A DNA stretch of 64,000 nt from Rathayibacter sp. VKM Ac-2857 (GTDB taxonomy: Bacteria > Actinomycetota > Actinomycetes > Actinomycetales > Microbacteriaceae): contig NZ_JABMLE010000001.1 in NCBI RefSeq assembly GCF_013205025.1, positions 558,001 to 622,000 of the forward strand. Direction: 5' to 3'. Both the position numbers and the translations under genes were made by a program. The number at the start of each line of letters is the position of its first letter. The first letter of the stretch is position 1. The notes under the pieces were generated by a model that was given only the letters and a program-made list of their open reading frames with translations, had not been told where the DNA came from and ran no database searches. Below are positions 1-64,000 of this stretch, in pieces.

Positions 1-309
1 GAGGTGCTCGACGCCGTCGATCGTCTCGGCGCGCACGGGCAGGTTCTCGTTGATCGGGACCGTGTCGAGGTGGCCGGCGATGACGACGCGCTGCTCGCGG
101 CCGAGATTCGTGCGGGCGACGACGGTGTGACCGTCGCGGAGGACCTCGAGGTGCGGGTACTGCTCGAGGGCCAGCTGCACCGCGTCGGCCAGCGCCAGCT
201 CGTCCCCGGAGACGGAGGGGATGTCGCAGAGCACCCGGGTCAGCGCGATCGGATCGGAGCGCAGATCAAGGGGCGCGACGGGCGCCGGGGCGGAGGTCGG
301 TACGGCCAT
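1..309 (-). CDS. dapE: Succinyl-diaminopimelate desuccinylase, N-terminal part (cut by window edge)
   Basis: The first 103 residues of an M20-family zinc amidohydrolase are present; the rest lies beyond base 1. The segment [10 protein letters not shown] holds the first metal-binding His and Asp of the M20 family. Early residues ([15 protein letters not shown]) also fit DapE. The enzyme removes succinate from N-succinyl-LL-diaminopimelate in the lysine/peptidoglycan pathway. The gene is divergent from dapD, which acts earlier in the same pathway, and this supports DapE over other M20 peptidases. The ATG lies 7 nt after a TACCCT -10 box, so the mRNA is probably leaderless. Confidence 0.88.
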
Positions 310-316
310 GCGCCCC

Positions 317-322
317 AGGGTA
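317..322 (-). promoter_or_regulatory. -10 box for leaderless dapE
   Basis: TACCCT on the minus strand, 7 nt before the dapE ATG. It mirrors the dapD box 20 bp away and forms a compact divergent promoter pair. Confidence 0.55.
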
Positions 323-341
323 CCGGCCGGATCGTGCGCGC

Positions 342-347
342 TACCCT
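342..347 (+). promoter_or_regulatory. -10 box for leaderless dapD
   Basis: TACCCT followed by 7 nt and then the dapD ATG, placing the expected transcription start on the A of the start codon. No Shine-Dalgarno sequence precedes the ATG. Confidence 0.55.
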
Positions 348-354
348 GGGCGAC

Positions 355-1341
355 ATGAGCCTCCAGAACACCGCTGACTCCGCCGTGCCCGCGCCCACCT
401 CCGCCTGGGGCTACGGGCTGGCGACGATCGCCTCGGACGGCACCGTCCTCGACACCTGGTTCCCCGAGCCGCGGCTGGGCACCATCCCCGCGGGACGCGA
501 CCCGTGGATCGTGCCGGCCGAGTTCGAGGCCCTCGCGGGCGAGGACGCGCGGCGCGAGGTGCGGATCGACGTGGTGACGCTGCAGATCGACCTGCAGAAC
601 GCGCCGGCGTCGACCTCGGACGCGTACCTGCGGTTGCACCTGCTCTCGCACCTGCTGGTGCAGCCGAACACCGTGAACCTCGACGGGATCTTCGCGCACC
701 TGCCGAACGTGGTCTGGACGAACGCGGGTCCGGTCGCTCCGGACTCGTTCACCCGCCTGCGCCCGTCGCTGCGACGCCACGGGATCCAGGCCGCGGGCAT
801 CGACAAGTTCCCGCGGCTGACCGACTACGTCACGCCGGCGAAGGTGCGGATCGCGGACACGTCGCGCGTGCGCCTGGGCGCGCACCTCGCTCCCGGGACG
901 ACGGTCATGCACGAGGGGTTCGTCAACTTCAACGCGGGCACGCTCGGCAGCTCGATGGTCGAGGGCCGCATCTCGCAGGGCGTCGTCGTCGGCGACGGCT
1001 CGGACATCGGCGGCGGCGCCTCGATCATGGGAACGCTCTCGGGCGGTGGCGTGCAGCGCGTGTCCATCGGCGCGCGGGCACTGCTCGGTGCGAACTCCGG
1101 CATCGGCATCTCGATCGGCGACGACACCGTCGTCGAGGCCGGGCTCTACGTCACGGCGGGGACGAAGGTCGTCGTTGTGGGCGGCGCCCCGCGCGCCGAC
1201 GGTCGGCCGCAGACGGTCAAGGCGGTCGAGCTGTCGGGCGTGCCGAACCTGCTCTTCCGCCGCAACTCGCTCACCGGCGCGGTCGAGGTGCTCCCCCGCA
1301 CCGGCGCCGGCATCGAGCTGAATACGGCCCTGCACGCCTGA
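355..1341 (+). CDS. dapD: 2,3,4,5-tetrahydropyridine-2,6-dicarboxylate N-succinyltransferase
   Basis: A 328-residue protein of the actinobacterial DapD class. It transfers succinyl from succinyl-CoA to tetrahydrodipicolinate in diaminopimelate/lysine synthesis. The middle and C-terminal parts show a left-handed beta-helix of hexapeptide repeats ([20 protein letters not shown], then [14 protein letters not shown]). The length fits the roughly 315-330 aa of actinobacterial DapD. The frame is open upstream to base 4, but that part is antisense to dapE. The ATG at 355 is chosen because the protein begins sensibly there and a -10 box lies 7 nt before it. Confidence 0.93.
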
Positions 1342-1375
1342 CGCGGGGCTTCGATGCGGCCGCGAGCGGCCCCTG

Positions 1376-1606
1376 CTGGTCGAGCAGCCGCGGGACGCGG
1401 CGTATCGAGACCCGCCCACGTGCAGACGCCGGGTCTCGATACGCCCGCAAGCGGGCTACTCGGCCAACAAGAAGAGGAGCGCTCACGCGCGCGACCCACT
1501 CACCACATGCTGGTCGAGTAACCGCGGCACGCGGCGTATCGAGACCCGCCCACGTGCAGACGCCGGGTCTCGATACGCCCGCAAGCGGGCTACTCGACCA
1601 GCATGG
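1376..1606. repeat. Two copies of the dispersed hairpin repeat between convergent dapD and gltA
   Basis: Two paired elements of about 95-100 bp each. Each has an inward half (CTGGTCGAG...GCGTATCGAGACCC) and an outward half (GGGTCTCGATACGCC-CGCAAGCG-GGCTACTCG). A 68-bp stretch is identical at 1395-1462 and 1529-1596, which indicates recent duplication. The second copy ends in the typical CTCGACCAGCATG. The gene-free stretch 1342-1705 holds only these copies and their remnants. Confidence 0.85.
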
Positions 1607-1629
1607 TGGGCCGCGGAGCGGGCTGTAGA

Positions 1630-1705
1630 ACCAGCAGGACGGGGCCCGCGCAGCGGGCTCCTCAACCGGCAGGGCGGGCCCGCGGAGCGGGCTCCTCGGG
1701 CCGGG
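1630..1705. repeat. Degenerate hairpin repeats next to the gltA stop
   Basis: Two short stems (GCCCGC-gca-GCGGGC near 1644 and GCCCGC-gga-GCGGGC near 1678) are each followed by a CTCCTC/CTCAACCGGCAGG tail. They look like decayed right halves of the dispersed element. They lie directly downstream of the gltA stop and could act as its terminator. Confidence 0.5.
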
Positions 1706-3076
1706 TCAGCGGTCGGTGGGCCAGTGGCGCTCCGGGGCTCCCGTGTAGAGCTGCTGGGGGCGGCCGATCTTGGTCTGCTTGTCGGTGTTCATCTCGCGCC
1801 AGTGGGCGATCCAGCCGGGGAGGCGGCCGATGGCGAACAGGACGGTGAACATCCGGGTCGGGAAGCCCATCGCCTTGTAGATGACGCCGGTGTAGAAGTC
1901 GACGTTCGGGTAGAGGCGGCGCTCCTTGAAGTAGTCGTCCTCCAGCGCGAGGGCCTCGAGCTCCATCGCGATGTCGAGCAGCGGGTCCTTGACGCCGAGC
2001 GCCTGCAGGACCTCGGACGCGCTCTCCTTGACGAGCTTGGCGCGGGGGTCGTAGTTCTTGTACACCCGGTGGCCGAAGCCCATCAGGCGGACGCCCTCCT
2101 CCTTGTTCTTCACCCGCTCGACGAAGGTCTGCACGCTCTCGCCGGACTCGCGGATGCGGCCGAGCATCGTCAGCACCGCCTCGTTCGCGCCACCGTGCAG
2201 CGGACCGAACAGGGCGTTGATCCCGGCCGAGACGGACGCGTAGAGGTTCGCCTCGGTGGAGCCGACCAGGCGGACGGTGGACGTCGACGCGTTCTGCTCG
2301 TGGTCCTCGTGCAGGATCAGCAGGCGGTCGAGCGCCTTCGACAGCACCGGGTCGACCTCGAACGGCTCGGCCATGGTGCCGAAGTTCAGCCGGAGGAAGT
2401 TGTCGACGAAGCTGAGCGAGTTGTCCGGGTAGAGGAACGCCTGGCCGATCGCCTTCTTGTGCGCGTAGGCCGCCATCACCGGCAGCTTCGCGAGCAGGCG
2501 GATCGTGGTGAGCTCGACCGCCTCCGGGTCCTTCGGGTTCGAGCTGTCCTCGTAGTAGGTCGAGAGCGCGGAGACACCGGCCGAGAGGACCGACATCGGG
2601 TGCGCGCTGTGCGGCAGCGCGTCGAAGAAGCGCTTGAGGTCCTCGTGCAGCAGCGTGTGCCGGCGGATGCGCTCATCGAAGCCGGCGAGCTCGTCCGCGG
2701 TGGGCAGCTCCCCGTAGATGAGCAGCCAGGCCACTTCGAGGTACGTCGCGTTCGTCGCGACCTCCTCGATCGGGTAGCCGCGGTAGCGCAGGATCCCCTG
2801 GTCGCCGTCGATGTAGGTGATGCTCGACTTGGTGGCGGCCGTGTTGACGAAGCCGTAGTCGAGCGACATCAGACCGGTCTGCTTGGAGAGCGTGGAGAAG
2901 TCGATGCTCGAGGAGCCGTCGACGCTGCGCAGCACCGGGAACTCCGCGGTGCGATCACCGAACGTGAGCGTCACCTTCTCGGGCAGGACCTCGGCCGCGG
3001 CCGGCGCACTCTCCGTGGCGGGCTCGGGTGTCTCCACCGTCGCGGTTCCGTCGCTCTGCGTGCCGGATTCGGTCAC
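1706..3076 (-). CDS. gltA: Citrate synthase
   Basis: A 456-residue type I citrate synthase condensing oxaloacetate and acetyl-CoA at the entry of the TCA cycle. Visible hallmarks are LHGGANEAVL with a catalytic His, and GFGHRVYKNYDPRA with the second active-site His and the substrate-binding Arg. The N-terminal 40 or so residues are Thr/Glu/Ala-rich and precede the conserved VTLTFGDRTAEFPVL start. The GTG at 3076 is preferred over longer frames because a good Shine-Dalgarno (GGGAGG) lies about 4 nt upstream. It is convergent with dapD. Confidence 0.95.
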   Translation of the reverse strand: MTESGTQSDGTATVETPEPATESAPAAAEVLPEKVTLTFGDRTAEFPVLRSVDGSSSIDFSTLSKQTGLMSLDYGFVNTAATKSSITYIDGDQGILRYRGYPIEEVATNATYLEVAWLLIYGELPTADELAGFDERIRRHTLLHEDLKRFFDALPHSAHPMSVLSAGVSALSTYYEDSSNPKDPEAVELTTIRLLAKLPVMAAYAHKKAIGQAFLYPDNSLSFVDNFLRLNFGTMAEPFEVDPVLSKALDRLLILHEDHEQNASTSTVRLVGSTEANLYASVSAGINALFGPLHGGANEAVLTMLGRIRESGESVQTFVERVKNKEEGVRLMGFGHRVYKNYDPRAKLVKESASEVLQALGVKDPLLDIAMELEALALEDDYFKERRLYPNVDFYTGVIYKAMGFPTRMFTVLFAIGRLPGWIAHWREMNTDKQTKIGRPQQLYTGAPERHWPTDR

Positions 3077-3284
3077 AACGCCTCCCAGGTCATCGGTCGC
3101 ACCCGGGTGCGCTCGCGCGGAGCGGGCGGCGCCGGGGGCTGGAACTGGCCGGACCCAGGGCCGTTTGTGGCGACGCTGACCGAACCGCATACAGCCTATG
3201 GGCAAAGCGGGGGCACTGTGACATCGCCCAGTGCTCGCCCCCGTCCCTTGTGGAGATCCTTCAGGATCGCGGTACGCGCAAGGG

Positions 3285-4394
3285 TCAGAGCCCGTGTGCC
3301 AGCCGCTCGGCGGCCGCCGCGATGCGCTCGTCGGTCGCGGTCAGCGAGAGGCGGACGTGCTCGGTGAAGTGGTCGCCGTAGAAGACGCCGGGACCCGCGA
3401 GGATCCCCAGGCGCGCGAGCCGGTCGATCGACTCCCAGGCCGGCCGGCCCTCCGTCGCCCAGAGGTAGAGGCCGGCCTCGCTGCGGTCGACACGGAAGCC
3501 GGCGGCCTCGAGCGCCGGGCGCAGGAGATCGCGCCGAGCGCGGTAGCGCTCCTTCTGCCCGGCCACGTGCCCGTCGTCGGCGAGAGCGACGACCATCGCC
3601 TCCTGCAGCGGCGCGGGGACGATCATCCCGGCGTGCTTGCGGACGGTCACGAGCCGCGCGATCAGCTCGCGGTCGCCCGCGACGAAGGCGGCGCGGTAGC
3701 CGGCCAGGTTGGACTGCTTGCTGAGGGAGTAGACGCCGAGCACGCCGCGGCGGTCCTCGCCGGCCACGCGGGGGTCGAGGACGCTCGGGATCGGCTCGTC
3801 GGCCCAGCGGCCGTCCCAGCCGAGCTCGGCGTAGCACTCGTCGCCCGCGACGACCGCCCCCAGCTCGCGGGCCCGGTCGATCGCGCGCCTCAGGGCGTCG
3901 ACGTCGAGCACGGCGCCGTCGGGATTGCCGGGCGAGTTCAGCCAGACGAGGCGCGTCTCGGCCGGCCACTCGTCGGGGTCGTCGGAGGCGAGCACCGACG
4001 CCCCGGCGATCGCGGCGCCCATGGCGTACGTCGGGTAGGCGGCGCGCGGGTGGACGACGACGTCGCCCTCGCCGAGTCCGAGCAGGAACGGCAGCCAGGC
4101 GACGAGCTCCTTCGAGCCGATCGTGGGCAGGACCTCGTCGAGGGCGAGCCCCGGAACACCGCGCCGCCGGGCGTACCACGCGGCGATCGCCTCACGCAGC
4201 GCGGGAGTGCCGACCGTGGTCGGGTAGCTGTGCGCGTCCGTCGCGCGCGCGAGGGCCTCGCGGATCGGCGCGGGCGTCGGGTCCACCGGCGAGCCGATCG
4301 AGAGGTCGACGATGCCGCCGGGATGCGCGGAGGCGACCCGGGTGGCGGGACCCATCAGGTCCCAGGGGTAGTCCGGCAGCGGTCCGAGTGCCAC
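3285..4394 (-). CDS. dapC: Succinyldiaminopimelate transaminase
   Basis: A 369-residue fold-type I PLP aminotransferase of the actinobacterial DapC type. It interconverts N-succinyl-2-amino-6-ketopimelate and succinyl-diaminopimelate. The PLP lysine sits in VYSLSKQSNLAGYR (SKxxNxxGxR), and NSPGNPDG is the substrate/cofactor loop. It begins with GTG 10 nt after the fdxA stop. The fdxA-dapC pair is a common actinobacterial arrangement and supports the assignment. It forms a functional set with dapD and dapE a few kilobases away. Confidence 0.9.
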   Translation of the reverse strand: MALGPLPDYPWDLMGPATRVASAHPGGIVDLSIGSPVDPTPAPIREALARATDAHSYPTTVGTPALREAIAAWYARRRGVPGLALDEVLPTIGSKELVAWLPFLLGLGEGDVVVHPRAAYPTYAMGAAIAGASVLASDDPDEWPAETRLVWLNSPGNPDGAVLDVDALRRAIDRARELGAVVAGDECYAELGWDGRWADEPIPSVLDPRVAGEDRRGVLGVYSLSKQSNLAGYRAAFVAGDRELIARLVTVRKHAGMIVPAPLQEAMVVALADDGHVAGQKERYRARRDLLRPALEAAGFRVDRSEAGLYLWATEGRPAWESIDRLARLGILAGPGVFYGDHFTEHVRLSLTATDERIAAAAERLAHGL

Positions 4395-4404
4395 GGACGC
4401 GGTC

Positions 4405-4725
4405 TCAGTGGCTCTGCGGCGGGAGGACGGCGATGACCGGGTGGTCCTTCGCGATCACTCCGACCTTCGCGGCGCCGCCCGGCGAGCCGATCTCGTCGAA
4501 GAACTCGACGTTGGCCTTGTAGTAGTCGGACCACTCCTCGGGGAGGTCGTCCTCGTAGTAGATGGCCTCAACGGGGCACACCGGCTCGCACGCCCCGCAG
4601 TCGACGCACTCGTCGGGGTGGATGTAGAGCGAGCGCTCGCCTTCGTAGATGCAGTCGACCGGGCATTCGTCGATGCAGGCGCGGTCTTTGACATCGACGC
4701 ACGGAAGTGCGATCACGTAGGTCAC
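4405..4725 (-). CDS. fdxA: Ferredoxin, 7Fe-8S type
   Basis: A 106-residue ferredoxin. The N-terminal cluster region contains [20 protein letters not shown] and the second contains [19 protein letters not shown]. This is the FdxA pattern of actinobacteria, with one 3Fe-4S and one 4Fe-4S site. It is a small cytoplasmic electron carrier. It is first in the fdxA-dapC unit. A TACGAT sequence at 4758-4763 on the minus strand is a possible -10 box overlapping the end of mshB. Confidence 0.93.
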
Positions 4726-4755
4726 GGTCGTGGACGTCCCTTCGAACAGTGGTCT

Positions 4756-5967
4756 CTATCGTACGGGGAGCGGCGGGGCGGTGCTGTCGGCCGCGGGCTC
4801 CACCGCAACCGGGCGGGACGGCGTGCGGAGCCGGGGCCAGGCGATGACCACGAGGGCGATCAGGGCGGGCGCGAAGGTCCAGACGACGCCGAGCCCGTTG
4901 GCCGGCACGAGGACCGACCCGCCGGTGCTCCGCAGCGCGAGCAGCCCGATGGCGCCGAGCAGGCCCATCGCGGTGCAGAAGGCGACGAAGCGGTCGACCA
5001 TCACGAGCCGCAGCCCCAGCAGGAGCAGCAGCACGGCGGCGAGCGAGACGGCCAGGCCCACCGGGAGGACGGCGTCGCCGACGGTCACCGTGCTCTGGTG
5101 CGCGACCGTGGTGATCGCGCCGACCACCGCGCCGGTGACGACGGAGAGCACGCCCGAGACGATGCGGGTGACCAGGTCGGGCCGCTCCTCGGCGACCGGC
5201 GCGGGCGGGACCGGCGCCCGCTCGGGGCGGAAGCGCTCGAGGCGGCCGATCGCGAACGGCGGCCCGCTGGAGAGCCGGAGCTCGTCTCCGTCGACGACGA
5301 GCTGGGTGCGGTGCGCCTCCAGGGCGGCGCGCTTGCGGGCGTAGTCGTCCTCGTCGAGCTCGATCGCGACGTCACCGGGCGCGGCCGGAGTGGCTTCGGG
5401 CAGCACGGCGAGGTAGCGCAGTCCGAGCCGCTCGGCCGCCGTCGAGGCGATCAGGGCGGCGCGGATGTGGTCGGGGTGGCCGTAGCCGCCGCCGACGTCG
5501 TAGGAGAGCACGAGGGTCGCGCCGGTCTGCACGAGGACGGCGACGAGGTCGGCGATCGCCTCCTCCTCCGGCGCCGAGGTGAAGGAGCGCGGGTCGGCCG
5601 GCTCGAGCGGGACGGGCACGCGCCCGGGGCCCCACTGCATGCCGGAGTCGCGGTAGATCCGCGGGACGAGCCCGGCGGCGCGGGCGGCGGGATCGCCGAG
5701 GAAGCGGTGGTCGGCCACGCCGAGCGCGGTGAGGGCGACGACCAGCTCGGTGGTGCGGTGCGCGGCGAGCTCGTCCGAGCCCTCGAGGTGCGCGAGATCG
5801 GTCGGGATGACCTCGCCGCACTCGCCGCGGGTCGCGGTGACGACGGTGACCGCGGCGCCGTCCGCGACGAGCCGCGCGAGGGTCCCGCCCATCGTGATCG
5901 TCTCGTCGTCCGGGTGGGCGTGCACCGCCACGACCCGCTCACCTGCGCCGTCTCGACTCGCGTCCAC
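4756..5967 (-). CDS. mshB: N-acetyl-glucosaminyl-inositol deacetylase MshB fused to a C-terminal membrane domain
   Basis: About 403 residues. The N-terminal 270 residues are a PIG-L/LmbE zinc deacetylase with the signature AVHAHPDDETITMGG and the later metal His in GGGYGHPDH. MshB removes acetate from GlcNAc-inositol during mycothiol synthesis. From about residue 285 the protein continues into four hydrophobic segments (for example VLPVGLAVSLAAVLLLLLGL and ALIALVVIAWP) absent from classical MshB. A GTG at 5967 is chosen because conserved sequence (VVAVHAHPDDE) starts about 13 residues later. The membrane part may tether the enzyme or be an unrelated fused unit. Confidence 0.82.
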   Translation of the reverse strand: MDASRDGAGERVVAVHAHPDDETITMGGTLARLVADGAAVTVVTATRGECGEVIPTDLAHLEGSDELAAHRTTELVVALTALGVADHRFLGDPAARAAGLVPRIYRDSGMQWGPGRVPVPLEPADPRSFTSAPEEEAIADLVAVLVQTGATLVLSYDVGGGYGHPDHIRAALIASTAAERLGLRYLAVLPEATPAAPGDVAIELDEDDYARKRAALEAHRTQLVVDGDELRLSSGPPFAIGRLERFRPERAPVPPAPVAEERPDLVTRIVSGVLSVVTGAVVGAITTVAHQSTVTVGDAVLPVGLAVSLAAVLLLLLGLRLVMVDRFVAFCTAMGLLGAIGLLALRSTGGSVLVPANGLGVVWTFAPALIALVVIAWPRLRTPSRPVAVEPAADSTAPPLPVR

Positions 5968-6073
5968 TCTCCGCCTCTCGTCCGTCGCGTGCTCTCGTCC
6001 TGCCGTGTGTCCTCGCCCGGAGCGCTCCGGGCGACCGCTCGGCACCCGCACATCGCGCGCCCGGCGTCATGTC

Positions 6074-6102
6074 TGGACAGGCGGGCGGACGGCCACTACA
6101 GT
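6074..6102 (+). promoter_or_regulatory. Sigma-70-like promoter of efeUOB
   Basis: TGGACA (6074-6079), a 17-nt spacer and TACAGT (6097-6102). The predicted start near 6109 is just upstream of the iron box. Confidence 0.6.
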
Positions 6103-6112
6103 CGTCCACGGG

Positions 6113-6131
6113 TTAGGCAAGGCTTACCTGT
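6113..6131. promoter_or_regulatory. IdeR/DtxR iron box upstream of efeU
   Basis: TTAGGCAAGGCTTACCTGT matches about 15 of 19 positions of the palindromic DtxR/IdeR consensus (TWAGGTTAGSCTWACCTWA). It lies directly after the predicted transcription start, where the Fe(II)-loaded repressor would block transcription. This implies derepression of efeUOB under iron starvation. Confidence 0.75.
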
Positions 6132-6191
6132 GGACGCGGACCGGGGGCGGGATCCGCCCGTCCTCCCGCGCTAACGACCAAGAGAACTCGC

Positions 6192-7058
6192 GTGCTCGCA
6201 AACTACCTCATCGGCCTCCGTGAAGGCCTCGAAGCCGGCCTCGTCGTCGGCATCCTCGTCGCGTACCTGACCAAGCTGCAGCGGCGCGACGTGCTCCCCC
6301 GGCTCTGGACCGGCATCGCCGCTGCGGTCGTCCTCTCCCTCGTCACCGGCGCGATCCTCACCTGGGGCCCGTACGGGCTCAGCTTCACCGCGCAGGAGCT
6401 CCTCGGCGGCGGCCTCTCGCTGCTCGCCGTCGGCCTCGTCACCTGGATGATCTTCTGGATGGGCGCGAACGCCCGCAGCCTGAAGGGCGAGCTCGAGTCC
6501 AAGCTCGACGCCGCCGTCAGCGGCTCCGCCCTCGGGATCGTCGTGCTCGGCTTCGTCAGCGTCGGCCGCGAGGGGATCGAGACCGCCCTGTTCGTCTGGG
6601 CGAGCGTCTCCTCGAGCAGCGCCTCCTCCGACTCGGACGCCTGGGTCGGCACGATCGGCGCGTTCCTCGGCATCCTCAGTGCGGTCGTCGCCTCCTACCT
6701 GATCTTCCGCGGCTTCGTCCGGATCGACCTCGGCCGCTTCTTCACCTGGACCGGCGGCTTCCTCATCGTCGTCGCGGCCGGCGTGCTGCTCTACGGCGTC
6801 GGCGACCTGCAGGAGGCGGCGCTGCTGCCCGGCTGGGGCACTCCGCTGTTCGACCTCGGCCCGATCCTGCCGACGACGGTCGCCGCGATCCTCGGCGGTC
6901 TCTTCAACTACACGCCCGAGCCGACGGCGCTGCAGTTCTCCGCCTGGCTGCTCTACCTCGTCGTCGTCGGGACCCTGTTCGTCCGCCAGGTCCGCTCGCG
7001 CGGGCCGCGTCGGGGCAGCGCGGCCCCGGTCGCCTCGCCCGTCGCCACCTCCGTCTGA
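6192..7058 (+). CDS. efeU: Ferrous/ferric iron permease EfeU (FTR1 family)
   Basis: A 288-residue polytopic membrane protein with the two FTR1 iron-binding motifs, REGLE (residues about 10-14) and REGIE (about 127-131). Seven hydrophobic segments can be followed. It forms the channel of the EfeUOB system, which oxidises or strips iron outside the membrane and imports it. It starts with GTG. It is the first gene of the operon behind an IdeR box. A 46-nt gap separates it from efeO. Confidence 0.93.
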   Translation: MLANYLIGLREGLEAGLVVGILVAYLTKLQRRDVLPRLWTGIAAAVVLSLVTGAILTWGPYGLSFTAQELLGGGLSLLAVGLVTWMIFWMGANARSLKGELESKLDAAVSGSALGIVVLGFVSVGREGIETALFVWASVSSSSASSDSDAWVGTIGAFLGILSAVVASYLIFRGFVRIDLGRFFTWTGGFLIVVAAGVLLYGVGDLQEAALLPGWGTPLFDLGPILPTTVAAILGGLFNYTPEPTALQFSAWLLYLVVVGTLFVRQVRSRGPRRGSAAPVASPVATSV

Positions 7059-7104
7059 TCCCGCTCCGGCGCTGCCGGAACGACCTCTCACCACCAGGAG
7101 AACC

Positions 7105-8355
7105 ATGCCCCCGCGCACTCGACCCCGCCTCCCCCGCGTCGCCACCGGCCTCGCCGGGGCGGGCGCTCTCGCCCTGCTCCTCACCGGCTGCGTCGCGAAC
7201 ACTCCGGCCGCCTCCTCCGCGGCCGCCCTCGACGTCGCCATCGAGGACGGCGCCTGCGCGGTGTCCGCCGCGACCGCCGAGGCCGGCGCGGTCACCTTCG
7301 CGCTCGAGAACACCGGATCGGACGTCAACGAGTTCGAGATCCTCGCCGAGGACAAGCTGCGCATCGTCGGCGAGAAGGAGAACGTCACCCCCGGGCAGAG
7401 CGTCTCCTACGTCGCCCAGCTCGAGCCCGGCACCTACTACACGGCCTGCAAGTTCCAGCAGGTCGGCGCCCCGATCGGGCTGGCCGAGTTCATCGTGACC
7501 GGCGAGGCGACCGAGCAGTCGGCCGACGAGCAGGCCGCGACCGAGGCCGCCGTCACCAACTACGTCGCCTACGTGAAGTCGCAGTCCGGCGAGCTGCTGC
7601 CCGCCGTGACCGCCTTCGCCGAGGCGTACGCGGCGGGCGACGACGAGAAGGCGCGCAGCCTCTTCGCCGCGACCCGCGTCTTCTACGAGCGCATCGAGCC
7701 GACCGCGGAGGCCTTCGGCGACCTCGACCCGAAGATCGACTACCGCGAGGTCGACGCCGTCGCCGAGGGCCTGGACTGGACCGGCTTCCACCGCATCGAG
7801 AAGGACCTCTGGGTCCCCGCCGCCGACGCGCTGAACTCCGACGGCACGAGCGCCTGGCTCGACTGGGCGCCGTCCACTCCGGAGCAGCGGACCGCCTTCG
7901 CCGACGGGCTCGTCTCGGACGTGCAGGACCTCTACGACCTCGTCGCCGCGTCCGACTTCACCGTCTCGGTCGGCGACATCTCGAACGGCGCGATCGGCCT
8001 GCTCGACGAGGTAGCGGCCGGCAAGATCACCGGCGAGGAGGACTGGTGGTCGGGGACCGACCTGACCGACTTCGCCGCCAACGTGCAGGGCGCGGAGGTG
8101 GCCTTCGGCAACGTCGAGCCGATCGCGACCGCCACCGGTGACGACGGCGCCGCGCTCACGGCCGAGATCGGCCAGCGCTTCGCCGAGCTCGACACGATGC
8201 TCGCCCAGTACGGCTCGATCGACTCCGGCTTCGTCGCCTACTCGAGCGTCACCGACCAGCAGAAAAAGGAGCTCTCGGACCAGGTCAACGCCCTGTCCGA
8301 GCCGCTCTCGCAGCTGACCCACACGGTGCTCGGCGTCGAGGAGCCCGCGGAGTAG
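7105..8355 (+). CDS. efeO: EfeO iron-binding lipoprotein (cupredoxin + M75/imelysin)
   Basis: A 416-residue exported lipoprotein. The signal peptide ends in the lipobox LLTGC (Cys near residue 32). A cupredoxin-like domain covers about 40-135 and an M75/imelysin helical domain about 145-410. The metal-site motif HRIE (HxxE) of the M75 domain is present in GFHRIEKDLW. EfeO captures iron for EfeU. An AGGAG Shine-Dalgarno lies before the ATG. The stop overlaps the efeB start (TAGTG), so the two are coupled. Confidence 0.92.
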   Translation: MPPRTRPRLPRVATGLAGAGALALLLTGCVANTPAASSAAALDVAIEDGACAVSAATAEAGAVTFALENTGSDVNEFEILAEDKLRIVGEKENVTPGQSVSYVAQLEPGTYYTACKFQQVGAPIGLAEFIVTGEATEQSADEQAATEAAVTNYVAYVKSQSGELLPAVTAFAEAYAAGDDEKARSLFAATRVFYERIEPTAEAFGDLDPKIDYREVDAVAEGLDWTGFHRIEKDLWVPAADALNSDGTSAWLDWAPSTPEQRTAFADGLVSDVQDLYDLVAASDFTVSVGDISNGAIGLLDEVAAGKITGEEDWWSGTDLTDFAANVQGAEVAFGNVEPIATATGDDGAALTAEIGQRFAELDTMLAQYGSIDSGFVAYSSVTDQQKKELSDQVNALSEPLSQLTHTVLGVEEPAE

Positions 8356-9677
8356 TGGAGCCCGAGCAGAACGCCGCCGGCCCCGCCGACGAGTCGGGCC
8401 GACCCGACGAGCAGCCCCGCCGCCTCTCGCGGCGCGGGCTGCTCGGCCTCGTCTCGGCGGGGACCGCAGGCCTCGCCGCGGGCATCGGCGGGACGGTCGC
8501 GGTCACCTCGGCGACCAGCGCGACCGCCTCCTCCGCCGCGACCCGGGTCGTGCCGTTCTTCGGCGCGAACCAGGCCGGCATCACGACGGCCGCGCAGGAC
8601 CGGCTGCACTTCGCCGCGTTCGACCTGGCCTCCAGCGCCACCCGCGACGACCTGATCGAGCTGCTGCAGGACTGGACCCTCGCGGCCGCCCGCCTCACCC
8701 AGGGCCTCGACGTCAGCGAGGAGGGCGCGGTCGGCGGACCGGACACGGCGCCGCCCGACGACACGGGCGAGGCGCTCGGCCTCGACGCGTCCTCGCTCAC
8801 CCTCACCTTCGGCTTCGGGCCGACGCTCTTCACCGACGAGTCGGGCGCCGACCGCTTCGGGCTCGCCGACCGGCGGCCGGCCGAGCTCGCGGCGCTCCCC
8901 CGGTTCCGCGGCGACGCGCTGGTGCCGTCCGCGGGCGGCGGGGACCTCTGCATCCAGGCGTGCGCCGACGACCCGCAGGTCGCGGTGCACGCGATCCGCA
9001 ACCTCAGCCGCATCGCCTTCGGCCGCGCCTCGCTCCGCTGGTCGCAGCTCGGCTTCGGCCGCACCTCCTCCACCTCGACGGCGCAGGCGACTCCGCGGAA
9101 CCTCTTCGGCTTCAAGGACGGCACGGCCAACATCAAGTCCGAGGAGCCGGACGCGGTGCAGGAGCACGTCTGGGTGCAGGACGCCGACGGCCCGGCCTGG
9201 CTCGCGGGCGGCAGCTACCTCGTGGCGCGCAAGATCCGGATGATCATCGAGACCTGGGACCGCAGCCAGCTCGGCGAGCAGGAGCGCGTGATCGGCCGGA
9301 GCAAGGGCTCCGGCGCCCCGCTCTCGGGCGGCGGCGAGTTCACCGAGCCCGACTTCGAGGCGGCCGGCGCGACCGGCATGCCGCTGGTCGACCAGGAGTC
9401 GCACGTGCGGCTCGCGCACCCGACCGTGAACAACGGCGTCCGGCTGCTGCGCCGCGGCTACAACTTCGTCGACGGCAACGACGAGCTCGGGCGGCTGAAC
9501 GCGGGGCTGTTCTTCCTCTCGTTCCAGCGGTCGCCGGAGCAGTTCATCGCGATCCAGAAGAACCTCGCCACCGACGCGCTCAACGAGTACATCAAGCACG
9601 TCGGCTCGGCGGTCTTCGCCGTCCCGCCGGGGGTGCGCGACGAGGGCGACTTCGTGGGGTCGGGGCTGTTCGCCTGA
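8355..9677 (+). CDS. efeB: EfeB deferrochelatase / DyP-type haem peroxidase, Tat-exported
   Basis: A 440-residue DyP peroxidase. The N-terminus has a twin-arginine signal (RRLSRRGLLGL) followed by a hydrophobic stretch, so the folded haem protein is exported by Tat. The DyP hallmark GFKDGTAN (GxxDG, catalytic Asp) lies near residue 252. It acts with EfeU and EfeO in iron uptake, possibly by oxidising Fe(II) or extracting iron from haem. The GTG start overlaps the efeO stop by one base. Confidence 0.93.
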   Translation: MEPEQNAAGPADESGRPDEQPRRLSRRGLLGLVSAGTAGLAAGIGGTVAVTSATSATASSAATRVVPFFGANQAGITTAAQDRLHFAAFDLASSATRDDLIELLQDWTLAAARLTQGLDVSEEGAVGGPDTAPPDDTGEALGLDASSLTLTFGFGPTLFTDESGADRFGLADRRPAELAALPRFRGDALVPSAGGGDLCIQACADDPQVAVHAIRNLSRIAFGRASLRWSQLGFGRTSSTSTAQATPRNLFGFKDGTANIKSEEPDAVQEHVWVQDADGPAWLAGGSYLVARKIRMIIETWDRSQLGEQERVIGRSKGSGAPLSGGGEFTEPDFEAAGATGMPLVDQESHVRLAHPTVNNGVRLLRRGYNFVDGNDELGRLNAGLFFLSFQRSPEQFIAIQKNLATDALNEYIKHVGSAVFAVPPGVRDEGDFVGSGLFA

Positions 9678-9759
9678 TCCGCCGACGTTCCTGAGGGAAT
9701 CTCCATGCCGGCACAGGTCGTCGGCGGCTGCCTCTCCGAGTGCGGCAAGGTCGGCTCCC

Positions 9760-9765
9760 TAGCGT
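9760..9765 (+). promoter_or_regulatory. -10 box for leaderless DsbA-like gene
   Basis: TAGCGT, 8 nt before the ATG at 9774. It supports the shorter start and separate transcription from efeUOB. Confidence 0.45.
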
Positions 9766-9773
9766 CGTCGTCG

Positions 9774-10682
9774 ATGTCCGGGAACAGTGCGAAGAACCAG
9801 CCGACCAAGCGCGAGCGCCAGGAGCTCGCCCGTATCGAGGCACGGGAGCGGCGGGAGCAGGAACGGCGCAGGAAGCGGCGGAACCGGGTGCTCGGGCAGA
9901 GCGGTGCGGCGGTCGGCGTGCTCGCCGTCGTGGCGCTGGTCGCCTGGAACGTCTGGTCGCAGCAGGAGATCGCGAGCACCGGGCCGGCGAACATGCTGAG
10001 CGACGGGATCGTGCTCGCGGGGGCGGAGTCGGCGATCACGCCGGTGACGACCGCTCCCCTCGAGGCGGGCGAGGAGCCGGTGCCGACTGACGAGGCGGCC
10101 ACGCGGGCGGGCGGCGTCGTCACCGTCGACCTGTACGTGGACTACCTGTGCCCGTACTGCGGGCAGTTCGAGACGGCGAACATGGCGAACCTCCAGTCGT
10201 GGCTGACGCAGGGGGCGATCACGCTCGAGATCCATCCGGTCGCGATCCTCGACTCCTCCTCGGCGGGGTCGGAGTACTCGAGCCGGGCGGCGAACGCGGC
10301 GGCCTGCGTGGCGGACGAGGACCCGGACCGCTTCCTCGCGGTGCACGAGGCGCTGTTCGCGAAGCAGCCGGCCGAGGGGACGACCGGGCTGAGCGACGAC
10401 GAGCTGCGGACCCTGGTGACCGGGGCGGGCGTCACGGACGACGACGTGCTGGCCTGCATCACGAGCGGCGAGTTCCGGCCGTGGGTCGCGGCGGCGACGA
10501 AACGGGCGACGAGTGGGACGCTGGCGAACTCCTCGGTCGCGAAGCTGAGCTCGACGCCGACCGTGCTCGTCAACGGCGAGCAGTACACGGGGAAGCCGGA
10601 CGACGCGGACGCGTTCGTCGCCTTCATCACGGCCACGCTCGAGGCTGAAGGCGCGACGGCGACGCCGACGCCTGCGGGCTGA
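9774..10682 (+). CDS. Membrane-anchored DsbA-family thiol-disulfide oxidoreductase
   Basis: About 302 residues. A very charged cytoplasmic N-terminus (KRERQELARIEARERREQER) is followed by one transmembrane helix (residues about 45-63) and an extracytoplasmic thioredoxin-fold domain. The active-site motif CPYC is in YVDYLCPYCGQFE, and TPTVLVNG holds the cis-Pro loop. It probably forms disulfides in exported proteins. An in-frame ATG at 9705 has a good GAGGGA Shine-Dalgarno but would add 23 residues that do not look conserved. The ATG at 9774 sits at leaderless distance from a -10 box and is preferred. Confidence 0.82.
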   Translation: MSGNSAKNQPTKRERQELARIEARERREQERRRKRRNRVLGQSGAAVGVLAVVALVAWNVWSQQEIASTGPANMLSDGIVLAGAESAITPVTTAPLEAGEEPVPTDEAATRAGGVVTVDLYVDYLCPYCGQFETANMANLQSWLTQGAITLEIHPVAILDSSSAGSEYSSRAANAAACVADEDPDRFLAVHEALFAKQPAEGTTGLSDDELRTLVTGAGVTDDDVLACITSGEFRPWVAAATKRATSGTLANSSVAKLSSTPTVLVNGEQYTGKPDDADAFVAFITATLEAEGATATPTPAG

Positions 10683-10684
10683 CG

Positions 10685-10964
10685 GCCGGGTCTCGATACG
10701 CCGCTGCGCGGCTACTCGACCAGCATGCTGCAGCCCATGCTGGTCGAGTAGCCCTCGGAGAGGGCGTATCGAGACCCACCCTCTGCAGGACCCGGGTCTC
10801 GATACGCCGCGTTCCGCGGCTACTCGACCAGCATGAAGCGGTCCCCGCGGTCGGCCAGTCGTGCAGCATGCGAGGGCGCTGCGCTCCACGCCGGCCGAGC
10901 CGTCTGCGACGGCGCTGCGTTCCATGCTGGTCGAGTAGCCCTCGGAGAGGGCGTATCGAGACCC
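10685..10964. repeat. Dispersed hairpin repeats between convergent genes
   Basis: Four element halves: GGGTCTCGATACGCC-GCTGCGC-GGCTACTCGACCAGCATG (10685-10725), the inverted form CATGCTGGTCGAGTAGCCC-TCGGAGA-GGGCGTATCGAGACCC (about 10738-10780), a further forward copy with stem GCCGCGttCCGCGGC (10795-10833), and an inverted copy at 10923-10964. Stems differ but remain complementary. The stretch 10683-11049 holds no gene. Confidence 0.85.
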
Positions 10965-10977
10965 GGCGGACGGCGGA

Positions 10978-11022
10978 ACGACGAACGACCGGCGGAGCGG
11001 GCTCCGGCCGGTCGTTCGTCGT
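10978..11022 (-). terminator. Strong hairpin downstream of typA
   Basis: A perfect 16-bp inverted repeat, ACGACGAACGACCGGC (10978-10993) against its complement (11007-11022). The inner bases GGAGC/GGCTCC can pair further. It lies 27 nt past the typA stop. No clear T-run follows on either strand. Confidence 0.7.
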
Positions 11023-11049
11023 AGGAGGGCGCCGCTGGGGCGCCGGGGA

Positions 11050-12954
<1,905 letters not shown>

Positions 12955-13000
12955 GTGAACGGACTCGTCTCGTGTTCTCGTGCAGTAAGGGGGACCATCC

Positions 13001-13006
13001 ATCGTA
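13001..13006 (-). promoter_or_regulatory. Possible -10 box for typA
   Basis: TACGAT on the minus strand, about 46 nt before the typA ATG. It follows the hairpin that ends the upstream ABC operon. No convincing -35 box was seen. Confidence 0.35.
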
Positions 13007-13030
13007 CCGCAGGCGCGCGGTCCGACGACG

Positions 13031-13096
13031 GAGGGCCCCGTTTCCGGTCGGCGGCCCGATGAACATCGGGTGTCGCCGGCCCGGAACGGGGCCCTC
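13031..13096 (-). terminator. Long terminator hairpin of the peptide ABC operon
   Basis: The outer stem GAGGGCCCCGTT-CCGG (13031-13047) pairs with CCGGAACGGGGCCCTC (13081-13096) with one bulged base. The interior CGGCG/CGCCG and CCCGAT/ATCGGG can pair further around GAAC. It lies 31 nt past the ATPase stop and before the typA promoter. Confidence 0.75.
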
Positions 13097-13126
13097 GGCA
13101 GCGGTCGGAGCGACCGTGTCAGCGGA

Positions 13127-14863
13127 TCAGACCGCGAACTCGATCCCGGCGCCCGGGATGGCGGCGAGCAGCTCGCGGGTGTACTCCTGCTCCGGCGACT
13201 CGAACACGGTGTCGGTCGAGGCGTGCTCGACGATCCGGCCCTTCTGCATCACGCAGACGTCGTCGGCGATCACGCGGACCACCGCCAGGTCGTGCGTGAT
13301 GAACAGGTAGGTGAGCCCGAGCTCGGCCTGCAGATCGGCCAGCAGGCGGAGGATCTGCGCCTGGACGAGGACGTCCAGGGCCGACACCGCCTCGTCGAGC
13401 ACCACGATCTCGGGCTTGAGCGCGAGCGCGCGGGCGATCGCCACGCGCTGGCGCTGGCCGCCGGAGAGCTCGTTCGGGTAGCGCCCCGCGATCACGCGCG
13501 GCAGCGACACCTGGTCGAGCAGCTCGAAGACCCGCTCGCGCTGCGAGGTGCGGTCGCCGACCTTGTGCACCCGCAGCGGCTCCGAGATGGTGTTGCCGAT
13601 GTTGTGCAGCGGGTCGAGCGAGCCGTACGGGTCCTGGAAGACCGGCTGCATGGAGCGGCGCAGCGCGAGCATCTCCTTGCCCTTGAGCTTCTCGGTGCGG
13701 CGGCCGTCGATCGAGATCGCTCCGGAGGTCGCGGTCTCGAGGCCCAGCACGAGGCGGGCGATCGTCGACTTGCCCGAGCCCGACTCCCCCACGAGCGCCG
13801 TGGTGGTGCCCTTGGGGATCGAGAACGAGACGTTGTCGACGGCCGTGAAGTCCTCGGCCTTCAGCCCGCCGCGGCGGATCTTGAAGACCTTGGTGAGGCC
13901 GTCGAGCTCGATCATCGGCCGCGCGGTGGTCGTCGCGCCGCCGTGGTGGGCGCCAGCGGCGCCGACCAGGTCGACTTCGCGGACGGCGGCGGACTCGCCG
14001 GGCACCGACTCCGTGGCCGCGCCGGCCGTGGACTGGATGCGGCGCGAGGCGAGGCTCGGCGCCGCCGCGATCAGGCGCTGCGTGTAGGGGTGCTGCGGGT
14101 TCTGCAGCACCTCCACCGAGGCGCCCGACTCGACGATGCGGCCCTTGTACATGACGATGAGCTTCTCGGCGCGCTCGGCGGCGAGGCCGAGGTCGTGCGT
14201 GATGAAGAGCAGCGCGGTGCCGTCGGTCTTCGTCAGGGTCTCGAGGTGGTCGAGGATGCGCCGCTGCACGGTGACGTCGAGCGCCGAGGTGGGCTCGTCC
14301 GCGATGAGCAGCTGCGGCGACGCGGCCAGGCCGATGCCGATCAGCACGCGCTGGCGCATGCCGCCGGAGAACTGGTGCGGGAACTGCTTGAGCCGCTTCT
14401 CCGCGTCGGCGAGACCGGCGTTCTGCAGCACCTCGATCGCCTTGGCGCGCACCTCCTTGCGGCCGGAGGCGAGGCCGTTGGCCTTGATCGTCTCCTCGAC
14501 CTGGAAGCCGATCGACCAGACCGGGTTGAGGTTGGACATCGGGTCCTGCGGCACGTAGCCGATCCGGCGGCCGCGGATGTCCTCGAGCTCGGTCCGGGTC
14601 GCCTTCGCCAGGTCCTTGCCGTCGAACAGCACGGAGCCCGCGGTGACCTTGCCGCTGCCGGGGAGCAGGCCGATGATCGCCGCGGCGGTCGTCGACTTGC
14701 CGGAGCCGGACTCGCCGACGATCGCGACGGTCTGGCCGTGCTCGATCGTCAGGCTGACGCCGCGGAGGGCCTTGACCAGTCCGCTGCCGGTCTGGAAGCC
14801 GACCTCGAGGTCGGTGACCTCGAGCAGCGGGCCCTTCGGCGTGGTGGGTGTCGTGTTCGTCAT
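13127..14863 (-). CDS. Peptide/nickel-type ABC transporter, fused double ATP-binding protein
   Basis: 578 residues with two complete ABC ATPase halves, equivalent to DppD and DppF fused head to tail. Half one (about 10-260) has Walker A GESGSGKST, signature FSGGMRQR and Walker B LLIADEPTSALD. Half two (about 320-570) has GESGSGKST, LSGGQRQR and IVVLDEAVSALD. The stretch after each half (QNPQHPYTQRL, ESPEQEYTREL) is typical of the oligopeptide C-terminal domain. It powers the permeases encoded just upstream, with a 4-nt ATGA overlap. Substrate is not resolved; di/oligopeptides are most likely. Confidence 0.9.
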   Translation of the reverse strand: MTNTTPTTPKGPLLEVTDLEVGFQTGSGLVKALRGVSLTIEHGQTVAIVGESGSGKSTTAAAIIGLLPGSGKVTAGSVLFDGKDLAKATRTELEDIRGRRIGYVPQDPMSNLNPVWSIGFQVEETIKANGLASGRKEVRAKAIEVLQNAGLADAEKRLKQFPHQFSGGMRQRVLIGIGLAASPQLLIADEPTSALDVTVQRRILDHLETLTKTDGTALLFITHDLGLAAERAEKLIVMYKGRIVESGASVEVLQNPQHPYTQRLIAAAPSLASRRIQSTAGAATESVPGESAAVREVDLVGAAGAHHGGATTTARPMIELDGLTKVFKIRRGGLKAEDFTAVDNVSFSIPKGTTTALVGESGSGKSTIARLVLGLETATSGAISIDGRRTEKLKGKEMLALRRSMQPVFQDPYGSLDPLHNIGNTISEPLRVHKVGDRTSQRERVFELLDQVSLPRVIAGRYPNELSGGQRQRVAIARALALKPEIVVLDEAVSALDVLVQAQILRLLADLQAELGLTYLFITHDLAVVRVIADDVCVMQKGRIVEHASTDTVFESPEQEYTRELLAAIPGAGIEFAV

Positions 14864-15828
14864 CGGAGGGCCCTCGCCTTCGGGTCGAGCGCGTCGCGCA
14901 GGGCCTCACCCATCAGGATGAAGCTCAGCACGGTGATGGTCAGCGCGGCGGACGGGTAGATCAGCGTCTGCGGGTTGGTCCGCAGGTCGCGCTGCGCCTG
15001 GCTGATGTCGTTGCCCCACGACATCACCGAGCCCGGCAGGCCGACACCGAGGAACGACAGCGTCGCCTCCGCGGTGATGGCCGCGCCGAGCGAGATCGTC
15101 GTGACGACGATCACGGGGGCGATGGAGTTGGGCAGCACGTGGCGGAACAGGATCGCCATCTTCGACAGGCCGGTGGCCGTCGCGGCGCCGACGAAGTCGG
15201 ACTGCTTCACCCGGAGGACCTCCGACCGCAGGACGCGGGCGGTGGTGGGCCAAGCGAACGCGCCGATCGCCAGGGCGATCACGAACACGTTCCGGTGGGC
15301 CGAGAAGACGGACATGATGACGACCGCGGCGAGGATGTAGGGGATCGAGAAGAAGATGTCGCCCGCGCGCATGATCACGGTGTCGACCCAGCCGCCGAAG
15401 AAGCCGGCGAGCGCGCCGCCGACGACGCCGGTGAGCGTCGTGATCAGGATCACGATGAGGCCGACCGAGAGCGACGTCGACGTGCCGTGGATGATCCGGG
15501 CGTACACGTCGCAGCCCTGCTTCGTGTAGCCCAGGACGCTGCCGTCGCCGGGACCCTGGTTGCTGAGACCGAGGTCGCAGGCGCGGGGGTCGACGGAGGT
15601 GAACAGCGACGGGATCAGCGCGACCGCGAGGATCAGCAGGATCAGCGCGCCCGAGATCCAGAACATCGGGCGCTTGCGCAGGTCCTGCCAGGCGTCGGTC
15701 CAGAGGTTGCTGGGCTTGTCGTCGAGCGAGACGGCGTCGATCGTGGCGATCGGCGTCTCCTCGAGCGGGGCGACGAAGTGGTCGATGCGGCGGGCCTTCT
15801 GCGCGCCGCCGGAGAACTCATTTGGCAT
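14860..15828 (-). CDS. Peptide-type ABC transporter permease (DppC/OppC-like)
   Basis: 322 residues. A cytoplasmic N-terminus is followed by one membrane helix (MFWISGALILLILAVALIP) and then the five-helix BPD_transp_1 core. The coupling motif EAxxxxG-type loop is seen as EAALSFLGVG-like EATLSFLGVGLPGSVMSWG. It overlaps the upstream permease by 11 nt and the downstream ATPase by 4 nt, indicating tight translational coupling in one operon. Confidence 0.9.
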   Translation of the reverse strand: MPNEFSGGAQKARRIDHFVAPLEETPIATIDAVSLDDKPSNLWTDAWQDLRKRPMFWISGALILLILAVALIPSLFTSVDPRACDLGLSNQGPGDGSVLGYTKQGCDVYARIIHGTSTSLSVGLIVILITTLTGVVGGALAGFFGGWVDTVIMRAGDIFFSIPYILAAVVIMSVFSAHRNVFVIALAIGAFAWPTTARVLRSEVLRVKQSDFVGAATATGLSKMAILFRHVLPNSIAPVIVVTTISLGAAITAEATLSFLGVGLPGSVMSWGNDISQAQRDLRTNPQTLIYPSAALTITVLSFILMGEALRDALDPKARALR

Positions 15829-16747
15829 AGCGGATCCTCGGGTCGAGTACGGCGTAGAGCAGGTCGACGAGGATGTTCACCACGAGGTAGAACAGCACCA
15901 TGACCGTGACGAAGGAGACGACGGTCGGTCGCTCCCCTCGGATGATCGCCTGGTAGAGCGTGTTCCCGACGCCGGGAACGTTGAAGATGCCCTCGGTCAC
16001 CGTCGCGCCGACGATCAGCAGGCCGAAGTCGGCGCCGAACTGGGTCGTGACGGGGATCAGCGAGTTGCGCAGGATGTGCACGGGGATGACGCGTCGTCGC
16101 GAGAGCCCCTTGCCGTAGGCGGTGCGCACGAAGTCGGAGCCGGCGGTCTCGATGACCGAGCCGCGGGTGAGGCGGATCGCCGAGGCGACCACGAACAGCG
16201 CGAGCACGATGGCCGGCAGCAGCAGCCGCTCGAACGTCGCCTGGCCGCCGACCGTGGGCGGGAACCAGCCGAGCTGGACGGCGAAGAACGTCTGCGCGAT
16301 GAAGCAGAGCACGAAGATCGGCACCGAGACGAGCAGCAGGCTGACGACCAGCGCGCTGGCGTCGAAGAACGAGCCCTTGCGCAGGCCGCTGATGAGGCCG
16401 ATGGTCAGCGCGAGCACGATCTCGATGATGATCGCCATCATCGCGAGGGTCAGCGTGACGGGGAAGGTGCGGGCGAGGATGTCGTTGACCGACTGGCCCG
16501 AGAACGAGATCCCGAAGTCGCCGCGGACGACGCCGCCCAGGTAGTAGAGGTACTGGACGAAGAACGGGTCGTTCAGGTGGTACTGCTCCTCGAGGCGGGC
16601 CAGGAGCGCCGGGTTCGGCGTCTTGTCGCCGAAGAGCGAGAGGAGCGGGTTCCCCGGCATGGCGAAGACCATGAAGTAGATGAGGAACGTCGTGCCGATG
16701 AGCACGGGGACGGCTTGGAGAATGCGTCGGACGATGTAGGCGAGCAT
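15818..16747 (-). CDS. Peptide-type ABC transporter permease (DppB/OppB-like)
   Basis: A 309-residue membrane protein beginning MLAYIVRRILQAVPVLIG, the classic DppB/OppB N-terminus. It continues with a long extracytoplasmic loop (about 35-95) and the five-helix permease core. It pairs with the following DppC-like permease to form the pore. It is separated from the substrate-binding protein gene by 127 nt that contain a strong hairpin. Confidence 0.92.
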   Translation of the reverse strand: MLAYIVRRILQAVPVLIGTTFLIYFMVFAMPGNPLLSLFGDKTPNPALLARLEEQYHLNDPFFVQYLYYLGGVVRGDFGISFSGQSVNDILARTFPVTLTLAMMAIIIEIVLALTIGLISGLRKGSFFDASALVVSLLLVSVPIFVLCFIAQTFFAVQLGWFPPTVGGQATFERLLLPAIVLALFVVASAIRLTRGSVIETAGSDFVRTAYGKGLSRRRVIPVHILRNSLIPVTTQFGADFGLLIVGATVTEGIFNVPGVGNTLYQAIIRGERPTVVSFVTVMVLFYLVVNILVDLLYAVLDPRIRYAK

Positions 16748-16802
16748 CTCAGCCCTGCCGATTCCGGTGTCGCATGGTGGGGGACCTCATTCGATTCGGA
16801 CC

Positions 16803-16867
16803 GAAACAGGGCGCTTCGCCCGTACCGAAGACCGAAGTCGACCGCACGGGCGAAGCGCCCCGGTTTC
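16803..16867 (-). terminator. Intercistronic hairpin between binding-protein and permease genes
   Basis: GGGCGCTTCGCCCGT (16809-16823) pairs perfectly with its complement at 16846-16860. GAAAC/GGTTTC flanks extend the stem. It sits 8 nt past the binding-protein stop and before dppB. Such hairpins usually cause partial termination or protect the upstream mRNA, so that more binding protein than permease is made. Confidence 0.7.
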
Positions 16868-16874
16868 TAGCAGC

Positions 16875-18494
16875 TTAGTTCTTGGTGATCTCGTAGTAGA
16901 GCGGCACCGAGTTCCAGCCGAACTGGACGTTCGACACGTTCTCGCCGTAGCCGCCGGTCACGTTGGAGTACCACAGCGGGATTGCGGGCAGGTCCTTCAG
17001 GAGGACCTCCTGCGCCTGCTGGAACTTCTCGTTGGCCGAGTCGAGGTCGGTGTCGACAGCGCCCTCCGCGAGGAGCTGGTCGAACTCGGCGCTGGAGTAG
17101 TCGCCGTCGTTCGAGGACGCGTTGGTCGCGTACAGCGGGCCCAGGAAGTTGTACAGACCCGGGTAGTCGGCCTGCCATCCGGTGCGGAACGCGGTCTCGA
17201 TGGTGCGGTCCGTGATCTTGGTGCGCGCCTCGGCGAAGGTCGGGTACGCCTCGCCCTCGGCGTCGATCCCGAGCGTGTTCTTGATCGAGTTCGACACGGC
17301 GTCGACCCAGCCCTGGTGGCCGCCGTCGGCGTTGTAGGCGATCTTGAAGGTGCCGTCCCAGGGGCTGATGGCGTCGGCCTGAGCCCAGAGGTCCTTGGCC
17401 TTGTCGGCGTCGAACGCGAGGACGTCGGCGCCCTCGAGCGAGTCGCTCCAGCCGTCGATCACCGGGGAGGTGAAGTCGGAGGCGGGGGTGCGGGTGCCCT
17501 CGAAGATCACGTCGGTGATCTGCGCGCGGTCGATCGACATCGAGATGGCCTGGCGTCGCAGCTGGCCCTCCTCACCGCCGAAGTGCGCGAGGCGGTCCGG
17601 GATGGTGAAGGACTGGAAGACGGCGGCGGGCTGGTTGACCGCACGGTCGCCCAGGTCGCTCTCGTAGGTGCCGTAGGCCGAGTCCGGGATGGCGTCGAGG
17701 ACGTCGAGGTTGCCGCCCTGGAGGTCGGAGTACGCCGCGTCCTGCGTGGCGTAGAAGGTGACCGTGAGGCCGCCGTTGACCGGGGTGCGGCCGCCGGTGT
17801 AGTCCGGGTTCACGACGAGGTCGATCTGCACGTTGTGCTGCCACGCGTCGTCGCCGGCGAGCATGTACGGGCCGTTGCCGATCGGGTTCTGGCCGAAGGC
17901 GTCCATGTCCTCGAACGCGGCGGCGGGCAGCGGGTAGTACGCCGAGTAGCCCAGGCGCAGCGGGAAGTCCGACTTGGGCTCGGTGAGCGCGACGGTGAAC
18001 GTCGTGTCGTCGACGACCGCGAGGCCGGTGAGCTCGGAGTCCTCGTCGTAGCTGAAGCCCTGGATGTCCTCGAAGAAGTAGCTGTTCAGCTGGTTGTTCG
18101 AGAGCTTCGCGCCGTAGTTCCACGCGTCGACGAACGAGTTCGCCGTGACCGGGTCGCCGTTCGTGAAGGTGAGGTCGGGCTTGATCGTGATGGTGTAGTT
18201 CTGCGCGTCGGTCGACTCGATCGACTCGGCGACGTCGTTCTGCGGCGCACCCTCGGCGTCGTAGTAGACGAGACCGGCGAAGATCTCGTCGAGGATCTTG
18301 CCGCCGCCCACCTCGTTGGTGTTGGTCGGGATCAGCGGGTTCTGCGGCTCGGACCCGTTGGTGGTGATGATCGCGCCGGAGTCGCCTCCCGCGTCACCCC
18401 CGCCCGAGTCGTTCGAGCTGCTGCAGCCGGCCAGGACCAGGGTGCTCGCGGCGACGAGCGCCAGAGCTCCGAGGCCGAAACGTCTGATTTTCAC
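16875..18494 (-). CDS. Peptide/oligopeptide ABC transporter substrate-binding lipoprotein
   Basis: A 539-residue SBP_bac_5 (family 5) protein. The signal peptide ends in the lipobox LVLAGC, followed by a Ser/Asp/Gly linker. The mature part shows family features such as TITIKPDLTFTNGDPVTANS near the N-lobe. It captures the ligand outside the membrane for the downstream permeases. The GTG at 18494 is chosen because GGAGGA lies 6 nt upstream; the longer frame adds 49 residues without similarity. It is the first gene of the four-gene importer operon. Confidence 0.93.
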   Translation of the reverse strand: MKIRRFGLGALALVAASTLVLAGCSSSNDSGGGDAGGDSGAIITTNGSEPQNPLIPTNTNEVGGGKILDEIFAGLVYYDAEGAPQNDVAESIESTDAQNYTITIKPDLTFTNGDPVTANSFVDAWNYGAKLSNNQLNSYFFEDIQGFSYDEDSELTGLAVVDDTTFTVALTEPKSDFPLRLGYSAYYPLPAAAFEDMDAFGQNPIGNGPYMLAGDDAWQHNVQIDLVVNPDYTGGRTPVNGGLTVTFYATQDAAYSDLQGGNLDVLDAIPDSAYGTYESDLGDRAVNQPAAVFQSFTIPDRLAHFGGEEGQLRRQAISMSIDRAQITDVIFEGTRTPASDFTSPVIDGWSDSLEGADVLAFDADKAKDLWAQADAISPWDGTFKIAYNADGGHQGWVDAVSNSIKNTLGIDAEGEAYPTFAEARTKITDRTIETAFRTGWQADYPGLYNFLGPLYATNASSNDGDYSSAEFDQLLAEGAVDTDLDSANEKFQQAQEVLLKDLPAIPLWYSNVTGGYGENVSNVQFGWNSVPLYYEITKN

Positions 18495-18613
18495 AATTCC
18501 TCCAGTGGTGTGGGGGCGCGCGAGAAGTGGTTTCCCTGACGCGTGGAGTGCCGTGCGCGTGGCGACGACGTCGGCGCGCGAGACTGGTGGCCACCGCGCG
18601 AATGCCTCTGACG

Positions 18614-18643
18614 AGACTATGTATCGACTGCCTATCGCCACAA
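18614..18643 (-). promoter_or_regulatory. Possible promoter of the peptide ABC operon
   Basis: Minus-strand TTGTGG (18638-18643), an 18-nt spacer and TAGTCT (18614-18619), giving a leader of about 110 nt. This stretch is noticeably richer in A+T than its surroundings. Confidence 0.4.
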
Positions 18644-18764
18644 AACGATGGGGAAACCGTTACACAGCGGTAACCAGGAGGTGGAATCCTTGCGCGGATT
18701 CGCACGAAACGTGCGTCTGCGCGGCGTTCCACGCACGACAGCGAATCCAGGAAGGGGCCTCCGC

Positions 18765-19583
18765 GTGTCCACCGCTCCCCCAGCGTCCGCCCAGTCCCGG
18801 CGCCGGATCGGGGCCGAGATCCTCCTGGTGCTCGGGCTCTCGCTCGGCGCCTCGGCGGTCTACTCCGTGGTGTCGATCGCGAACAAGCTCACCCGCTCCG
18901 TCGCGCTCGGGCAGCAGTCGACGACGATCAACGGGGCGCTGAGCGACAGGCCGGCCTTCGACCTGATCTACCAGCTGCTCGCGCTGTTCTTCGACGTCGT
19001 GCCGGTGCTGCTCTGCGTCTTCCTGCTCTGGCAGGCCGGTCCGCGGCCGCTCGGCCGGCTCGGGCTCGACCTGCGCCGGCCGCTCCCCGACCTCGGCACG
19101 GGAGTCGTGCTCGCGGTGGCGATCGGCGCGCCCGGCATCGGTCTGTACGTGCTCGGGCGGGCGCTCGGCATCACGGTGGCGGTCGTGGCGTCGCCTCTGG
19201 ACGCCTACTGGTGGACGGTGCCCGTGCTGGTGCTCTCGGCGATCCGGGCGGGGGTGCAGGAGGAGGTGATCATGATCGGCTACCTCTTCGCACGCCTCGG
19301 CGACCTCGGCTGGGGGCGCTGGCGGATCCTGTTCGCGAGCGCGCTGCTGCGGGGCAGCTACCACCTGTACCAGGGCATCGGGCCGTTCATCGGCAACGTG
19401 ATCATGGGTGTGGTCTTCGGTCTGTTCTACCAGCGCTTCGGGCGCACGCTGCCGCTGGTGATCGCGCACTCGATCATCGACATCGTGTCGTTCGTGGGCT
19501 ACCCGCTGGCGGTCGCCCTCTGGCCGGAGCTGTTCGCGGCGCCGACCCCGCAGCCGACGCCCTCCGTCACTCCGACGCCCTGA
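18765..19583 (+). CDS. CPBP-family intramembrane metalloprotease (Abi/CAAX-like)
   Basis: About 272 residues with seven or eight hydrophobic segments. The CPBP motifs are motif 1 QEEVIMIGYLF (paired Glu), motif 2 SYHLYQG (His) and motif 3 IAHSIID (His). Members cleave membrane-embedded peptides or act in bacteriocin self-immunity; the substrate here is unknown. The C-terminus is a Pro/Thr tail (PTPQPTPSVTPTP). The GTG at 18765 follows an AAGGGG Shine-Dalgarno-like sequence; a longer frame exists but overlaps the divergent promoter region. Confidence 0.8.
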   Translation: MSTAPPASAQSRRRIGAEILLVLGLSLGASAVYSVVSIANKLTRSVALGQQSTTINGALSDRPAFDLIYQLLALFFDVVPVLLCVFLLWQAGPRPLGRLGLDLRRPLPDLGTGVVLAVAIGAPGIGLYVLGRALGITVAVVASPLDAYWWTVPVLVLSAIRAGVQEEVIMIGYLFARLGDLGWGRWRILFASALLRGSYHLYQGIGPFIGNVIMGVVFGLFYQRFGRTLPLVIAHSIIDIVSFVGYPLAVALWPELFAAPTPQPTPSVTPTP

Positions 19584-19612
19584 CGCCCCTCGTCGTCCGG
19601 CGCCGGGCGGCC

Positions 19613-19667
19613 GATCCGTCACGAACGGTCGTGTTGCGAAAGCGGACACGACCGTCCGCGACGGATC
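19613..19667. terminator. Bidirectional hairpin between convergent CPBP gene and gcvP
   Basis: GATCCGTC (19613-19620) pairs with GACGGATC (19660-19667), and ACGGTCGTGT (19625-19634) pairs with ACACGACCGT (19646-19655). An internal loop separates the two stems. It ends both converging transcripts in 95 bp of intergenic DNA that lacks the dispersed repeat. Confidence 0.7.
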
Positions 19668-19678
19668 GTCGGCGGGCG

Positions 19679-22564
<2,886 letters not shown>

Positions 22565-22939
22565 CTACTCGCCCACCAGCTCGTCGTAGGCGGCCGCGTC
22601 GAGCAGGCCGTCGGGCAGCGCGTCGAAGCGCACCTTGATCAGCCAGCCGTCGCCGAAGGGGTCGGTGTTGACCAACTCGGGGCTGTCGACGACGGCGGTG
22701 TTGGTCTCGAGGACCTCGCCGTCGACGGGCGCGAACAGCTCGCCGACCGACTTGGTCGACTCGATCTCGCCGACGACGCTGCCGCCCTCGACCCGGCTGC
22801 CCGCCTCGGGCAGCTCGACGAAGACGACGTCGCCCAGCTTGTCGGCGGCGTAGGCGGTGATGCCGACGGTCGCGGTCTCGCCCTCGACCAGGATCCACTC
22901 GTGGTCGGAGGTGTACTGGAGCTCGGTGGGAACGGCCAT
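22565..22939 (-). CDS. gcvH: Glycine cleavage system H protein
   Basis: A 124-residue lipoyl carrier protein. The lipoylation site is Lys63 in [14 protein letters not shown]. The N-terminus [12 protein letters not shown] and the C-terminal GDGWLIKV are standard for GcvH. It shuttles the aminomethyl group between GcvP and GcvT. It starts 2 nt after the gcvT stop. No lipoate ligase or synthase gene lies in the window. Confidence 0.96.
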
Positions 22940-22941
22940 GG

Positions 22942-24198
<1,257 letters not shown>

Positions 24199-24289
24199 GG
24201 GAGTTCTCCAATTCGTCGCAGTGCTGCGCACGCGCCCGCACAGGTCGGTGATGCGTGGCACAGCAGTGCCGTGGGAACTCCCCCTCTGT

Positions 24290-24460
24290 CGTGGTGCCTG
24301 AGAGATTCACGCCGCCCCTCACGGGGCGAGCGCTTTCACCATCGGCGGATCCTCTGCGGATCGCTTTCCAGAGTGGCCAGTTCGACGCGGTACAAGACCT
24401 GAGAGATTGGCGGGGAGGCTTGCTCCTTCGGTGCCGACCGGAGTCGGCTCTCCCGCGTCG
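24290..24460 (-). promoter_or_regulatory. Tandem glycine riboswitch (two aptamers) controlling gcvTHP
   Basis: On the minus strand, aptamer 1 (about 24457-24398) reads GGGAGAG...CACCGAAGGAGCAAG...CTCTCAGG, and aptamer 2 (about 24377-24298) ends with ATCTCTCAGGCACC. The GAGAG/CTCTC P1 pairing and the CCGAAGGAGCAA core are hallmarks of the gcvT RNA family. The expected logic is an ON switch with glycine. Just after aptamer 2, GGGAGTTC (minus strand, 24282-24275) is complementary to GAACTCCC between the Shine-Dalgarno and the gcvT ATG (24206-24199). This suggests translational control. Confidence 0.9.
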
Positions 24461-24525
24461 CGTATGCGGCCCGGTATTCGGTTGTCCGCTCACCCTAGCG
24501 GGCGGGTGCGCGTCCTGTCCCCCCG

Positions 24526-24588
24526 CCGCGAGATGCCACTTGTGCACGGCTTTCGCGGCGTGTCGCGTGCACAAGTGGCATCTCGCGG
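24526..24588. repeat. Perfect 23-bp inverted repeat between gcvT riboswitch and nrtR
   Basis: The left arm (24526-24548, starting CCGCGAGATGCC) and right arm (24566-24588) are exactly complementary around a 17-nt loop; CCCC/GGGG flanks extend the pairing. It is in a divergent intergenic region, so it is not an obvious terminator. The remaining bases of 24199-24696 hold the riboswitch and the nrtR promoter, with no gene. Confidence 0.85.
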
Positions 24589-24623
24589 AGGGGGACGGAG
24601 TCGAGCGCAGGCGGAGGAGGGAC

Positions 24624-24653
24624 TTGGCGTTCGGGTCGGGGTGACACTAAGCT
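24624..24653 (+). promoter_or_regulatory. Promoter of the nrtR-nad operon
   Basis: TTGGCG (24624-24629), an 18-nt spacer and TAAGCT (24648-24653). Confidence 0.5.
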
Positions 24654-24668
24654 CCGGGGAGTCGTTAG

Positions 24669-24681
24669 GGTCAGGGTGACC
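24669..24681. promoter_or_regulatory. Candidate NrtR operator
   Basis: GGTCA-GGG-TGACC, a perfect 5-bp inverted repeat, sits between the predicted promoter and the Shine-Dalgarno of the regulator gene. GGGTGAC also occurs 34 bp upstream across the -10 box. The position suits autorepression of the nad operon; the identity of the binding protein is inferred from the adjacent gene. Confidence 0.4.
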
Positions 24682-24696
24682 TTTAGGGAGGGTCTC

Positions 24697-25380
24697 GTGG
24701 AGGCAGCAGCGCCGCAGCTCGCGGTGTCGACCGTGATCTTCGCGCTGCGTCCGCATCCGGAGACCGGGGCCGCGGCCGTCTGGATCCCCGTCGTCCGCCG
24801 GCTGCGCGATCCGTATCAGGGGCTCTGGGCGCTGCCCGGCGGTCCCCTCCGACCGGACGAGGACCTCGCCGAGGCGGCGCGCCGCACCCTCCGCGAGACG
24901 ACGGGCCTCGCTCCCCGTTACCTGGAGCAGCTCTACGCCGTCGGCGGCACCGAGCGCTCCCGCGGCGAGCGCCGCGTCGTCTCGATCGTCTACTGGGCGC
25001 TGGTGCGGACCTCCGAGGCCGACGCCGCGATCGTGGACGAGAACGTCGCCTGGCTCTGCACCGACCTGATGCCCGAGCTGGCCTTCGACCACGGTCTGAT
25101 CGTCGACTACGCCCTCTGGCGCCTGCGCAACAAGATGGAGTACTCCCGCATCGCGCAGGCCTTCCTCGGCGAGACGTTCACGCTCGCCCAGCTGCGCGAG
25201 GTGCACGAGGCCGTCCTGCAGAAGCCCCTCGACCCGGCGAACTTCCGCCGGACGATCGAGGCCTCCAAGACCGTGGTGCCGACCGAGCAGCGACTGACGG
25301 GCACCCGTCACCGCCCGCCCCGGCTGTACCGCTACGACGGGTCCGTGGCACTCGTCGACAACGGGCCCCTGCCGGTCTAG
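24697..25380 (+). CDS. nrtR: NrtR-like NUDIX-related transcriptional regulator of NAD synthesis
   Basis: 227 residues. A Nudix-like domain occupies about 10-150 and a winged-helix region about 150-225 (FTLAQLREVHEAVLQKPLDP then NFRRTIEAS), the NrtR domain order. The Nudix box has Arg-Thr-Leu-Arg-Glu-Thr where the hydrolase consensus has Arg-Glu-U-x-Glu-Glu, so two metal-binding Glu are Thr and catalysis is probably lost. NrtR proteins sense ADP-ribose and repress NAD genes. It precedes nadABC by 83 nt of almost pure G+C. The GTG at 24697 is chosen for its AGGGAGG Shine-Dalgarno; the alternative GTG at 24676 lies within the putative operator. Confidence 0.82.
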   Translation: MEAAAPQLAVSTVIFALRPHPETGAAAVWIPVVRRLRDPYQGLWALPGGPLRPDEDLAEAARRTLRETTGLAPRYLEQLYAVGGTERSRGERRVVSIVYWALVRTSEADAAIVDENVAWLCTDLMPELAFDHGLIVDYALWRLRNKMEYSRIAQAFLGETFTLAQLREVHEAVLQKPLDPANFRRTIEASKTVVPTEQRLTGTRHRPPRLYRYDGSVALVDNGPLPV

Positions 25381-25463
25381 CACCGGCCGCCGCCCGCACC
25401 AGGCCGCCGCCGGCCCCGGACCGGCCGCCGCCCCCGTCCGAACCGCACCATCGAGGAGACACC

Positions 25464-26774
25464 GTGACATCGGTCGACAGCACCATCCAGCTCATCGAGC
25501 GGGGCGCCGCCCCCGGCGCGACCTGCGCACCCGAGCTCGCCGACGCGCCCTGGTCCTTCGACCTCGGCCTCCCCGCCTACGGCCCGGGCGCCTCGCAGGC
25601 GGACCCGATCCCGGCGGCGTCGCCCGTGCAGGGCCGGCTGCCGGACGAGTACACCGCGGCGAGCGCCGACGAGCTGCACCGCCGCATCCTCGCGGCGAAG
25701 GAGACGCTGGGCGAGCGCGTCGTCGTGCTCGGCCACTTCTACCAGCGCGACGAGGTGGTGCAGTACGCGGACTTCGTCGGCGACTCCTTCCAGCTCGCGA
25801 AGGCGGTGGCGAACCGACCCGACGCCGAGGCGATCGTCTTCTGCGGCGTGCACTTCATGGCCGAGACGGCGGACATCCTCTCCCGGCCGGATCAGGCGGT
25901 CATCCTGCCGAACCTCGCCGCGGGCTGCTCGATGGCGGACATGGCCGACATCGACTCGGTCGAGGACGCCTGGGCCGAGCTGACCGAGCTCTACGGCACC
26001 GAGCCGGACGCCGACGGCCGCGTCCCGCTGATCCCGGTGACCTACATGAACTCGTCCGCGGCACTCAAGGCATTCTGCGGACGCAACGGCGGTGTGGTCT
26101 GCACCTCCTCGAACGCGACCACCGTGCTCGAGGACGCGTTCGCGCGCGGGCAGCGGGTCCTCTTCTTCCCGGACCAGCACCTCGGCCGCAACACCGCGAA
26201 GGCGATGGGCGTGCCGCTCGAGCGGATGCCGATGTGGAACCCGCGGAAGCCCGGCGGCGGCTCGGACGAGGCGACGCTGCTCGACGCGCAGGTCATCCTC
26301 TGGCACGGCTTCTGCTCGGTGCACAAGCGCTTCACGGTGGCGCAGATCGAGCGCGCGCGCCTCCAGCACCCGGACGTCCGCGTGATAGTGCACCCGGAGT
26401 GCCCGATGGCGGTCGTCGACGCGGCGGACGAGTACGGCTCGACCGACTACATCGTCAAGGCGATCCAGGCCGCGCCGGCGGGCAGCACCTTCGCGATCGG
26501 CACCGAGATCAACCTGGTGCAGCGCCTGGCGGTGCAGTACCCGCAGCACACCATCTTCTGCCTCGACGACGTCGTCTGCCCGTGCTCGACGATGTACCGC
26601 ATCCACCCGGGGTACCTCGCCTGGGTGCTGGAGGGGCTGGTCGCGGGGACGGTGCACAACCGGATCTCGGTCGACGAGTCGGTGCAGGACCAGGCACGCG
26701 TGGCGCTCGAGCGGATGCTCGCGGCGGTGCCGCCGGCCGGGCCGGCCGCTCCTGCTCCCGTGGCGGGGGTCTGA
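25464..26774 (+). CDS. nadA: Quinolinate synthase A
   Basis: 436 residues. It condenses iminoaspartate with dihydroxyacetone phosphate to quinolinate and carries a 4Fe-4S cluster. The expected Cys are in FCGVHFMAETADIL, CTSSNA and DDVVCPCSTMYR. LGHFYQRDEVVQYADFVGDS is the usual N-terminal substrate region. It starts with GTG after GAGGAG. It is second in nrtR-nadA-nadB-nadC-desulfurase. Confidence 0.96.
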   Translation: MTSVDSTIQLIERGAAPGATCAPELADAPWSFDLGLPAYGPGASQADPIPAASPVQGRLPDEYTAASADELHRRILAAKETLGERVVVLGHFYQRDEVVQYADFVGDSFQLAKAVANRPDAEAIVFCGVHFMAETADILSRPDQAVILPNLAAGCSMADMADIDSVEDAWAELTELYGTEPDADGRVPLIPVTYMNSSAALKAFCGRNGGVVCTSSNATTVLEDAFARGQRVLFFPDQHLGRNTAKAMGVPLERMPMWNPRKPGGGSDEATLLDAQVILWHGFCSVHKRFTVAQIERARLQHPDVRVIVHPECPMAVVDAADEYGSTDYIVKAIQAAPAGSTFAIGTEINLVQRLAVQYPQHTIFCLDDVVCPCSTMYRIHPGYLAWVLEGLVAGTVHNRISVDESVQDQARVALERMLAAVPPAGPAAPAPVAGV

Positions 26775-26775
26775 C

Positions 26776-28275
26776 GTGTCCCGCGTCGTCGTGGTCGGCA
26801 GCGGGATCGCCGGCCTGGTCGTCGCCCTGCTGGCCTCGCGTCGGCACGAGGTCGTCCTCGTCACCAAGGGCGCGCTCGCGGAGTCGAGCACGCGCGCCGC
26901 GCAGGGCGGGATCGCCGCCGTCACCGCGGCGGGAGACTCCGTCGCCCTGCACGTCGAGGACACCCTGACCGCGGGCGCCGGGCTGTGCTCGCGCTCGGCC
27001 GTCGAGGTGCTCTGCGCCGAGGGCCCGGCAGCCGTCGCCGCGCTGCAGGCCTGGGGCGTCGGCTTCGACCGCGACGGCGACGACCTCGCCCGCGGCCTGG
27101 AGGGGGCGCACTCGCGGCCTCGGATCCTGCACGCCGGGGGCGACGCGACCGGATCCGCGATCGAGGAGGCGCTCGTCGTCGCGGTGCGCGCCGCCGCGGT
27201 CACGGTGCTCGAGGAGACGGTGCTGGTCGACCTGGTGCGGCCGGGAGCGGCCGTGACCGGCGTGGACGTGCTGCGGGACGGACGGGTCGAGCGGATCGCT
27301 GCCGATTCCATCGTCCTCGCGACCGGCGGGGCCGGGCAGCTCTACCGGCACACCACGAACCCCGCGGTCGCGACCGGCGACGGGCTCGCCGCGGCGCTGC
27401 GGGCCGGCGCCCAGACGGCCGACCTGGAGTTCTACCAGTTCCACCCCACCTCACTCGCGCTGCCGGGCGGGTTCCTGGTGTCGGAGGCGGTCCGCGGCGA
27501 GGGCGCGGTGCTGCGCGACGCCGCGGGTGAGCGCTTCCTCGTCGGGGTGCACCCGGACGCCGAGCTGGCGCCCCGCGACGTGGTCGCCCGCGCGATCGCC
27601 GACCGGATGCTGCTCCAGGGCGGGCTGCCCGTGCACCTCGATGCGCGCGCCATTCCCGCGGACGTGCTCGCGCGCCGCTTCCCGACCATCTCGGCCGCCT
27701 GCCGCGCGGGCGGTCTCTCGCTCGCCGACGACCTCATCCCCGTGACGCCGGCCGCGCACTACTGGATGGGCGGGATCGCGACCGACCTGGACGGGCGGAC
27801 CAGCCTCCCCGGGCTCTTCGCCGTGGGCGAGGTCGCCTGCACCGGCGTGCACGGCGCGAACCGGCTGGCGTCGAACAGCCTGCTGGAGGGCGTCGTCTTC
27901 GCCCGGCGAGTCGCGGCGGCGCTCGACGGACCGCCCGCGATGCCCTCGTCCGAGGCGCCGGAGCCCTCCGCCCTCGTGCCGCTCGCGCTCGACCGCGCGC
28001 TCCTGCAGGAGACGCTCTGGTCGGGCGCGGGGCTCTCGCGCGACGCGGCCGGCCTCGAGGCGGCCCGTGCCGTGCTGCTCGCCGCAGGCTCCCCCGCGCC
28101 GCTCTCGCGGGCGACCCTCGAGGACGCGAACCTCCGCACCTCCGGCCTCGCCCTGATCGACGCCGCCCTGGCCCGCGCCGAATCGCGCGGCGCCCACCAC
28201 CGCACCGACCACCCCCACCCCTCGGCGAGCGCCTACCGCGTCGCCGGCACGAGAAAGGTCGCCGTCCCGTGCTGA
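26776..28275 (+). CDS. nadB: L-aspartate oxidase
   Basis: A 499-residue FAD enzyme oxidising L-aspartate to iminoaspartate for NadA. The N-terminal dinucleotide fold is VVVVGSGIAGLVVALLAS. The active-site region STRAAQGGIAAV and the later HPTSLALPGGFLVSEAVRGEG and GVHGANRLASNSLLEG match the succinate-dehydrogenase/NadB family. It starts 1 nt after the nadA stop and overlaps nadC by 7 nt. Confidence 0.95.
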   Translation: MSRVVVVGSGIAGLVVALLASRRHEVVLVTKGALAESSTRAAQGGIAAVTAAGDSVALHVEDTLTAGAGLCSRSAVEVLCAEGPAAVAALQAWGVGFDRDGDDLARGLEGAHSRPRILHAGGDATGSAIEEALVVAVRAAAVTVLEETVLVDLVRPGAAVTGVDVLRDGRVERIAADSIVLATGGAGQLYRHTTNPAVATGDGLAAALRAGAQTADLEFYQFHPTSLALPGGFLVSEAVRGEGAVLRDAAGERFLVGVHPDAELAPRDVVARAIADRMLLQGGLPVHLDARAIPADVLARRFPTISAACRAGGLSLADDLIPVTPAAHYWMGGIATDLDGRTSLPGLFAVGEVACTGVHGANRLASNSLLEGVVFARRVAAALDGPPAMPSSEAPEPSALVPLALDRALLQETLWSGAGLSRDAAGLEAARAVLLAAGSPAPLSRATLEDANLRTSGLALIDAALARAESRGAHHRTDHPHPSASAYRVAGTRKVAVPC

Positions 28276-29132
28276 CCCGTCAGAGCATCGAGCGCATCGT
28301 CACCCTGGCCCTGGAGGAGGACGCCCCCTGGGGCGACCTCACCTCCGACACCCTGCTGCCCGCCGACGCGACCGCTTCGGCGGCACTCGTCGCCCGCGAG
28401 CCCGGCGTCTTCAGCGGCGGGGCGGTGCTGCTCGGCACGTTCCTGCAGGCCGACTCGCGGGTCCGGGTGCAGGACGTCGCCGCGGACGGCACGGTCTTCG
28501 CGGCCGGTGACGTCCTCGCCCGGATCGACGGCCCGGCCGGCGGGGTGCTGCGCGGCGAGCGCGTGGCGCTGAACCTGGTGCAGCGGATGAGCGGCATCGC
28601 GACGCTGACCGCGCGCTACGTCGAGGCCGTGGCGGGCACCCGCGCGCGCATCGTCGACACCCGGAAGACTACGCCGGGACTGCGGGCGCTCGAGCGGCAC
28701 GCCGTGCGCAGCGGTGGCGGGCACAACCACCGCTTCTCACTCTCGGACGCGATCCTGGCGAAGGACAACCACCTCGCGATCCTCGCCCAGCGCGGTCTCG
28801 ACCTGACGGAGGCGCTGCTCGCCGCGCGCGCGGCCGTCTCGCACACGACGCACATCGAGGTCGAGGTGGATCGGCTGGAGCAGATCAGCGCGGCCCTCGC
28901 CGGCGGCGCCGACACGATCATGCTCGACAACTTCACGCCCGAGCAGCTGGCGCAGGGCGTCGTGCTGATCGGCGGCCGGGCCGTGGTCGAGGCCAGCGGC
29001 GGGGTGAACCTCGACACGGTCCGCGCGATCGCGGAGGCCGGCGTCGACGTGATCTCCGTCGGAGCGCTGACGCACAGCGTCCGCTCGCTGGACCTCGGCC
29101 TCGACATCGCGATCGAGGCTCCGGCCGCGTGA
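28269..29132 (+). CDS. nadC: Quinolinate phosphoribosyltransferase (nicotinate-nucleotide pyrophosphorylase)
   Basis: 287 residues. It converts quinolinate and PRPP to nicotinate mononucleotide. Conserved parts are RVALNLVQRMSGIAT, DTRKTTPGLRALE and the C-terminal ASGGVNLDTVRAIAEAGVD. The GTG start lies inside the end of nadB and the stop overlaps the next gene (GTGA), so translation through the operon is coupled. Confidence 0.95.
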   Translation: MLTRQSIERIVTLALEEDAPWGDLTSDTLLPADATASAALVAREPGVFSGGAVLLGTFLQADSRVRVQDVAADGTVFAAGDVLARIDGPAGGVLRGERVALNLVQRMSGIATLTARYVEAVAGTRARIVDTRKTTPGLRALERHAVRSGGGHNHRFSLSDAILAKDNHLAILAQRGLDLTEALLAARAAVSHTTHIEVEVDRLEQISAALAGGADTIMLDNFTPEQLAQGVVLIGGRAVVEASGGVNLDTVRAIAEAGVDVISVGALTHSVRSLDLGLDIAIEAPAA

Positions 29133-30250
29133 TCTACCTCGACCACGCGGCGACCTCGCCCGTGCGCCGCGAGGTGCTCGAGGCGATGTGGCCGTTCCTG
29201 ACCGGCGAGTACGGCAACCCGTCCAGCAGTCATGCGCTGGGCGCGTCTGCGGCCCGCGCACTGGAGGAGGCGCGGCGGCACGTGGCGCGGTTCCTCGGAG
29301 GGCGCGGCTCGGAGGTCCTCTTCACCTCGGGCGGGACGGAGTCGATCAACACGGCGGTCAAGGGCATCGCGCTCGGCGGTCTCACCGCGCAGCGCGGCCG
29401 GCACGTCGTGATCTCGGCGATCGAGCACGAGGCGACGGTGGAGTCGGCCGACCATCTGCGGCGGCTGCACGGCTTCGAGGTGTCGGTCGCGCCGGTGGAC
29501 GGCGCGGGGCGGCTCGATCTGGAGGCGCTCGCCACGCTGCTGCGGCCGGACACGGCGCTGGTCTCGGTGCTGGCGGCGAGCAACGAGATCGGCACGCTGC
29601 AGGACGTGCCGGCGATCGCGGCGCTCTGCCGGCCGCACCGGATCCCGCTGCACGTGGACGCGGTGCAGGCGGCGGGGTGGATCGACCTGGCCGGGCTGGG
29701 CGCGGACGCGATGTCGATCTCGGGGCACAAGCTCGGGGCGCCGAAGGGCGTGGGGGCGCTGCTGCTGCGCAGTCGCGTGCCGTTCGAGCCGCTCGTGCAC
29801 GGCGGCGGTCAGGAGCGGGCGCGGCGCTCGGGGACGGAGAACGTGGCGTTCGCGGTGGCGCTCGGGGCGGCGGTGCAGCTCGTGGATGCCTCGCGGGGCC
29901 CCCGCGTCTCGGCCGTGCGCGACGCGTTCGCTCTGCGGGTGGCGGCGGAGGTGCCGCGGGCGGTGCCGCTCGGGTCGGCGGAGCACCGGCTCCCCTCGAT
30001 CGCGTCGTTCGTCGTGCCCGGGCGCAGCGGCGAGTCGATCCTGCTGGCGCTGGAGGAGCGCGGCGTCGTGGTCTCCAGCGGCTCGGCCTGCGCGGCCGGC
30101 CGCGACGAGCCGTCGCCGACGCTCCTGGCGCTCGGGCTCGAGCCGGCCGTCGCCCAGACGGCGGTGCGCTTCAGCTTCGGCGCGGAGTCGACGCCGGCGG
30201 ACGCGGACGCGGCGGCAACCGCGTTCGCGGCGGTGCTCGCGCCGGGCTGA
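29129..30250 (+). CDS. NifS-type cysteine desulfurase of the nad operon
   Basis: A 373-residue class V aminotransferase-fold cysteine desulfurase. The PLP lysine is in SISGHKLGAPKG and the catalytic Cys in SSGSACAAG. In the nad operon it probably supplies sulfur for the NadA 4Fe-4S cluster, as for the desulfurase next to nad genes in Bacillus. It overlaps nadC by 4 nt. It could also serve tRNA thiolation; operon position favours the NadA role. Confidence 0.88.
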   Translation: MIYLDHAATSPVRREVLEAMWPFLTGEYGNPSSSHALGASAARALEEARRHVARFLGGRGSEVLFTSGGTESINTAVKGIALGGLTAQRGRHVVISAIEHEATVESADHLRRLHGFEVSVAPVDGAGRLDLEALATLLRPDTALVSVLAASNEIGTLQDVPAIAALCRPHRIPLHVDAVQAAGWIDLAGLGADAMSISGHKLGAPKGVGALLLRSRVPFEPLVHGGGQERARRSGTENVAFAVALGAAVQLVDASRGPRVSAVRDAFALRVAAEVPRAVPLGSAEHRLPSIASFVVPGRSGESILLALEERGVVVSSGSACAAGRDEPSPTLLALGLEPAVAQTAVRFSFGAESTPADADAAATAFAAVLAPG

Positions 30251-30298
30251 CGTCCGCCGACTTCCACCCGCGGCTGGTCGCGGTCGCCCGCGTCCACC

Positions 30299-30319
30299 TC
30301 ATGCTGGTCGAGCAGCGGA
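30299..30319. repeat. Remnant of the dispersed repeat at the 3' end of a gene
   Basis: TCATGCTGGTCGAGCAGC, the terminal block of the repeat family, lies between the convergent desulfurase gene and the next minus-strand gene. It supplies the last codons and TGA stop of the latter. Confidence 0.6.
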
Positions 30320-31096
30320 GGCAGATCGCGACATCCAGCTCGTCACGACGACTGCGTCCGCGTGCTCGATGTCGAGCTCTGCCGCCGCATCCGCGGAGAG
30401 GGCGCGGACGAGCGCGCACACCCGGAGACGTCCGAAGGGATCGACGAAGCGACCGATGTCGAGCAGCTCGTCGCGGAGAGCCCCCGCCTCGAAGATCTCG
30501 TCGATGGCATCGAGATCGGCCTCCCCCCAGGGCGATCGTGTGAGAGCGAATGCGTCACCGAGGAACGGCTCAAGCGCGTCTCGGGCTGCTGTCGAATCGG
30601 TCGTGCTCGCGACGCCGACCCAACCGTCCGGCAGCTGATGAGCGACATAGGAGACGAGAACGTCGGCTCGCAGCCGATCGAGGGCGGCGAGGAGATCAGG
30701 AGCCAGCGCATCGGAGTGGGAGACGCGCCCGGTGGGAATGATCGAGAGATCGATCCGATCGCCGAGGTGCTCCGGAAGACGCACGGGATCGAGCGCCGCG
30801 ACTACTCGAGCGTCGGAGATCTGCTGGCCGTCCCAGTAGCCCTGCACGGTGGTGACGCCCTCCCGCTGGAAGCCGAGCGGAAGGTCGGTCAGGACTTCGA
30901 TGCCGGCCGCGTGCTGCAGAACGTGGTCGTAATGCCCTCGGCCGATCGCCGCGAGGCGTACGCGCCCGCCGTCCGCCCGAACCCGACCAGTAGCGACGAC
31001 GAGGTCATCGCGATCGGAGGAGACGCCCTCCTCCTGAGGGAGGCGTCGGTACTTCCCACTTCTCCTGACGGAGCTCGCCCGATCGCGATCCTCCAC
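30299..31096 (-). CDS. Uncharacterised protein, 265 aa
   Basis: I do not recognise the family. The product is soluble, with no signal peptide or membrane helix. It has a mixed alpha/beta composition, for example VRLAAIGRGHYDHVLQH, VLTDLPLGFQREGVTTVQGY and a Leu/Asp-rich C-terminal half. The GTG at 31096 is chosen because AGGAGG lies 5 nt upstream; a GTG at 31159 would add 21 residues. A strong sigma-70-like promoter lies upstream. The last residues (SAARPA) and stop come from a dispersed-repeat remnant, so the C-terminus may have been altered by repeat insertion. Confidence 0.6.
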   Translation of the reverse strand: MEDRDRASSVRRSGKYRRLPQEEGVSSDRDDLVVATGRVRADGGRVRLAAIGRGHYDHVLQHAAGIEVLTDLPLGFQREGVTTVQGYWDGQQISDARVVAALDPVRLPEHLGDRIDLSIIPTGRVSHSDALAPDLLAALDRLRADVLVSYVAHQLPDGWVGVASTTDSTAARDALEPFLGDAFALTRSPWGEADLDAIDEIFEAGALRDELLDIGRFVDPFGRLRVCALVRALSADAAAELDIEHADAVVVTSWMSRSASAARPA

Positions 31097-31171
31097 GTGC
31101 ACCTCCTGGCATCGTTGCACTCGACGAGAGCCATGACGGCCCACCGTCTCGTCGGTCACTTCTTAGAAGCG

Positions 31172-31200
31172 AAGATACTTCAATTCCGTCTAGATGACAA
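31172..31200 (-). promoter_or_regulatory. Sigma-70-like promoter of the 265-aa protein gene
   Basis: Minus-strand TTGTCA (31195-31200), a 17-nt spacer and TATCTT (31172-31177), in an unusually A+T-rich patch. It is the closest match to the consensus that I noticed in the window. Confidence 0.6.
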
Positions 31201-31467
31201 TACGCAGATGGTGTCTTTGCCAGGACGTTTGACCGGCTCGTCGGATGCGCAGTGGGAGACGAGCCCTGGAAGCGAGCTGGCCGGTGCGCGCTCAGCAGCG
31301 CTCGATCGCCAGGGCGACGGAGCGCAGAGCGGGCCGACGACCGGACAGAGCGCGCCGATGTCCTCGAGTTCCTGCGCCGGGAAGGCTCTTGCGGTCGATC
31401 GTGCCTAGGGTCCTCTACGGACCAGGACGGCGACGATCCTGCAGAAGGACGATCGGTCGGTATTTAG
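31201..31467. other. Intergenic stretch with no feature recognised
   Basis: Between divergent genes. Apart from the minus-strand promoter at its left edge I see no RNA, repeat or convincing coding frame. The promoter of the lipoprotein gene should lie here, but no clear -10/-35 pair was found. Confidence 0.5.
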
Positions 31468-31971
31468 ATGAGGATTCGCGAGCGGACTTCGTCGCCCTCC
31501 CGAAGTGGCGCCAGGGCGGTGACCGTCCTCGCGGTCGTGACCGCGGTCCTCAGCGGCTGCGCTCTCGGACTGCCGCCGATGGACGGATCCGCAGCGCCGC
31601 CGCCCGCTGCGAGCTCCATCCCGACCGTCGACGGCCCCGGCCGGACGGCTCCTCTCGATCTCGCGACCTTCGACAGGATCAATCGGGAGACGGTCACGTC
31701 GATCGGCGACCCGAGCGGCGCGGATCTGACGCGGGCGCTGATCGCCGGTGGCGTGGACCGGGCCGGTCTGGAGATCACGGCCGACATCACGACCGCCGAC
31801 AAGAGGGCGGATGCGGTCTTCGTCGCGGTGAAAGTCGGTGGCTCGTGCTTCGTGGGTCAGTACCGGCACAAGGCGTCGGGCGAGGACGGCGACCGGAGGT
31901 ACCTCGGGGTGGTCGTCGCGCCGCTCGCGACGGGGCGGTGCCTGATCGGAGATCCGGTTCCCGTCGAGTGA
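31468..31971 (+). CDS. Small secreted lipoprotein of unknown function
   Basis: 167 residues. The signal peptide (AVTVLAVVTAVLSGC) ends in a lipobox with Cys near residue 31. It is followed by a Pro/Ala-rich linker and a compact domain ending CFVGQYRHKASG...LATGRCLIGDPVPVE. The paired 'C-[FL]-[VI]-G' segments resemble an uncharacterised Microbacteriaceae lipoprotein family (DUF6993-like, from memory). The ATG follows GTATTTAG without a Shine-Dalgarno. Function unknown. Confidence 0.7.
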   Translation: MRIRERTSSPSRSGARAVTVLAVVTAVLSGCALGLPPMDGSAAPPPAASSIPTVDGPGRTAPLDLATFDRINRETVTSIGDPSGADLTRALIAGGVDRAGLEITADITTADKRADAVFVAVKVGGSCFVGQYRHKASGEDGDRRYLGVVVAPLATGRCLIGDPVPVE

Positions 31972-32000
31972 CGGCACATCATTCGGAGACGGTGTCACCT

Positions 32001-32238
32001 CATGCTGATCGAGTAGCGGCCGCAGGCCGCGTATCGAGATCCACCGGCGGCAGACGAGACGACTGCAGACCCGCCCTGCTGGGGACGGTGGGTCTCGATA
32101 CGCCCCTTCGGGGCTACTCGACCAACATGCAGTCGCGACAGGCCCTGCGGGGCTGCTCGACCAGCATGCGATCGCGATGCGCCGATGCGGCAGCCTGCAG
32201 TCGCAATACGCCGAGGCGGGGTTGATCGACCCAGCATG
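32001..32238. repeat. Cluster of dispersed hairpin repeats upstream of the MFS gene
   Basis: An inverted half (CATGCTGATCGAGTAGCGGCC-gca-GGCCGCGTATCGAGATCC, 32001-32042), a forward half with stem GCCCCTTCGGGGC (about 32089-32130), and several decayed tails ending CGACCAGCATG, CGACCAACATG or CGACCCAGCATG. No gene is apparent in 31972-32432. Confidence 0.75.
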
Positions 32239-32432
32239 GTGGGCGGCGGCGGTGCGCCGTCTCGTCACCGCTCACCCCGCTGCCGACACGCCGGATGCGC
32301 GACGGATGTCGGCCGATCGGGAATGTCGGAGGCGCCTGGCAGTGTTCTGAGTCTCGTACCACCCGTCGCATCGACGTCACCCAGGCGATGCGCCCCCTCA
32401 CGACGATCCCCTTCACGACCGGAGACGCACCT

Positions 32433-33914
32433 GTGACCGAGCGCACCCTTCCCGAGACCCGGCCCGCCGCCGCGGCCGACACGCCCTCGACGGCGCTCGA
32501 CCCGCGCAGCCGCCTCGTCATCAGCCTGCTGCTGGTCTCGGCCTTCGTCGTGATCCTCAACGAGACGATCATGAGCGTGGCGCTGCCCGACCTCATGCGC
32601 GACTTCGGCGTCGAGGCGCACGTGGGCCAGTGGCTCTCGACGGCGTTCATGCTGACGATGGCGGTCGTCATCCCGATCACCGGCTACCTGATCCAGCGCC
32701 TGCACACCCGCACGCTCTTCGCCGCCGCGATGACCCTCTTCAGCCTCGGCACGCTCAGCGCCGCGCTCGCGCCGACCTTCGAGGTCCTGCTCGCCGCGCG
32801 CGTCGTCCAGGCCGGCGGCACGGCGATCATGATGCCGCTGCTGATGACCACCGTGATGACCCTCGTGCCGCCGGCCATCCGCGGCCGGATGATGGGCAAC
32901 ATCTCGATCGTCATCTCGGTCGCTCCCGCCGTCGGACCGACGATCTCGGGCATCATCCTCAACTTCCTCAGCTGGCGCTGGATGTTCTGGATCGTGCTGC
33001 CGATCGCCGTCGGCGCGCTGATCCTGGGTCTCCGCAAGGTCGAGAACGTCACCGAGCCGCGCAAGATCCCGATCGACTCGCTCTCCGTGGTCCTCTCCGT
33101 CTTCGGCTTCGGCGGGCTGGTCTACGGGCTCAGCAGCCTGGGCGAGGGCGGCGAGGCGATCGTCGCTCCCTGGGTGCCCTTCGTCGTCGCCGGTGTCGCG
33201 CTCGCGGCGTTCATCGTCCGCCAGCTGCTGCTGCAGAAGACGGACCGCGCCCTGCTCGACCTGCGCACCTTCTCCTCCGGCAACTTCACCGTGGTCATCG
33301 TGATGATGGCGGTGAGCATGTCCGCCCTCTTCGGCACGCTGATCCTGCTGCCGCTCTACACCCAGAACGTCCTCGGCCTCACCCCGCTCGAGACCGGCCT
33401 GCTCCTGCTGCCCGGCGGCCTGCTGATGGGTCTGCTCGCGCCGTTCGTCGGCCGCGGCTACGACCGCTTCGGGCCGCGGGTGCTGCTGGTCCCCGGCTCG
33501 ATCATCGTCGCCGGTGCGCTGTGGGGCTACACGACGCTCGACGAGAACTCGGTCTCCTGGTTCATCCTCTCCCTGCACGTGGTGCTGAGCCTCGGCCTCG
33601 CGCTGGTCTTCACCCCGCTGTTCACCGCGGGCCTCGGCTCGGTGCGCCCCGCGCTCTACTCGCACGGCAGCGCGATCATCGGCACGGTCCAGCAGCTCGG
33701 CGGAGCGGCCGGCACGGCGCTGTTCGTCACCGTCCTCTCGGTGCAGTCGGCCGCGCTCGCCCGCGAGGGCGTCGACGAGGTCGTCGCCACGGCGGGCGGC
33801 ATCCACTCCGCGTTCGTCTGGGGCGCCTCCATCGCGACCGCCGCGATCGTCGCCGCGTTCTTCGTCAAGCGCCCCGCGGAGTCGGACGTGCCGCGGCCCG
33901 TCGCCGCCCACTAG
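32433..33914 (+). CDS. MFS drug-type exporter (DHA2 family, 14 helices)
   Basis: About 493 residues, hydrophobic throughout, with the length of a 14-TM DHA2 (EmrB/QacA-like) H+ antiporter. Helix 1 contains LNETIMSVALPDLMRDF, the DHA2 motif D1-like segment. AARVVQAGGTAIMMPLLMT and SVAPAVGPTISGIIL match motifs C and neighbours. The GTG at 32433 is used; an ATG at 32388 is possible. The substrate is unknown. It lies 117 nt upstream of the Pls-like synthetase on the same strand and could export its product, but that link is position only. Confidence 0.88.
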   Translation: MTERTLPETRPAAAADTPSTALDPRSRLVISLLLVSAFVVILNETIMSVALPDLMRDFGVEAHVGQWLSTAFMLTMAVVIPITGYLIQRLHTRTLFAAAMTLFSLGTLSAALAPTFEVLLAARVVQAGGTAIMMPLLMTTVMTLVPPAIRGRMMGNISIVISVAPAVGPTISGIILNFLSWRWMFWIVLPIAVGALILGLRKVENVTEPRKIPIDSLSVVLSVFGFGGLVYGLSSLGEGGEAIVAPWVPFVVAGVALAAFIVRQLLLQKTDRALLDLRTFSSGNFTVVIVMMAVSMSALFGTLILLPLYTQNVLGLTPLETGLLLLPGGLLMGLLAPFVGRGYDRFGPRVLLVPGSIIVAGALWGYTTLDENSVSWFILSLHVVLSLGLALVFTPLFTAGLGSVRPALYSHGSAIIGTVQQLGGAAGTALFVTVLSVQSAALAREGVDEVVATAGGIHSAFVWGASIATAAIVAAFFVKRPAESDVPRPVAAH

Positions 33915-34031
33915 GGTCCGTCCGGTGCTTCACTCGGGGCACCGGCTGTTCACCTCCGCGTCACCGAGCGCCCCTACCGTGGCGCCCCGGTCGACGTGCT
34001 CCCGGACGCGCGGCCGGAACGGAGAGCACAC

Positions 34032-37000
34032 GTGAGCACGGCCGCGCATCCCCAGGATCTCCTCGACGCCGGCGGACTCGCCCCGGCGCCGCGCACCTTG
34101 ATCGACGTGCTGCGCGACACCGCCGAGCGCCACCCCGACGCGTCCGCGCTCGAGGACCCGGCCGGCGCTCTCAGCTACCGCGAGCTGCTCGCCCGCGTCG
34201 TCGCCACCGCCGCCGAGCTCACCGCCTCCGGGGTGCGCCGCGGCGACCGTGTCGGCGTGCGGATGGCCAGCGGCTCGCGCGAGCTGTACCTCGCGATCCT
34301 CGCCGTCCTCGCGGCCGGCGCCGCCTACGTCCCGGTCGACGCCGATGACCCCGAGGAGCGGGCCCGACTCGTCTTCGGCGAGGCGGCGGTCCGCGGCCTC
34401 ATCACCGGCTCCGGCCGCTTCGAGCGGGTCGATGCGGAGCCCGCGCGGCTGTTCACCGGCTCGGCGCCGCACCCCAGCACCGCCTCGATCCCGCTGCTGC
34501 AGCCGCCGACCCTCGAGGACGACGCCTGGATCATCTTCACCTCGGGCTCGACCGGCACGCCGAAGGGCGTCGCCGTCAGCCACCGCTCGGCCGCCGCCTT
34601 CGTCGACGCCGAGGCCCGCGTCTTCCTCCAGGTCGAGCCCCTCGGCCCCGGCGACCGCGTGCTGGCAGGCCTCTCCGTCGCGTTCGACGCCTCCTGCGAG
34701 GAGATGTGGCTGGCCTGGCGGCACGGAGCCTGCCTGGTGCCCGCCCCGCGCTCGCTCGTGCGCAGCGGCATGGACCTCGGCCCCTGGCTGACCACGCACG
34801 GCATCACCGTCGTCTCGACCGTGCCGACCCTCGCCGCGCTCTGGCCCGCCGAGTCGCTCGAGAACGTCCGGCTGCTCATCTTCGGCGGCGAGGCCTGCCC
34901 GCCGGAGCTCGGGCAGCGCCTGGCCGTCGACGGCCGCGAGGTCTGGAACACCTACGGCCCCACCGAGGCGACCGTCGTCGCCTGCGCCGCTCCGCTCGGC
35001 GGGCCCGGCCCGGTGCGGATCGGCCTGCCGCTGGACGGCTGGCGGCTGGCCGTCGTCGACCCCGAGGGCCATCGCGTCGGGGAGGGCGAGGTCGGCGAGC
35101 TGATCATCGGCGGCGTCGGCCTGGCCCGCTACCTCGACCCGGCGAAGGACGCCGAGAAGTACGCGCCCGCGCCGACCCTCGGCTGGGAGCGCGCCTACCG
35201 CTCCGGCGACCTCGTGCGCTTCGAGAGCGCCGGCCTCGTCTTCCAGGGCCGCGCCGACGACCAGGTCAAGCTCGGCGGCCGCCGCATCGAACTCGGCGAG
35301 GTCGAGTCGGCGCTGCAGGGCCTGCCCGGAGTCTCGGGCGCCGCCGCCGCCGTCCGCACCACCGGCGCCGGGATCCAGGTCCTCGTCGGCTACCTCGCCC
35401 TGGCCGGCGGTCGCGAGCTGGACCGCGACGCCGCGCTGGCGCGCCTGCGCGAGGAGCTGCCGGCCGCGCTCGTGCCGCTGCTGGCCGTGGTCGACGAGCT
35501 GCCGACGCGGGTGTCGGGCAAGGTCGACCGCGCCGCGCTGCCCTGGCCGCTGCCCGACAGCGGAGCGGCGGATCCGGGACTCGACGCCGAGACCGCCTGG
35601 CTCGCCGGTCTCTGGCGCGAGGTGCTCGGCGTCCCGGTCGACGAGAAGGCCAACTTCTTCGACCTCGGCGGCGGCTCGCTCGCCGCCGCCCAGCTCGTCG
35701 CCCGGATCCGCGAGCGCGACCCGGAGTTCACCGTCGCCGACGTCTACGCTCACCCGCGGCTCGCCGCGATGTCGGCCGAGATCACGAGCCGGGCGACCGG
35801 TGCCGGCGAGGTCTCGACCCACCGGATCGCGCCGGTCCCGCGCCGGATGCAGGTGCTGCAGACCCTGCTCGGCGCCCCGCTGCTCGTGCTCGGCGGCGCC
35901 CGCTGGACCACGGTGGTGCTCACGGCCTGCGCCCTGCTCGACCTGCTGCCCGGCTTCGACTGGCTGCCCACCGTCCCGGTCGCGTGGCTCGTCGTGGCGT
36001 TCGCCCTCTTCTGCACCCCGTTCGGCCGGATGGGCCTCACCGTCCTGGCCGCCCGCGCACTGCTGCGCGGCGTGCGCGCGGGCGACCACCCGCGCGGCGG
36101 CGGCGTGCACCTGCGGCTGTGGCTCGCGGAGCGGATCGCCCACCAGCTCGGTGCCGTCAGCCTCGCCGGCGCCCCCTGGGTCGCCCTCTACGCTCGCGCC
36201 CTCGGCGCCCGGATCGCCGACGACGTCGACCTGCACTCGCTGCCGCCGCTCACCGGCATGCTGACCCTCGGCCGCGGCGCCGCGATCGAACCGGAGGTCG
36301 ACCTCTCCGGCTACTGGATCGACGGCGACGTCCTGCGCCTCGGCGCGGTCCGCGTCGGCGCGGGCAGCACGGTCGGCGCGCGCAGCACGCTGCTGCCCGG
36401 CACCCGCATCGGGAAGAACGCCCAGATCGAGCCCGGCTCCGCCGTCTTCGGCCGGGTGCCCGCCGGCCAGCGCTGGAGCGGCTCCCCCGCGCAGCGCGTC
36501 GGCAAGGCGAGTGCGGGCTTCCCCGCCGAGCGGCCACCGCGGGCGACGTCGTGGCTCTGGGCCTACGCCGTCTCGGCGGTGGGACTGGCCGCCGTGCCCG
36601 TGGTCTCCTTCGCGGCGGGCCTGAGTGCGCTCGCCCTCGCCACGCAGGGCTCCGCCGATCTCCCGGAGGCACTCCCCCGCGCCCTCGCCGCCCTCGTCCC
36701 CGCGGTCGCCGTCACCGGCGTCGTGCTGGCCGGGCTCGTCGTCGTGCTCGTGCGCCTGCTCGGCCGCGGCGTCGAGGCCGGCACTCATCCCGTGCGCGGC
36801 CGGATCGGCTGGCAGGTCTGGTCGACCGAGCGCCTGCTCGACCACGCCCGGACGCTGCTCTTCCCGCTCTACTCCGGTCTCTTCACTCCGGTCTGGCTGC
36901 GGCTGCTCGGCGCGAAGGTCGGCCGCGACGTCGAGGCCTCGACCGTGCTGCTGCTGCCCGCGATGACGACGATCCGCGACGGCGCCTTCCTGGCCGACGA

Positions 37001-37964
37001 CACCCTCGTCGCCTCCTACGCCCTCGGCGGCGGCTGGATGCGGCTCGCCCGCGCCGAGATCGGCGAGCGCGCGTTCCTCGGCAACTCCGGCATGGCGGCG
37101 CCCGGCCACACGGTGCCGGCCGGCGGACTGGTCGCGGTGCTCTCCTCCGCGCCGCGCAAGTCCAAGGCGGGCTCGTCCTGGCTCGGCTCGCCGCCGGTGC
37201 GGCTGCGGCGGACCGTCGTCGAGGCGGAGTCGTCGCGCACCTTCCGGCCGGCCGCACGCCTCCGCGCCGCCCGGATCGTCTGGGAGCTGCTGCGCTTCGT
37301 GCCGGTCGTCGTCTCGATCGCGATCGGCTTCGGAATCGTCGTGGCCCTGCTGGCGCTGGTGCCGACGATCGGGGCGCTCGCGACGGCGGTGGTCGGCGGG
37401 GTCGTCCTGCTCGCGGCCGGCGCCGTCGCCGCAGCCGTCTCGACCGCGGCGAAGTGGCTCCTGATCCAGCGCGTGCGCCCGAGCGAGCACCCGCTCTGGT
37501 CCTCCTTCGTCTGGCGCAGCGAGCTGGCCGACACCTTCACCGAGATGGTCGCGGCGCCCTGGTTCGCGCACGCCGCAGCCGGCACGCCCGCGCTGGTCTG
37601 GTGGCTGCGGAGCCTGGGCGCGCGGATCGGCCGCGGCGTCTGGTGCGACAGCTACTGGCTCCCCGAGGCCGATCTCGTCGATCTGGGCGACGGAGCGACC
37701 GTGAACCGGGGCTGCGTCGTGCAGACCCACCTGTTCCATGATCGAATCATGAGTATGGATCTCGTGAGTCTCGACATCGGCGCCACGCTCGGCCCGCACA
37801 GCGTGATCCTCCCCGCGGCGACGATCGCCGCGCACGGCACGGTCGGCCCCGCCTCGCTCGTGATGCGCGGCGAGCTCGTGCCCGCCGGCAGCCGCTGGAG
37901 CGGCAACCCGATCGGCCCGTGGCGGGAGGTGCGCGTCGGCGACTACCACGCGCCCGTCGCGTGA
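34032..37964 (+). CDS. Pls/PosA-family single-module NRPS (poly-amino-acid synthetase)
   Basis: 1310 residues, close to the 1319 of Streptomyces albulus epsilon-poly-L-lysine synthetase Pls. The A domain (about 20-510) shows A3 IIFTSGSTGTPKGV, A5 NTYGPTEA, A7 YRSGDL, A8 GRADDQVKLGGRRIELGEVE and A10 SGKVDRAAL. The T domain has FDLGGGSLAAAQL with phosphopantetheine Ser549. From about 610 to the end come three soluble blocks separated by pairs of membrane helices, with hexapeptide (acyltransferase-like) repeats in the first and last. This is the Pls-type terminal region, which ligates monomers without classical C or TE domains. By alignment to GrsA the pocket reads D-A-E-S-I-G-T-V-V-K, similar to the lysine code I recall. 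The GTG at 34032 follows GGAGAG. Confidence 0.92.
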   Translation: MSTAAHPQDLLDAGGLAPAPRTLIDVLRDTAERHPDASALEDPAGALSYRELLARVVATAAELTASGVRRGDRVGVRMASGSRELYLAILAVLAAGAAYVPVDADDPEERARLVFGEAAVRGLITGSGRFERVDAEPARLFTGSAPHPSTASIPLLQPPTLEDDAWIIFTSGSTGTPKGVAVSHRSAAAFVDAEARVFLQVEPLGPGDRVLAGLSVAFDASCEEMWLAWRHGACLVPAPRSLVRSGMDLGPWLTTHGITVVSTVPTLAALWPAESLENVRLLIFGGEACPPELGQRLAVDGREVWNTYGPTEATVVACAAPLGGPGPVRIGLPLDGWRLAVVDPEGHRVGEGEVGELIIGGVGLARYLDPAKDAEKYAPAPTLGWERAYRSGDLVRFESAGLVFQGRADDQVKLGGRRIELGEVESALQGLPGVSGAAAAVRTTGAGIQVLVGYLALAGGRELDRDAALARLREELPAALVPLLAVVDELPTRVSGKVDRAALPWPLPDSGAADPGLDAETAWLAGLWREVLGVPVDEKANFFDLGGGSLAAAQLVARIRERDPEFTVADVYAHPRLAAMSAEITSRATGAGEVSTHRIAPVPRRMQVLQTLLGAPLLVLGGARWTTVVLTACALLDLLPGFDWLPTVPVAWLVVAFALFCTPFGRMGLTVLAARALLRGVRAGDHPRGGGVHLRLWLAERIAHQLGAVSLAGAPWVALYARALGARIADDVDLHSLPPLTGMLTLGRGAAIEPEVDLSGYWIDGDVLRLGAVRVGAGSTVGARSTLLPGTRIGKNAQIEPGSAVFGRVPAGQRWSGSPAQRVGKASAGFPAERPPRATSWLWAYAVSAVGLAAVPVVSFAAGLSALALATQGSADLPEALPRALAALVPAVAVTGVVLAGLVVVLVRLLGRGVEAGTHPVRGRIGWQVWSTERLLDHARTLLFPLYSGLFTPVWLRLLGAKVGRDVEASTVLLLPAMTTIRDGAFLADDTLVASYALGGGWMRLARAEIGERAFLGNSGMAAPGHTVPAGGLVAVLSSAPRKSKAGSSWLGSPPVRLRRTVVEAESSRTFRPAARLRAARIVWELLRFVPVVVSIAIGFGIVVALLALVPTIGALATAVVGGVVLLAAGAVAAAVSTAAKWLLIQRVRPSEHPLWSSFVWRSELADTFTEMVAAPWFAHAAAGTPALVWWLRSLGARIGRGVWCDSYWLPEADLVDLGDGATVNRGCVVQTHLFHDRIMSMDLVSLDIGATLGPHSVILPAATIAAHGTVGPASLVMRGELVPAGSRWSGNPIGPWREVRVGDYHAPVA

Positions 37965-39298
37965 GCCCCGCGCAGACCGGTCTGGAGACGGCGGGCGACC
38001 CGTACCTGTCGGGGATCGGCAACACGGGTTACCGCGTCGAGTCGTACGACCTCGATCTCGACTACCGGGTGTCGAGCAACCGGCTCGCGGGCCGCGCGAC
38101 GCTGCGGATCGTCGCCCTGCAGCCGCTGCGCCGCTTCTCCCTCGACCTCAGCCGCCTCCGGGTGACCCGGGTGCGCGTCGACGGACGCAAGGCACGGGCC
38201 GAGCAGGTCGCGCACAAGCTCCGGATCACGCCCGCCGAGCCGCTCGGGGCCGGCGAGAGCTCGATGGTGGAGATCGAGTACGGCGGCCACCCCGGTCCGC
38301 GCGCCAGCCACTGGGGCGAGCTGGGCTGGGAGGAGCTGGCCGACGGCGTGCTCGTCGCCTCGCAGCCCTCGGGAGCCTCGACCTGGTACCCCTGCAACGA
38401 CGACGTCGCCGACAAGGCGGCGTACCGGATCCGGGTGAGCGCGGAGGAGGGCTACTCCGTCCTCGCGAACGGCGTGCTGCTCGAGACGAGCGAGCGCTCG
38501 GGCCGGCGCACCTGGCTCTACGAGCAGCAGGAGCCGACCGCGAGCTACCTCGCGTCGGTGCAGATCGGGCGCTACGTCCTGGAGGACCGGCTGCTCGCCG
38601 GAGTCGCCGTCACGCTCGCGCGCCCGGCCGCCCTGGCCTCTCGCGTCGCGCGCGACTTCGCGCCGCTGAGCGACATGCTCGCCTTCTTCTCCCGCGTGTT
38701 CGGCCCCTATCCGTTCCGGCAGTACACCGTCGTGGTCACCGCGGACGAGCTCGAGATCCCGCTGGAGGCGCAGGGCATGGCGGTGTTCGGCGCCAATCAC
38801 GCCGACGGCCGCGGCGGCTCGGAGCGGCTGATCGCGCACGAGCTGGCGCACCAGTGGTTCGGCAACAGCGTCGGCCTGGCCCGATGGCGGCACATCTGGC
38901 TCAACGAGGGCTTCGCCTGCTACGCGGAGTGGCTGTGGTCGGAGGAGTCGGGCGGGCTCAGCGCCGACGCCCAGGCCCGCCGGCACCACGCACTCCTGCG
39001 GCTCCAGCGGCAGGACCTCGTGCTGGGCGACCCGGGACCGGTGGACCTCTTCGACGACCGCGTCTACAAGCGCGGCGCGCTGACGTTGCACGCGCTTCGC
39101 CTGCGGCTCGGTGACGCGGCGTTCTTCGGGCTCCTGCGCACCTGGACCGCGCGGCACGCCTCCGGCATCGTGAGCGAGGACGACTTCCGCGCGCTCTGCG
39201 CCGAGGTCGCGGGCGGTTCTGCGGCCCCTGGCGTCGCGGCGCTGCTCGACGCGTGGCTGGTCGACGTGCGGCTGCCGCCGCTACCGGCCGCCCGCTGA
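37961..39298 (+). CDS. M1-family zinc metallopeptidase coupled to the Pls-like synthetase
   Basis: A 446-residue single-core M1 peptidase. HExxHx18E is complete: His293, Glu294, His297, Glu316 in HELAHQWFGN...WLNEGFACY. The N-terminal beta domain (about 15-190) and a short C-terminal helical part (340-440) are present; the long domain IV of PepN-type enzymes is absent. The usual GxMEN loop appears as LEAQGMAVFG. Its GTG overlaps the synthetase stop (GTGA), so the two are translationally coupled. Epsilon-poly-lysine producers contain zinc aminopeptidases that degrade the polymer, so product trimming or self-protection is plausible. No signal peptide was seen. Confidence 0.88.
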   Translation: MSPAQTGLETAGDPYLSGIGNTGYRVESYDLDLDYRVSSNRLAGRATLRIVALQPLRRFSLDLSRLRVTRVRVDGRKARAEQVAHKLRITPAEPLGAGESSMVEIEYGGHPGPRASHWGELGWEELADGVLVASQPSGASTWYPCNDDVADKAAYRIRVSAEEGYSVLANGVLLETSERSGRRTWLYEQQEPTASYLASVQIGRYVLEDRLLAGVAVTLARPAALASRVARDFAPLSDMLAFFSRVFGPYPFRQYTVVVTADELEIPLEAQGMAVFGANHADGRGGSERLIAHELAHQWFGNSVGLARWRHIWLNEGFACYAEWLWSEESGGLSADAQARRHHALLRLQRQDLVLGDPGPVDLFDDRVYKRGALTLHALRLRLGDAAFFGLLRTWTARHASGIVSEDDFRALCAEVAGGSAAPGVAALLDAWLVDVRLPPLPAAR

Positions 39299-40036
39299 GA
39301 CGAGCGAGTCCTCGAGCGCGTCGCCGTGCTCCCGGCGCCAGCCGATGATCGGACCGGCGCCTCCTATCGCGTCGCCGAGCGCGACGCTGACCCGCAGCGA
39401 CGGGTCGAGGCGCGGCTCGGCGAGCCGGAATCGCGACTCGTCGATCCGCGCCTCCGCGGCGAAGCGCGACTCGTGGATCCGGACGCGGCGCGGATCGACG
39501 TCCAGCCCGCGGCCGTCGGCCTTGAGCGCCGCCTCGATGCGGGTCCAGTGCAGGATCGGATCGGCCGCGCGGAACCCGCCCGTGGCGAAGGGGGCGCCGG
39601 CGATCCGCGTGATCGCGACGCCGCGCTCGGCCGGCCCCTCGACGGGCTCCACGTCGACCCCGACGATCCCCGCGCTGCTCGCCGCGACGACGACCGCGCC
39701 CGCGCAGTGCGCGATGCTGACGGAGAGGTGCTCGGCACCGTCGATCCAGGGGCGCCCGTGCGCTCCGCCGCAGCGGGCGCAGCGCGCCGACACCTGCACC
39801 GCCGTCGCCGGTCGCCCGAGCAGCTCGCCCGCGAGCATCCGCAGCAGCACCCGGCCGAAGACGAAGCGCTCGGCCACCGCCGCCGACCCGGTCGCGCGAT
39901 AGCGCTCGCGCTCCGCCGTGCCGAGCAGCGGCAGCAGACGCCCGGCGTCGAGGCTCTGCTCGTCGAGCGCGAGCCAGCGCAGATGCACTCCCGGCAGGTC
40001 CTGCACGGCGTCGTGCGTCATCGTCCTGTCCCCCAT
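39281..40036 (-). CDS. 4'-phosphopantetheinyl transferase (Sfp type)
   Basis: 251 residues. Family motifs are IVGVDVEPV (Mg2+-binding Asp and Glu) and HWTRIEAALKADG (WxRxEAxxK). ERFVFGRVLLRMLAGELLG and LSVSIAHCAGAVVVA are the two N-terminal family segments. It should activate Ser549 of the T domain encoded by the converging synthetase gene; the two transcription units overlap by 18 nt at their 3' ends. An internal ATG at 40021 is an alternative start. It is 36 nt downstream of ppk2. Confidence 0.87.
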   Translation of the reverse strand: MGDRTMTHDAVQDLPGVHLRWLALDEQSLDAGRLLPLLGTAERERYRATGSAAVAERFVFGRVLLRMLAGELLGRPATAVQVSARCARCGGAHGRPWIDGAEHLSVSIAHCAGAVVVAASSAGIVGVDVEPVEGPAERGVAITRIAGAPFATGGFRAADPILHWTRIEAALKADGRGLDVDPRRVRIHESRFAAEARIDESRFRLAEPRLDPSLRVSVALGDAIGGAGPIIGWRREHGDALEDSLVSAGGR

Positions 40037-40072
40037 GATCCCGTCCCCCTGATCCCGTCCGCCGGTCTCGCG

Positions 40073-41095
40073 CTAGTCCGATGCCCGCGCGGTCGCCGCG
40101 TGCTCGCCGCGCTCGTAGACGTCCGCCGCCGAGCCGACGATCAGCGGGTCGGGTCCGAGCGGCGAGACGACCTCGTCGTCCCGGCCGTCGTAGTCGTAGA
40201 GGCTCAGCACGTAGCGCATGGCCTCGAGCCGCGCGCGCTTCTTGTCGTTGCTCTTGACGATGGTCCACGGGGCGTCGGCCGTGTCGGTCGCCGCCATCAT
40301 CGCCTCCTTGGCCGCCGTGTAGTCGCCCCACTTGTCGAGCGAGGCGAGGTCCATCGGCGAGAGCTTCCACTGCCGCACCGGGTCGATCATCCGGATGGTG
40401 AAGCGGGTGCGCTGCTCCTCGGCCGAGACCGAGAACCAGAGCTTGACCAGGTCGATCCCCTCGCCGACCAGCATGCTCTCGAACAGCGGCGTCTGCCGGA
40501 TGAACTCGTCGTACTGCTCCGGAGTGCAGAACCCCATCACGCGCTCGACCCCTGCGCGGTTGTACCAGGAGCGGTCGAACAGCACGATCTCGCCCGCGGC
40601 GGGCAGGTGCGAGACGTAGCGCTGGAAGTACCACTGCGTGCCCTCCCGCTCGGTCGGCTTCTCAAGCGCGACCACGCGGGCCCCGCGCGGATTGAGGTGC
40701 TCGGTGAAGCGCTTGATCGTGCCGCCCTTGCCCGCGGCGTCGCGTCCCTCGAAGACGACGACGAGGCGCCGGCCGTGCTTCTTGATCCAGTTCTGCAGCT
40801 TCAGCAGCTCGATCTGCAGCAGCCGCTTGCCGGCCTCGTACTCCTCGCGCGACATCCGCTCGTCGTAGGGGTAGCCCTCGCGCCAGGTGTCGATCTGCGT
40901 GCCGTCGCGGCGCAGCAGCACCGGATCGTCGTCGTCCTCGTCGAGCACGACGAGGTCGCGGGCGTCCTCGGGAGTGAGCGAGCGGAGCAGCTCGGGAGAG
41001 GGCACGAGGGCACCGTCGGAGGCGGAGTCGGGGGCAGCGGGAGCGGCCTCGAGGACGGCGTCGGAGCGGGGGGAGCGATCGGAGGCGGAGGGCAC
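40073..41095 (-). CDS. ppk2: Polyphosphate kinase 2 family protein
   Basis: 340 residues. The PPK2 domain covers about 80-310, with Walker A FEGRDAAGKGGTIKRF, the lid/Walker B region LFDRSWYNRAGVERVMGF, and the later SPMDLASLDKWGDYTAAKE. It interconverts polyphosphate and nucleoside phosphates. The N-terminal 70 residues are low-complexity and acidic. A leaderless GTG start is supported by TAGCGT 6 nt upstream. It probably shares a transcript with the phosphopantetheinyl transferase; ATP regeneration for the ATP-hungry synthetase is an attractive but unproven link. Confidence 0.92.
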   Translation of the reverse strand: MPSASDRSPRSDAVLEAAPAAPDSASDGALVPSPELLRSLTPEDARDLVVLDEDDDDPVLLRRDGTQIDTWREGYPYDERMSREEYEAGKRLLQIELLKLQNWIKKHGRRLVVVFEGRDAAGKGGTIKRFTEHLNPRGARVVALEKPTEREGTQWYFQRYVSHLPAAGEIVLFDRSWYNRAGVERVMGFCTPEQYDEFIRQTPLFESMLVGEGIDLVKLWFSVSAEEQRTRFTIRMIDPVRQWKLSPMDLASLDKWGDYTAAKEAMMAATDTADAPWTIVKSNDKKRARLEAMRYVLSLYDYDGRDDEVVSPLGPDPLIVGSAADVYERGEHAATARASD

Positions 41096-41101
41096 GGAGC
41101 G

Positions 41102-41107
41102 ACGCTA
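41102..41107 (-). promoter_or_regulatory. -10 box for leaderless ppk2
   Basis: Minus-strand TAGCGT, 6 nt before the GTG. Confidence 0.5.
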
Positions 41108-41175
41108 GAGCGCCCGTGCGACGCTCCGGTGAACGGCGGGTGTCCGCCCCTCTCGCGCCGCGGCACACCCGGTCG

Positions 41176-41181
41176 TACCCT
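41176..41181 (+). promoter_or_regulatory. -10 box for leaderless DUF2277 gene
   Basis: TACCCT, 6 nt before the ATG at 41188. Confidence 0.5.
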
Positions 41182-41187
41182 CGTCGC

Positions 41188-41460
41188 ATGTGCCGGAACA
41201 TCCACACCCTCCACAACTTCGCGCCCGCCGCCTCCGACGAGGAGGTGCACGCCGCCGCCCTGCAGTACGTCCGCAAGATCAGCGGCGCCACCAGCCCGTC
41301 GAAGGCGAATCAGGAGGCCTTCGACCGCGCCGTGGCCGAGATCGCCCACATCACGGGCCACCTCCTCGAGGACCTGGTGACGACCGCACCGCCGAAGGAC
41401 CGCGAGGTCGAGGCGGCGAAGGCCCGCGAGCGCTCGGCCAAGCGGTTCGCGACGGCCTGA
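41188..41460 (+). CDS. DUF2277 family protein
   Basis: A 90-residue protein beginning MCRNIHTLHNFAPAASDEEV with ALQYVRKISG, the hallmark start of DUF2277. Function is unknown. The N-terminal MCRNI segment is the most conserved part of the family. The C-terminus is rich in Lys/Glu/Ala (helical). A longer frame upstream is ruled out by the -10 box and the family start. Confidence 0.85.
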   Translation: MCRNIHTLHNFAPAASDEEVHAAALQYVRKISGATSPSKANQEAFDRAVAEIAHITGHLLEDLVTTAPPKDREVEAAKARERSAKRFATA

Positions 41461-41477
41461 TCCCCACGGGCACGCGC

Positions 41478-41969
41478 CTAGCCGATCAGGTAGGCGAAGC
41501 CGCGACCCGAGCGCGCGACCCCGGTCGTGAACTCCACGGCGCGGTCGAGGCACTGGCGGGCGTACTCCCCCTCAGGATGCTCCGCCAGCTCCTCCTCCAC
41601 CTCCGACCGGAGCGCGATCAGATCGTCGGCGATCTCGGCGACCTCGTCCGGCGGGACGGCCCGGACGCAGGGGTCCCAGCCCATCCCCCGCACGGTGACC
41701 CGACCCTCGACCATCCGGTGTGCGGGCCGCGGCGGCTGCTCCGGCGATCGCGGAGCGGTCAGCGTCTGCAGCGCCGACCACGCCTTGTCGAGGTAGAGCA
41801 TGTCGCCCTCCGGGACGGACCGCCGGAAGTCGGTGCAGGTGGTCACGGCTCCGTTCGGCATCCCCCAGGCGTCGGCGAGCGGATCGTCGCTGAGGACGCT
41901 CCGCGGATCGGCGAGCGCGCGCTCGGTCAGGTCGGCATCGAAGGCGTAGGCGTAATAACGGATTCCCAT
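41478..41969 (-). CDS. DUF1877-like (YfbM-like) protein
   Basis: 163 residues beginning MGIRYYAYAFDADL. A mid-region YLDKAWSALQTLT parallels LDKRWDFLHFGLTG of E. coli YfbM, and the C-terminal end (GFAYLIG) parallels TVIVG. On that basis it is placed near DUF1877 by eye. It is acidic and soluble, of unknown function. The ATG at 41969 is chosen as the conserved family start; an upstream ATG adds eight residues. It faces the DUF2277 gene with only 17 nt between the stops. Confidence 0.6.
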   Translation of the reverse strand: MGIRYYAYAFDADLTERALADPRSVLSDDPLADAWGMPNGAVTTCTDFRRSVPEGDMLYLDKAWSALQTLTAPRSPEQPPRPAHRMVEGRVTVRGMGWDPCVRAVPPDEVAEIADDLIALRSEVEEELAEHPEGEYARQCLDRAVEFTTGVARSGRGFAYLIG

Positions 41970-42114
41970 GCGTCGATGCTGCCGAGCGGCCACGGCCCGC
42001 GGAGACCCGATGCCCGCATCCGGGGAGAGCGCGGCAGTTCTCGCAGCTGTGGAGGACGGCCGCCGAGGACCTCAGCGGTGCATCGCCGGCGTCCCGTCGA
42101 ACAATGTCGGTGCT

Positions 42115-42684
42115 TCAGACGGCCCGGAGTGCATCAGGAGTCCACCGCGGCCACTGCGGGCCGCCGACGAGCGTCCCGTGCTCGAAGGTCGCGCAGAGAC
42201 GGAACGGCTCTCGCGCACTGCTGTTGTCGAGCACCTCCACGACGTCGGCGACCGGGATCGCACTCCTGACGTGGCTCCACAGCCGCTCGTAACGGGCGCG
42301 GATCTTCTCCTCCGGCACGACGTGTCCGCCCCGACGGACCCGCTCCAGCACCCGTTGCACGGTCAGCTCGACCGGAACCATCACGACATGGAGGTGGACG
42401 AGGTAGCCCGCCTCGACGGCGTCGGACAACAGCTCGACCTTGCTCGGATGGGAGAACACCGTCTCGGAGAGGAACGACTCCCCGGCGGCGAGCATCTCCC
42501 TGCGACGGGCCTCCGCGATCCGCGCCGCCTCGTAGGCGTGCTCTGCCTCACCACCGGGCCATCGCTCCGCCGCGATCTCGTCCGCGTTGATGAACGGCAG
42601 GTGGGTCGTCGGCATCAGGACATCGCGGACGTAGGTCGACTTCCCCGCTCCGTTCGGGCCGGCGAGGAGGTGCAGCAGCGGCAT
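42115..42684 (-). CDS. Zeta-toxin family kinase (toxin of a TA pair)
   Basis: 189 residues. Walker A is LLAGPNGAGKST. FINADEIAAERWPG contains the zeta-type NADEI segment with the catalytic Asp, and SFLSETVFSHPSKVELL matches the ETVFS substrate motif. Zeta toxins phosphorylate UDP-N-acetylglucosamine and poison wall synthesis, though some chromosomal homologues have other targets. The ATG overlaps the stop of the upstream small gene (ATGA), the usual antitoxin-toxin order. The partner here is not a classical epsilon protein. Confidence 0.82.
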   Translation of the reverse strand: MPLLHLLAGPNGAGKSTYVRDVLMPTTHLPFINADEIAAERWPGGEAEHAYEAARIAEARRREMLAAGESFLSETVFSHPSKVELLSDAVEAGYLVHLHVVMVPVELTVQRVLERVRRGGHVVPEEKIRARYERLWSHVRSAIPVADVVEVLDNSSAREPFRLCATFEHGTLVGGPQWPRWTPDALRAV

Positions 42685-43043
42685 CAGGAGCGAGCGGGAT
42701 GGATGACGAGGTCGCCGTTGTCATCGACCTCGGAGTAGGACTCCCCGGACGCCTCGAATCCGGCAGCGTAGTTCAGGCCGCCGCGCAGGGCTGTCATCCG
42801 ATCCGCCCACTCCTTGCGCACCACGGCCTGCTCGTGCTCCCGAAGAGCGTCGTAGGCGATCGCTCCCGCGAGGACCTCGGCGATCGCGCGACTGTTGACC
42901 TGGGGAGACATCTCCAGCTCCCTGCCGATCCGCGCCCAGTGCGCGATCTGCTGAGGCACCGTGCGCGAGGCGACCCGCGCTGCGGTGACCGCCGACTCGT
43001 AGACGTCGGCGGGCAGGCGGGTCGGCTGGCTGGACCTGGTCAC
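42684..43043 (-). CDS. ParD-like antitoxin partner of the zeta-type toxin
   Basis: 119 residues. The N-terminal half (RLPADVYESAVTAARVASRTVPQQIAHWARIGRELE) resembles the ribbon-helix-helix 'TA system antitoxin ParD' type. The C-terminal part is acidic and probably wraps the toxin. The start is a leaderless GTG. The gene is preceded by a perfect palindrome overlapping its -10 box, as expected for autorepression. The family assignment is by pattern only. Confidence 0.7.
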   Translation of the reverse strand: MTRSSQPTRLPADVYESAVTAARVASRTVPQQIAHWARIGRELEMSPQVNSRAIAEVLAGAIAYDALREHEQAVVRKEWADRMTALRGGLNYAAGFEASGESYSEVDDNGDLVIHPARS

Positions 43044-43049
43044 CGTTCG

Positions 43050-43067
43050 AATGTAGCACCGTGCTAC
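43050..43067 (-). promoter_or_regulatory. Promoter and operator of the toxin-antitoxin pair
   Basis: Minus-strand -10 TACATT (43055-43050) lies 6 nt before the antitoxin GTG. The palindrome GTAGCAC-C-GTGCTAC (43053-43067, 7-bp arms) overlaps it, so a bound repressor would hide the -10 box. Confidence 0.65.
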
Positions 43068-43110
43068 CGATCAAGACTGTTCGAGGTGCCGCTGGGCGCA
43101 CGCAGGGACG

Positions 43111-43785
43111 TCAGGCGTCGAAGGCCGCGGGCGGCAGATCCGTCACGCCGTCCTCGATCGCGCGGACGATGCGCGCGGCGACCGACTCCGGCGAGTGACC
43201 CGCGCCGAAGCGCGGCGCAGTGCCGGCGAGCGGGTGCTGCGCCAGCGCCGTCTCGGTGTGGCCGGGGCGCGCGTCGAGCAGGAGGATCCCCGCCTTCTTG
43301 TACTCCCGCGCCGACGCCCGGACGAACGAGTACAGGGCCGCCTTGGACGCGGAGTACGCGGCGAGACCTGCGGTCGGCGCCTCGGCGACCACTCCGCTGA
43401 TCGTCACCGCGAACGGCTGCCGGTCAGAGGCGGACAGCGCGGCGAACGACGCGGTCAGCACACGGATCGGCGCGAGCGCGTTGACGTCGACGAGCTCCTC
43501 GAGCACCGCCGGGTCCAGCTCGGCTGACGGCCCGAAGGCGACGACGCCGGCCGCCACGACGACGCCGTCGAGTCGGCCGTGCCGGCGGACGACCTCGTCG
43601 ACGACACGCTGCGGAGCGTCCTCGCCGAGCAGATCGGCCACGAGGGGCGCGTCACCGAGAGCAACGGCATCGCGGCCCGAGCGGACCACCGTCGCGCCGT
43701 TGCGCTCCAGCTCGTCCGCGAGCAGGCGCCCGAGCCCGCCGGAGGCACCGAGCACGAGGACGACGGTGCCTTCGAATCGAGTCAT
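43111..43785 (-). CDS. Short-chain dehydrogenase/reductase
   Basis: A 224-residue classical-type SDR. The cofactor motif is VLGASGGLGRLLA (GxxxGxG variant), the active-site YSASK includes Tyr and Lys, and ISG supplies the preceding Ser. An Arg/Asp after beta-2 (VRSGRD) suggests NADP preference. The substrate is unknown. A leaderless ATG follows TAGGCT by 6 nt. It has no evident functional neighbours. Confidence 0.88.
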   Translation of the reverse strand: MTRFEGTVVLVLGASGGLGRLLADELERNGATVVRSGRDAVALGDAPLVADLLGEDAPQRVVDEVVRRHGRLDGVVVAAGVVAFGPSAELDPAVLEELVDVNALAPIRVLTASFAALSASDRQPFAVTISGVVAEAPTAGLAAYSASKAALYSFVRASAREYKKAGILLLDARPGHTETALAQHPLAGTAPRFGAGHSPESVAARIVRAIEDGVTDLPPAAFDA

Positions 43786-43791
43786 CCCCGA

Positions 43792-43797
43792 AGCCTA
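43792..43797 (-). promoter_or_regulatory. -10 box for leaderless SDR gene
   Basis: Minus-strand TAGGCT, 6 nt before the ATG. Confidence 0.5.
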
Positions 43798-43847
43798 GAC
43801 GGGGGGTCTGGCGCGGATCGCCTCTACCGGGGCGCGACGGGCGCCAA

Positions 43848-43853
43848 TACGGT
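43848..43853 (+). promoter_or_regulatory. -10 box for leaderless 70-aa gene
   Basis: TACGGT, 7 nt before the ATG at 43861. Confidence 0.45.
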
Positions 43854-43860
43854 TGTTCGC

Positions 43861-44073
43861 ATGTCGCGTCCGGACACCTGCGCCGTGCTCCACCGACTGG
43901 TGGAGGTCCTCGAGGACCCCGCCCCGATCAATCGCGGCCACGCCCGGCATGTGAGCGGCCTCCTCTCCGTCGCGCTGGACAGTGCGCCGGCCCTCCGCAG
44001 CTGTGGCAGCGCCTCCGCACAGCTCGCCGCGTTCGCGCCCGAGGACCCGGCCGAGGACGACCCGGCCCTCTGA
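43861..44073 (+). CDS. Small hypothetical protein, 70 aa
   Basis: The protein begins MSRPDTCAVLHRLVEVLEDP and has two Cys, an internal helix-forming His/Arg region and an acidic tail ending PEDPAEDDPAL. The family is not recognised. The case for a gene rests on the leaderless -10 box at the right distance, a sensible amphipathic start, and the gap between flanking genes. Palindromic repeats follow the stop. Confidence 0.5.
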   Translation: MSRPDTCAVLHRLVEVLEDPAPINRGHARHVSGLLSVALDSAPALRSCGSASAQLAAFAPEDPAEDDPAL

Positions 44074-44103
44074 GCGCGCCGACCGCCTTGCTCCACTCCT
44101 CGA

Positions 44104-44299
44104 AAGTTGCGGTAGTCGAGCGCGACTACCGCAACTTCTGAGGACTCGCCCCTTCGCCGGCGGCCCGCTGGCCACTCCGCGGAAGTCGGCGTACTCGAGC
44201 AGCCGGTCCGACAACTCCTGCGGAGCCGAGGACCTCCGCGCCGACCGGCTCACTCCACTCCTCCAAAGTTGCGGTAGTCGAGCGCGACTACCGCAACTT
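44104..44299. repeat. Two identical 34-bp palindromes
   Basis: AAGTTGCGGTAGTCG-AGCG-CGACTACCGCAACTT occurs at 44104-44137 and again at 44266-44299, with perfect 15-bp arms. The flanks are also similar (GCGCCGACCG...CTCCACTCCTC before, CTGAGGACTCG/CTGCGGACTCG after). A decayed third copy (AAGTCGGCGTACTCG...) lies between them near 44172. This family differs from the GGTCTCGATACG element. Confidence 0.85.
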
Positions 44300-44329
44300 C
44301 TGCGGACTCGCGGCGCCGACGCCGCCTCG

Positions 44330-44335
44330 TAGACT
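44330..44335 (+). promoter_or_regulatory. Possible -10 box for DUF2510 gene
   Basis: TAGACT, about 26 nt before the GTG. No clear -35 box. Confidence 0.35.
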
Positions 44336-44361
44336 CGACGGGCCGAGAGAACGGGGACCCG

Positions 44362-45453
44362 GTGGACGACGAACGCGCCGCACCTGCGGGCTGGTACCGC
44401 GATGACGACCACCCGGAGTCCCTCCGCTGGTGGGACGGCACGCAGTGGACGGATGCCCGCCGCTCCGCGGACGACGCTCCGGTCGCCGTCCCGGTCGCCG
44501 CCCCGGTCGCCGCCGAGCACGTCGAGTACCGCCTCCCGAACTCCGCCGGCACCCCGACCGTCGACGCGACCGACGAGGCCGAGCGGATCGAGGAGATCGC
44601 CGCCGTCGTCGGCCGCCCGCTGCGCATCGGCGAGGTTTCGGAGCAGACGCTCGACGTCGTCCTCGTCCCCGAGCCCGACCACCCCTCCGGTACCCCCGCG
44701 GTGTCCGTCCGTGCAGGCGGCCGCGTGATCGGCTACCTCCCCGACGCCTATCGCCGTGCCCCCGGGTTCACCGGGCTCTCCCGCGTGGTCGCCGGCCGCG
44801 CCGCCCCCACGACGACAGCACGACTCCGCGCCGAGCGGACGGAGGACGGCCTGCGCGCCTCGGTGAAGGTCGCCCTGGTCGCTCCCGAGCTGCTGGTCCC
44901 GCTCAACGCGCCGCCGGAGGAGCGCTACTCGATCCTCCCCTGGGGTCGCGCCCTGCAGGTGCAGCGTGAAGACGAGCACTTCGTCCGCCTCACCGCGGTG
45001 GTCCCCGAGGGCGGCCGCGGCCTCCTCCTCGTGACGCTGCACCTCGCCGACGGTCTCGTCGAGGTGCGCCTCGACGGCGACCGCGTCGGCGAGCTGACCG
45101 CGGCGACGTCCGAGCAGTTCGCGCCCACCCTCCGCCACCTGGCCGGCCTCGGCCTCACCGCGGTCGCCTACTGCACCCTGCAGGGCTCCCCGCTGAAGGC
45201 CGAGCTGACCCTCCAGGCCGCCCGTGCCGCCGAGCTGCCGGCGGACTGGGTGGACGGCCCTCCGGTGACGCTGCCCCGGCTGATCCCCGGCGCCACGGAG
45301 GCCCCGCCCGCCTACGTCGCGCCGCTTCGGCCGACCCCGCGCACCTCGGAGGCGGTGGCCCGGTCCACCCGCCGCACCGTCGCCTGGGTCGTCGTCGGCG
45401 TGTGCACGCTGGTCGGCCTCTCCAGCTGGATCATCGGCGACGTCCTGAACTGA
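44362..45453 (+). CDS. DUF2510-domain membrane-anchored protein
   Basis: 363 residues. The N-terminal DUF2510 motif is PAGWYRDDDHPESLRWWDG followed by TQWT. A long soluble middle region (about 60-320) is not recognised. A single C-terminal membrane helix (RTVAWVVVGVCTLVGLSSWI) places the bulk in the cytoplasm or outside depending on topology. DUF2510 occurs at the N-terminus of many actinobacterial membrane proteins; its role is unknown. It starts with GTG. Confidence 0.75.
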   Translation: MDDERAAPAGWYRDDDHPESLRWWDGTQWTDARRSADDAPVAVPVAAPVAAEHVEYRLPNSAGTPTVDATDEAERIEEIAAVVGRPLRIGEVSEQTLDVVLVPEPDHPSGTPAVSVRAGGRVIGYLPDAYRRAPGFTGLSRVVAGRAAPTTTARLRAERTEDGLRASVKVALVAPELLVPLNAPPEERYSILPWGRALQVQREDEHFVRLTAVVPEGGRGLLLVTLHLADGLVEVRLDGDRVGELTAATSEQFAPTLRHLAGLGLTAVAYCTLQGSPLKAELTLQAARAAELPADWVDGPPVTLPRLIPGATEAPPAYVAPLRPTPRTSEAVARSTRRTVAWVVVGVCTLVGLSSWIIGDVLN

Positions 45454-45478
45454 CACGACTCGTCGCCGCGCTGCCTCG

Positions 45479-45673
45479 TCAGCGGCCGAGCCGGGCGAGC
45501 AGACCTGCGTACCGCTCGCGCGCTCGAGCAGAGAGAGGTCCTACGCCGCCCGCCTCCACTCGCCGATCGGCCTCGTCCTCAGGACCGTCGCTCGACGGCG
45601 CGTCGGCAGGCACCGCGCTGAACTCGGACCGAGTGCGCGCGTCCCGAGCATCCGTGAGCCATCGCGACGTCAT
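45479..45673 (-). CDS. Possible small hypothetical protein, 64 aa
   Basis: An open frame starting ATG with product MTSRWLTDARDARTRSEF... and ending in a helical Arg/Leu segment (ARERYAGLLARLGR). No family, Shine-Dalgarno or -10 box is clear. It is listed because it fills part of the 361-bp gap 45454-45814 and has coding-like composition. It could be spurious. Confidence 0.3.
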   Translation of the reverse strand: MTSRWLTDARDARTRSEFSAVPADAPSSDGPEDEADRRVEAGGVGPLSARARERYAGLLARLGR

Positions 45674-45746
45674 ACCGGGATGATGCCAGAACTCATCGCC
45701 GGCGTCTACCGAACTGTCGACCGACCTCCGGCTCGCAGAAACACGT

Positions 45747-45781
45747 CCGGCTCGCCGGATCGTCGAGATCCTGCGAGCCGG
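45747..45781 (-). terminator. Terminator hairpin downstream of ychF
   Basis: CCGGCTCGC-c-GGATC (45747-45761) pairs with GATCC-t-GCGAGCCGG (45767-45781) around a 5-nt loop, with a single mismatch. It lies 34 nt past the ychF stop. Confidence 0.7.
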
Positions 45782-45814
45782 AGACCGTCCCGCGAGCCGC
45801 GGCTCGCCGAAGTG

Positions 45815-46888
45815 TCACACGTTGAAGCGGAACTCCACCACGTCGCCGTCCTGCATCACGTAGTCCTTGCCCTCGATGCGGGCCTTGCCCTTGGCGCGGG
45901 CCTCGGCGATCGAGCCGGTCTCGACGAGGTCGTCGAACGAGATGATCTCAGCCTTGATGAAGCCCTTCTGGAAGTCGGTGTGGATCACGCCGGCCGCCTG
46001 CGGGGCGGTCCAGCCCTTGCCGATCGTCCAGGCGCGCGTCTCCTTCGGGCCCGCCGTCAAGTAGGTCTGCAGACCGAGGGTGTCGAAGCCGATGCTCGCG
46101 AGCTGGTTGAGGCCAGACTCGGTCTGGCCGGTGGACTCGAGCATCTCCGCCGCGTCGGCCTCGTCGAGGTCGATCAGCTCGGACTCGATCTTCGCGTCGA
46201 GGAAGATCGCGTGCGCGGGGGCGACCAGCGCGGCCAGCTCGGCCTTGCGCGCGTCGTCGGTCAGCACGGCCTCGTCGACGTTGAAGACGTAGATGAAGGG
46301 CTTCGCGGTGAGCAGGCCCAGCTCGCGGATCGGCTCGAGCTCGATCGAGGACGCCGAGAGCGGCTTGCCGGAGTCGAGGAACTCGCGCGCCTTCTTCGCC
46401 GTCTCGAGCACGATCGGCTCGATCTTCCTGCCCTTGAGCTCCTTCTCGTACCGCGCCTCGGCCTTCTCGAGGGTCTGCAGGTCGGCGAGGACGAGCTCGG
46501 TGTTGATCGTCTCCATGTCGCTCGCGGCGTCGACCTTGCCGTCGACGTGCACGACGTCGGCGTCCTCGAAGCCGCGGATGACCTGCGCGATCGCGTCGGC
46601 CTCGCGGATGTTGGCGAGGAACTTGTTGCCCAGGCCCTCGCCCTCCGAGGCGCCGCGGACGATGCCGGCGATGTCGACGAACGACACCGGCGCGGGGAGG
46701 ATGCGCTCCGAGCCGAAGATGCCGGCCAGCACCTCGAGGCGGGAGTCGGGCAGGTTCACGACTCCGACGTTGGGCTCGATCGTCGCGAACGGGTAGTTCG
46801 CGGCGAGCACCGTGTTCTTGGTCAGCGCGTTGAAGAGCGTCGACTTGCCGACGTTGGGGAGTCCGACGATTGCGATAGTGAGAGCCAC
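45815..46888 (-). CDS. ychF: Ribosome-associated ATPase YchF/OLA1
   Basis: A 357-residue Obg-family P-loop protein. G1 is GLPNVGKST and the downstream SYPFATIEPNVGVV-like segment reads NYPFATIEPNVG. The C-terminal TGS domain (about 275-357) ends DYVMQDGDVVEFRFNV. YchF binds ATP and associates with ribosomes, and responds to oxidative stress. The GTG at 46888 (VALTIAIVGLPN) is preferred over an ATG six bases upstream because TAGGAT lies 8 nt before it. Confidence 0.94.
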   Translation of the reverse strand: MALTIAIVGLPNVGKSTLFNALTKNTVLAANYPFATIEPNVGVVNLPDSRLEVLAGIFGSERILPAPVSFVDIAGIVRGASEGEGLGNKFLANIREADAIAQVIRGFEDADVVHVDGKVDAASDMETINTELVLADLQTLEKAEARYEKELKGRKIEPIVLETAKKAREFLDSGKPLSASSIELEPIRELGLLTAKPFIYVFNVDEAVLTDDARKAELAALVAPAHAIFLDAKIESELIDLDEADAAEMLESTGQTESGLNQLASIGFDTLGLQTYLTAGPKETRAWTIGKGWTAPQAAGVIHTDFQKGFIKAEIISFDDLVETGSIAEARAKGKARIEGKDYVMQDGDVVEFRFNV

Positions 46889-46896
46889 GGGCATCC

Positions 46897-46902
46897 ATCC
46901 TA
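46897..46902 (-). promoter_or_regulatory. -10 box for leaderless ychF
   Basis: Minus-strand TAGGAT, 8 nt before the GTG. Confidence 0.45.
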
Positions 46903-46969
46903 CGGCGTGGTCGCGGGGGCGCCGCGTGCCGGTCCGGGCGGCGTCGGAGGTGCGTGAGAGGGTGAAGGC

Positions 46970-47557
46970 GTGCCCATCGACTTCACCGCCATCGACTTCG
47001 AGACCGCCAACTCGCACGGAGCGTCCGCCTGCTCGGTCGGCCTCGTCAAGGTCCGCGACGGCCGCGTCGTCGATCGCGCGGGCTGGCTCATCCGCCCGCC
47101 CTACGGCTACGACGACTTCCTCGAGTGGAACACCCGCATCCACGGCATCCGCAAGCACGACGTGCACGCGGCCGCCTCCTGGGTCGAGCAGTTCGACGAC
47201 CTGGTCGCCTTCGCCGGCGAGGACGTCTTCGTCGCGCACAACGCCGGCTTCGACATGAGCGTCATCCGCGCCGCCTGCGCCGCGACGGCGCTCGAGCTCC
47301 CCGCGTACGACTACCTCTGCTCGCTCCAGCTCGCCCGCAAGACCTACCAGCTCGAGTCCTACCGCCTGCCGTCCGTCGCCTTCGCCGCCGGCTACGACGA
47401 CTTCCGCCACCACGACGCGTCGGCCGACGCCGAGGCCTGCGCCGCGATCGTCGTGCACGCCGCCCGCCGGCACGGCGCCGGCAGCCTGGCCGAGCTCGGC
47501 GAGCTGGCCGGGGTGTCGGTCAAGCGCCTGCGGCCGAAGGCGCCGATCGCCGCCTGA
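46970..47557 (+). CDS. DEDDh 3'-5' exonuclease (DnaQ/PolC-epsilon-like)
   Basis: 195 residues. ExoI is FTAIDFETAN (Asp and Glu), ExoII is VAHNAGFDMSV (Asp) and ExoIII is HHDASADAEACA (His and Asp). This is a complete DEDDh set. No polymerase or BRCT domain follows, so it is a stand-alone proofreading or repair exonuclease. The last 20 residues (GVSVKRLRPKAPIAA) are basic. It starts with GTG and is divergent from ychF. Confidence 0.88.
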   Translation: MPIDFTAIDFETANSHGASACSVGLVKVRDGRVVDRAGWLIRPPYGYDDFLEWNTRIHGIRKHDVHAAASWVEQFDDLVAFAGEDVFVAHNAGFDMSVIRAACAATALELPAYDYLCSLQLARKTYQLESYRLPSVAFAAGYDDFRHHDASADAEACAAIVVHAARRHGAGSLAELGELAGVSVKRLRPKAPIAA

Positions 47558-47572
47558 CCCCCGGCAGACCCC

Positions 47573-48469
47573 TCACTCCCCCGCACGCGGGTCGCCGAAC
47601 CAGTTGCTGAAGATGCGCCAGAAGTTGCGGTTGCCGTAAGCCGAGCAGGCGTCGCCCGAGCCGTAGAGGTCGCTCATCGCCGCCGCGTTCGGCTGGTAGG
47701 GCGTGTAGTAGTAGAGCCCCGCCGTGGCAGCGTTCTCGACCCGCACCGGAGCCGTCCCGCAGGCGGCGTCGGGCGAGTACTGGATCGCGCTGGTCTCGCC
47801 GACCGGGTACCAGTCGAAGCTGCTCTCGGGGTTGCGGTAGCGCTGGAACTGCCAGGCCGCGCCGTAGACCTGGCCGAAGAAGCCGAAGTAGTCGGTGTCG
47901 CAGTCCGCCGTGTCCGGGCAGCCGTAGCCGGTGGCGCTGCGGAACTGGCGCTCGCTCGGCGCGCTGTCGGTGACGAGCGACTGCTCCTTCTGCAGCAGCG
48001 TCAGCAGCACGGCGGGGCTGACATCGCAGGCGCCCGCGACGAAGGCGATGATCTCCGCGGCGGAGCTGTCCTCGTCGCCGGTGTAGGCGGCGCACTGCTC
48101 GTCGGCGGCGACGTCGCCGGTGTCCTCGGCGTAGTCGCGGAGGCACGGCACGTCGGTCCCCGCGCAGGAGGGCACCCGCGCGTTGAGGAACGCCTGGATC
48201 GTCAGCGGCCCGAGGGCGTGGCCGTCGAAGAAGACCTCGTCCGAGACGATGTCGCCGGGGTCGAAGCCCGAGCCGTCGACGCCGCCGGCCAGGTCGGTCC
48301 ACATCCGGATGCTCGGCACCTCGGTCGCGGGAGCGGCTGCGGCGCCGAGGTCCGTCGCTCCGGGGAGCAGCAGCACGACCGCGAGGGCGGCGAGGGCCGC
48401 CGCCCCTCCCCGCCGACGTCGCACGACGGACGGGGAGGCGGTGGCCGGGGAGGGATCGGCCGAGCTCAT
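47573..48469 (-). CDS. Secreted 'hemagglutinin'/lysozyme-like domain protein
   Basis: 298 residues. A signal peptide (GGAAALAALAVVLLLPGATDL) is followed by one domain. That domain recurs in the neighbouring 733-aa protein: PAVLLTLLQKEQSLVTDSAP, FRSATGYGCPD, GFFGQVYGAAWQFQRY and LYYYTPYQPN are shared. Many Cys occur in pairs, fitting an exported fold. The QKEQSLV Glu and helical pattern suggest a lysozyme-like peptidoglycan fold, by inference only. Leaderless ATG. Confidence 0.75.
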   Translation of the reverse strand: MSSADPSPATASPSVVRRRRGGAAALAALAVVLLLPGATDLGAAAAPATEVPSIRMWTDLAGGVDGSGFDPGDIVSDEVFFDGHALGPLTIQAFLNARVPSCAGTDVPCLRDYAEDTGDVAADEQCAAYTGDEDSSAAEIIAFVAGACDVSPAVLLTLLQKEQSLVTDSAPSERQFRSATGYGCPDTADCDTDYFGFFGQVYGAAWQFQRYRNPESSFDWYPVGETSAIQYSPDAACGTAPVRVENAATAGLYYYTPYQPNAAAMSDLYGSGDACSAYGNRNFWRIFSNWFGDPRAGE

Positions 48470-48475
48470 CCCTCC

Positions 48476-48481
48476 ACGCTA
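48476..48481 (-). promoter_or_regulatory. -10 box for secreted domain protein
   Basis: Minus-strand TAGCGT, 6 nt before the ATG at 48469; the intervening GGAGGG could alternatively act as a very close Shine-Dalgarno. Confidence 0.4.
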
Positions 48482-48500
48482 GCGGCCGTGCGCCGGAGCA

Positions 48501-50702
48501 TCAGCCGCAGGGCGTGAGCCGCGCGACCGCGTCCGACAGCGTGTTCGGACCGCCCAGGAGGACGACCTTCTTGGTGCCGAACGCGGTGAGGTCGTTCAGC
48601 ACGGCCTGGGGCACGCAGTCCGGCCGCACGGCGAAGAGAGGACTCGAGGTGTAGCCGGCGGCGGTCGCTCCGGAGAGCGCGTCGGGGAAGTTCTCGCCCG
48701 TCGCGAAGTAGACCGTGCTCTCCTGCTTGAACGCGGCCCGGTTGAGCTGCTCCGAAGTGTCGTAGCGGTCGGAGCCGGCGATGCGGGTCTTCGAGGCGAC
48801 GGCGAGCGAGCGCTCGATGCCGTCGCTCACCGCGAGCGAGTCGCCCGCGATGGTGAGCGAGCGGACGCCGAGCTGCGAGACCAGGCTCTTCGTGGTGGCG
48901 TCGGCGGTCGACAGCCCGCCGTTGACCAGGAGCACCGGAGCGTCCACCGAGCCGGCCGCGGCGCTGGCGCCGAGGGCGTCCGGGAACTTCTCGCCCGTGG
49001 CCAGCCAGGCCTGGCTGGATCCGTCGGAGAAGGCGTACTGCACGACCTTCTTCGCGGTGTCGTAGCGGTCGACGCCGCCGAGGCGGGTCGGGGTCGCTCC
49101 GCCCCGCACGTACTGCTTGAGGTCCTGCAGGAGGGCGTCGCCGACGCTCAGCGCGGAGCCGACGACGACGATCTTGCCCGGCTTCAGGCGGGTCAGCTCG
49201 GCGCGGACCGGCTGCGACATCGAGTCGCGGTCGACCAGCAGGAGCGGGCCGCCCTGCTTGGCGGCGGCCGGAGCGGCGCTCAGCGCGTCGGGGAACGAGG
49301 CGCCGGTGGCGATGTAGACGACGGGGACGTTCGCCTTGAAGGTCGCCTTCGAGACCTGCACGGCGGTGTCCTGCCGGTCGGTGCCGGCGAGCCGCTGGAC
49401 GGCGATCTGCGGTCCGTTCGAGACGCTCGAGCAGCCGAGGTCCTTCGTGCCGGGCGCCTTGGCGTCGCCCGAGCCGGTCCAGAGGTTCCAGTCCACGGAG
49501 GCCGCGCTGGCGCAGACCGTGTAGGTGCCGGCGGCCGAGGCGGGGGCGGTCGCGGAGAAGCCGTGGTTCCCGCCGGCGGCCGGGTACTCGCCCGGGATGT
49601 CGCCGCGGGAGGCGTTCGCGGTCGGGGTGCGGACGGTCTTCGAGCCGTCGGGCGCGGTGATCGTGACGGTGGTGGCGAGCTGCGCGCGCTGGGTCGTCGG
49701 GTCGACGGCCCAGCCGGAGGCGGTCAGCGTGCCGCCCGAGATCCTGGGGGCGTCGACACGACCGGCCGGGGCGACGCCGGCGTTGGCGAGCGAGCCGTTC
49801 CAGTCGCTGAAGATGTACCAGAAGTTGATGTTGCCGTAGGTGGCGCACGCCTGGTTGCCGGTGTTCGTCAGCGCGTAGTCGTTGGGCTGGTACGGCGTGT
49901 AGTAGTAGAGGTTCGCCGTGGCCTGGTTGCGGATGGCGACCGGCGTCGAGCCGCAGGACGTGTCCGGGTTGAAGAGGATGTTCGGCGTGGTGCCCGCGGC
50001 GTACGCGGTGAAGTTCGAGCCGGAGCCGGGCGGGTTCGCGTACTTCTTGAACTGGCGGGCCGCGCCGTAGACCTGGGTGAAGAAGCCGGCGGAGCCGTTG
50101 TCGCAGCCGGTGGAGTCGGGGCAGTTGAAGCCGGTCGCGCGGTTGTAGAGGCGCTCGGTGGGGCTCGTCGTGGTGACGAGGCTCGTCTCCTTCTGCACCA
50201 GGACCGCGAGCACGAGCGGGCTGATGCCGCAGGCCAGCCCGACGCGGGTGAAGATCGTCGCCGCGGACTCGACGGAGCCGCCGCTGTAGGCGCTGCACAT
50301 CGCGTCGGCGGCCTTCGAGGGCGTCACCTGGCTGAAGGCCTTGAGGCAGGGCACGCCGTTGGGCGTGCCGGAGCAGTTGCGGCCCTTGTCGTCCAGGAGC
50401 GCCTGCATCTGCGGGGCCGAGCGGGCGTCGCTGTCGAAGAAGTTCGCGTCGCTGAAGATGTAGCCCGCGCGGAAGCTCTTGGTGCTGCTCGCCTCGTACT
50501 GGACCTTGACGTCGGGCAGGACGGAGCCGTCGGCGGCGGTGGCCCGCGCCTCCCCCGCTCCCGGATCGACGAGGACGGACGCGGGCGGCAGCGTCTCGTC
50601 GGCCGCGGACGCCGCGGCGACCGGGACGAGAGCGGTGCCGAGACCGACGGCGAGGGCGAGCGCGGCGGTGAGCAGGCGCGAAGGACGGCGGTGATTCCCC
50701 AT
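48501..50702 (-). CDS. Secreted protein with lysozyme-like domain and three cell-wall-binding (CWB2) repeats
   Basis: 733 residues. Signal peptide (LLTAALALAVGLGTALVPVAA); a domain at about 60-300 homologous to the adjacent 298-aa protein (LAVLVQKETSLVTTTSPTER, LYYYTPYQPND); a region of about 310-400 with an Ig-like look (TVTITAPDGSKTVR); then three CWB2 repeats with RLAGTDRQDTA, RLGGVDRYDTA and RIAGSDRYDTS, each followed by a FPDAL segment. CWB2 repeats anchor proteins to secondary wall polymers. A leaderless ATG follows TAGGCT by 8 nt. Probably a wall-bound peptidoglycan-acting protein. Confidence 0.85.
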   Translation of the reverse strand: MGNHRRPSRLLTAALALAVGLGTALVPVAAASAADETLPPASVLVDPGAGEARATAADGSVLPDVKVQYEASSTKSFRAGYIFSDANFFDSDARSAPQMQALLDDKGRNCSGTPNGVPCLKAFSQVTPSKAADAMCSAYSGGSVESAATIFTRVGLACGISPLVLAVLVQKETSLVTTTSPTERLYNRATGFNCPDSTGCDNGSAGFFTQVYGAARQFKKYANPPGSGSNFTAYAAGTTPNILFNPDTSCGSTPVAIRNQATANLYYYTPYQPNDYALTNTGNQACATYGNINFWYIFSDWNGSLANAGVAPAGRVDAPRISGGTLTASGWAVDPTTQRAQLATTVTITAPDGSKTVRTPTANASRGDIPGEYPAAGGNHGFSATAPASAAGTYTVCASAASVDWNLWTGSGDAKAPGTKDLGCSSVSNGPQIAVQRLAGTDRQDTAVQVSKATFKANVPVVYIATGASFPDALSAAPAAAKQGGPLLLVDRDSMSQPVRAELTRLKPGKIVVVGSALSVGDALLQDLKQYVRGGATPTRLGGVDRYDTAKKVVQYAFSDGSSQAWLATGEKFPDALGASAAAGSVDAPVLLVNGGLSTADATTKSLVSQLGVRSLTIAGDSLAVSDGIERSLAVASKTRIAGSDRYDTSEQLNRAAFKQESTVYFATGENFPDALSGATAAGYTSSPLFAVRPDCVPQAVLNDLTAFGTKKVVLLGGPNTLSDAVARLTPCG

Positions 50703-50710
50703 GGTCCCGA

Positions 50711-50716
50711 AGCCTA
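50711..50716 (-). promoter_or_regulatory. -10 box for leaderless CWB2 protein gene
   Basis: Minus-strand TAGGCT, 8 nt before the ATG. Confidence 0.45.
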
Positions 50717-50828
50717 GGGGCAACCGCCGACTCCGCTGCCTTCCGCTCGGGCCACCCTTCCGAGGGTCAGACGGGCCGCTCCGGAGCGCCGCCGCTCGGA
50801 TGTCGGAGGTCCGTGGTCTCCTCGGCGC

Positions 50829-52061
50829 ATGGAACTCAGCTTCGTCCTCGGCCTCGTCGTCGGTGCGCTCCTCGCCGCCGTCGTCGCGGTGCTGCTCGCC
50901 CGCGCCCGCACTCCCGACACCGCGCTCGCCCTCGAGCTGGCCACCGCGCAGGCGCGGGCCGAGGGGCTCGAGGAGCGGCACGAGTCCGTCGTCGAGCAGC
51001 ACCGCGAGCACCTCGGCTCCGCCCGCGATCAGATCCGTGAGCTGCAGGAGCAGCTTCGGGTGGTCGCCGAGCGCGAGCGCCACGACGCGCGGATCCTGCA
51101 GACCCTCTCCCCCGTCGCCGAGAGCCTGCGCGGGATGCAGGAGTCGGTGCGCCGTCTCGAGAGCGAGCGCGCCGCGCAGTTCGGCGCCATCACCGAGCAG
51201 CTCGAGGGCCAGCGGCTGGCCGGCGAGCGGCTCCGCTCGACGACCGAGACGCTCGCCTCCGCGCTGCGCTCGAGCGCGAGCCGCGGCGCCTGGGGCGAGA
51301 CGCAGCTGCGCAACGTGGTCGAGGCGGCCGGGCTGACCCAGCGGGTCGACTTCGACGTGCAGTTCGGCCTGGAGGGCGAGGGCGGGAAGGGACGTGCCGA
51401 CATGGTCGTGCGCCTCCCGGGCGGCAAGGCGATCGCCGTCGACGCGAAGGTGCCGTTCGACGCGTACCTCGAGGCGAGCGCGATCCCCGCTGGCGCGGGC
51501 GCCGAGGAGGAGGCACGGCGCGCCGGGCTGCTGCGCGCGCACGTGCGCGCCCTGCGCGGGCACATCGACGCCCTCGCGGGGCGCGCCTACTGGACCGGAC
51601 TGCCGGCGAGCCCGGAGTTCGTCATCGCCTTCATCCCGAGTGAGCCGCTGCTCGCGAGCGCGCTGGACGCCGACCCGACGCTGCTGGAGTACGCCTTCCG
51701 CAAGCGCGTCGCGCTCGCGTCGCCGGTGACGCTCTGGTCGGTGCTGAAGACCGTCGCCTACACCTGGCAGCAGGACGTCCTGACCGACGACGCGAAGCGG
51801 CTGCTTGACCTCGGCAAGACCCTCTACGCGCGGCTCGCCACGCTCGCCGACCACGCGGAGGGGCTGCGCCGCTCGATCGAGAAGACCGTCGACTCCTACA
51901 ACGCCTTCGCCGGCTCGCTGGAGACCCGCGTCCTCGTCACCGCGCGCCAGTTCGACACCCTCGACGAGTCCCGCGTGATCGCGCCGGCCGGCGGCGTCAC
52001 GGCGTCCCCGCGGCGGCTGACGGCCGTCGAGCTCCTCGCCCCGGACGAGCGAACGGCCTGA
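50829..52061 (+). CDS. rmuC: DNA recombination protein RmuC
   Basis: 410 residues. An N-terminal membrane helix (LGLVVGALLAAVVAVLLA) leads into a coiled coil (about 35-150, Glu/Gln/Arg-rich). The PD-(D/E)xK-like RmuC core follows: RGAWGETQLRNVVEAAGL, RADMVVRLPGGKAIAVDAKV and AYTWQQDVL. RmuC limits inversion at short repeats in E. coli, of interest given the nearby tandem hairpin repeats. The frame also reads GTG-free from the ATG at 50829. Confidence 0.93.
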   Translation: MELSFVLGLVVGALLAAVVAVLLARARTPDTALALELATAQARAEGLEERHESVVEQHREHLGSARDQIRELQEQLRVVAERERHDARILQTLSPVAESLRGMQESVRRLESERAAQFGAITEQLEGQRLAGERLRSTTETLASALRSSASRGAWGETQLRNVVEAAGLTQRVDFDVQFGLEGEGGKGRADMVVRLPGGKAIAVDAKVPFDAYLEASAIPAGAGAEEEARRAGLLRAHVRALRGHIDALAGRAYWTGLPASPEFVIAFIPSEPLLASALDADPTLLEYAFRKRVALASPVTLWSVLKTVAYTWQQDVLTDDAKRLLDLGKTLYARLATLADHAEGLRRSIEKTVDSYNAFAGSLETRVLVTARQFDTLDESRVIAPAGGVTASPRRLTAVELLAPDERTA

Positions 52062-52067
52062 GCCGCC

Positions 52068-52376
52068 GGGTCTCGATACGCCGCTGCGCGGCTACTCGAC
52101 CAGCATGGGGGCGCCGCCCCGCGGCGGCCCCAGCATGGGGGCGCCGCCCCGCGGCGGCTCCAGCATGGGGGCGCCGCTCCGCGGCGGCTCCAGCATGGGG
52201 GCGCCGCTCCGCGGCGGCTCGACCATCGGACAGGGCGTGCCCCTGCATGCTGATCGAGTAGCGCCCGCAGGGCGCGTATCGAGATCCACCCATGCGGGAC
52301 GCCGGGTCTCGATACGCCGCTGCGCGGCTACTCGACCAGCATGGGTGCGCCGCTGCGCGGCTACTCGACCAGCATG
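52068..52376. repeat. Dispersed hairpin repeats between convergent rmuC and glpX
   Basis: A forward copy at 52068-52106 (GGGTCTCGATACGCCGCTGCGC...), an inverted copy at 52246-52285 (CATGCTGATCGAGTAGCGCCC-gca-GGGCGCGTATCGAGATCC), a forward copy at about 52303-52341 and an extra right half at 52346-52376. Between them is a tandem array listed separately. No gene lies in 52062-52389. Confidence 0.85.
52101..52220. repeat. Four-copy 30-bp tandem repeat
   Basis: Exact period of 30: CAGCATGGGGGCGCCGCCCC followed by GCGGCGGCCC or GCGGCGGCTC, with only C/T changes between units. Each unit contains a small GCCGC/GCGGC hairpin plus the CAGCATG tail, so it is an amplified right half of the dispersed element. 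No spacers. Confidence 0.9.
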
Positions 52377-52389
52377 TGGCAGCGGCTGC

Positions 52390-53376
52390 CTAGACCCACT
52401 TCTCCGCGAGGTGCTGGGCCGTCACGCGGCGGATCGTGCCCGAGCGCGAGCGCAGGACGATCGACTCCGTGGTGATGATGTGGCCCTCCTTGCGAACGCC
52501 CTTCACCAGCCCGCCGTTGGTCACGCCGGTGGCGACGAAGTAGGTGTTGTCGCTGCGGACCAGGTCGTTTGCGTGCAGCACCCGGTCGAGGTCGTGGCCG
52601 GCGTCGATCGCGCGCTGGCGCTCGTCGTCGTCCTTCGGGCGGAGGATGCCCTGGATCACGCCGCCCAGCGCGCGGATGGCGCAGGCGGTGATGATGCCCT
52701 CGGGCGTGCCTCCGGTGCCGACGCACATGTCGACGCGGGAGTCGTGCCGCGCCGCGTTGATGCCGCCCGCGACGTCGCCGTCGAGCAGCAGCCGCGTCCC
52801 GGCGCCGGCGGCGCGGATGTCGTCGATTAGCTGGGCGTGCCGCGGGCGGTCGAGCACCGCGATGCGCATCTCGTCGACGGGCTTGCGCTTGGCACGCGCC
52901 AGCGCGCGGATGTTCTCGCCGATCGGGCGCTCGATGTCGATGATCCCGACGCCCTCGGGCCCGGTGACGATCTTCTCCATGTAGAAGACGGCGGACGGGT
53001 CGAACATCGCGCCGCGGTCGGCGACGGCGATCATCGAGAGCGCGTTCTGCCGGCCGGCGGCGGTCAGCGAGGTGCCGTCGATCGGGTCGACGGCGATGTC
53101 GGCGGCCGGCCCGGAGCCGTTGCCGACGTGCTCGCCGTTGTAGAGCATCGGCGCGTTGTCCTTCTCGCCCTCGCCGATGACGACGACCCCGTCGAAGTTC
53201 ACGGTGCCGAGGAAGGTGCGCATCGCATCGACGGCGGCGCCGTCGGCGGCGTTCTTGTCACCCTTGCCGATGAAGGGGACGGCGCGGATCGCCGCGGCCT
53301 CGGTGGCTCGGACGAGCTCCATGCCGAGGTTGCGGTCCGGGTGGAGGTAGAGCGAGTCGTGGTCGATTTCGGTCAC
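52390..53376 (-). CDS. glpX: Fructose-1,6-bisphosphatase class II
   Basis: 328 residues. GlpX family landmarks are [36 protein letters not shown] and [14 protein letters not shown], with the metal-binding Asp/Glu set. It hydrolyses fructose-1,6-bisphosphate in gluconeogenesis. It is divergent from fbaA, which makes its substrate; the two share a 195-bp promoter region. It is probably the main FBPase, since no class I enzyme is seen here. Confidence 0.95.
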
Positions 53377-53456
53377 AGCGCGGAGTCCTTCGCGTTCGAG
53401 TTCGTGCAGACGGCGTCGTCGCAGGACCCGCGGAGCGGATCCCCATCCCGGAGCGG

Positions 53457-53462
53457 AGTCTA
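53457..53462 (-). promoter_or_regulatory. Possible -10 box for glpX
   Basis: Minus-strand TAGACT, about 80 nt before the glpX ATG. An identical hexamer serves the divergent fbaA side. Confidence 0.35.
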
Positions 53463-53508
53463 TCCGAGGCGTGCCCCGCGCCCGGGGGAAGCCCCGGAGC
53501 CGCCTCGC

Positions 53509-53514
53509 TAGACT
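53509..53514 (+). promoter_or_regulatory. Possible -10 box for fbaA
   Basis: TAGACT in CCTCGCTAGACTCGACG. The leader of about 50 nt ends in a near-perfect AAAGGAG Shine-Dalgarno. Confidence 0.4.
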
Positions 53515-53571
53515 CGACGCCGACGCGGGCCTCGCCCGACCCCCTCCCGTTCATCCGTCAAAGGAGATGCC

Positions 53572-54597
<1,026 letters not shown>

Positions 54598-54608
54598 GGC
54601 ACCGCTCC

Positions 54609-55169
54609 GTGACGAACGCACACGACCAGCCGAGCGGCTCCCCGCGCCCGGAACCGCAGTACGGCGAGTACGCGCCGCCCGGCTGGTCGTGGACGCCTCC
54701 GGAGGACGCCGTCGTCGTCCCGGACCCGCGGGGGTCCGAGACGGATCCGCGGCCCGCGACCGCCCCGTCCGCGAAGACCGTGGCGCACCCCGTCGACCGG
54801 CTGATCACGATCATCCTGCTGGCGCTCGGCGTCTTCTTCGCCGTGCCGACGCTGCTCGATCCTTCGAGCTTCGCGACCACGCTCTCCGAGCTCTACACGA
54901 GCCAGGGCATCGGCACCTACGCCTCGCCCGAGCTGGCCCGCACTCTCGGACTGGTCGTCGCCCTGGCGCAGGCGCTGATCGTCGCCTTCGCGGTCTGGAT
55001 CTCGATCCGCCGGCTGCGAGCAGGCAGGCGCGCCGTGCTGGTGCCGATCCTCGGCATCGTCGCGACGGTCGTGCTCTCGCTGACGGTCGCGGCCATCGCC
55101 ATCCTCGGCGACCCGACCTTCGCGGACTACGTCTCGCGGATGTCCGCCGGGACCGGCACGGACGTCTAG
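54609..55169 (+). CDS. DUF6264-like small membrane protein
   Basis: 186 residues. The N-terminal half is a Pro/Asp-rich cytoplasmic stretch with PQYGEYAPPGW, followed by four hydrophobic segments (ITIILLALGVFFAVPTLL; LARTLGLVVALAQALIVAFA; AVLVPILGIVATVVLSLTVA; and part of the last). The PQYGEYA motif and topology match a Microbacteriaceae DUF6264 family as I remember it. Function is unknown. The GTG start is 11 nt after the fbaA stop. Confidence 0.7.
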   Translation: MTNAHDQPSGSPRPEPQYGEYAPPGWSWTPPEDAVVVPDPRGSETDPRPATAPSAKTVAHPVDRLITIILLALGVFFAVPTLLDPSSFATTLSELYTSQGIGTYASPELARTLGLVVALAQALIVAFAVWISIRRLRAGRRAVLVPILGIVATVVLSLTVAAIAILGDPTFADYVSRMSAGTGTDV

Positions 55170-55188
55170 CGCCCGAGTCCGCACATGC

Positions 55189-55225
55189 GAGAAGGCCGCC
55201 CTCCCTCGGGAGTGGCGGCCTTCTC
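55189..55225. terminator. Bidirectional terminator between convergent DUF6264-like gene and ispH
   Basis: GAGAAGGCCGCC (55189-55200) pairs perfectly with GGCGGCCTTCTC (55214-55225). The 13-nt interior CTCC...GGAG can pair too. A stem of 12-16 bp in 76 bp of intergenic DNA. Confidence 0.85.
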
Positions 55226-55245
55226 CGCGTTCGGCGCGCGGAGCG

Positions 55246-56319
55246 TCAGGCGCGGACGGGAGCGCTGACGCGACCGCCGGCGCCGCGGGCGTCGCGCTTG
55301 CCGGCGACGTCCTTGCGCAGCTCCTTCGGCAGCGAGAACATCAGGTCCTCCTCGGCCGTCTTGACCTCCTCGACGTCGCCGTACCCGGCGGCGGCGAGGT
55401 CGTCGAGGACCTCGCGCACGAGGACCTCGGGCACCGAGGCACCGCTGGTGACGCCGACGGTGCGGATGCCGTCGAGCCACTCCTGCTTGATCTCGCTGGC
55501 GTAGTCGATCCGGTACGCGGCCTTCGCGCCGTACTCGAGCGCGACCTCGACGAGGCGGACCGAGTTGGACGAGTTGGCCGAGCCGACCACGATGACCAGC
55601 TCGGCGTGCTCGGCGACCTTCTTGATCGCGACCTGGCGGTTCTGGGTGGCGTAGCAGATGTCGTCGCTCGGCGGGTTCTGCAGATTGGGGAAGCGCTCGC
55701 GGAGGCGGCGGACCGTCTCCATCGTCTCGTCGACCGAGAGCGTGGTCTGCGAGAGCCAGACGACCTTGTCCGGGTCCTTCACCACGATGTTCGGGACGTC
55801 GTCGGGGCTGCCGACCAGGGTCACGTGATCGGGGGCCTCGCCCGCGGTGCCCTCGACCTCCTCGTGCCCCTCGTGGCCGATCAGGAGGATCTCGAAGTCG
55901 TCGCGCGCGAAGCGGACGGCCTCGCGGTGCACCTTCGTGACGAGCGGGCAGGTCGCGTCGATCGCCTGGAGGCCCCGGTCCGCCGCGCCCTGCACGACCG
56001 CCGGCGAGACGCCGTGCGCGCTGAAGACGATGTGCGAGCCCTCGGGGACCTCGTCGACCTCCTCGACGAAGATCGCGCCCTGGCTCTCGAGCGTGGAGAC
56101 GACGTGCACGTTGTGCACGATCTGCTTGCGGACGTAGACGGGGGCGCCGTAGTGCTCGATGGCCTTCTCGACGGCGACGACCGCGCGGTCGACGCCGGCG
56201 CAGTAGCCGCGCGGGGCGGCGAGGAGGACTCGCTTGGCACCGTCGACGGGCTCGTCGCGCAGGCGCCCGGTAGCGCGGGGCATGCGCGGCATGGGCAGGC
56301 TGATCGAGGCTTCACTCAC
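55246..56319 (-). CDS. ispH: 4-hydroxy-3-methylbut-2-enyl diphosphate reductase
   Basis: A 357-residue 4Fe-4S enzyme of the non-mevalonate isoprenoid pathway, making IPP and DMAPP. The three cluster Cys are in [20 protein letters not shown] and [21 protein letters not shown] is the conserved substrate-binding stretch. About 28 residues precede the conserved [10 protein letters not shown]. The GTG at 56319 lies 6 nt after TAGAAT, so it is probably leaderless. It is divergent from xseA. Confidence 0.95.
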
Positions 56320-56325
56320 CCTGCG

Positions 56326-56331
56326 ATTCTA
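56326..56331 (-). promoter_or_regulatory. -10 box for leaderless ispH
   Basis: Minus-strand TAGAAT, 6 nt before the GTG. Confidence 0.5.
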
Positions 56332-56505
56332 CGCGGTGCATCCTGTGCTCCCCGCGGAAGGGCCGGATCCGGTGCCGAGCGGTCGGCGGGCGCCTCCGCG
56401 CGCGTCCCGGCGCCCCCGCCGCGGAGGTGTCGGAGGCATCCCGTACCGTTGACGTCGCGGGTCCGCCGCCCGATCCCCCACCCGCCCGCTCCAGCGAAGG
56501 CACCG

Positions 56506-57738
56506 ATGACAGACGCCCCTCCCACCGCCGATGCTCCCTGGCCGGTCGGTCTGCTCGCGAGCAAGATCAAGGGCTGGATCGAGCGCCTCGGCACCGCGTG
56601 GGTCGAGGGCGAGATCACGCAGTGGGGCGTCTCCGGCGGCAACGTCTACGGCAAGCTCAAGGACATCTCCGGCGACGCGACCGTCGGCTTCACGGTCTGG
56701 TCCTCGGTCCGGGCCCGCCTCCCGGCCGACCTCAAGCAGGGCGACCGCGTGATCGCGCTGGTCAAGCCGAACTACTGGGTCAAGGGCGGCACGCTCTCGA
56801 TGCAGGTGTTCGAGATGCGGCACGTCGGGCTCGGCGATCTGCTCGAGAAGCTCGAGCGGCTGCGCCGGCAGCTCGCCTCGGAGGGGCTGTTCGAGCCCGC
56901 GCGCAAGAAGCGGCTCCCGTTCCTCCCGCACGGGATCGGCCTGATCACCGGCAAGGACTCCGACGCCGAGAAGGACGTCCTCCGCAACGCCCAGCTGCGC
57001 TGGCCGGCCGTCCGCTTCCGCGTCGTGCACGCCGCCGTGCAGGGCGAGCGCACGGTGTCCGAGGTGACGTCGGCCCTGCGCACCCTCGACGCCGACCCGA
57101 GCATCGACGTGATCGTGATCGCCCGCGGCGGCGGCGACTTCCAGAACCTGCTCGGCTTCAGCGACGAGTCCCTGGTGCGCGCGGTCGCCGCCTGCGCCAC
57201 CCCCGTCGTGAGCGCGATCGGGCACGAGGCCGACCGCCCGCTGCTCGACGACGTCGCCGACCTCCGCGCCTCCACCCCGACCGACGCGGCGAAGCGGGTC
57301 GTGCCGGACGTCTCCGACGAGCTGCTCCGGGTCCAGCAGGCGCGACTGCGGATGACCACCCGCGTCAGCGGCCTCGTCTCGCACGAGATCGACCGCCTGT
57401 CGCAGCTGCGCTCCCGGCCGGTCCTCGCGCAGCCCCGCGTCCTGGTCGACCAGCGCTCCGAGGAGCTGACCCGGTGGGTCGCCCGCGGCGCCGAGCTGGT
57501 CGAGCGGCGGATCGAGCGCGCCCACCTCGAGGTCGAGCGCCTGCACGGCCACCTCCGCGCGCTCTCACCGCAGCACACCCTCGACCGCGGCTACGCGATC
57601 GTGCAGAACGGCAGCGGCCACGTGGTCCGCGCGCCGCAGGACGCGGCCGAGGGCGAGGCTCTCGTGCTCACCCTGGCCGAGGGAGCGGTGGGCGCCCGGT
57701 CGACCGGGCCCACGGCCGATCCCGCCGGCCGCGGCTGA
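56506..57738 (+). CDS. xseA: Exodeoxyribonuclease VII large subunit
   Basis: 410 residues. An N-terminal OB-fold (about 15-115, [21 protein letters not shown]) precedes the catalytic domain with [37 protein letters not shown] and [17 protein letters not shown] coiled-coil region (about 265-350) leads to the conserved end DRGYAIVQ. It degrades ssDNA with XseB, encoded next. The ATG at 56506 follows GAAGG. Confidence 0.95.
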
Positions 57739-57784
57739 CCGTCCCGCTCCCACCCGCCCGCGCCCTCCTCGCAGCCACGATCGA

Positions 57785-57790
57785 TAGGAT
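57785..57790 (+). promoter_or_regulatory. -10 box for leaderless xseB
   Basis: TAGGAT, 7 nt before the xseB ATG. It would allow expression independent of xseA. Confidence 0.5.
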
Positions 57791-57797
57791 CACCCCC

Positions 57798-58082
57798 ATG
57801 GCCGACGCCCGCACCGACTCCCCCGCCATGCAGTCGAGCGACCCCGTCCCCGCCGGCGAGACCGACGTCTCCGGCTTCAGCTACGAGCAGGCGCGCGACG
57901 AGCTCGTCCGCGTCGTCTCCGAGCTCGAGCAGGGCAGCTCCACTCTCGAGCGCTCGCTCGCCCTGTGGGAGCGCGGCGAGGCGCTCGCGGCCCGCTGCGA
58001 GGAGTGGCTGATCGGTGCGCGCGCCCGGCTCGACGCCGCCCGCTCGGGCGGATCGGGCGCCGGCGGATCGAGCGCCGGATGA
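57798..58082 (+). CDS. xseB: Exodeoxyribonuclease VII small subunit
   Basis: 94 residues. The XseB core is [20 protein letters not shown] followed by [22 protein letters not shown]. The first 25 residues and the Gly/Ser tail are extra to the usual 60-80 aa. It binds the coiled coil of XseA. It overlaps the next gene by 4 nt (ATGA). Confidence 0.93.
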
Positions 58083-58723
58083 GCCGCGAGAAGCCGCCGC
58101 GCGTCGTCGCCGAGCTCGGCCGGCCCGAGACGGCCGCCGAGACCGCGGCCCGCAAGGCCGAGAACTCCCGGCTCTACCGCCAGCGCAAGACCGTCAACAA
58201 CCTCGTGTTCTCGCTGCTCGCGACCGTCGGCGCCGTGGCCCTGATCGTCCTGATCGTCCCCCGCGGCGAGGGCACCGTCCGCGATCCCGTCGACGTGCCG
58301 GCGGTCGCCGCCCAGTTCCAGCTCGGCGAGAGCGAGACCCTCGCCGCGCCCGACATGCCCGACTCCTGGTCCTCGAACGCGGCCGAGCTGCGCGAGGACG
58401 GCGGCGTCGAGTACTGGTACGTCGGCCTGATCACGCCGAAGAGCGGCTACATCGGCGTCAGCCAGGGCTTCGACGCCGACGAGCGCTGGGTCTCCGGCCA
58501 GCTCGACAGCGCCGCCGCGACCGGCGTCGAGCAGATCGACGGCCGCGAGTGGACGGTCTACGACCACCGCGACGGTGCCGGCGAGACCGGCAACAGCCCC
58601 TACGCTCTCGAGACGACGGCCGGTGGCAGCACCTACCTCGTCTACGGCACGGCCCCGACGGACGAGATCCGCCAGGTCGTCGACGCCATCACCCCGCAGA
58701 TCGGCCAGGAGGAGTCACGTTGA
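58079..58723 (+). CDS. DUF4245 family membrane protein
   Basis: 214 residues. A basic N-terminus, one transmembrane helix ([20 protein letters not shown], about 40-60) and an extracytoplasmic domain with the DUF4245 pattern (GYIGVSQ...[26 protein letters not shown]). Function is unknown. Position between xseB and downstream metabolic genes is conserved in many actinobacteria. It is coupled to both neighbours by 4-nt overlaps. Confidence 0.85.
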
Positions 58724-59517
58724 GCTTCGAACCGTCGAGCCCTCAGCACGAGGTCCCGCAGAGCATCGCCGTCGCGCGCGAGACGCGCCCGCCGTCGTGG
58801 GTCTGGAAGGAGATGCTGCGCGGCAACCAGCGCTTCGTCGCCGGTGAGCCCCGCCACCCCCGCCAGGACGTCGAGCGCCGCAACGAGCTCGCCGCCGAGC
58901 AGAAGCCGCTCGCCGCGCTCTTCGGCTGCAGCGACTCCCGCCTCGCCGCCGAGATCATCTTCGACCTCGGCCTCGGCGATCTCTTCGTCGTGCGCAACGC
59001 CGGCCAGGTCATCGCCGACTCGATCATCGGCTCGCTCGAGTACGGCGTCGCCGTTCTCGGCGTGAAGCTGATCCTCGTGCTCGGCCACGACGAGTGCGGA
59101 GCGGTCAAGGCCGCGATCCAGTCGCAGGCGCCCGACGCCGAGCGGCTCCCGCCGCACATCGAGCACCTGATCGAGCCGATCATCCCGGCCGTCCGCCGCA
59201 TCGTCGGCCCGCAGCCCGACGGCCGCGTCCTCGTCGACCCCTCGACCACCGACACCCTCGCCGTCGGCCGCGAGCACCTCCGCGACACGGTCGCCGAGCT
59301 GCTGCAGCGCTCGCCGCTCATCGCCGACGCGGTCGCCGCGGGAGAGCTCGCCGTCGTCGGCGCCAACTACCGCCTCTCCGACGGCACCGTCGACTCCGAC
59401 GTGGTGCTCGGCATCGACCCGCCGCAGATGAGCCCCTACCGCTCCGAGCAGGAGCGCACCTCGAGCCCCCTCCAGAGCGTCTCGAGCCCCGACGCGACCG
59501 CGCCGGCCGCCGAGTAG
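58720..59517 (+). CDS. Beta-class carbonic anhydrase
   Basis: 265 residues. Zinc ligands and the catalytic dyad are in [11 protein letters not shown] (Cys, Asp, Arg) and LGHDECGAV (His, Cys). [20 protein letters not shown] is the conserved strand between them. It hydrates CO2 to bicarbonate. The only plausible start is TTG at 58720, overlapping the DUF4245 stop (TTGA), with AGGAGG 7 nt upstream. A rare start codon with a strong Shine-Dalgarno fits coupled, moderate translation. The Ser/Pro tail of about 25 residues is not conserved. Confidence 0.93.
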
Positions 59518-59549
59518 CCGGCCGCGGACGACCAGACCTCTCAGAACCG

Positions 59550-61001
59550 ATGAACCGAACAGAACAGGACGAACACAGCGTGGTGGACACCTCCCCGACC
59601 GACTCCGGCGCGACCGACGCCTTCCGCATCGAGCACGACACGATGGGCGAGGTCCGCGTGCCGCGCGACGCGCTCTACGCCGCGCAGACGCAGCGCGCGG
59701 TCGAGAACTTCCCGATCTCCGGCGCGGGCCTCGAGCCGGCCCAGATCGCGGCCCTCGCCCGGATCAAGAAGGCCGCGGCCCTCGTCAACGCCGACCTCGG
59801 CGTCCTCGACGGCGAGATCGCCCGCTCCATCGCCGACGCGGCCGACCTCGTCGTCGGCGGCGGCTACGGCGAGCACTTCCCGATCGACGTCTACCAGACC
59901 GGCTCCGGCACGTCGTCGAACATGAACATGAACGAGGTGCTCGCCACCCTCGCGACCACCGCGCTCGGCCGCACGGTGCACCCGAACGACCACGTCAACG
60001 CCTCGCAGTCCTCGAACGACGTCTTCCCGACCTCGGTGCACGTCGCCGTGACCGGCGCGCTGATCCAGGACCTCGTGCCGTCCCTCGAGCACCTCGCCGA
60101 GGCGCTCGAGACCAAGGCCGAGCTGTGGGCCGAGGTCGTCAAGGCCGGCCGCACCCACCTGATGGACGCGACGCCGGTCACCCTCGGCCAGGAGTTCGGC
60201 GGGTACGCGGCGCAGATCCGCCTCGGCATCGAGCGCGTGCAGTCCGCCCTCCCGCGCGTCGCGGAGGTCCCGCTCGGCGGCACCGCCGTCGGCACCGGCA
60301 TCAACACACCCGCCGGCTTCCCGGCGAAGGTCATCGCCCGCCTCGCGGAGGAGACCGGCCTGCCGGTCACCGAGGCGCGCAACCACTTCGAGGCGCAGGG
60401 CGCCCGCGACTCGCTCGTGGAGGCCTCCGGTGCTCTCCGCGTGCTCGCGGTCAGCCTCACCAAGATCAACAACGACCTGCGCTGGATGGGCTCCGGCCCG
60501 AACACCGGTCTCGGCGAGCTGAGCATCCCGGACCTCCAGCCCGGCTCGTCGATCATGCCCGGCAAGGTGAACCCGGTGATCCCGGAGGCGGTGCTGATGG
60601 TCTGCGCGCGGGTCATCGGCAACGACGCGACGATCGCCTGGGCCGGCGCCTCGGGTGCGTTCGAGCTCAACGTGGCCATCCCCGTGATGGGCACCGCGCT
60701 GCTCGAGTCGATCCGCCTGCTCACCGCCTCGGCGACCCTGCTCGCCGACAAGACCATCGACGGCCTCGAGGCCAACGTCGAGCACGCGCGGGCCCTCGCC
60801 GAGTCCTCGCCCTCGATCGTGACCCCGCTGAACAAGGTGATCGGCTACGAGGCCGCCGCCAAGGTCGCGAAGAACTCGGTCGCGAAGGGCATCACCGTCC
60901 GCGAGTCGGTCGTCGACCTCGGCTTCGTCGAGCGCGGCGAGGTGACGGAGGAGCAGCTCGACAGCGCCCTCGACGTCATGTCGATGACCCGCCCGGGCTG
61001 A
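59550..61001 (+). CDS. fumC: Class II fumarate hydratase
   Basis: About 483 residues. The superfamily signature is [11 protein letters not shown]; substrate-site parts are [14 protein letters not shown] and [17 protein letters not shown]. It interconverts fumarate and malate in the TCA cycle. GTG codons at 59580 and 59583 would give 473 or 472 residues beginning just before the conserved [14 protein letters not shown]; the ATG at 59550 is kept but its Shine-Dalgarno is weak, so the start is uncertain by about 10 residues. Confidence 0.95.
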
Positions 61002-61012
61002 ACCCGACCTCC

Positions 61013-61220
61013 CATGCTGGTCGGGTAGCCCCGCAGGCGCGTATCGAGACCCACCGTGCTCAGCAGGGCGGGTCTGCAGACTCGCGTCCTGACGCTGGTG
61101 GATCTCGATACGCCCGCTCCGCGGGCGACTCGATCAACATGGACCGGGCCGCCGCCGCGCGACGGGCGCCCCCCCCTGCATGCTGGTCGAGTAGCGCCGC
61201 AGGCGCGTACCGAGACCCAC
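61013..61220. repeat. Dispersed hairpin repeats between convergent fumC and the FAD monooxygenase
   Basis: An inverted copy at 61013-61053, a forward copy near 61103-61140 with stem GCCCGCtccGCGGGC ending CGACTCGATCAACATG, and an inverted copy at 61180-61220 (CATGCTGGTCGAGTAGCGCC-gca-GGCGCGTACCGAGACCC). Together they fill the 239-bp gap. Confidence 0.8.
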
Positions 61221-61240
61221 CACGGCCGGGACGCCGGCCG

Positions 61241-62551
61241 TCAGCGCGCAGGCGGTCGCCGCGCCCACGACGGCGCGCGCTCGGGCCGTGGCCCGACGCC
61301 CACCAGCAGTGCCGGCACCACCCCGAGCCCGGGCATCAGCCGGAGCAGCACCGCCAGCGTGCGCGGCGGCCCCGCGAGCCGCCCCGCAAGAGCCGGCAGG
61401 ATCAGGCGCGCGTGCAGCACCCGCTGCAGCGACTGGATCAGCACCGCGGGCAGCGCGCGCCGGCGCTGCACCCGCGCGAGCACGCGGTCGCCGGCCGGCG
61501 TCCGCAGCACACCGCGGCGCAGCGGCCCGGCCAGCAGCCGCGCCGCCGCCACCGCGTCCTGCACCGCGAGGTTGATGCCGACTCCGCCCACCGGTGACAT
61601 CGCGTGCGCCGCATCGCCGAGGCAGAGCACCCCCGGAGCATGCCAGCGCGGCAGCCGCTCGAGCCGGACGTCGAGGTGCTTCACGTCGTCCAGGGACACG
61701 ATCCCCGCCACGTCGTCGGCGACCTCGGGCAGCAGCTCGGCCGCCTCCGCCCGGAACGCCTCGATCCCCCGCTCCCGCACCGCGGCGTCGGTCCCCTTCG
61801 GCCCCAGCCGCGCGATCTGCAGGTAGCCGTCGCGCGGGATCGCGATCGCCACCCGCCCGCGCCCGATCCGCGGCAGGAGCGACTCGCCGACGGCCCGCGC
61901 GGTCGGCAGGCGGTACCACCAGACGTCGAAGGCGACCGGCAGCGAGTGCACCCGCAGCCCGACCGCGCGACGCACCGCCGACCAGCGCCCGTCGCAGGCG
62001 ACGGTCAGATCGGCGAGCAGCCGACCCTCCCCGTCCGGCGACCGGTACTCGACGCCGACGACCCGCCCTCCCTCGCGGACGACCCCGGTGACCTCGTGCT
62101 CGGTGAGCAGCGTGAAGCCGCGCTCGGCCTGCGCGGCCTCGGCGATCAGCGCGAGCAGGTCCCACTGCGGCACCATCGCGATGTACGGGTGCCGCACCGG
62201 CAGCCGCGCGAAGTCCGCGATCACCACGTCGTGCCCGTCGCGGTCCGGGATCGTCACCCGCTCCACCCGCGAGTGCCGGATCGCCTCGAAGCGGCTGAGG
62301 AGCCCGAGGTCCTCGAGCAGCCCCAGGGTCGTCGGATGCACCGTGTCGCCGCGGAAGTCGCGCAGGAAGTCGGCGTGCTTCTCCAGCACCGTCACCTCGA
62401 CACCGGCCCGCGCCAGCAGCAGGCCGAGCACCAGGCCCGCGGGCCCGCCGCCCACGATCGCGCAGGTCGTCCGCTGCTCCCGCCCCGCGCTCCCGCCGGC
62501 CACCCCGCCGTCTCCGTCGCAGTCCGCCACGTCGGCCTCCTCGCTCGGCAC
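61241..62551 (-). CDS. FAD-dependent aromatic-type monooxygenase (UbiH/PHBH-like)
   Basis: About 436 residues. The N-terminal Rossmann motif is CAIVGGGPAGLVLGLLLARAG with Glu ending beta-2; DG near LTVACDGRWSAVRR is the second motif; VLCLGDAAHAMSPVGGVGIN is the FAD ribityl-binding GD motif. It most resembles oxidoreductases often annotated as FAD-dependent monooxygenases acting on aromatic or polyketide substrates. The substrate is unknown. The GTG at 62551 is preferred; the first 25 residues are low-complexity. The C-terminus has hydrophobic patches. Confidence 0.85.
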   Translation of the reverse strand: MPSEEADVADCDGDGGVAGGSAGREQRTTCAIVGGGPAGLVLGLLLARAGVEVTVLEKHADFLRDFRGDTVHPTTLGLLEDLGLLSRFEAIRHSRVERVTIPDRDGHDVVIADFARLPVRHPYIAMVPQWDLLALIAEAAQAERGFTLLTEHEVTGVVREGGRVVGVEYRSPDGEGRLLADLTVACDGRWSAVRRAVGLRVHSLPVAFDVWWYRLPTARAVGESLLPRIGRGRVAIAIPRDGYLQIARLGPKGTDAAVRERGIEAFRAEAAELLPEVADDVAGIVSLDDVKHLDVRLERLPRWHAPGVLCLGDAAHAMSPVGGVGINLAVQDAVAAARLLAGPLRRGVLRTPAGDRVLARVQRRRALPAVLIQSLQRVLHARLILPALAGRLAGPPRTLAVLLRLMPGLGVVPALLVGVGPRPERAPSWARRPPAR

Positions 62552-62598
62552 CCGGTCTACACCTCCGCGGCGCGCGCGACCAGCGGCGATCCGCGTCG

Positions 62599-63105
62599 TC
62601 ACGCCCCGGCGAGCACGAGCCAGAACGCGGCGAGCTGGAACGGCCCGAACGGGATCCGCTCACTCCCTCCCCGGAGCGCCGACGGCAGGCTCCACACCCC
62701 GGCCAGGACGAACGCCAGCACCGGCGCCAGGAGGGCGAGCCCCGGATCGACCGCCGCGAGCGGAAGCGCGAGCCCCGTCCCGAGCTTCACGTCGCCCCGG
62801 CCGAGCCCACCCGCGAGGTGCAGCAGTCCGAGCGCGAGAGCCGTGGCGACCACGGCGGGCAGCTCCCCCGGCGTCCGGCCCGCGACGACCCCGCCGACCG
62901 TCGACGCGACCCCCGCGAGCAGGATCGGCACCGTCAGCGCGTTCGGCAGCCGCCGCTCGCGCACGTCCGCGACCACGAGCGGCACCGTCGCCGCAGCGAC
63001 GAGAAGCACGACGATCGCCGTCCGCCCGTCGACCCGCGCGAGCCCGATCGCGCCGAGCAGGACCGCTCCGAGGAGCGCTGCCGGGGTGTCGCGGAGCCGA
63101 TGCAT
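62599..63105 (-). CDS. A24-family prepilin peptidase (TadV/CpaA-like)
   Basis: A 168-residue polytopic membrane protein. The two catalytic Asp motifs of A24 peptidases are seen as VVADVRERRLPN and GLGRGDVKLGTGLALP; a FGPFQLAAFW segment near the end matches the C-terminal family signature. It lacks the N-terminal methylase domain of PilD. No pilin or Tad genes are in the window. A leaderless ATG follows TAGGGT by 6 nt. Confidence 0.85.
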   Translation of the reverse strand: MHRLRDTPAALLGAVLLGAIGLARVDGRTAIVVLLVAAATVPLVVADVRERRLPNALTVPILLAGVASTVGGVVAGRTPGELPAVVATALALGLLHLAGGLGRGDVKLGTGLALPLAAVDPGLALLAPVLAFVLAGVWSLPSALRGGSERIPFGPFQLAAFWLVLAGA

Positions 63106-63111
63106 CCGGAG

Positions 63112-63117
63112 ACCCTA
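63112..63117 (-). promoter_or_regulatory. -10 box for leaderless prepilin peptidase
   Basis: Minus-strand TAGGGT, 6 nt before the ATG. Confidence 0.5.
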
Positions 63118-63175
63118 GAGCGGATCGCCCCGCCGCCGCCGGAGTTGTCCACAGGCGATGCCGGACGTCCGCCCC

Positions 63176-64000
63176 TCACTCCCGCGGCGGCACCGGACCG
63201 AGCAGCGCGTTCGCGAAGAGCCCGTGCGCGGACTCGTCGTCGGAGGGGTGGAAGAGCCCGGCGAGCACATCGCGGTAGAGCCGGGACAGCTCGGAGTCGC
63301 GGCGGTAGGACGAGCCGCCCGAGACGCGGACCGCGCTCTCGACGATGCGCAGCGCCGCCTCCGTGGTGCGGATCTTGACGCCGACGAGCGACGGGAACCA
63401 GACCGCCCCGCGATCGACCAGCGCGTCGACGTCGGCCGCCGCGCTCGCGAGCGGCGCGCGGAGCCCGTCGAGCAGGATCGCCGCGTCGGCGAGGCGCCAG
63501 CGGATGTCCGGGTCCTCGGACAGCGGTCGGCCGCCGGCCCGGAGCGACGTCCGCTTCCGCGCCGAGGCCACGCCGAGCTCGAGCGCGCGCTGAGCGACCC
63601 CGAGATAGACCGAGGCGATCAGCAGCTCGAAGTCCGCGAAGATCGCGAAGACGAGCGGGTCGGCGGTCGGGCCGACGGGCAGCGAGCGGAACATCCGCGC
63701 GGCCGGCACCTCGACGCCGTCGAGCACGGTGGTCCGGCTCTGCGTGGCGCGCATGCCCAAGGTGTCCCAGTCGTCGTACACGGTGAGCCCCGGCACCGGC
63801 GCGTCCGGCGTCGGTCGGTCGACGAAGCCGTGCACGAGCCGCGGCTCCGGTCCGCTGTCGTCGCGACCGAAGACGCCGAGCCGCGTCCAGGCGGGCGAGA
63901 GCGAGGTGAAGATCTTGGTGCCGGTGAAGCGGTAGCCGCCGTCGCCCAGCGGCTCGGCGCGGGTGAGCGAGTCGGAGAGCACCAGGTCGTTGCCGGGCTC
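63176..64000 (-). CDS. Acyl-CoA dehydrogenase family protein, C-terminal part (cut by window edge)
   Basis: The last 274 residues of an acyl-CoA dehydrogenase-fold flavoprotein; the start lies beyond base 64000. The beta-domain stretch GGYRFTGTKIFTSLSP and the MRATQSRTTVLDGVEVP hydrophilic loop are typical of the family, and VRVSGGSSYRRDSELSRLYRDV is the C-terminal helical region. The 'SxxYRxxxxSRLYRDV' ending resembles members acting as flavin-dependent monooxygenases/DszC-like enzymes as well as true dehydrogenases, so the substrate is open. Confidence 0.85.
   Translation of the reverse strand, partial: EPGNDLVLSDSLTRAEPLGDGGYRFTGTKIFTSLSPAWTRLGVFGRDDSGPEPRLVHGFVDRPTPDAPVPGLTVYDDWDTLGMRATQSRTTVLDGVEVPAARMFRSLPVGPTADPLVFAIFADFELLIASVYLGVAQRALELGVASARKRTSLRAGGRPLSEDPDIRWRLADAAILLDGLRAPLASAAADVDALVDRGAVWFPSLVGVKIRTTEAALRIVESAVRVSGGSSYRRDSELSRLYRDVLAGLFHPSDDESAHGLFANALLGPVPPRE

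Follow-up and report, generated by a model that had tools for sequence, protein, structure and literature searches.

A predicted ε-poly-L-lysine locus of Micrococcales type in Rathayibacter, with a phosphopantetheinyl transferase as probable partner of the synthetase

Analysis of a 64,000-nucleotide stretch of the genome of Rathayibacter sp. VKM Ac-2857 (hereafter, the window; positions 558001-622000 of contig C1 of a 4.6 Mb genome in 8 contigs, labeled G000) revealed what is very probably an ε-poly-L-lysine (ε-PL) locus of a Micrococcales type, in which the synthetase Pls would be primed by a neighboring 4'-phosphopantetheinyl transferase (PPTase) and an M1 peptidase would trim the polymer or protect the producer, with a PPK2 polyphosphate kinase as a local addition. 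The first-pass annotation had read five adjacent genes as one candidate locus for poly-amino acid synthesis; the synthetase, the coupled peptidase and the PPTase remain parts of that interpretation, and PPK2 and the DHA2 transporter drop out of it.

The coordinates of the five genes (Table 1), as well as the 4-, 36- and 117-nucleotide junctions previously assigned to them, were all recovered when re-read from the sequence. The pls gene starts with GTG, and a GGAGAG sequence ends 5 nucleotides upstream; the stop codon of pls and the start codon of the M1 gene share the sequence GTGA, which makes the 4-nucleotide overlap. The PPTase gene is convergent with the M1 gene, with an 18-nucleotide overlap of the gene ends; the PPK2 gene lies 36 nucleotides upstream of the PPTase gene, and the DHA2 gene ends 117 nucleotides upstream of pls. 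Third-position GC content is 0.94-0.96 in all five genes, similar to the other genes picked, at a GC content of 72% for the window, and the closest named relatives of pls, among the matches listed, come from Microbacteriaceae. A scan for sigma-70 promoters found none; the one terminator-like site is located inside the M1 gene and is no more than shuffled sequences gave.

Table 1. Features of the predicted ε-PL locus and its flanks (positions within the window)
Feature	Position	Strand	Basis or remark
pls, predicted epsilon-poly-L-lysine synthetase P0001 (A-T-terminal membrane domain)	34032-37964	+	1310 aa; TIGR02353, 7wew
Adenylation domain of Pls	34113-35540, residues ~28-503	+	pocket DAESIGTVVK
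Thiolation (carrier) domain of Pls	35598-35780	+	PF00550; GGGSL phosphopantetheine site
Pls/PosA terminal domain with hydrophobic segments	35853-37913	+	TIGR02353, residues 608-1294; hydropathy
PldII-like M1 zinc metallopeptidase P0002	37961-39298	+	445 aa; Pfam M1 domains; HExxH-18-E; synteny
Sfp-type 4'-phosphopantetheinyl transferase P0003	39281-40036	-	Sfp profile match; conserved residues; co-occurrence and linkage
PPK2 polyphosphate kinase	40073-41095	-	TIGR03707, 378.4 bits; mostly genus-level neighbor
DHA2 (EmrB-type) MFS transporter	32295-33914	+	TIGR00711, 310.9 bits; genus-level neighbor

The assignment of the synthetase to the Pls-like enzymes, originally proposed from its layout, was confirmed by the family search: P0001 scores 688.8 bits against TIGR02353 (curated cut-off 423.1), which identifies a terminal domain of the Pls/PosA family, and also exceeds the curated cut-off of the AA-adenyl-dom profile. 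At an E-value of 0.001, the Pfam search recognized in P0001 only AMP-binding, PP-binding, Hexapep and a sub-cut-off AMP-binding_C, that is, one A and one T domain and neither a C nor a TE domain, as had been claimed. Enzymes of this type have six transmembrane helices between three repeats; in P0001, clusters of hydrophobic residues near 617-672, 840-916 and 1080-1145 fit three pairs, with a helix count that is not reliable. The best solved-structure match by sequence is the A domain of epsilon-poly-L-lysine synthase (PDB 7wew; 620.3 bits), with which the A domain of Pls aligns over its length. The ten predicted pocket residues, the columns of which we placed in P0001 by motif using GrsA numbering, are identical in P0001 and all 80 relatives (81/81 aligned; best 80 loci listed), and the 7wew columns, read by eye from the alignment, contain the same ten letters. 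Alanine at position 2 is described as the mark of the lysine-activating members of the Pls/PosA family in the accessible part of a study of this family (PMC10522769). Given the identity of the P0001 pocket with that of 7wew and the presence of this alanine, the polymer is predicted to be specifically ε-PL.

Both the Peptidase_M1 domain and its N-domain score over the Pfam cut-offs in P0002, and the zinc motif is present in this protein and in all 76 relatives that were read (4 of the best 80 loci listed were not extracted). A homologue of the M1 gene follows pls on the same strand in each of the best 80 loci listed, at a distance of up to 200 nucleotides in 76 of them and 0.6-2.2 kb in the remaining four (L065, L069, L072 and L078); of the 76 loci for which the M1 frame was extracted, 35 would allow a 4-nucleotide overlap. 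Among 199 sampled Microbacteriaceae genomes, 88 encode Pls (E<=1e-100) and 87 encode the M1 peptidase (E<=1e-70), every one of the latter being Pls-bearing; the only Pls-bearing genome without M1 is G119, where pls is reduced to fragments. The suggestion that M1 is retained with the synthetase is thus borne out in 80/80 loci and 87/88 genomes. Hydropathy analysis showed no hydrophobic N-terminal segment in P0002, whereas PldII of Streptomyces albulus is reported, in the available text of the respective study, to be located outside the membrane, to be translationally coupled to pls and, when repressed, to alter both chain length and tolerance (PMC9223678). Judging from homology and gene order, P0002 appears to correspond to PldII and is predicted to hydrolyze ε-PL.

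The identity of P0003 had to be established by profile comparison: the protein has no Pfam match at an E-value of 0.001 and scores 18.7 bits against ACPS, below the cut-off of 25, but a comparison of its family profile with Sfp (1qr0) gave an E-value of 1.6e-14 over positions 16-218 of 225. No variation was seen among 26 relatives at residues D128, W164, E168 and K172, and we take D, E and K to be the catalytic residues of Sfp-type PPTases; in the WxxKE motif, P0003 contains I where 22 of 38 relatives show K. The fold model of the PPTase has a mean pLDDT of 87.6. A search of the host genome for PP-binding domains (E<=0.01) yielded two matches, Pls and an ACP, the neighbors of which we read from their translations as fabH- and fabF-like, so that it is presumably the fatty-acid ACP. 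Because the host genome shows only these two carrier domains, P0003 is probably a dedicated activator of Pls. The ACPS search of the same genome returned one enzyme over the cut-off, and this AcpS might also prime Pls.

The distribution of the PPTase turned out to be even more tightly tied to that of Pls than had been claimed. Among the best 80 loci listed, which include no Streptomyces or Corynebacterium and were grouped by us from the taxa of the matches, the profile search detected the PPTase in 38 of the 42 Micrococcales loci vs none of the 38 others, with the qualification that the profile was built from Micrococcales members and might overlook a strongly divergent PPTase next to pls in other taxa. 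Within Micrococcales, the gene is found in 24 of the 27 Microbacteriaceae loci (all except L013, L017 and L020), 13 of the 14 Micrococcaceae loci (the exception, L041, ends ~0.5 kb past M1) and the single Humibacillus locus. Contig ends cut some loci; one of the 38 non-Micrococcales loci without the PPTase, L045, stops with its M1. At the genome level, the PPTase (E<=1e-6) is encoded in all 88 Pls-bearing Microbacteriaceae genomes, counting G119 where both pls and the PPTase gene are decayed to fragments, vs 9 of the 111 Pls-free ones (Fisher value 1.2e-46, which ignores kinship). In 80 of these 88 genomes, the PPTase gene and a Pls-family gene are no more than 6 kb apart, the former being in 72 cases convergent and downstream, in five codirectional and upstream, and in three near a second Pls-like gene with 32-33% identity; in the other eight, it is unlinked, on another contig (six) or far away (two). 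Four genera (g19, g55, g68 and g77) include some members with both Pls and the PPTase and some with neither, and three (g13, g66 and g73) include Pls-free members with the PPTase. G200, a genome of the host genus, lacks pls, and its corresponding stretch (L101), without pls or M1, keeps the transporter and the PPTase. The Pls terminal domain (E<=1e-20) was detected in none of ten genomes, the nine Pls-free ones with the PPTase and G200; therefore, the PPTase can exist without Pls. Rank correlations of distances over 36 sequences (0.63 for Pls-PPTase and 0.77 for Pls-M1) were set aside as evidence of partnership with Pls, since shared ancestry alone could give such values.

Taken as a mechanism, the Sfp-type PPTase would attach phosphopantetheine to the carrier domain of Pls; the A domain would activate L-lysine with ATP and load the carrier, and the terminal membrane domain would, with neither a C nor a TE domain involved, link lysines via their ε-amino groups, both steps being established for the family. 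Homology and coupling suggest that the M1 peptidase, like PldII of S. albulus, breaks down or shortens the polymer and thereby shields the producing cell. In the host genus, PPK2, encoded beside the PPTase, may help to re-form ATP from polyphosphate, as a local addition rather than a defining part.

Several alternatives to this scheme have to be considered. The product of the synthetase could be a cationic polymer other than ε-PL, for instance poly-ornithine or poly-diaminobutyrate, given that other members of the Pls/PosA family are described, in the sources available in part, as making such polymers, and that the pocket specificity is a prediction rather than a measurement; however, both the predicted pocket and the overall sequence agree with the solved lysine enzyme, and, of the four synthetases compared in one study, Pls is reported to have a peptidase in its operon, unlike the other three (PMC8117764, in the portion available), so that we consider a different product highly improbable. 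A further possibility is that the system proper consists of Pls and M1, the PPTase being a general Sfp-type enzyme kept nearby by inherited gene order. The persistence of the PPTase in nine Pls-free genomes and in G200, none of which has the Pls terminal domain, and its unlinked position in eight Pls-bearing genomes are compatible with this explanation, but it sits poorly with the co-occurrence in 88/88 genomes, with the variable position of the gene relative to pls, including the three cases near a second Pls-like gene, with the genera whose members have both genes or neither, and with the ACP as the sole other carrier domain seen in the host genome; a general role thus seems unlikely. A dedicated activator is the best reading in view of the two carrier domains, the complete one-way co-occurrence and the Pls-family company kept in different positions. 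Outside Micrococcales, Pls may be primed by a general PPTase; Corynebacterium glutamicum is reported, in the accessible part of one paper, to have a PPTase of its own, PptAcg (PMC11078359).

It has also been proposed that all five genes form a functional locus, with PPK2 regenerating ATP and DHA2 exporting the polymer. Both proteins score over the cut-offs of the respective families, that of TIGR03707 (P. aeruginosa type) being 301.8 bits, and both genes are common neighbors of pls in the host genus, in which 14 genomes were counted as Pls-bearing (13 by search plus G208, with pls cut by a contig end). DHA2 is located within ~1.2 kb upstream of pls in all 14, and PPK2 is linked to pls (~2.1 kb) in 11; the exceptions are G156, where 53 residues of a PPK2 are left at this site, which itself favors a five-gene locus, G209, in which pls is cut and PPK2 gave no match, and G208, whose contig end precludes a reading of the linkage. 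PPK2 is also linked to pls in L011 and G010 and, in Arthrobacter (L090), is located upstream of pls, a position differing from that in the host; this single Arthrobacter linkage is only suggestive because chance linkage amounts to ~0.4% per genome with one copy. Introduced PPK2 enzymes increased the ε-PL yield in S. albulus, according to the available part of the report (PMC10012588). Against these observations, PPK2 is found near pls in only two of the best 80 loci listed (L011 and L090; in L055, a 36% relative lies ~8 kb away), and only four of the 88 Pls-bearing genomes (G000, G105, G041 and G010) show a PPK2 match (E<=1e-70) at a distance of up to 10 kb from pls. Further, class I PPK2 acts on ADP whereas Pls makes AMP, and therefore a further AMP step would be needed. 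A close DHA2 copy is found beside pls in one of the best 80 loci listed (L011), 13 further loci of this set containing MFS matches of 26-29% at some point along the stretch, and the DHA2 gene is retained in G200 without pls. On linkage, PPK2 and DHA2 were rejected as defining parts, each being associated with pls in the host genus and a few relatives; DHA2 probably represents genus-level synteny and is not part of the system, and a functional locus of five genes appears unlikely.

Clustering of the neighbors over the best 80 loci listed, with pls and M1 excluded beforehand, split the PPTase over at least two clusters because it is so divergent, and therefore a profile was used to find it. The largest other clusters (<=26 loci) show scattered distances; Pfam typing of seven representatives identified an ABC transporter, a class V aminotransferase, a tRNA-editing domain, an enoyl-CoA hydratase, a flavin reductase, a DUF2752 protein and one protein without a Pfam match. 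A partner gene limited to Mycobacteriales may be present among the clusters beyond the seven typed.

The core of the locus resembles characterized systems. The pls-pldII pair of S. albulus, like that of the host, consists of an A-T-terminal membrane synthetase, with a predicted lysine pocket identical in the two, and a coupled downstream peptidase; in the host, the gene of an Sfp-type PPTase is convergent with this pair, whereas the available text on Streptomyces mentions no PPTase. According to the accessible portion of a study of Corynebacterium (PMC8117764), the pls operon of C. variabile similarly encodes a Pls homologue and a peptidase, its gene yielded ε-PL in S. coelicolor, and homologues were found in Microbacterium; unlike the host, C. 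variabile lies outside Micrococcales, where the PPTase was found in 0/38 loci (none from Corynebacterium; best 80 listed). PosA, the δ-poly-L-ornithine synthetase of Acinetobacter baumannii, shares its family and architecture with the host Pls but differs in its pocket, DMEHNGTVSK, and is described in the available text as a single-gene operon (PMC10522769), in contrast to the host gene with its M1 and PPTase neighbors. Loci of the ε-PL type are covered by the antiSMASH class NAPAA (non-alpha poly-amino acids), a detection class in which partner genes are not described; an Antarctic study reports a NAPAA locus in every one of its isolates of Micrococcaceae and Dermatophilaceae (PMC11078813). 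Since earlier publications describe the pls-pldII pair of Streptomyces and Corynebacterium and mention Microbacterium homologues, the core has no claim to novelty, and the first-pass remark that such a locus is little described does not apply to it but, as far as the titles and abstract beginnings of the open-licence papers listed indicate, may apply to the PPTase: these contain no description of a PPTase beside pls, and no open-licence paper was found that brings together Pls, Microbacteriaceae and poly-L-lysine. The locus is, then, of an established type, to which the PPTase adds an apparently undescribed partner.

ε-poly-lysine, for the production of which Streptomyces is used, has approval as a food preservative, and the capacity to synthesize it may be common in Microbacteriaceae, with Pls encoded in 88 of the 199 sampled genomes (E<=1e-100). 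The host locus may be silent, given that ε-PL, in the available account, could not be detected in cultures of C. variabile, even though the gene of this species was functional in S. coelicolor (PMC8117764). A more speculative scenario, to which we attach limited confidence, is that ε-PL production in Micrococcales needs a dedicated, co-inherited PPTase as an on-switch and that some lineages independently added an ATP supply by PPK2, as engineered in Streptomyces. The locus provides a small, self-contained set, consisting of a synthetase, a peptidase and a likely cognate PPTase, in non-filamentous bacteria, in which it could be directly tested whether priming limits production, and the PPTase partner suggests what to co-express with Pls in other hosts.

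The source genome encodes second members of the PPTase and M1 peptidase families (table). The second PPTase-like protein lacks the W-x-x-x-E motif on sequence comparison, and the motif is missing as well from the copies of this gene in G041, G105 and G156 (78-94% identical); the G-I-D part is retained in the G041 copy. The gene is possibly a conserved inactive paralogue. The second M1 peptidase is also found in G105, and G186 has one at 40%. Two ε-PL-degrading enzymes are likewise reported for S. albulus (PMC9223678).

Features of the source genome apart from the pls gene set
Feature	Location	Strand	Remark
1339-aa open frame antisense to pls	window 33930-37949	-	open reading frame
Zeta-toxin/AAA-like small kinase gene	window 42115-42684	-	Pfam
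Second PPTase-like gene (L002)	G000:C2:502173-502775	-	42% identity to P0003
Second M1 peptidase gene	G000:C1:1197-2489	-	41% identity to P0002

The long frame opposite pls is taken as a putative shadow frame of high GC. Elsewhere in the window, consecutive genes for quinolinate synthase (NadA), an FAD-binding oxidoreductase, QRPTase (NadC) and a class V aminotransferase (25464-30250) make up a usual NAD synthesis operon.

Among the family genomes, G119 contains pls and the PPTase gene as fragments (G119:C8, L100), and the M1 search of these genomes detected no M1 peptidase in it; L100 is a locus being lost. Nine family genomes (G012, G014, G017, G052, G073, G122, G124, G131 and G168) encode the PPTase without a Pls terminal domain. 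In genus g65 (G065, G123 and G169; L099), an additional Pls-like gene (32-33% identity) is located 2.9-5.8 kb from the PPTase gene, and the product of this Pls-like gene may differ.
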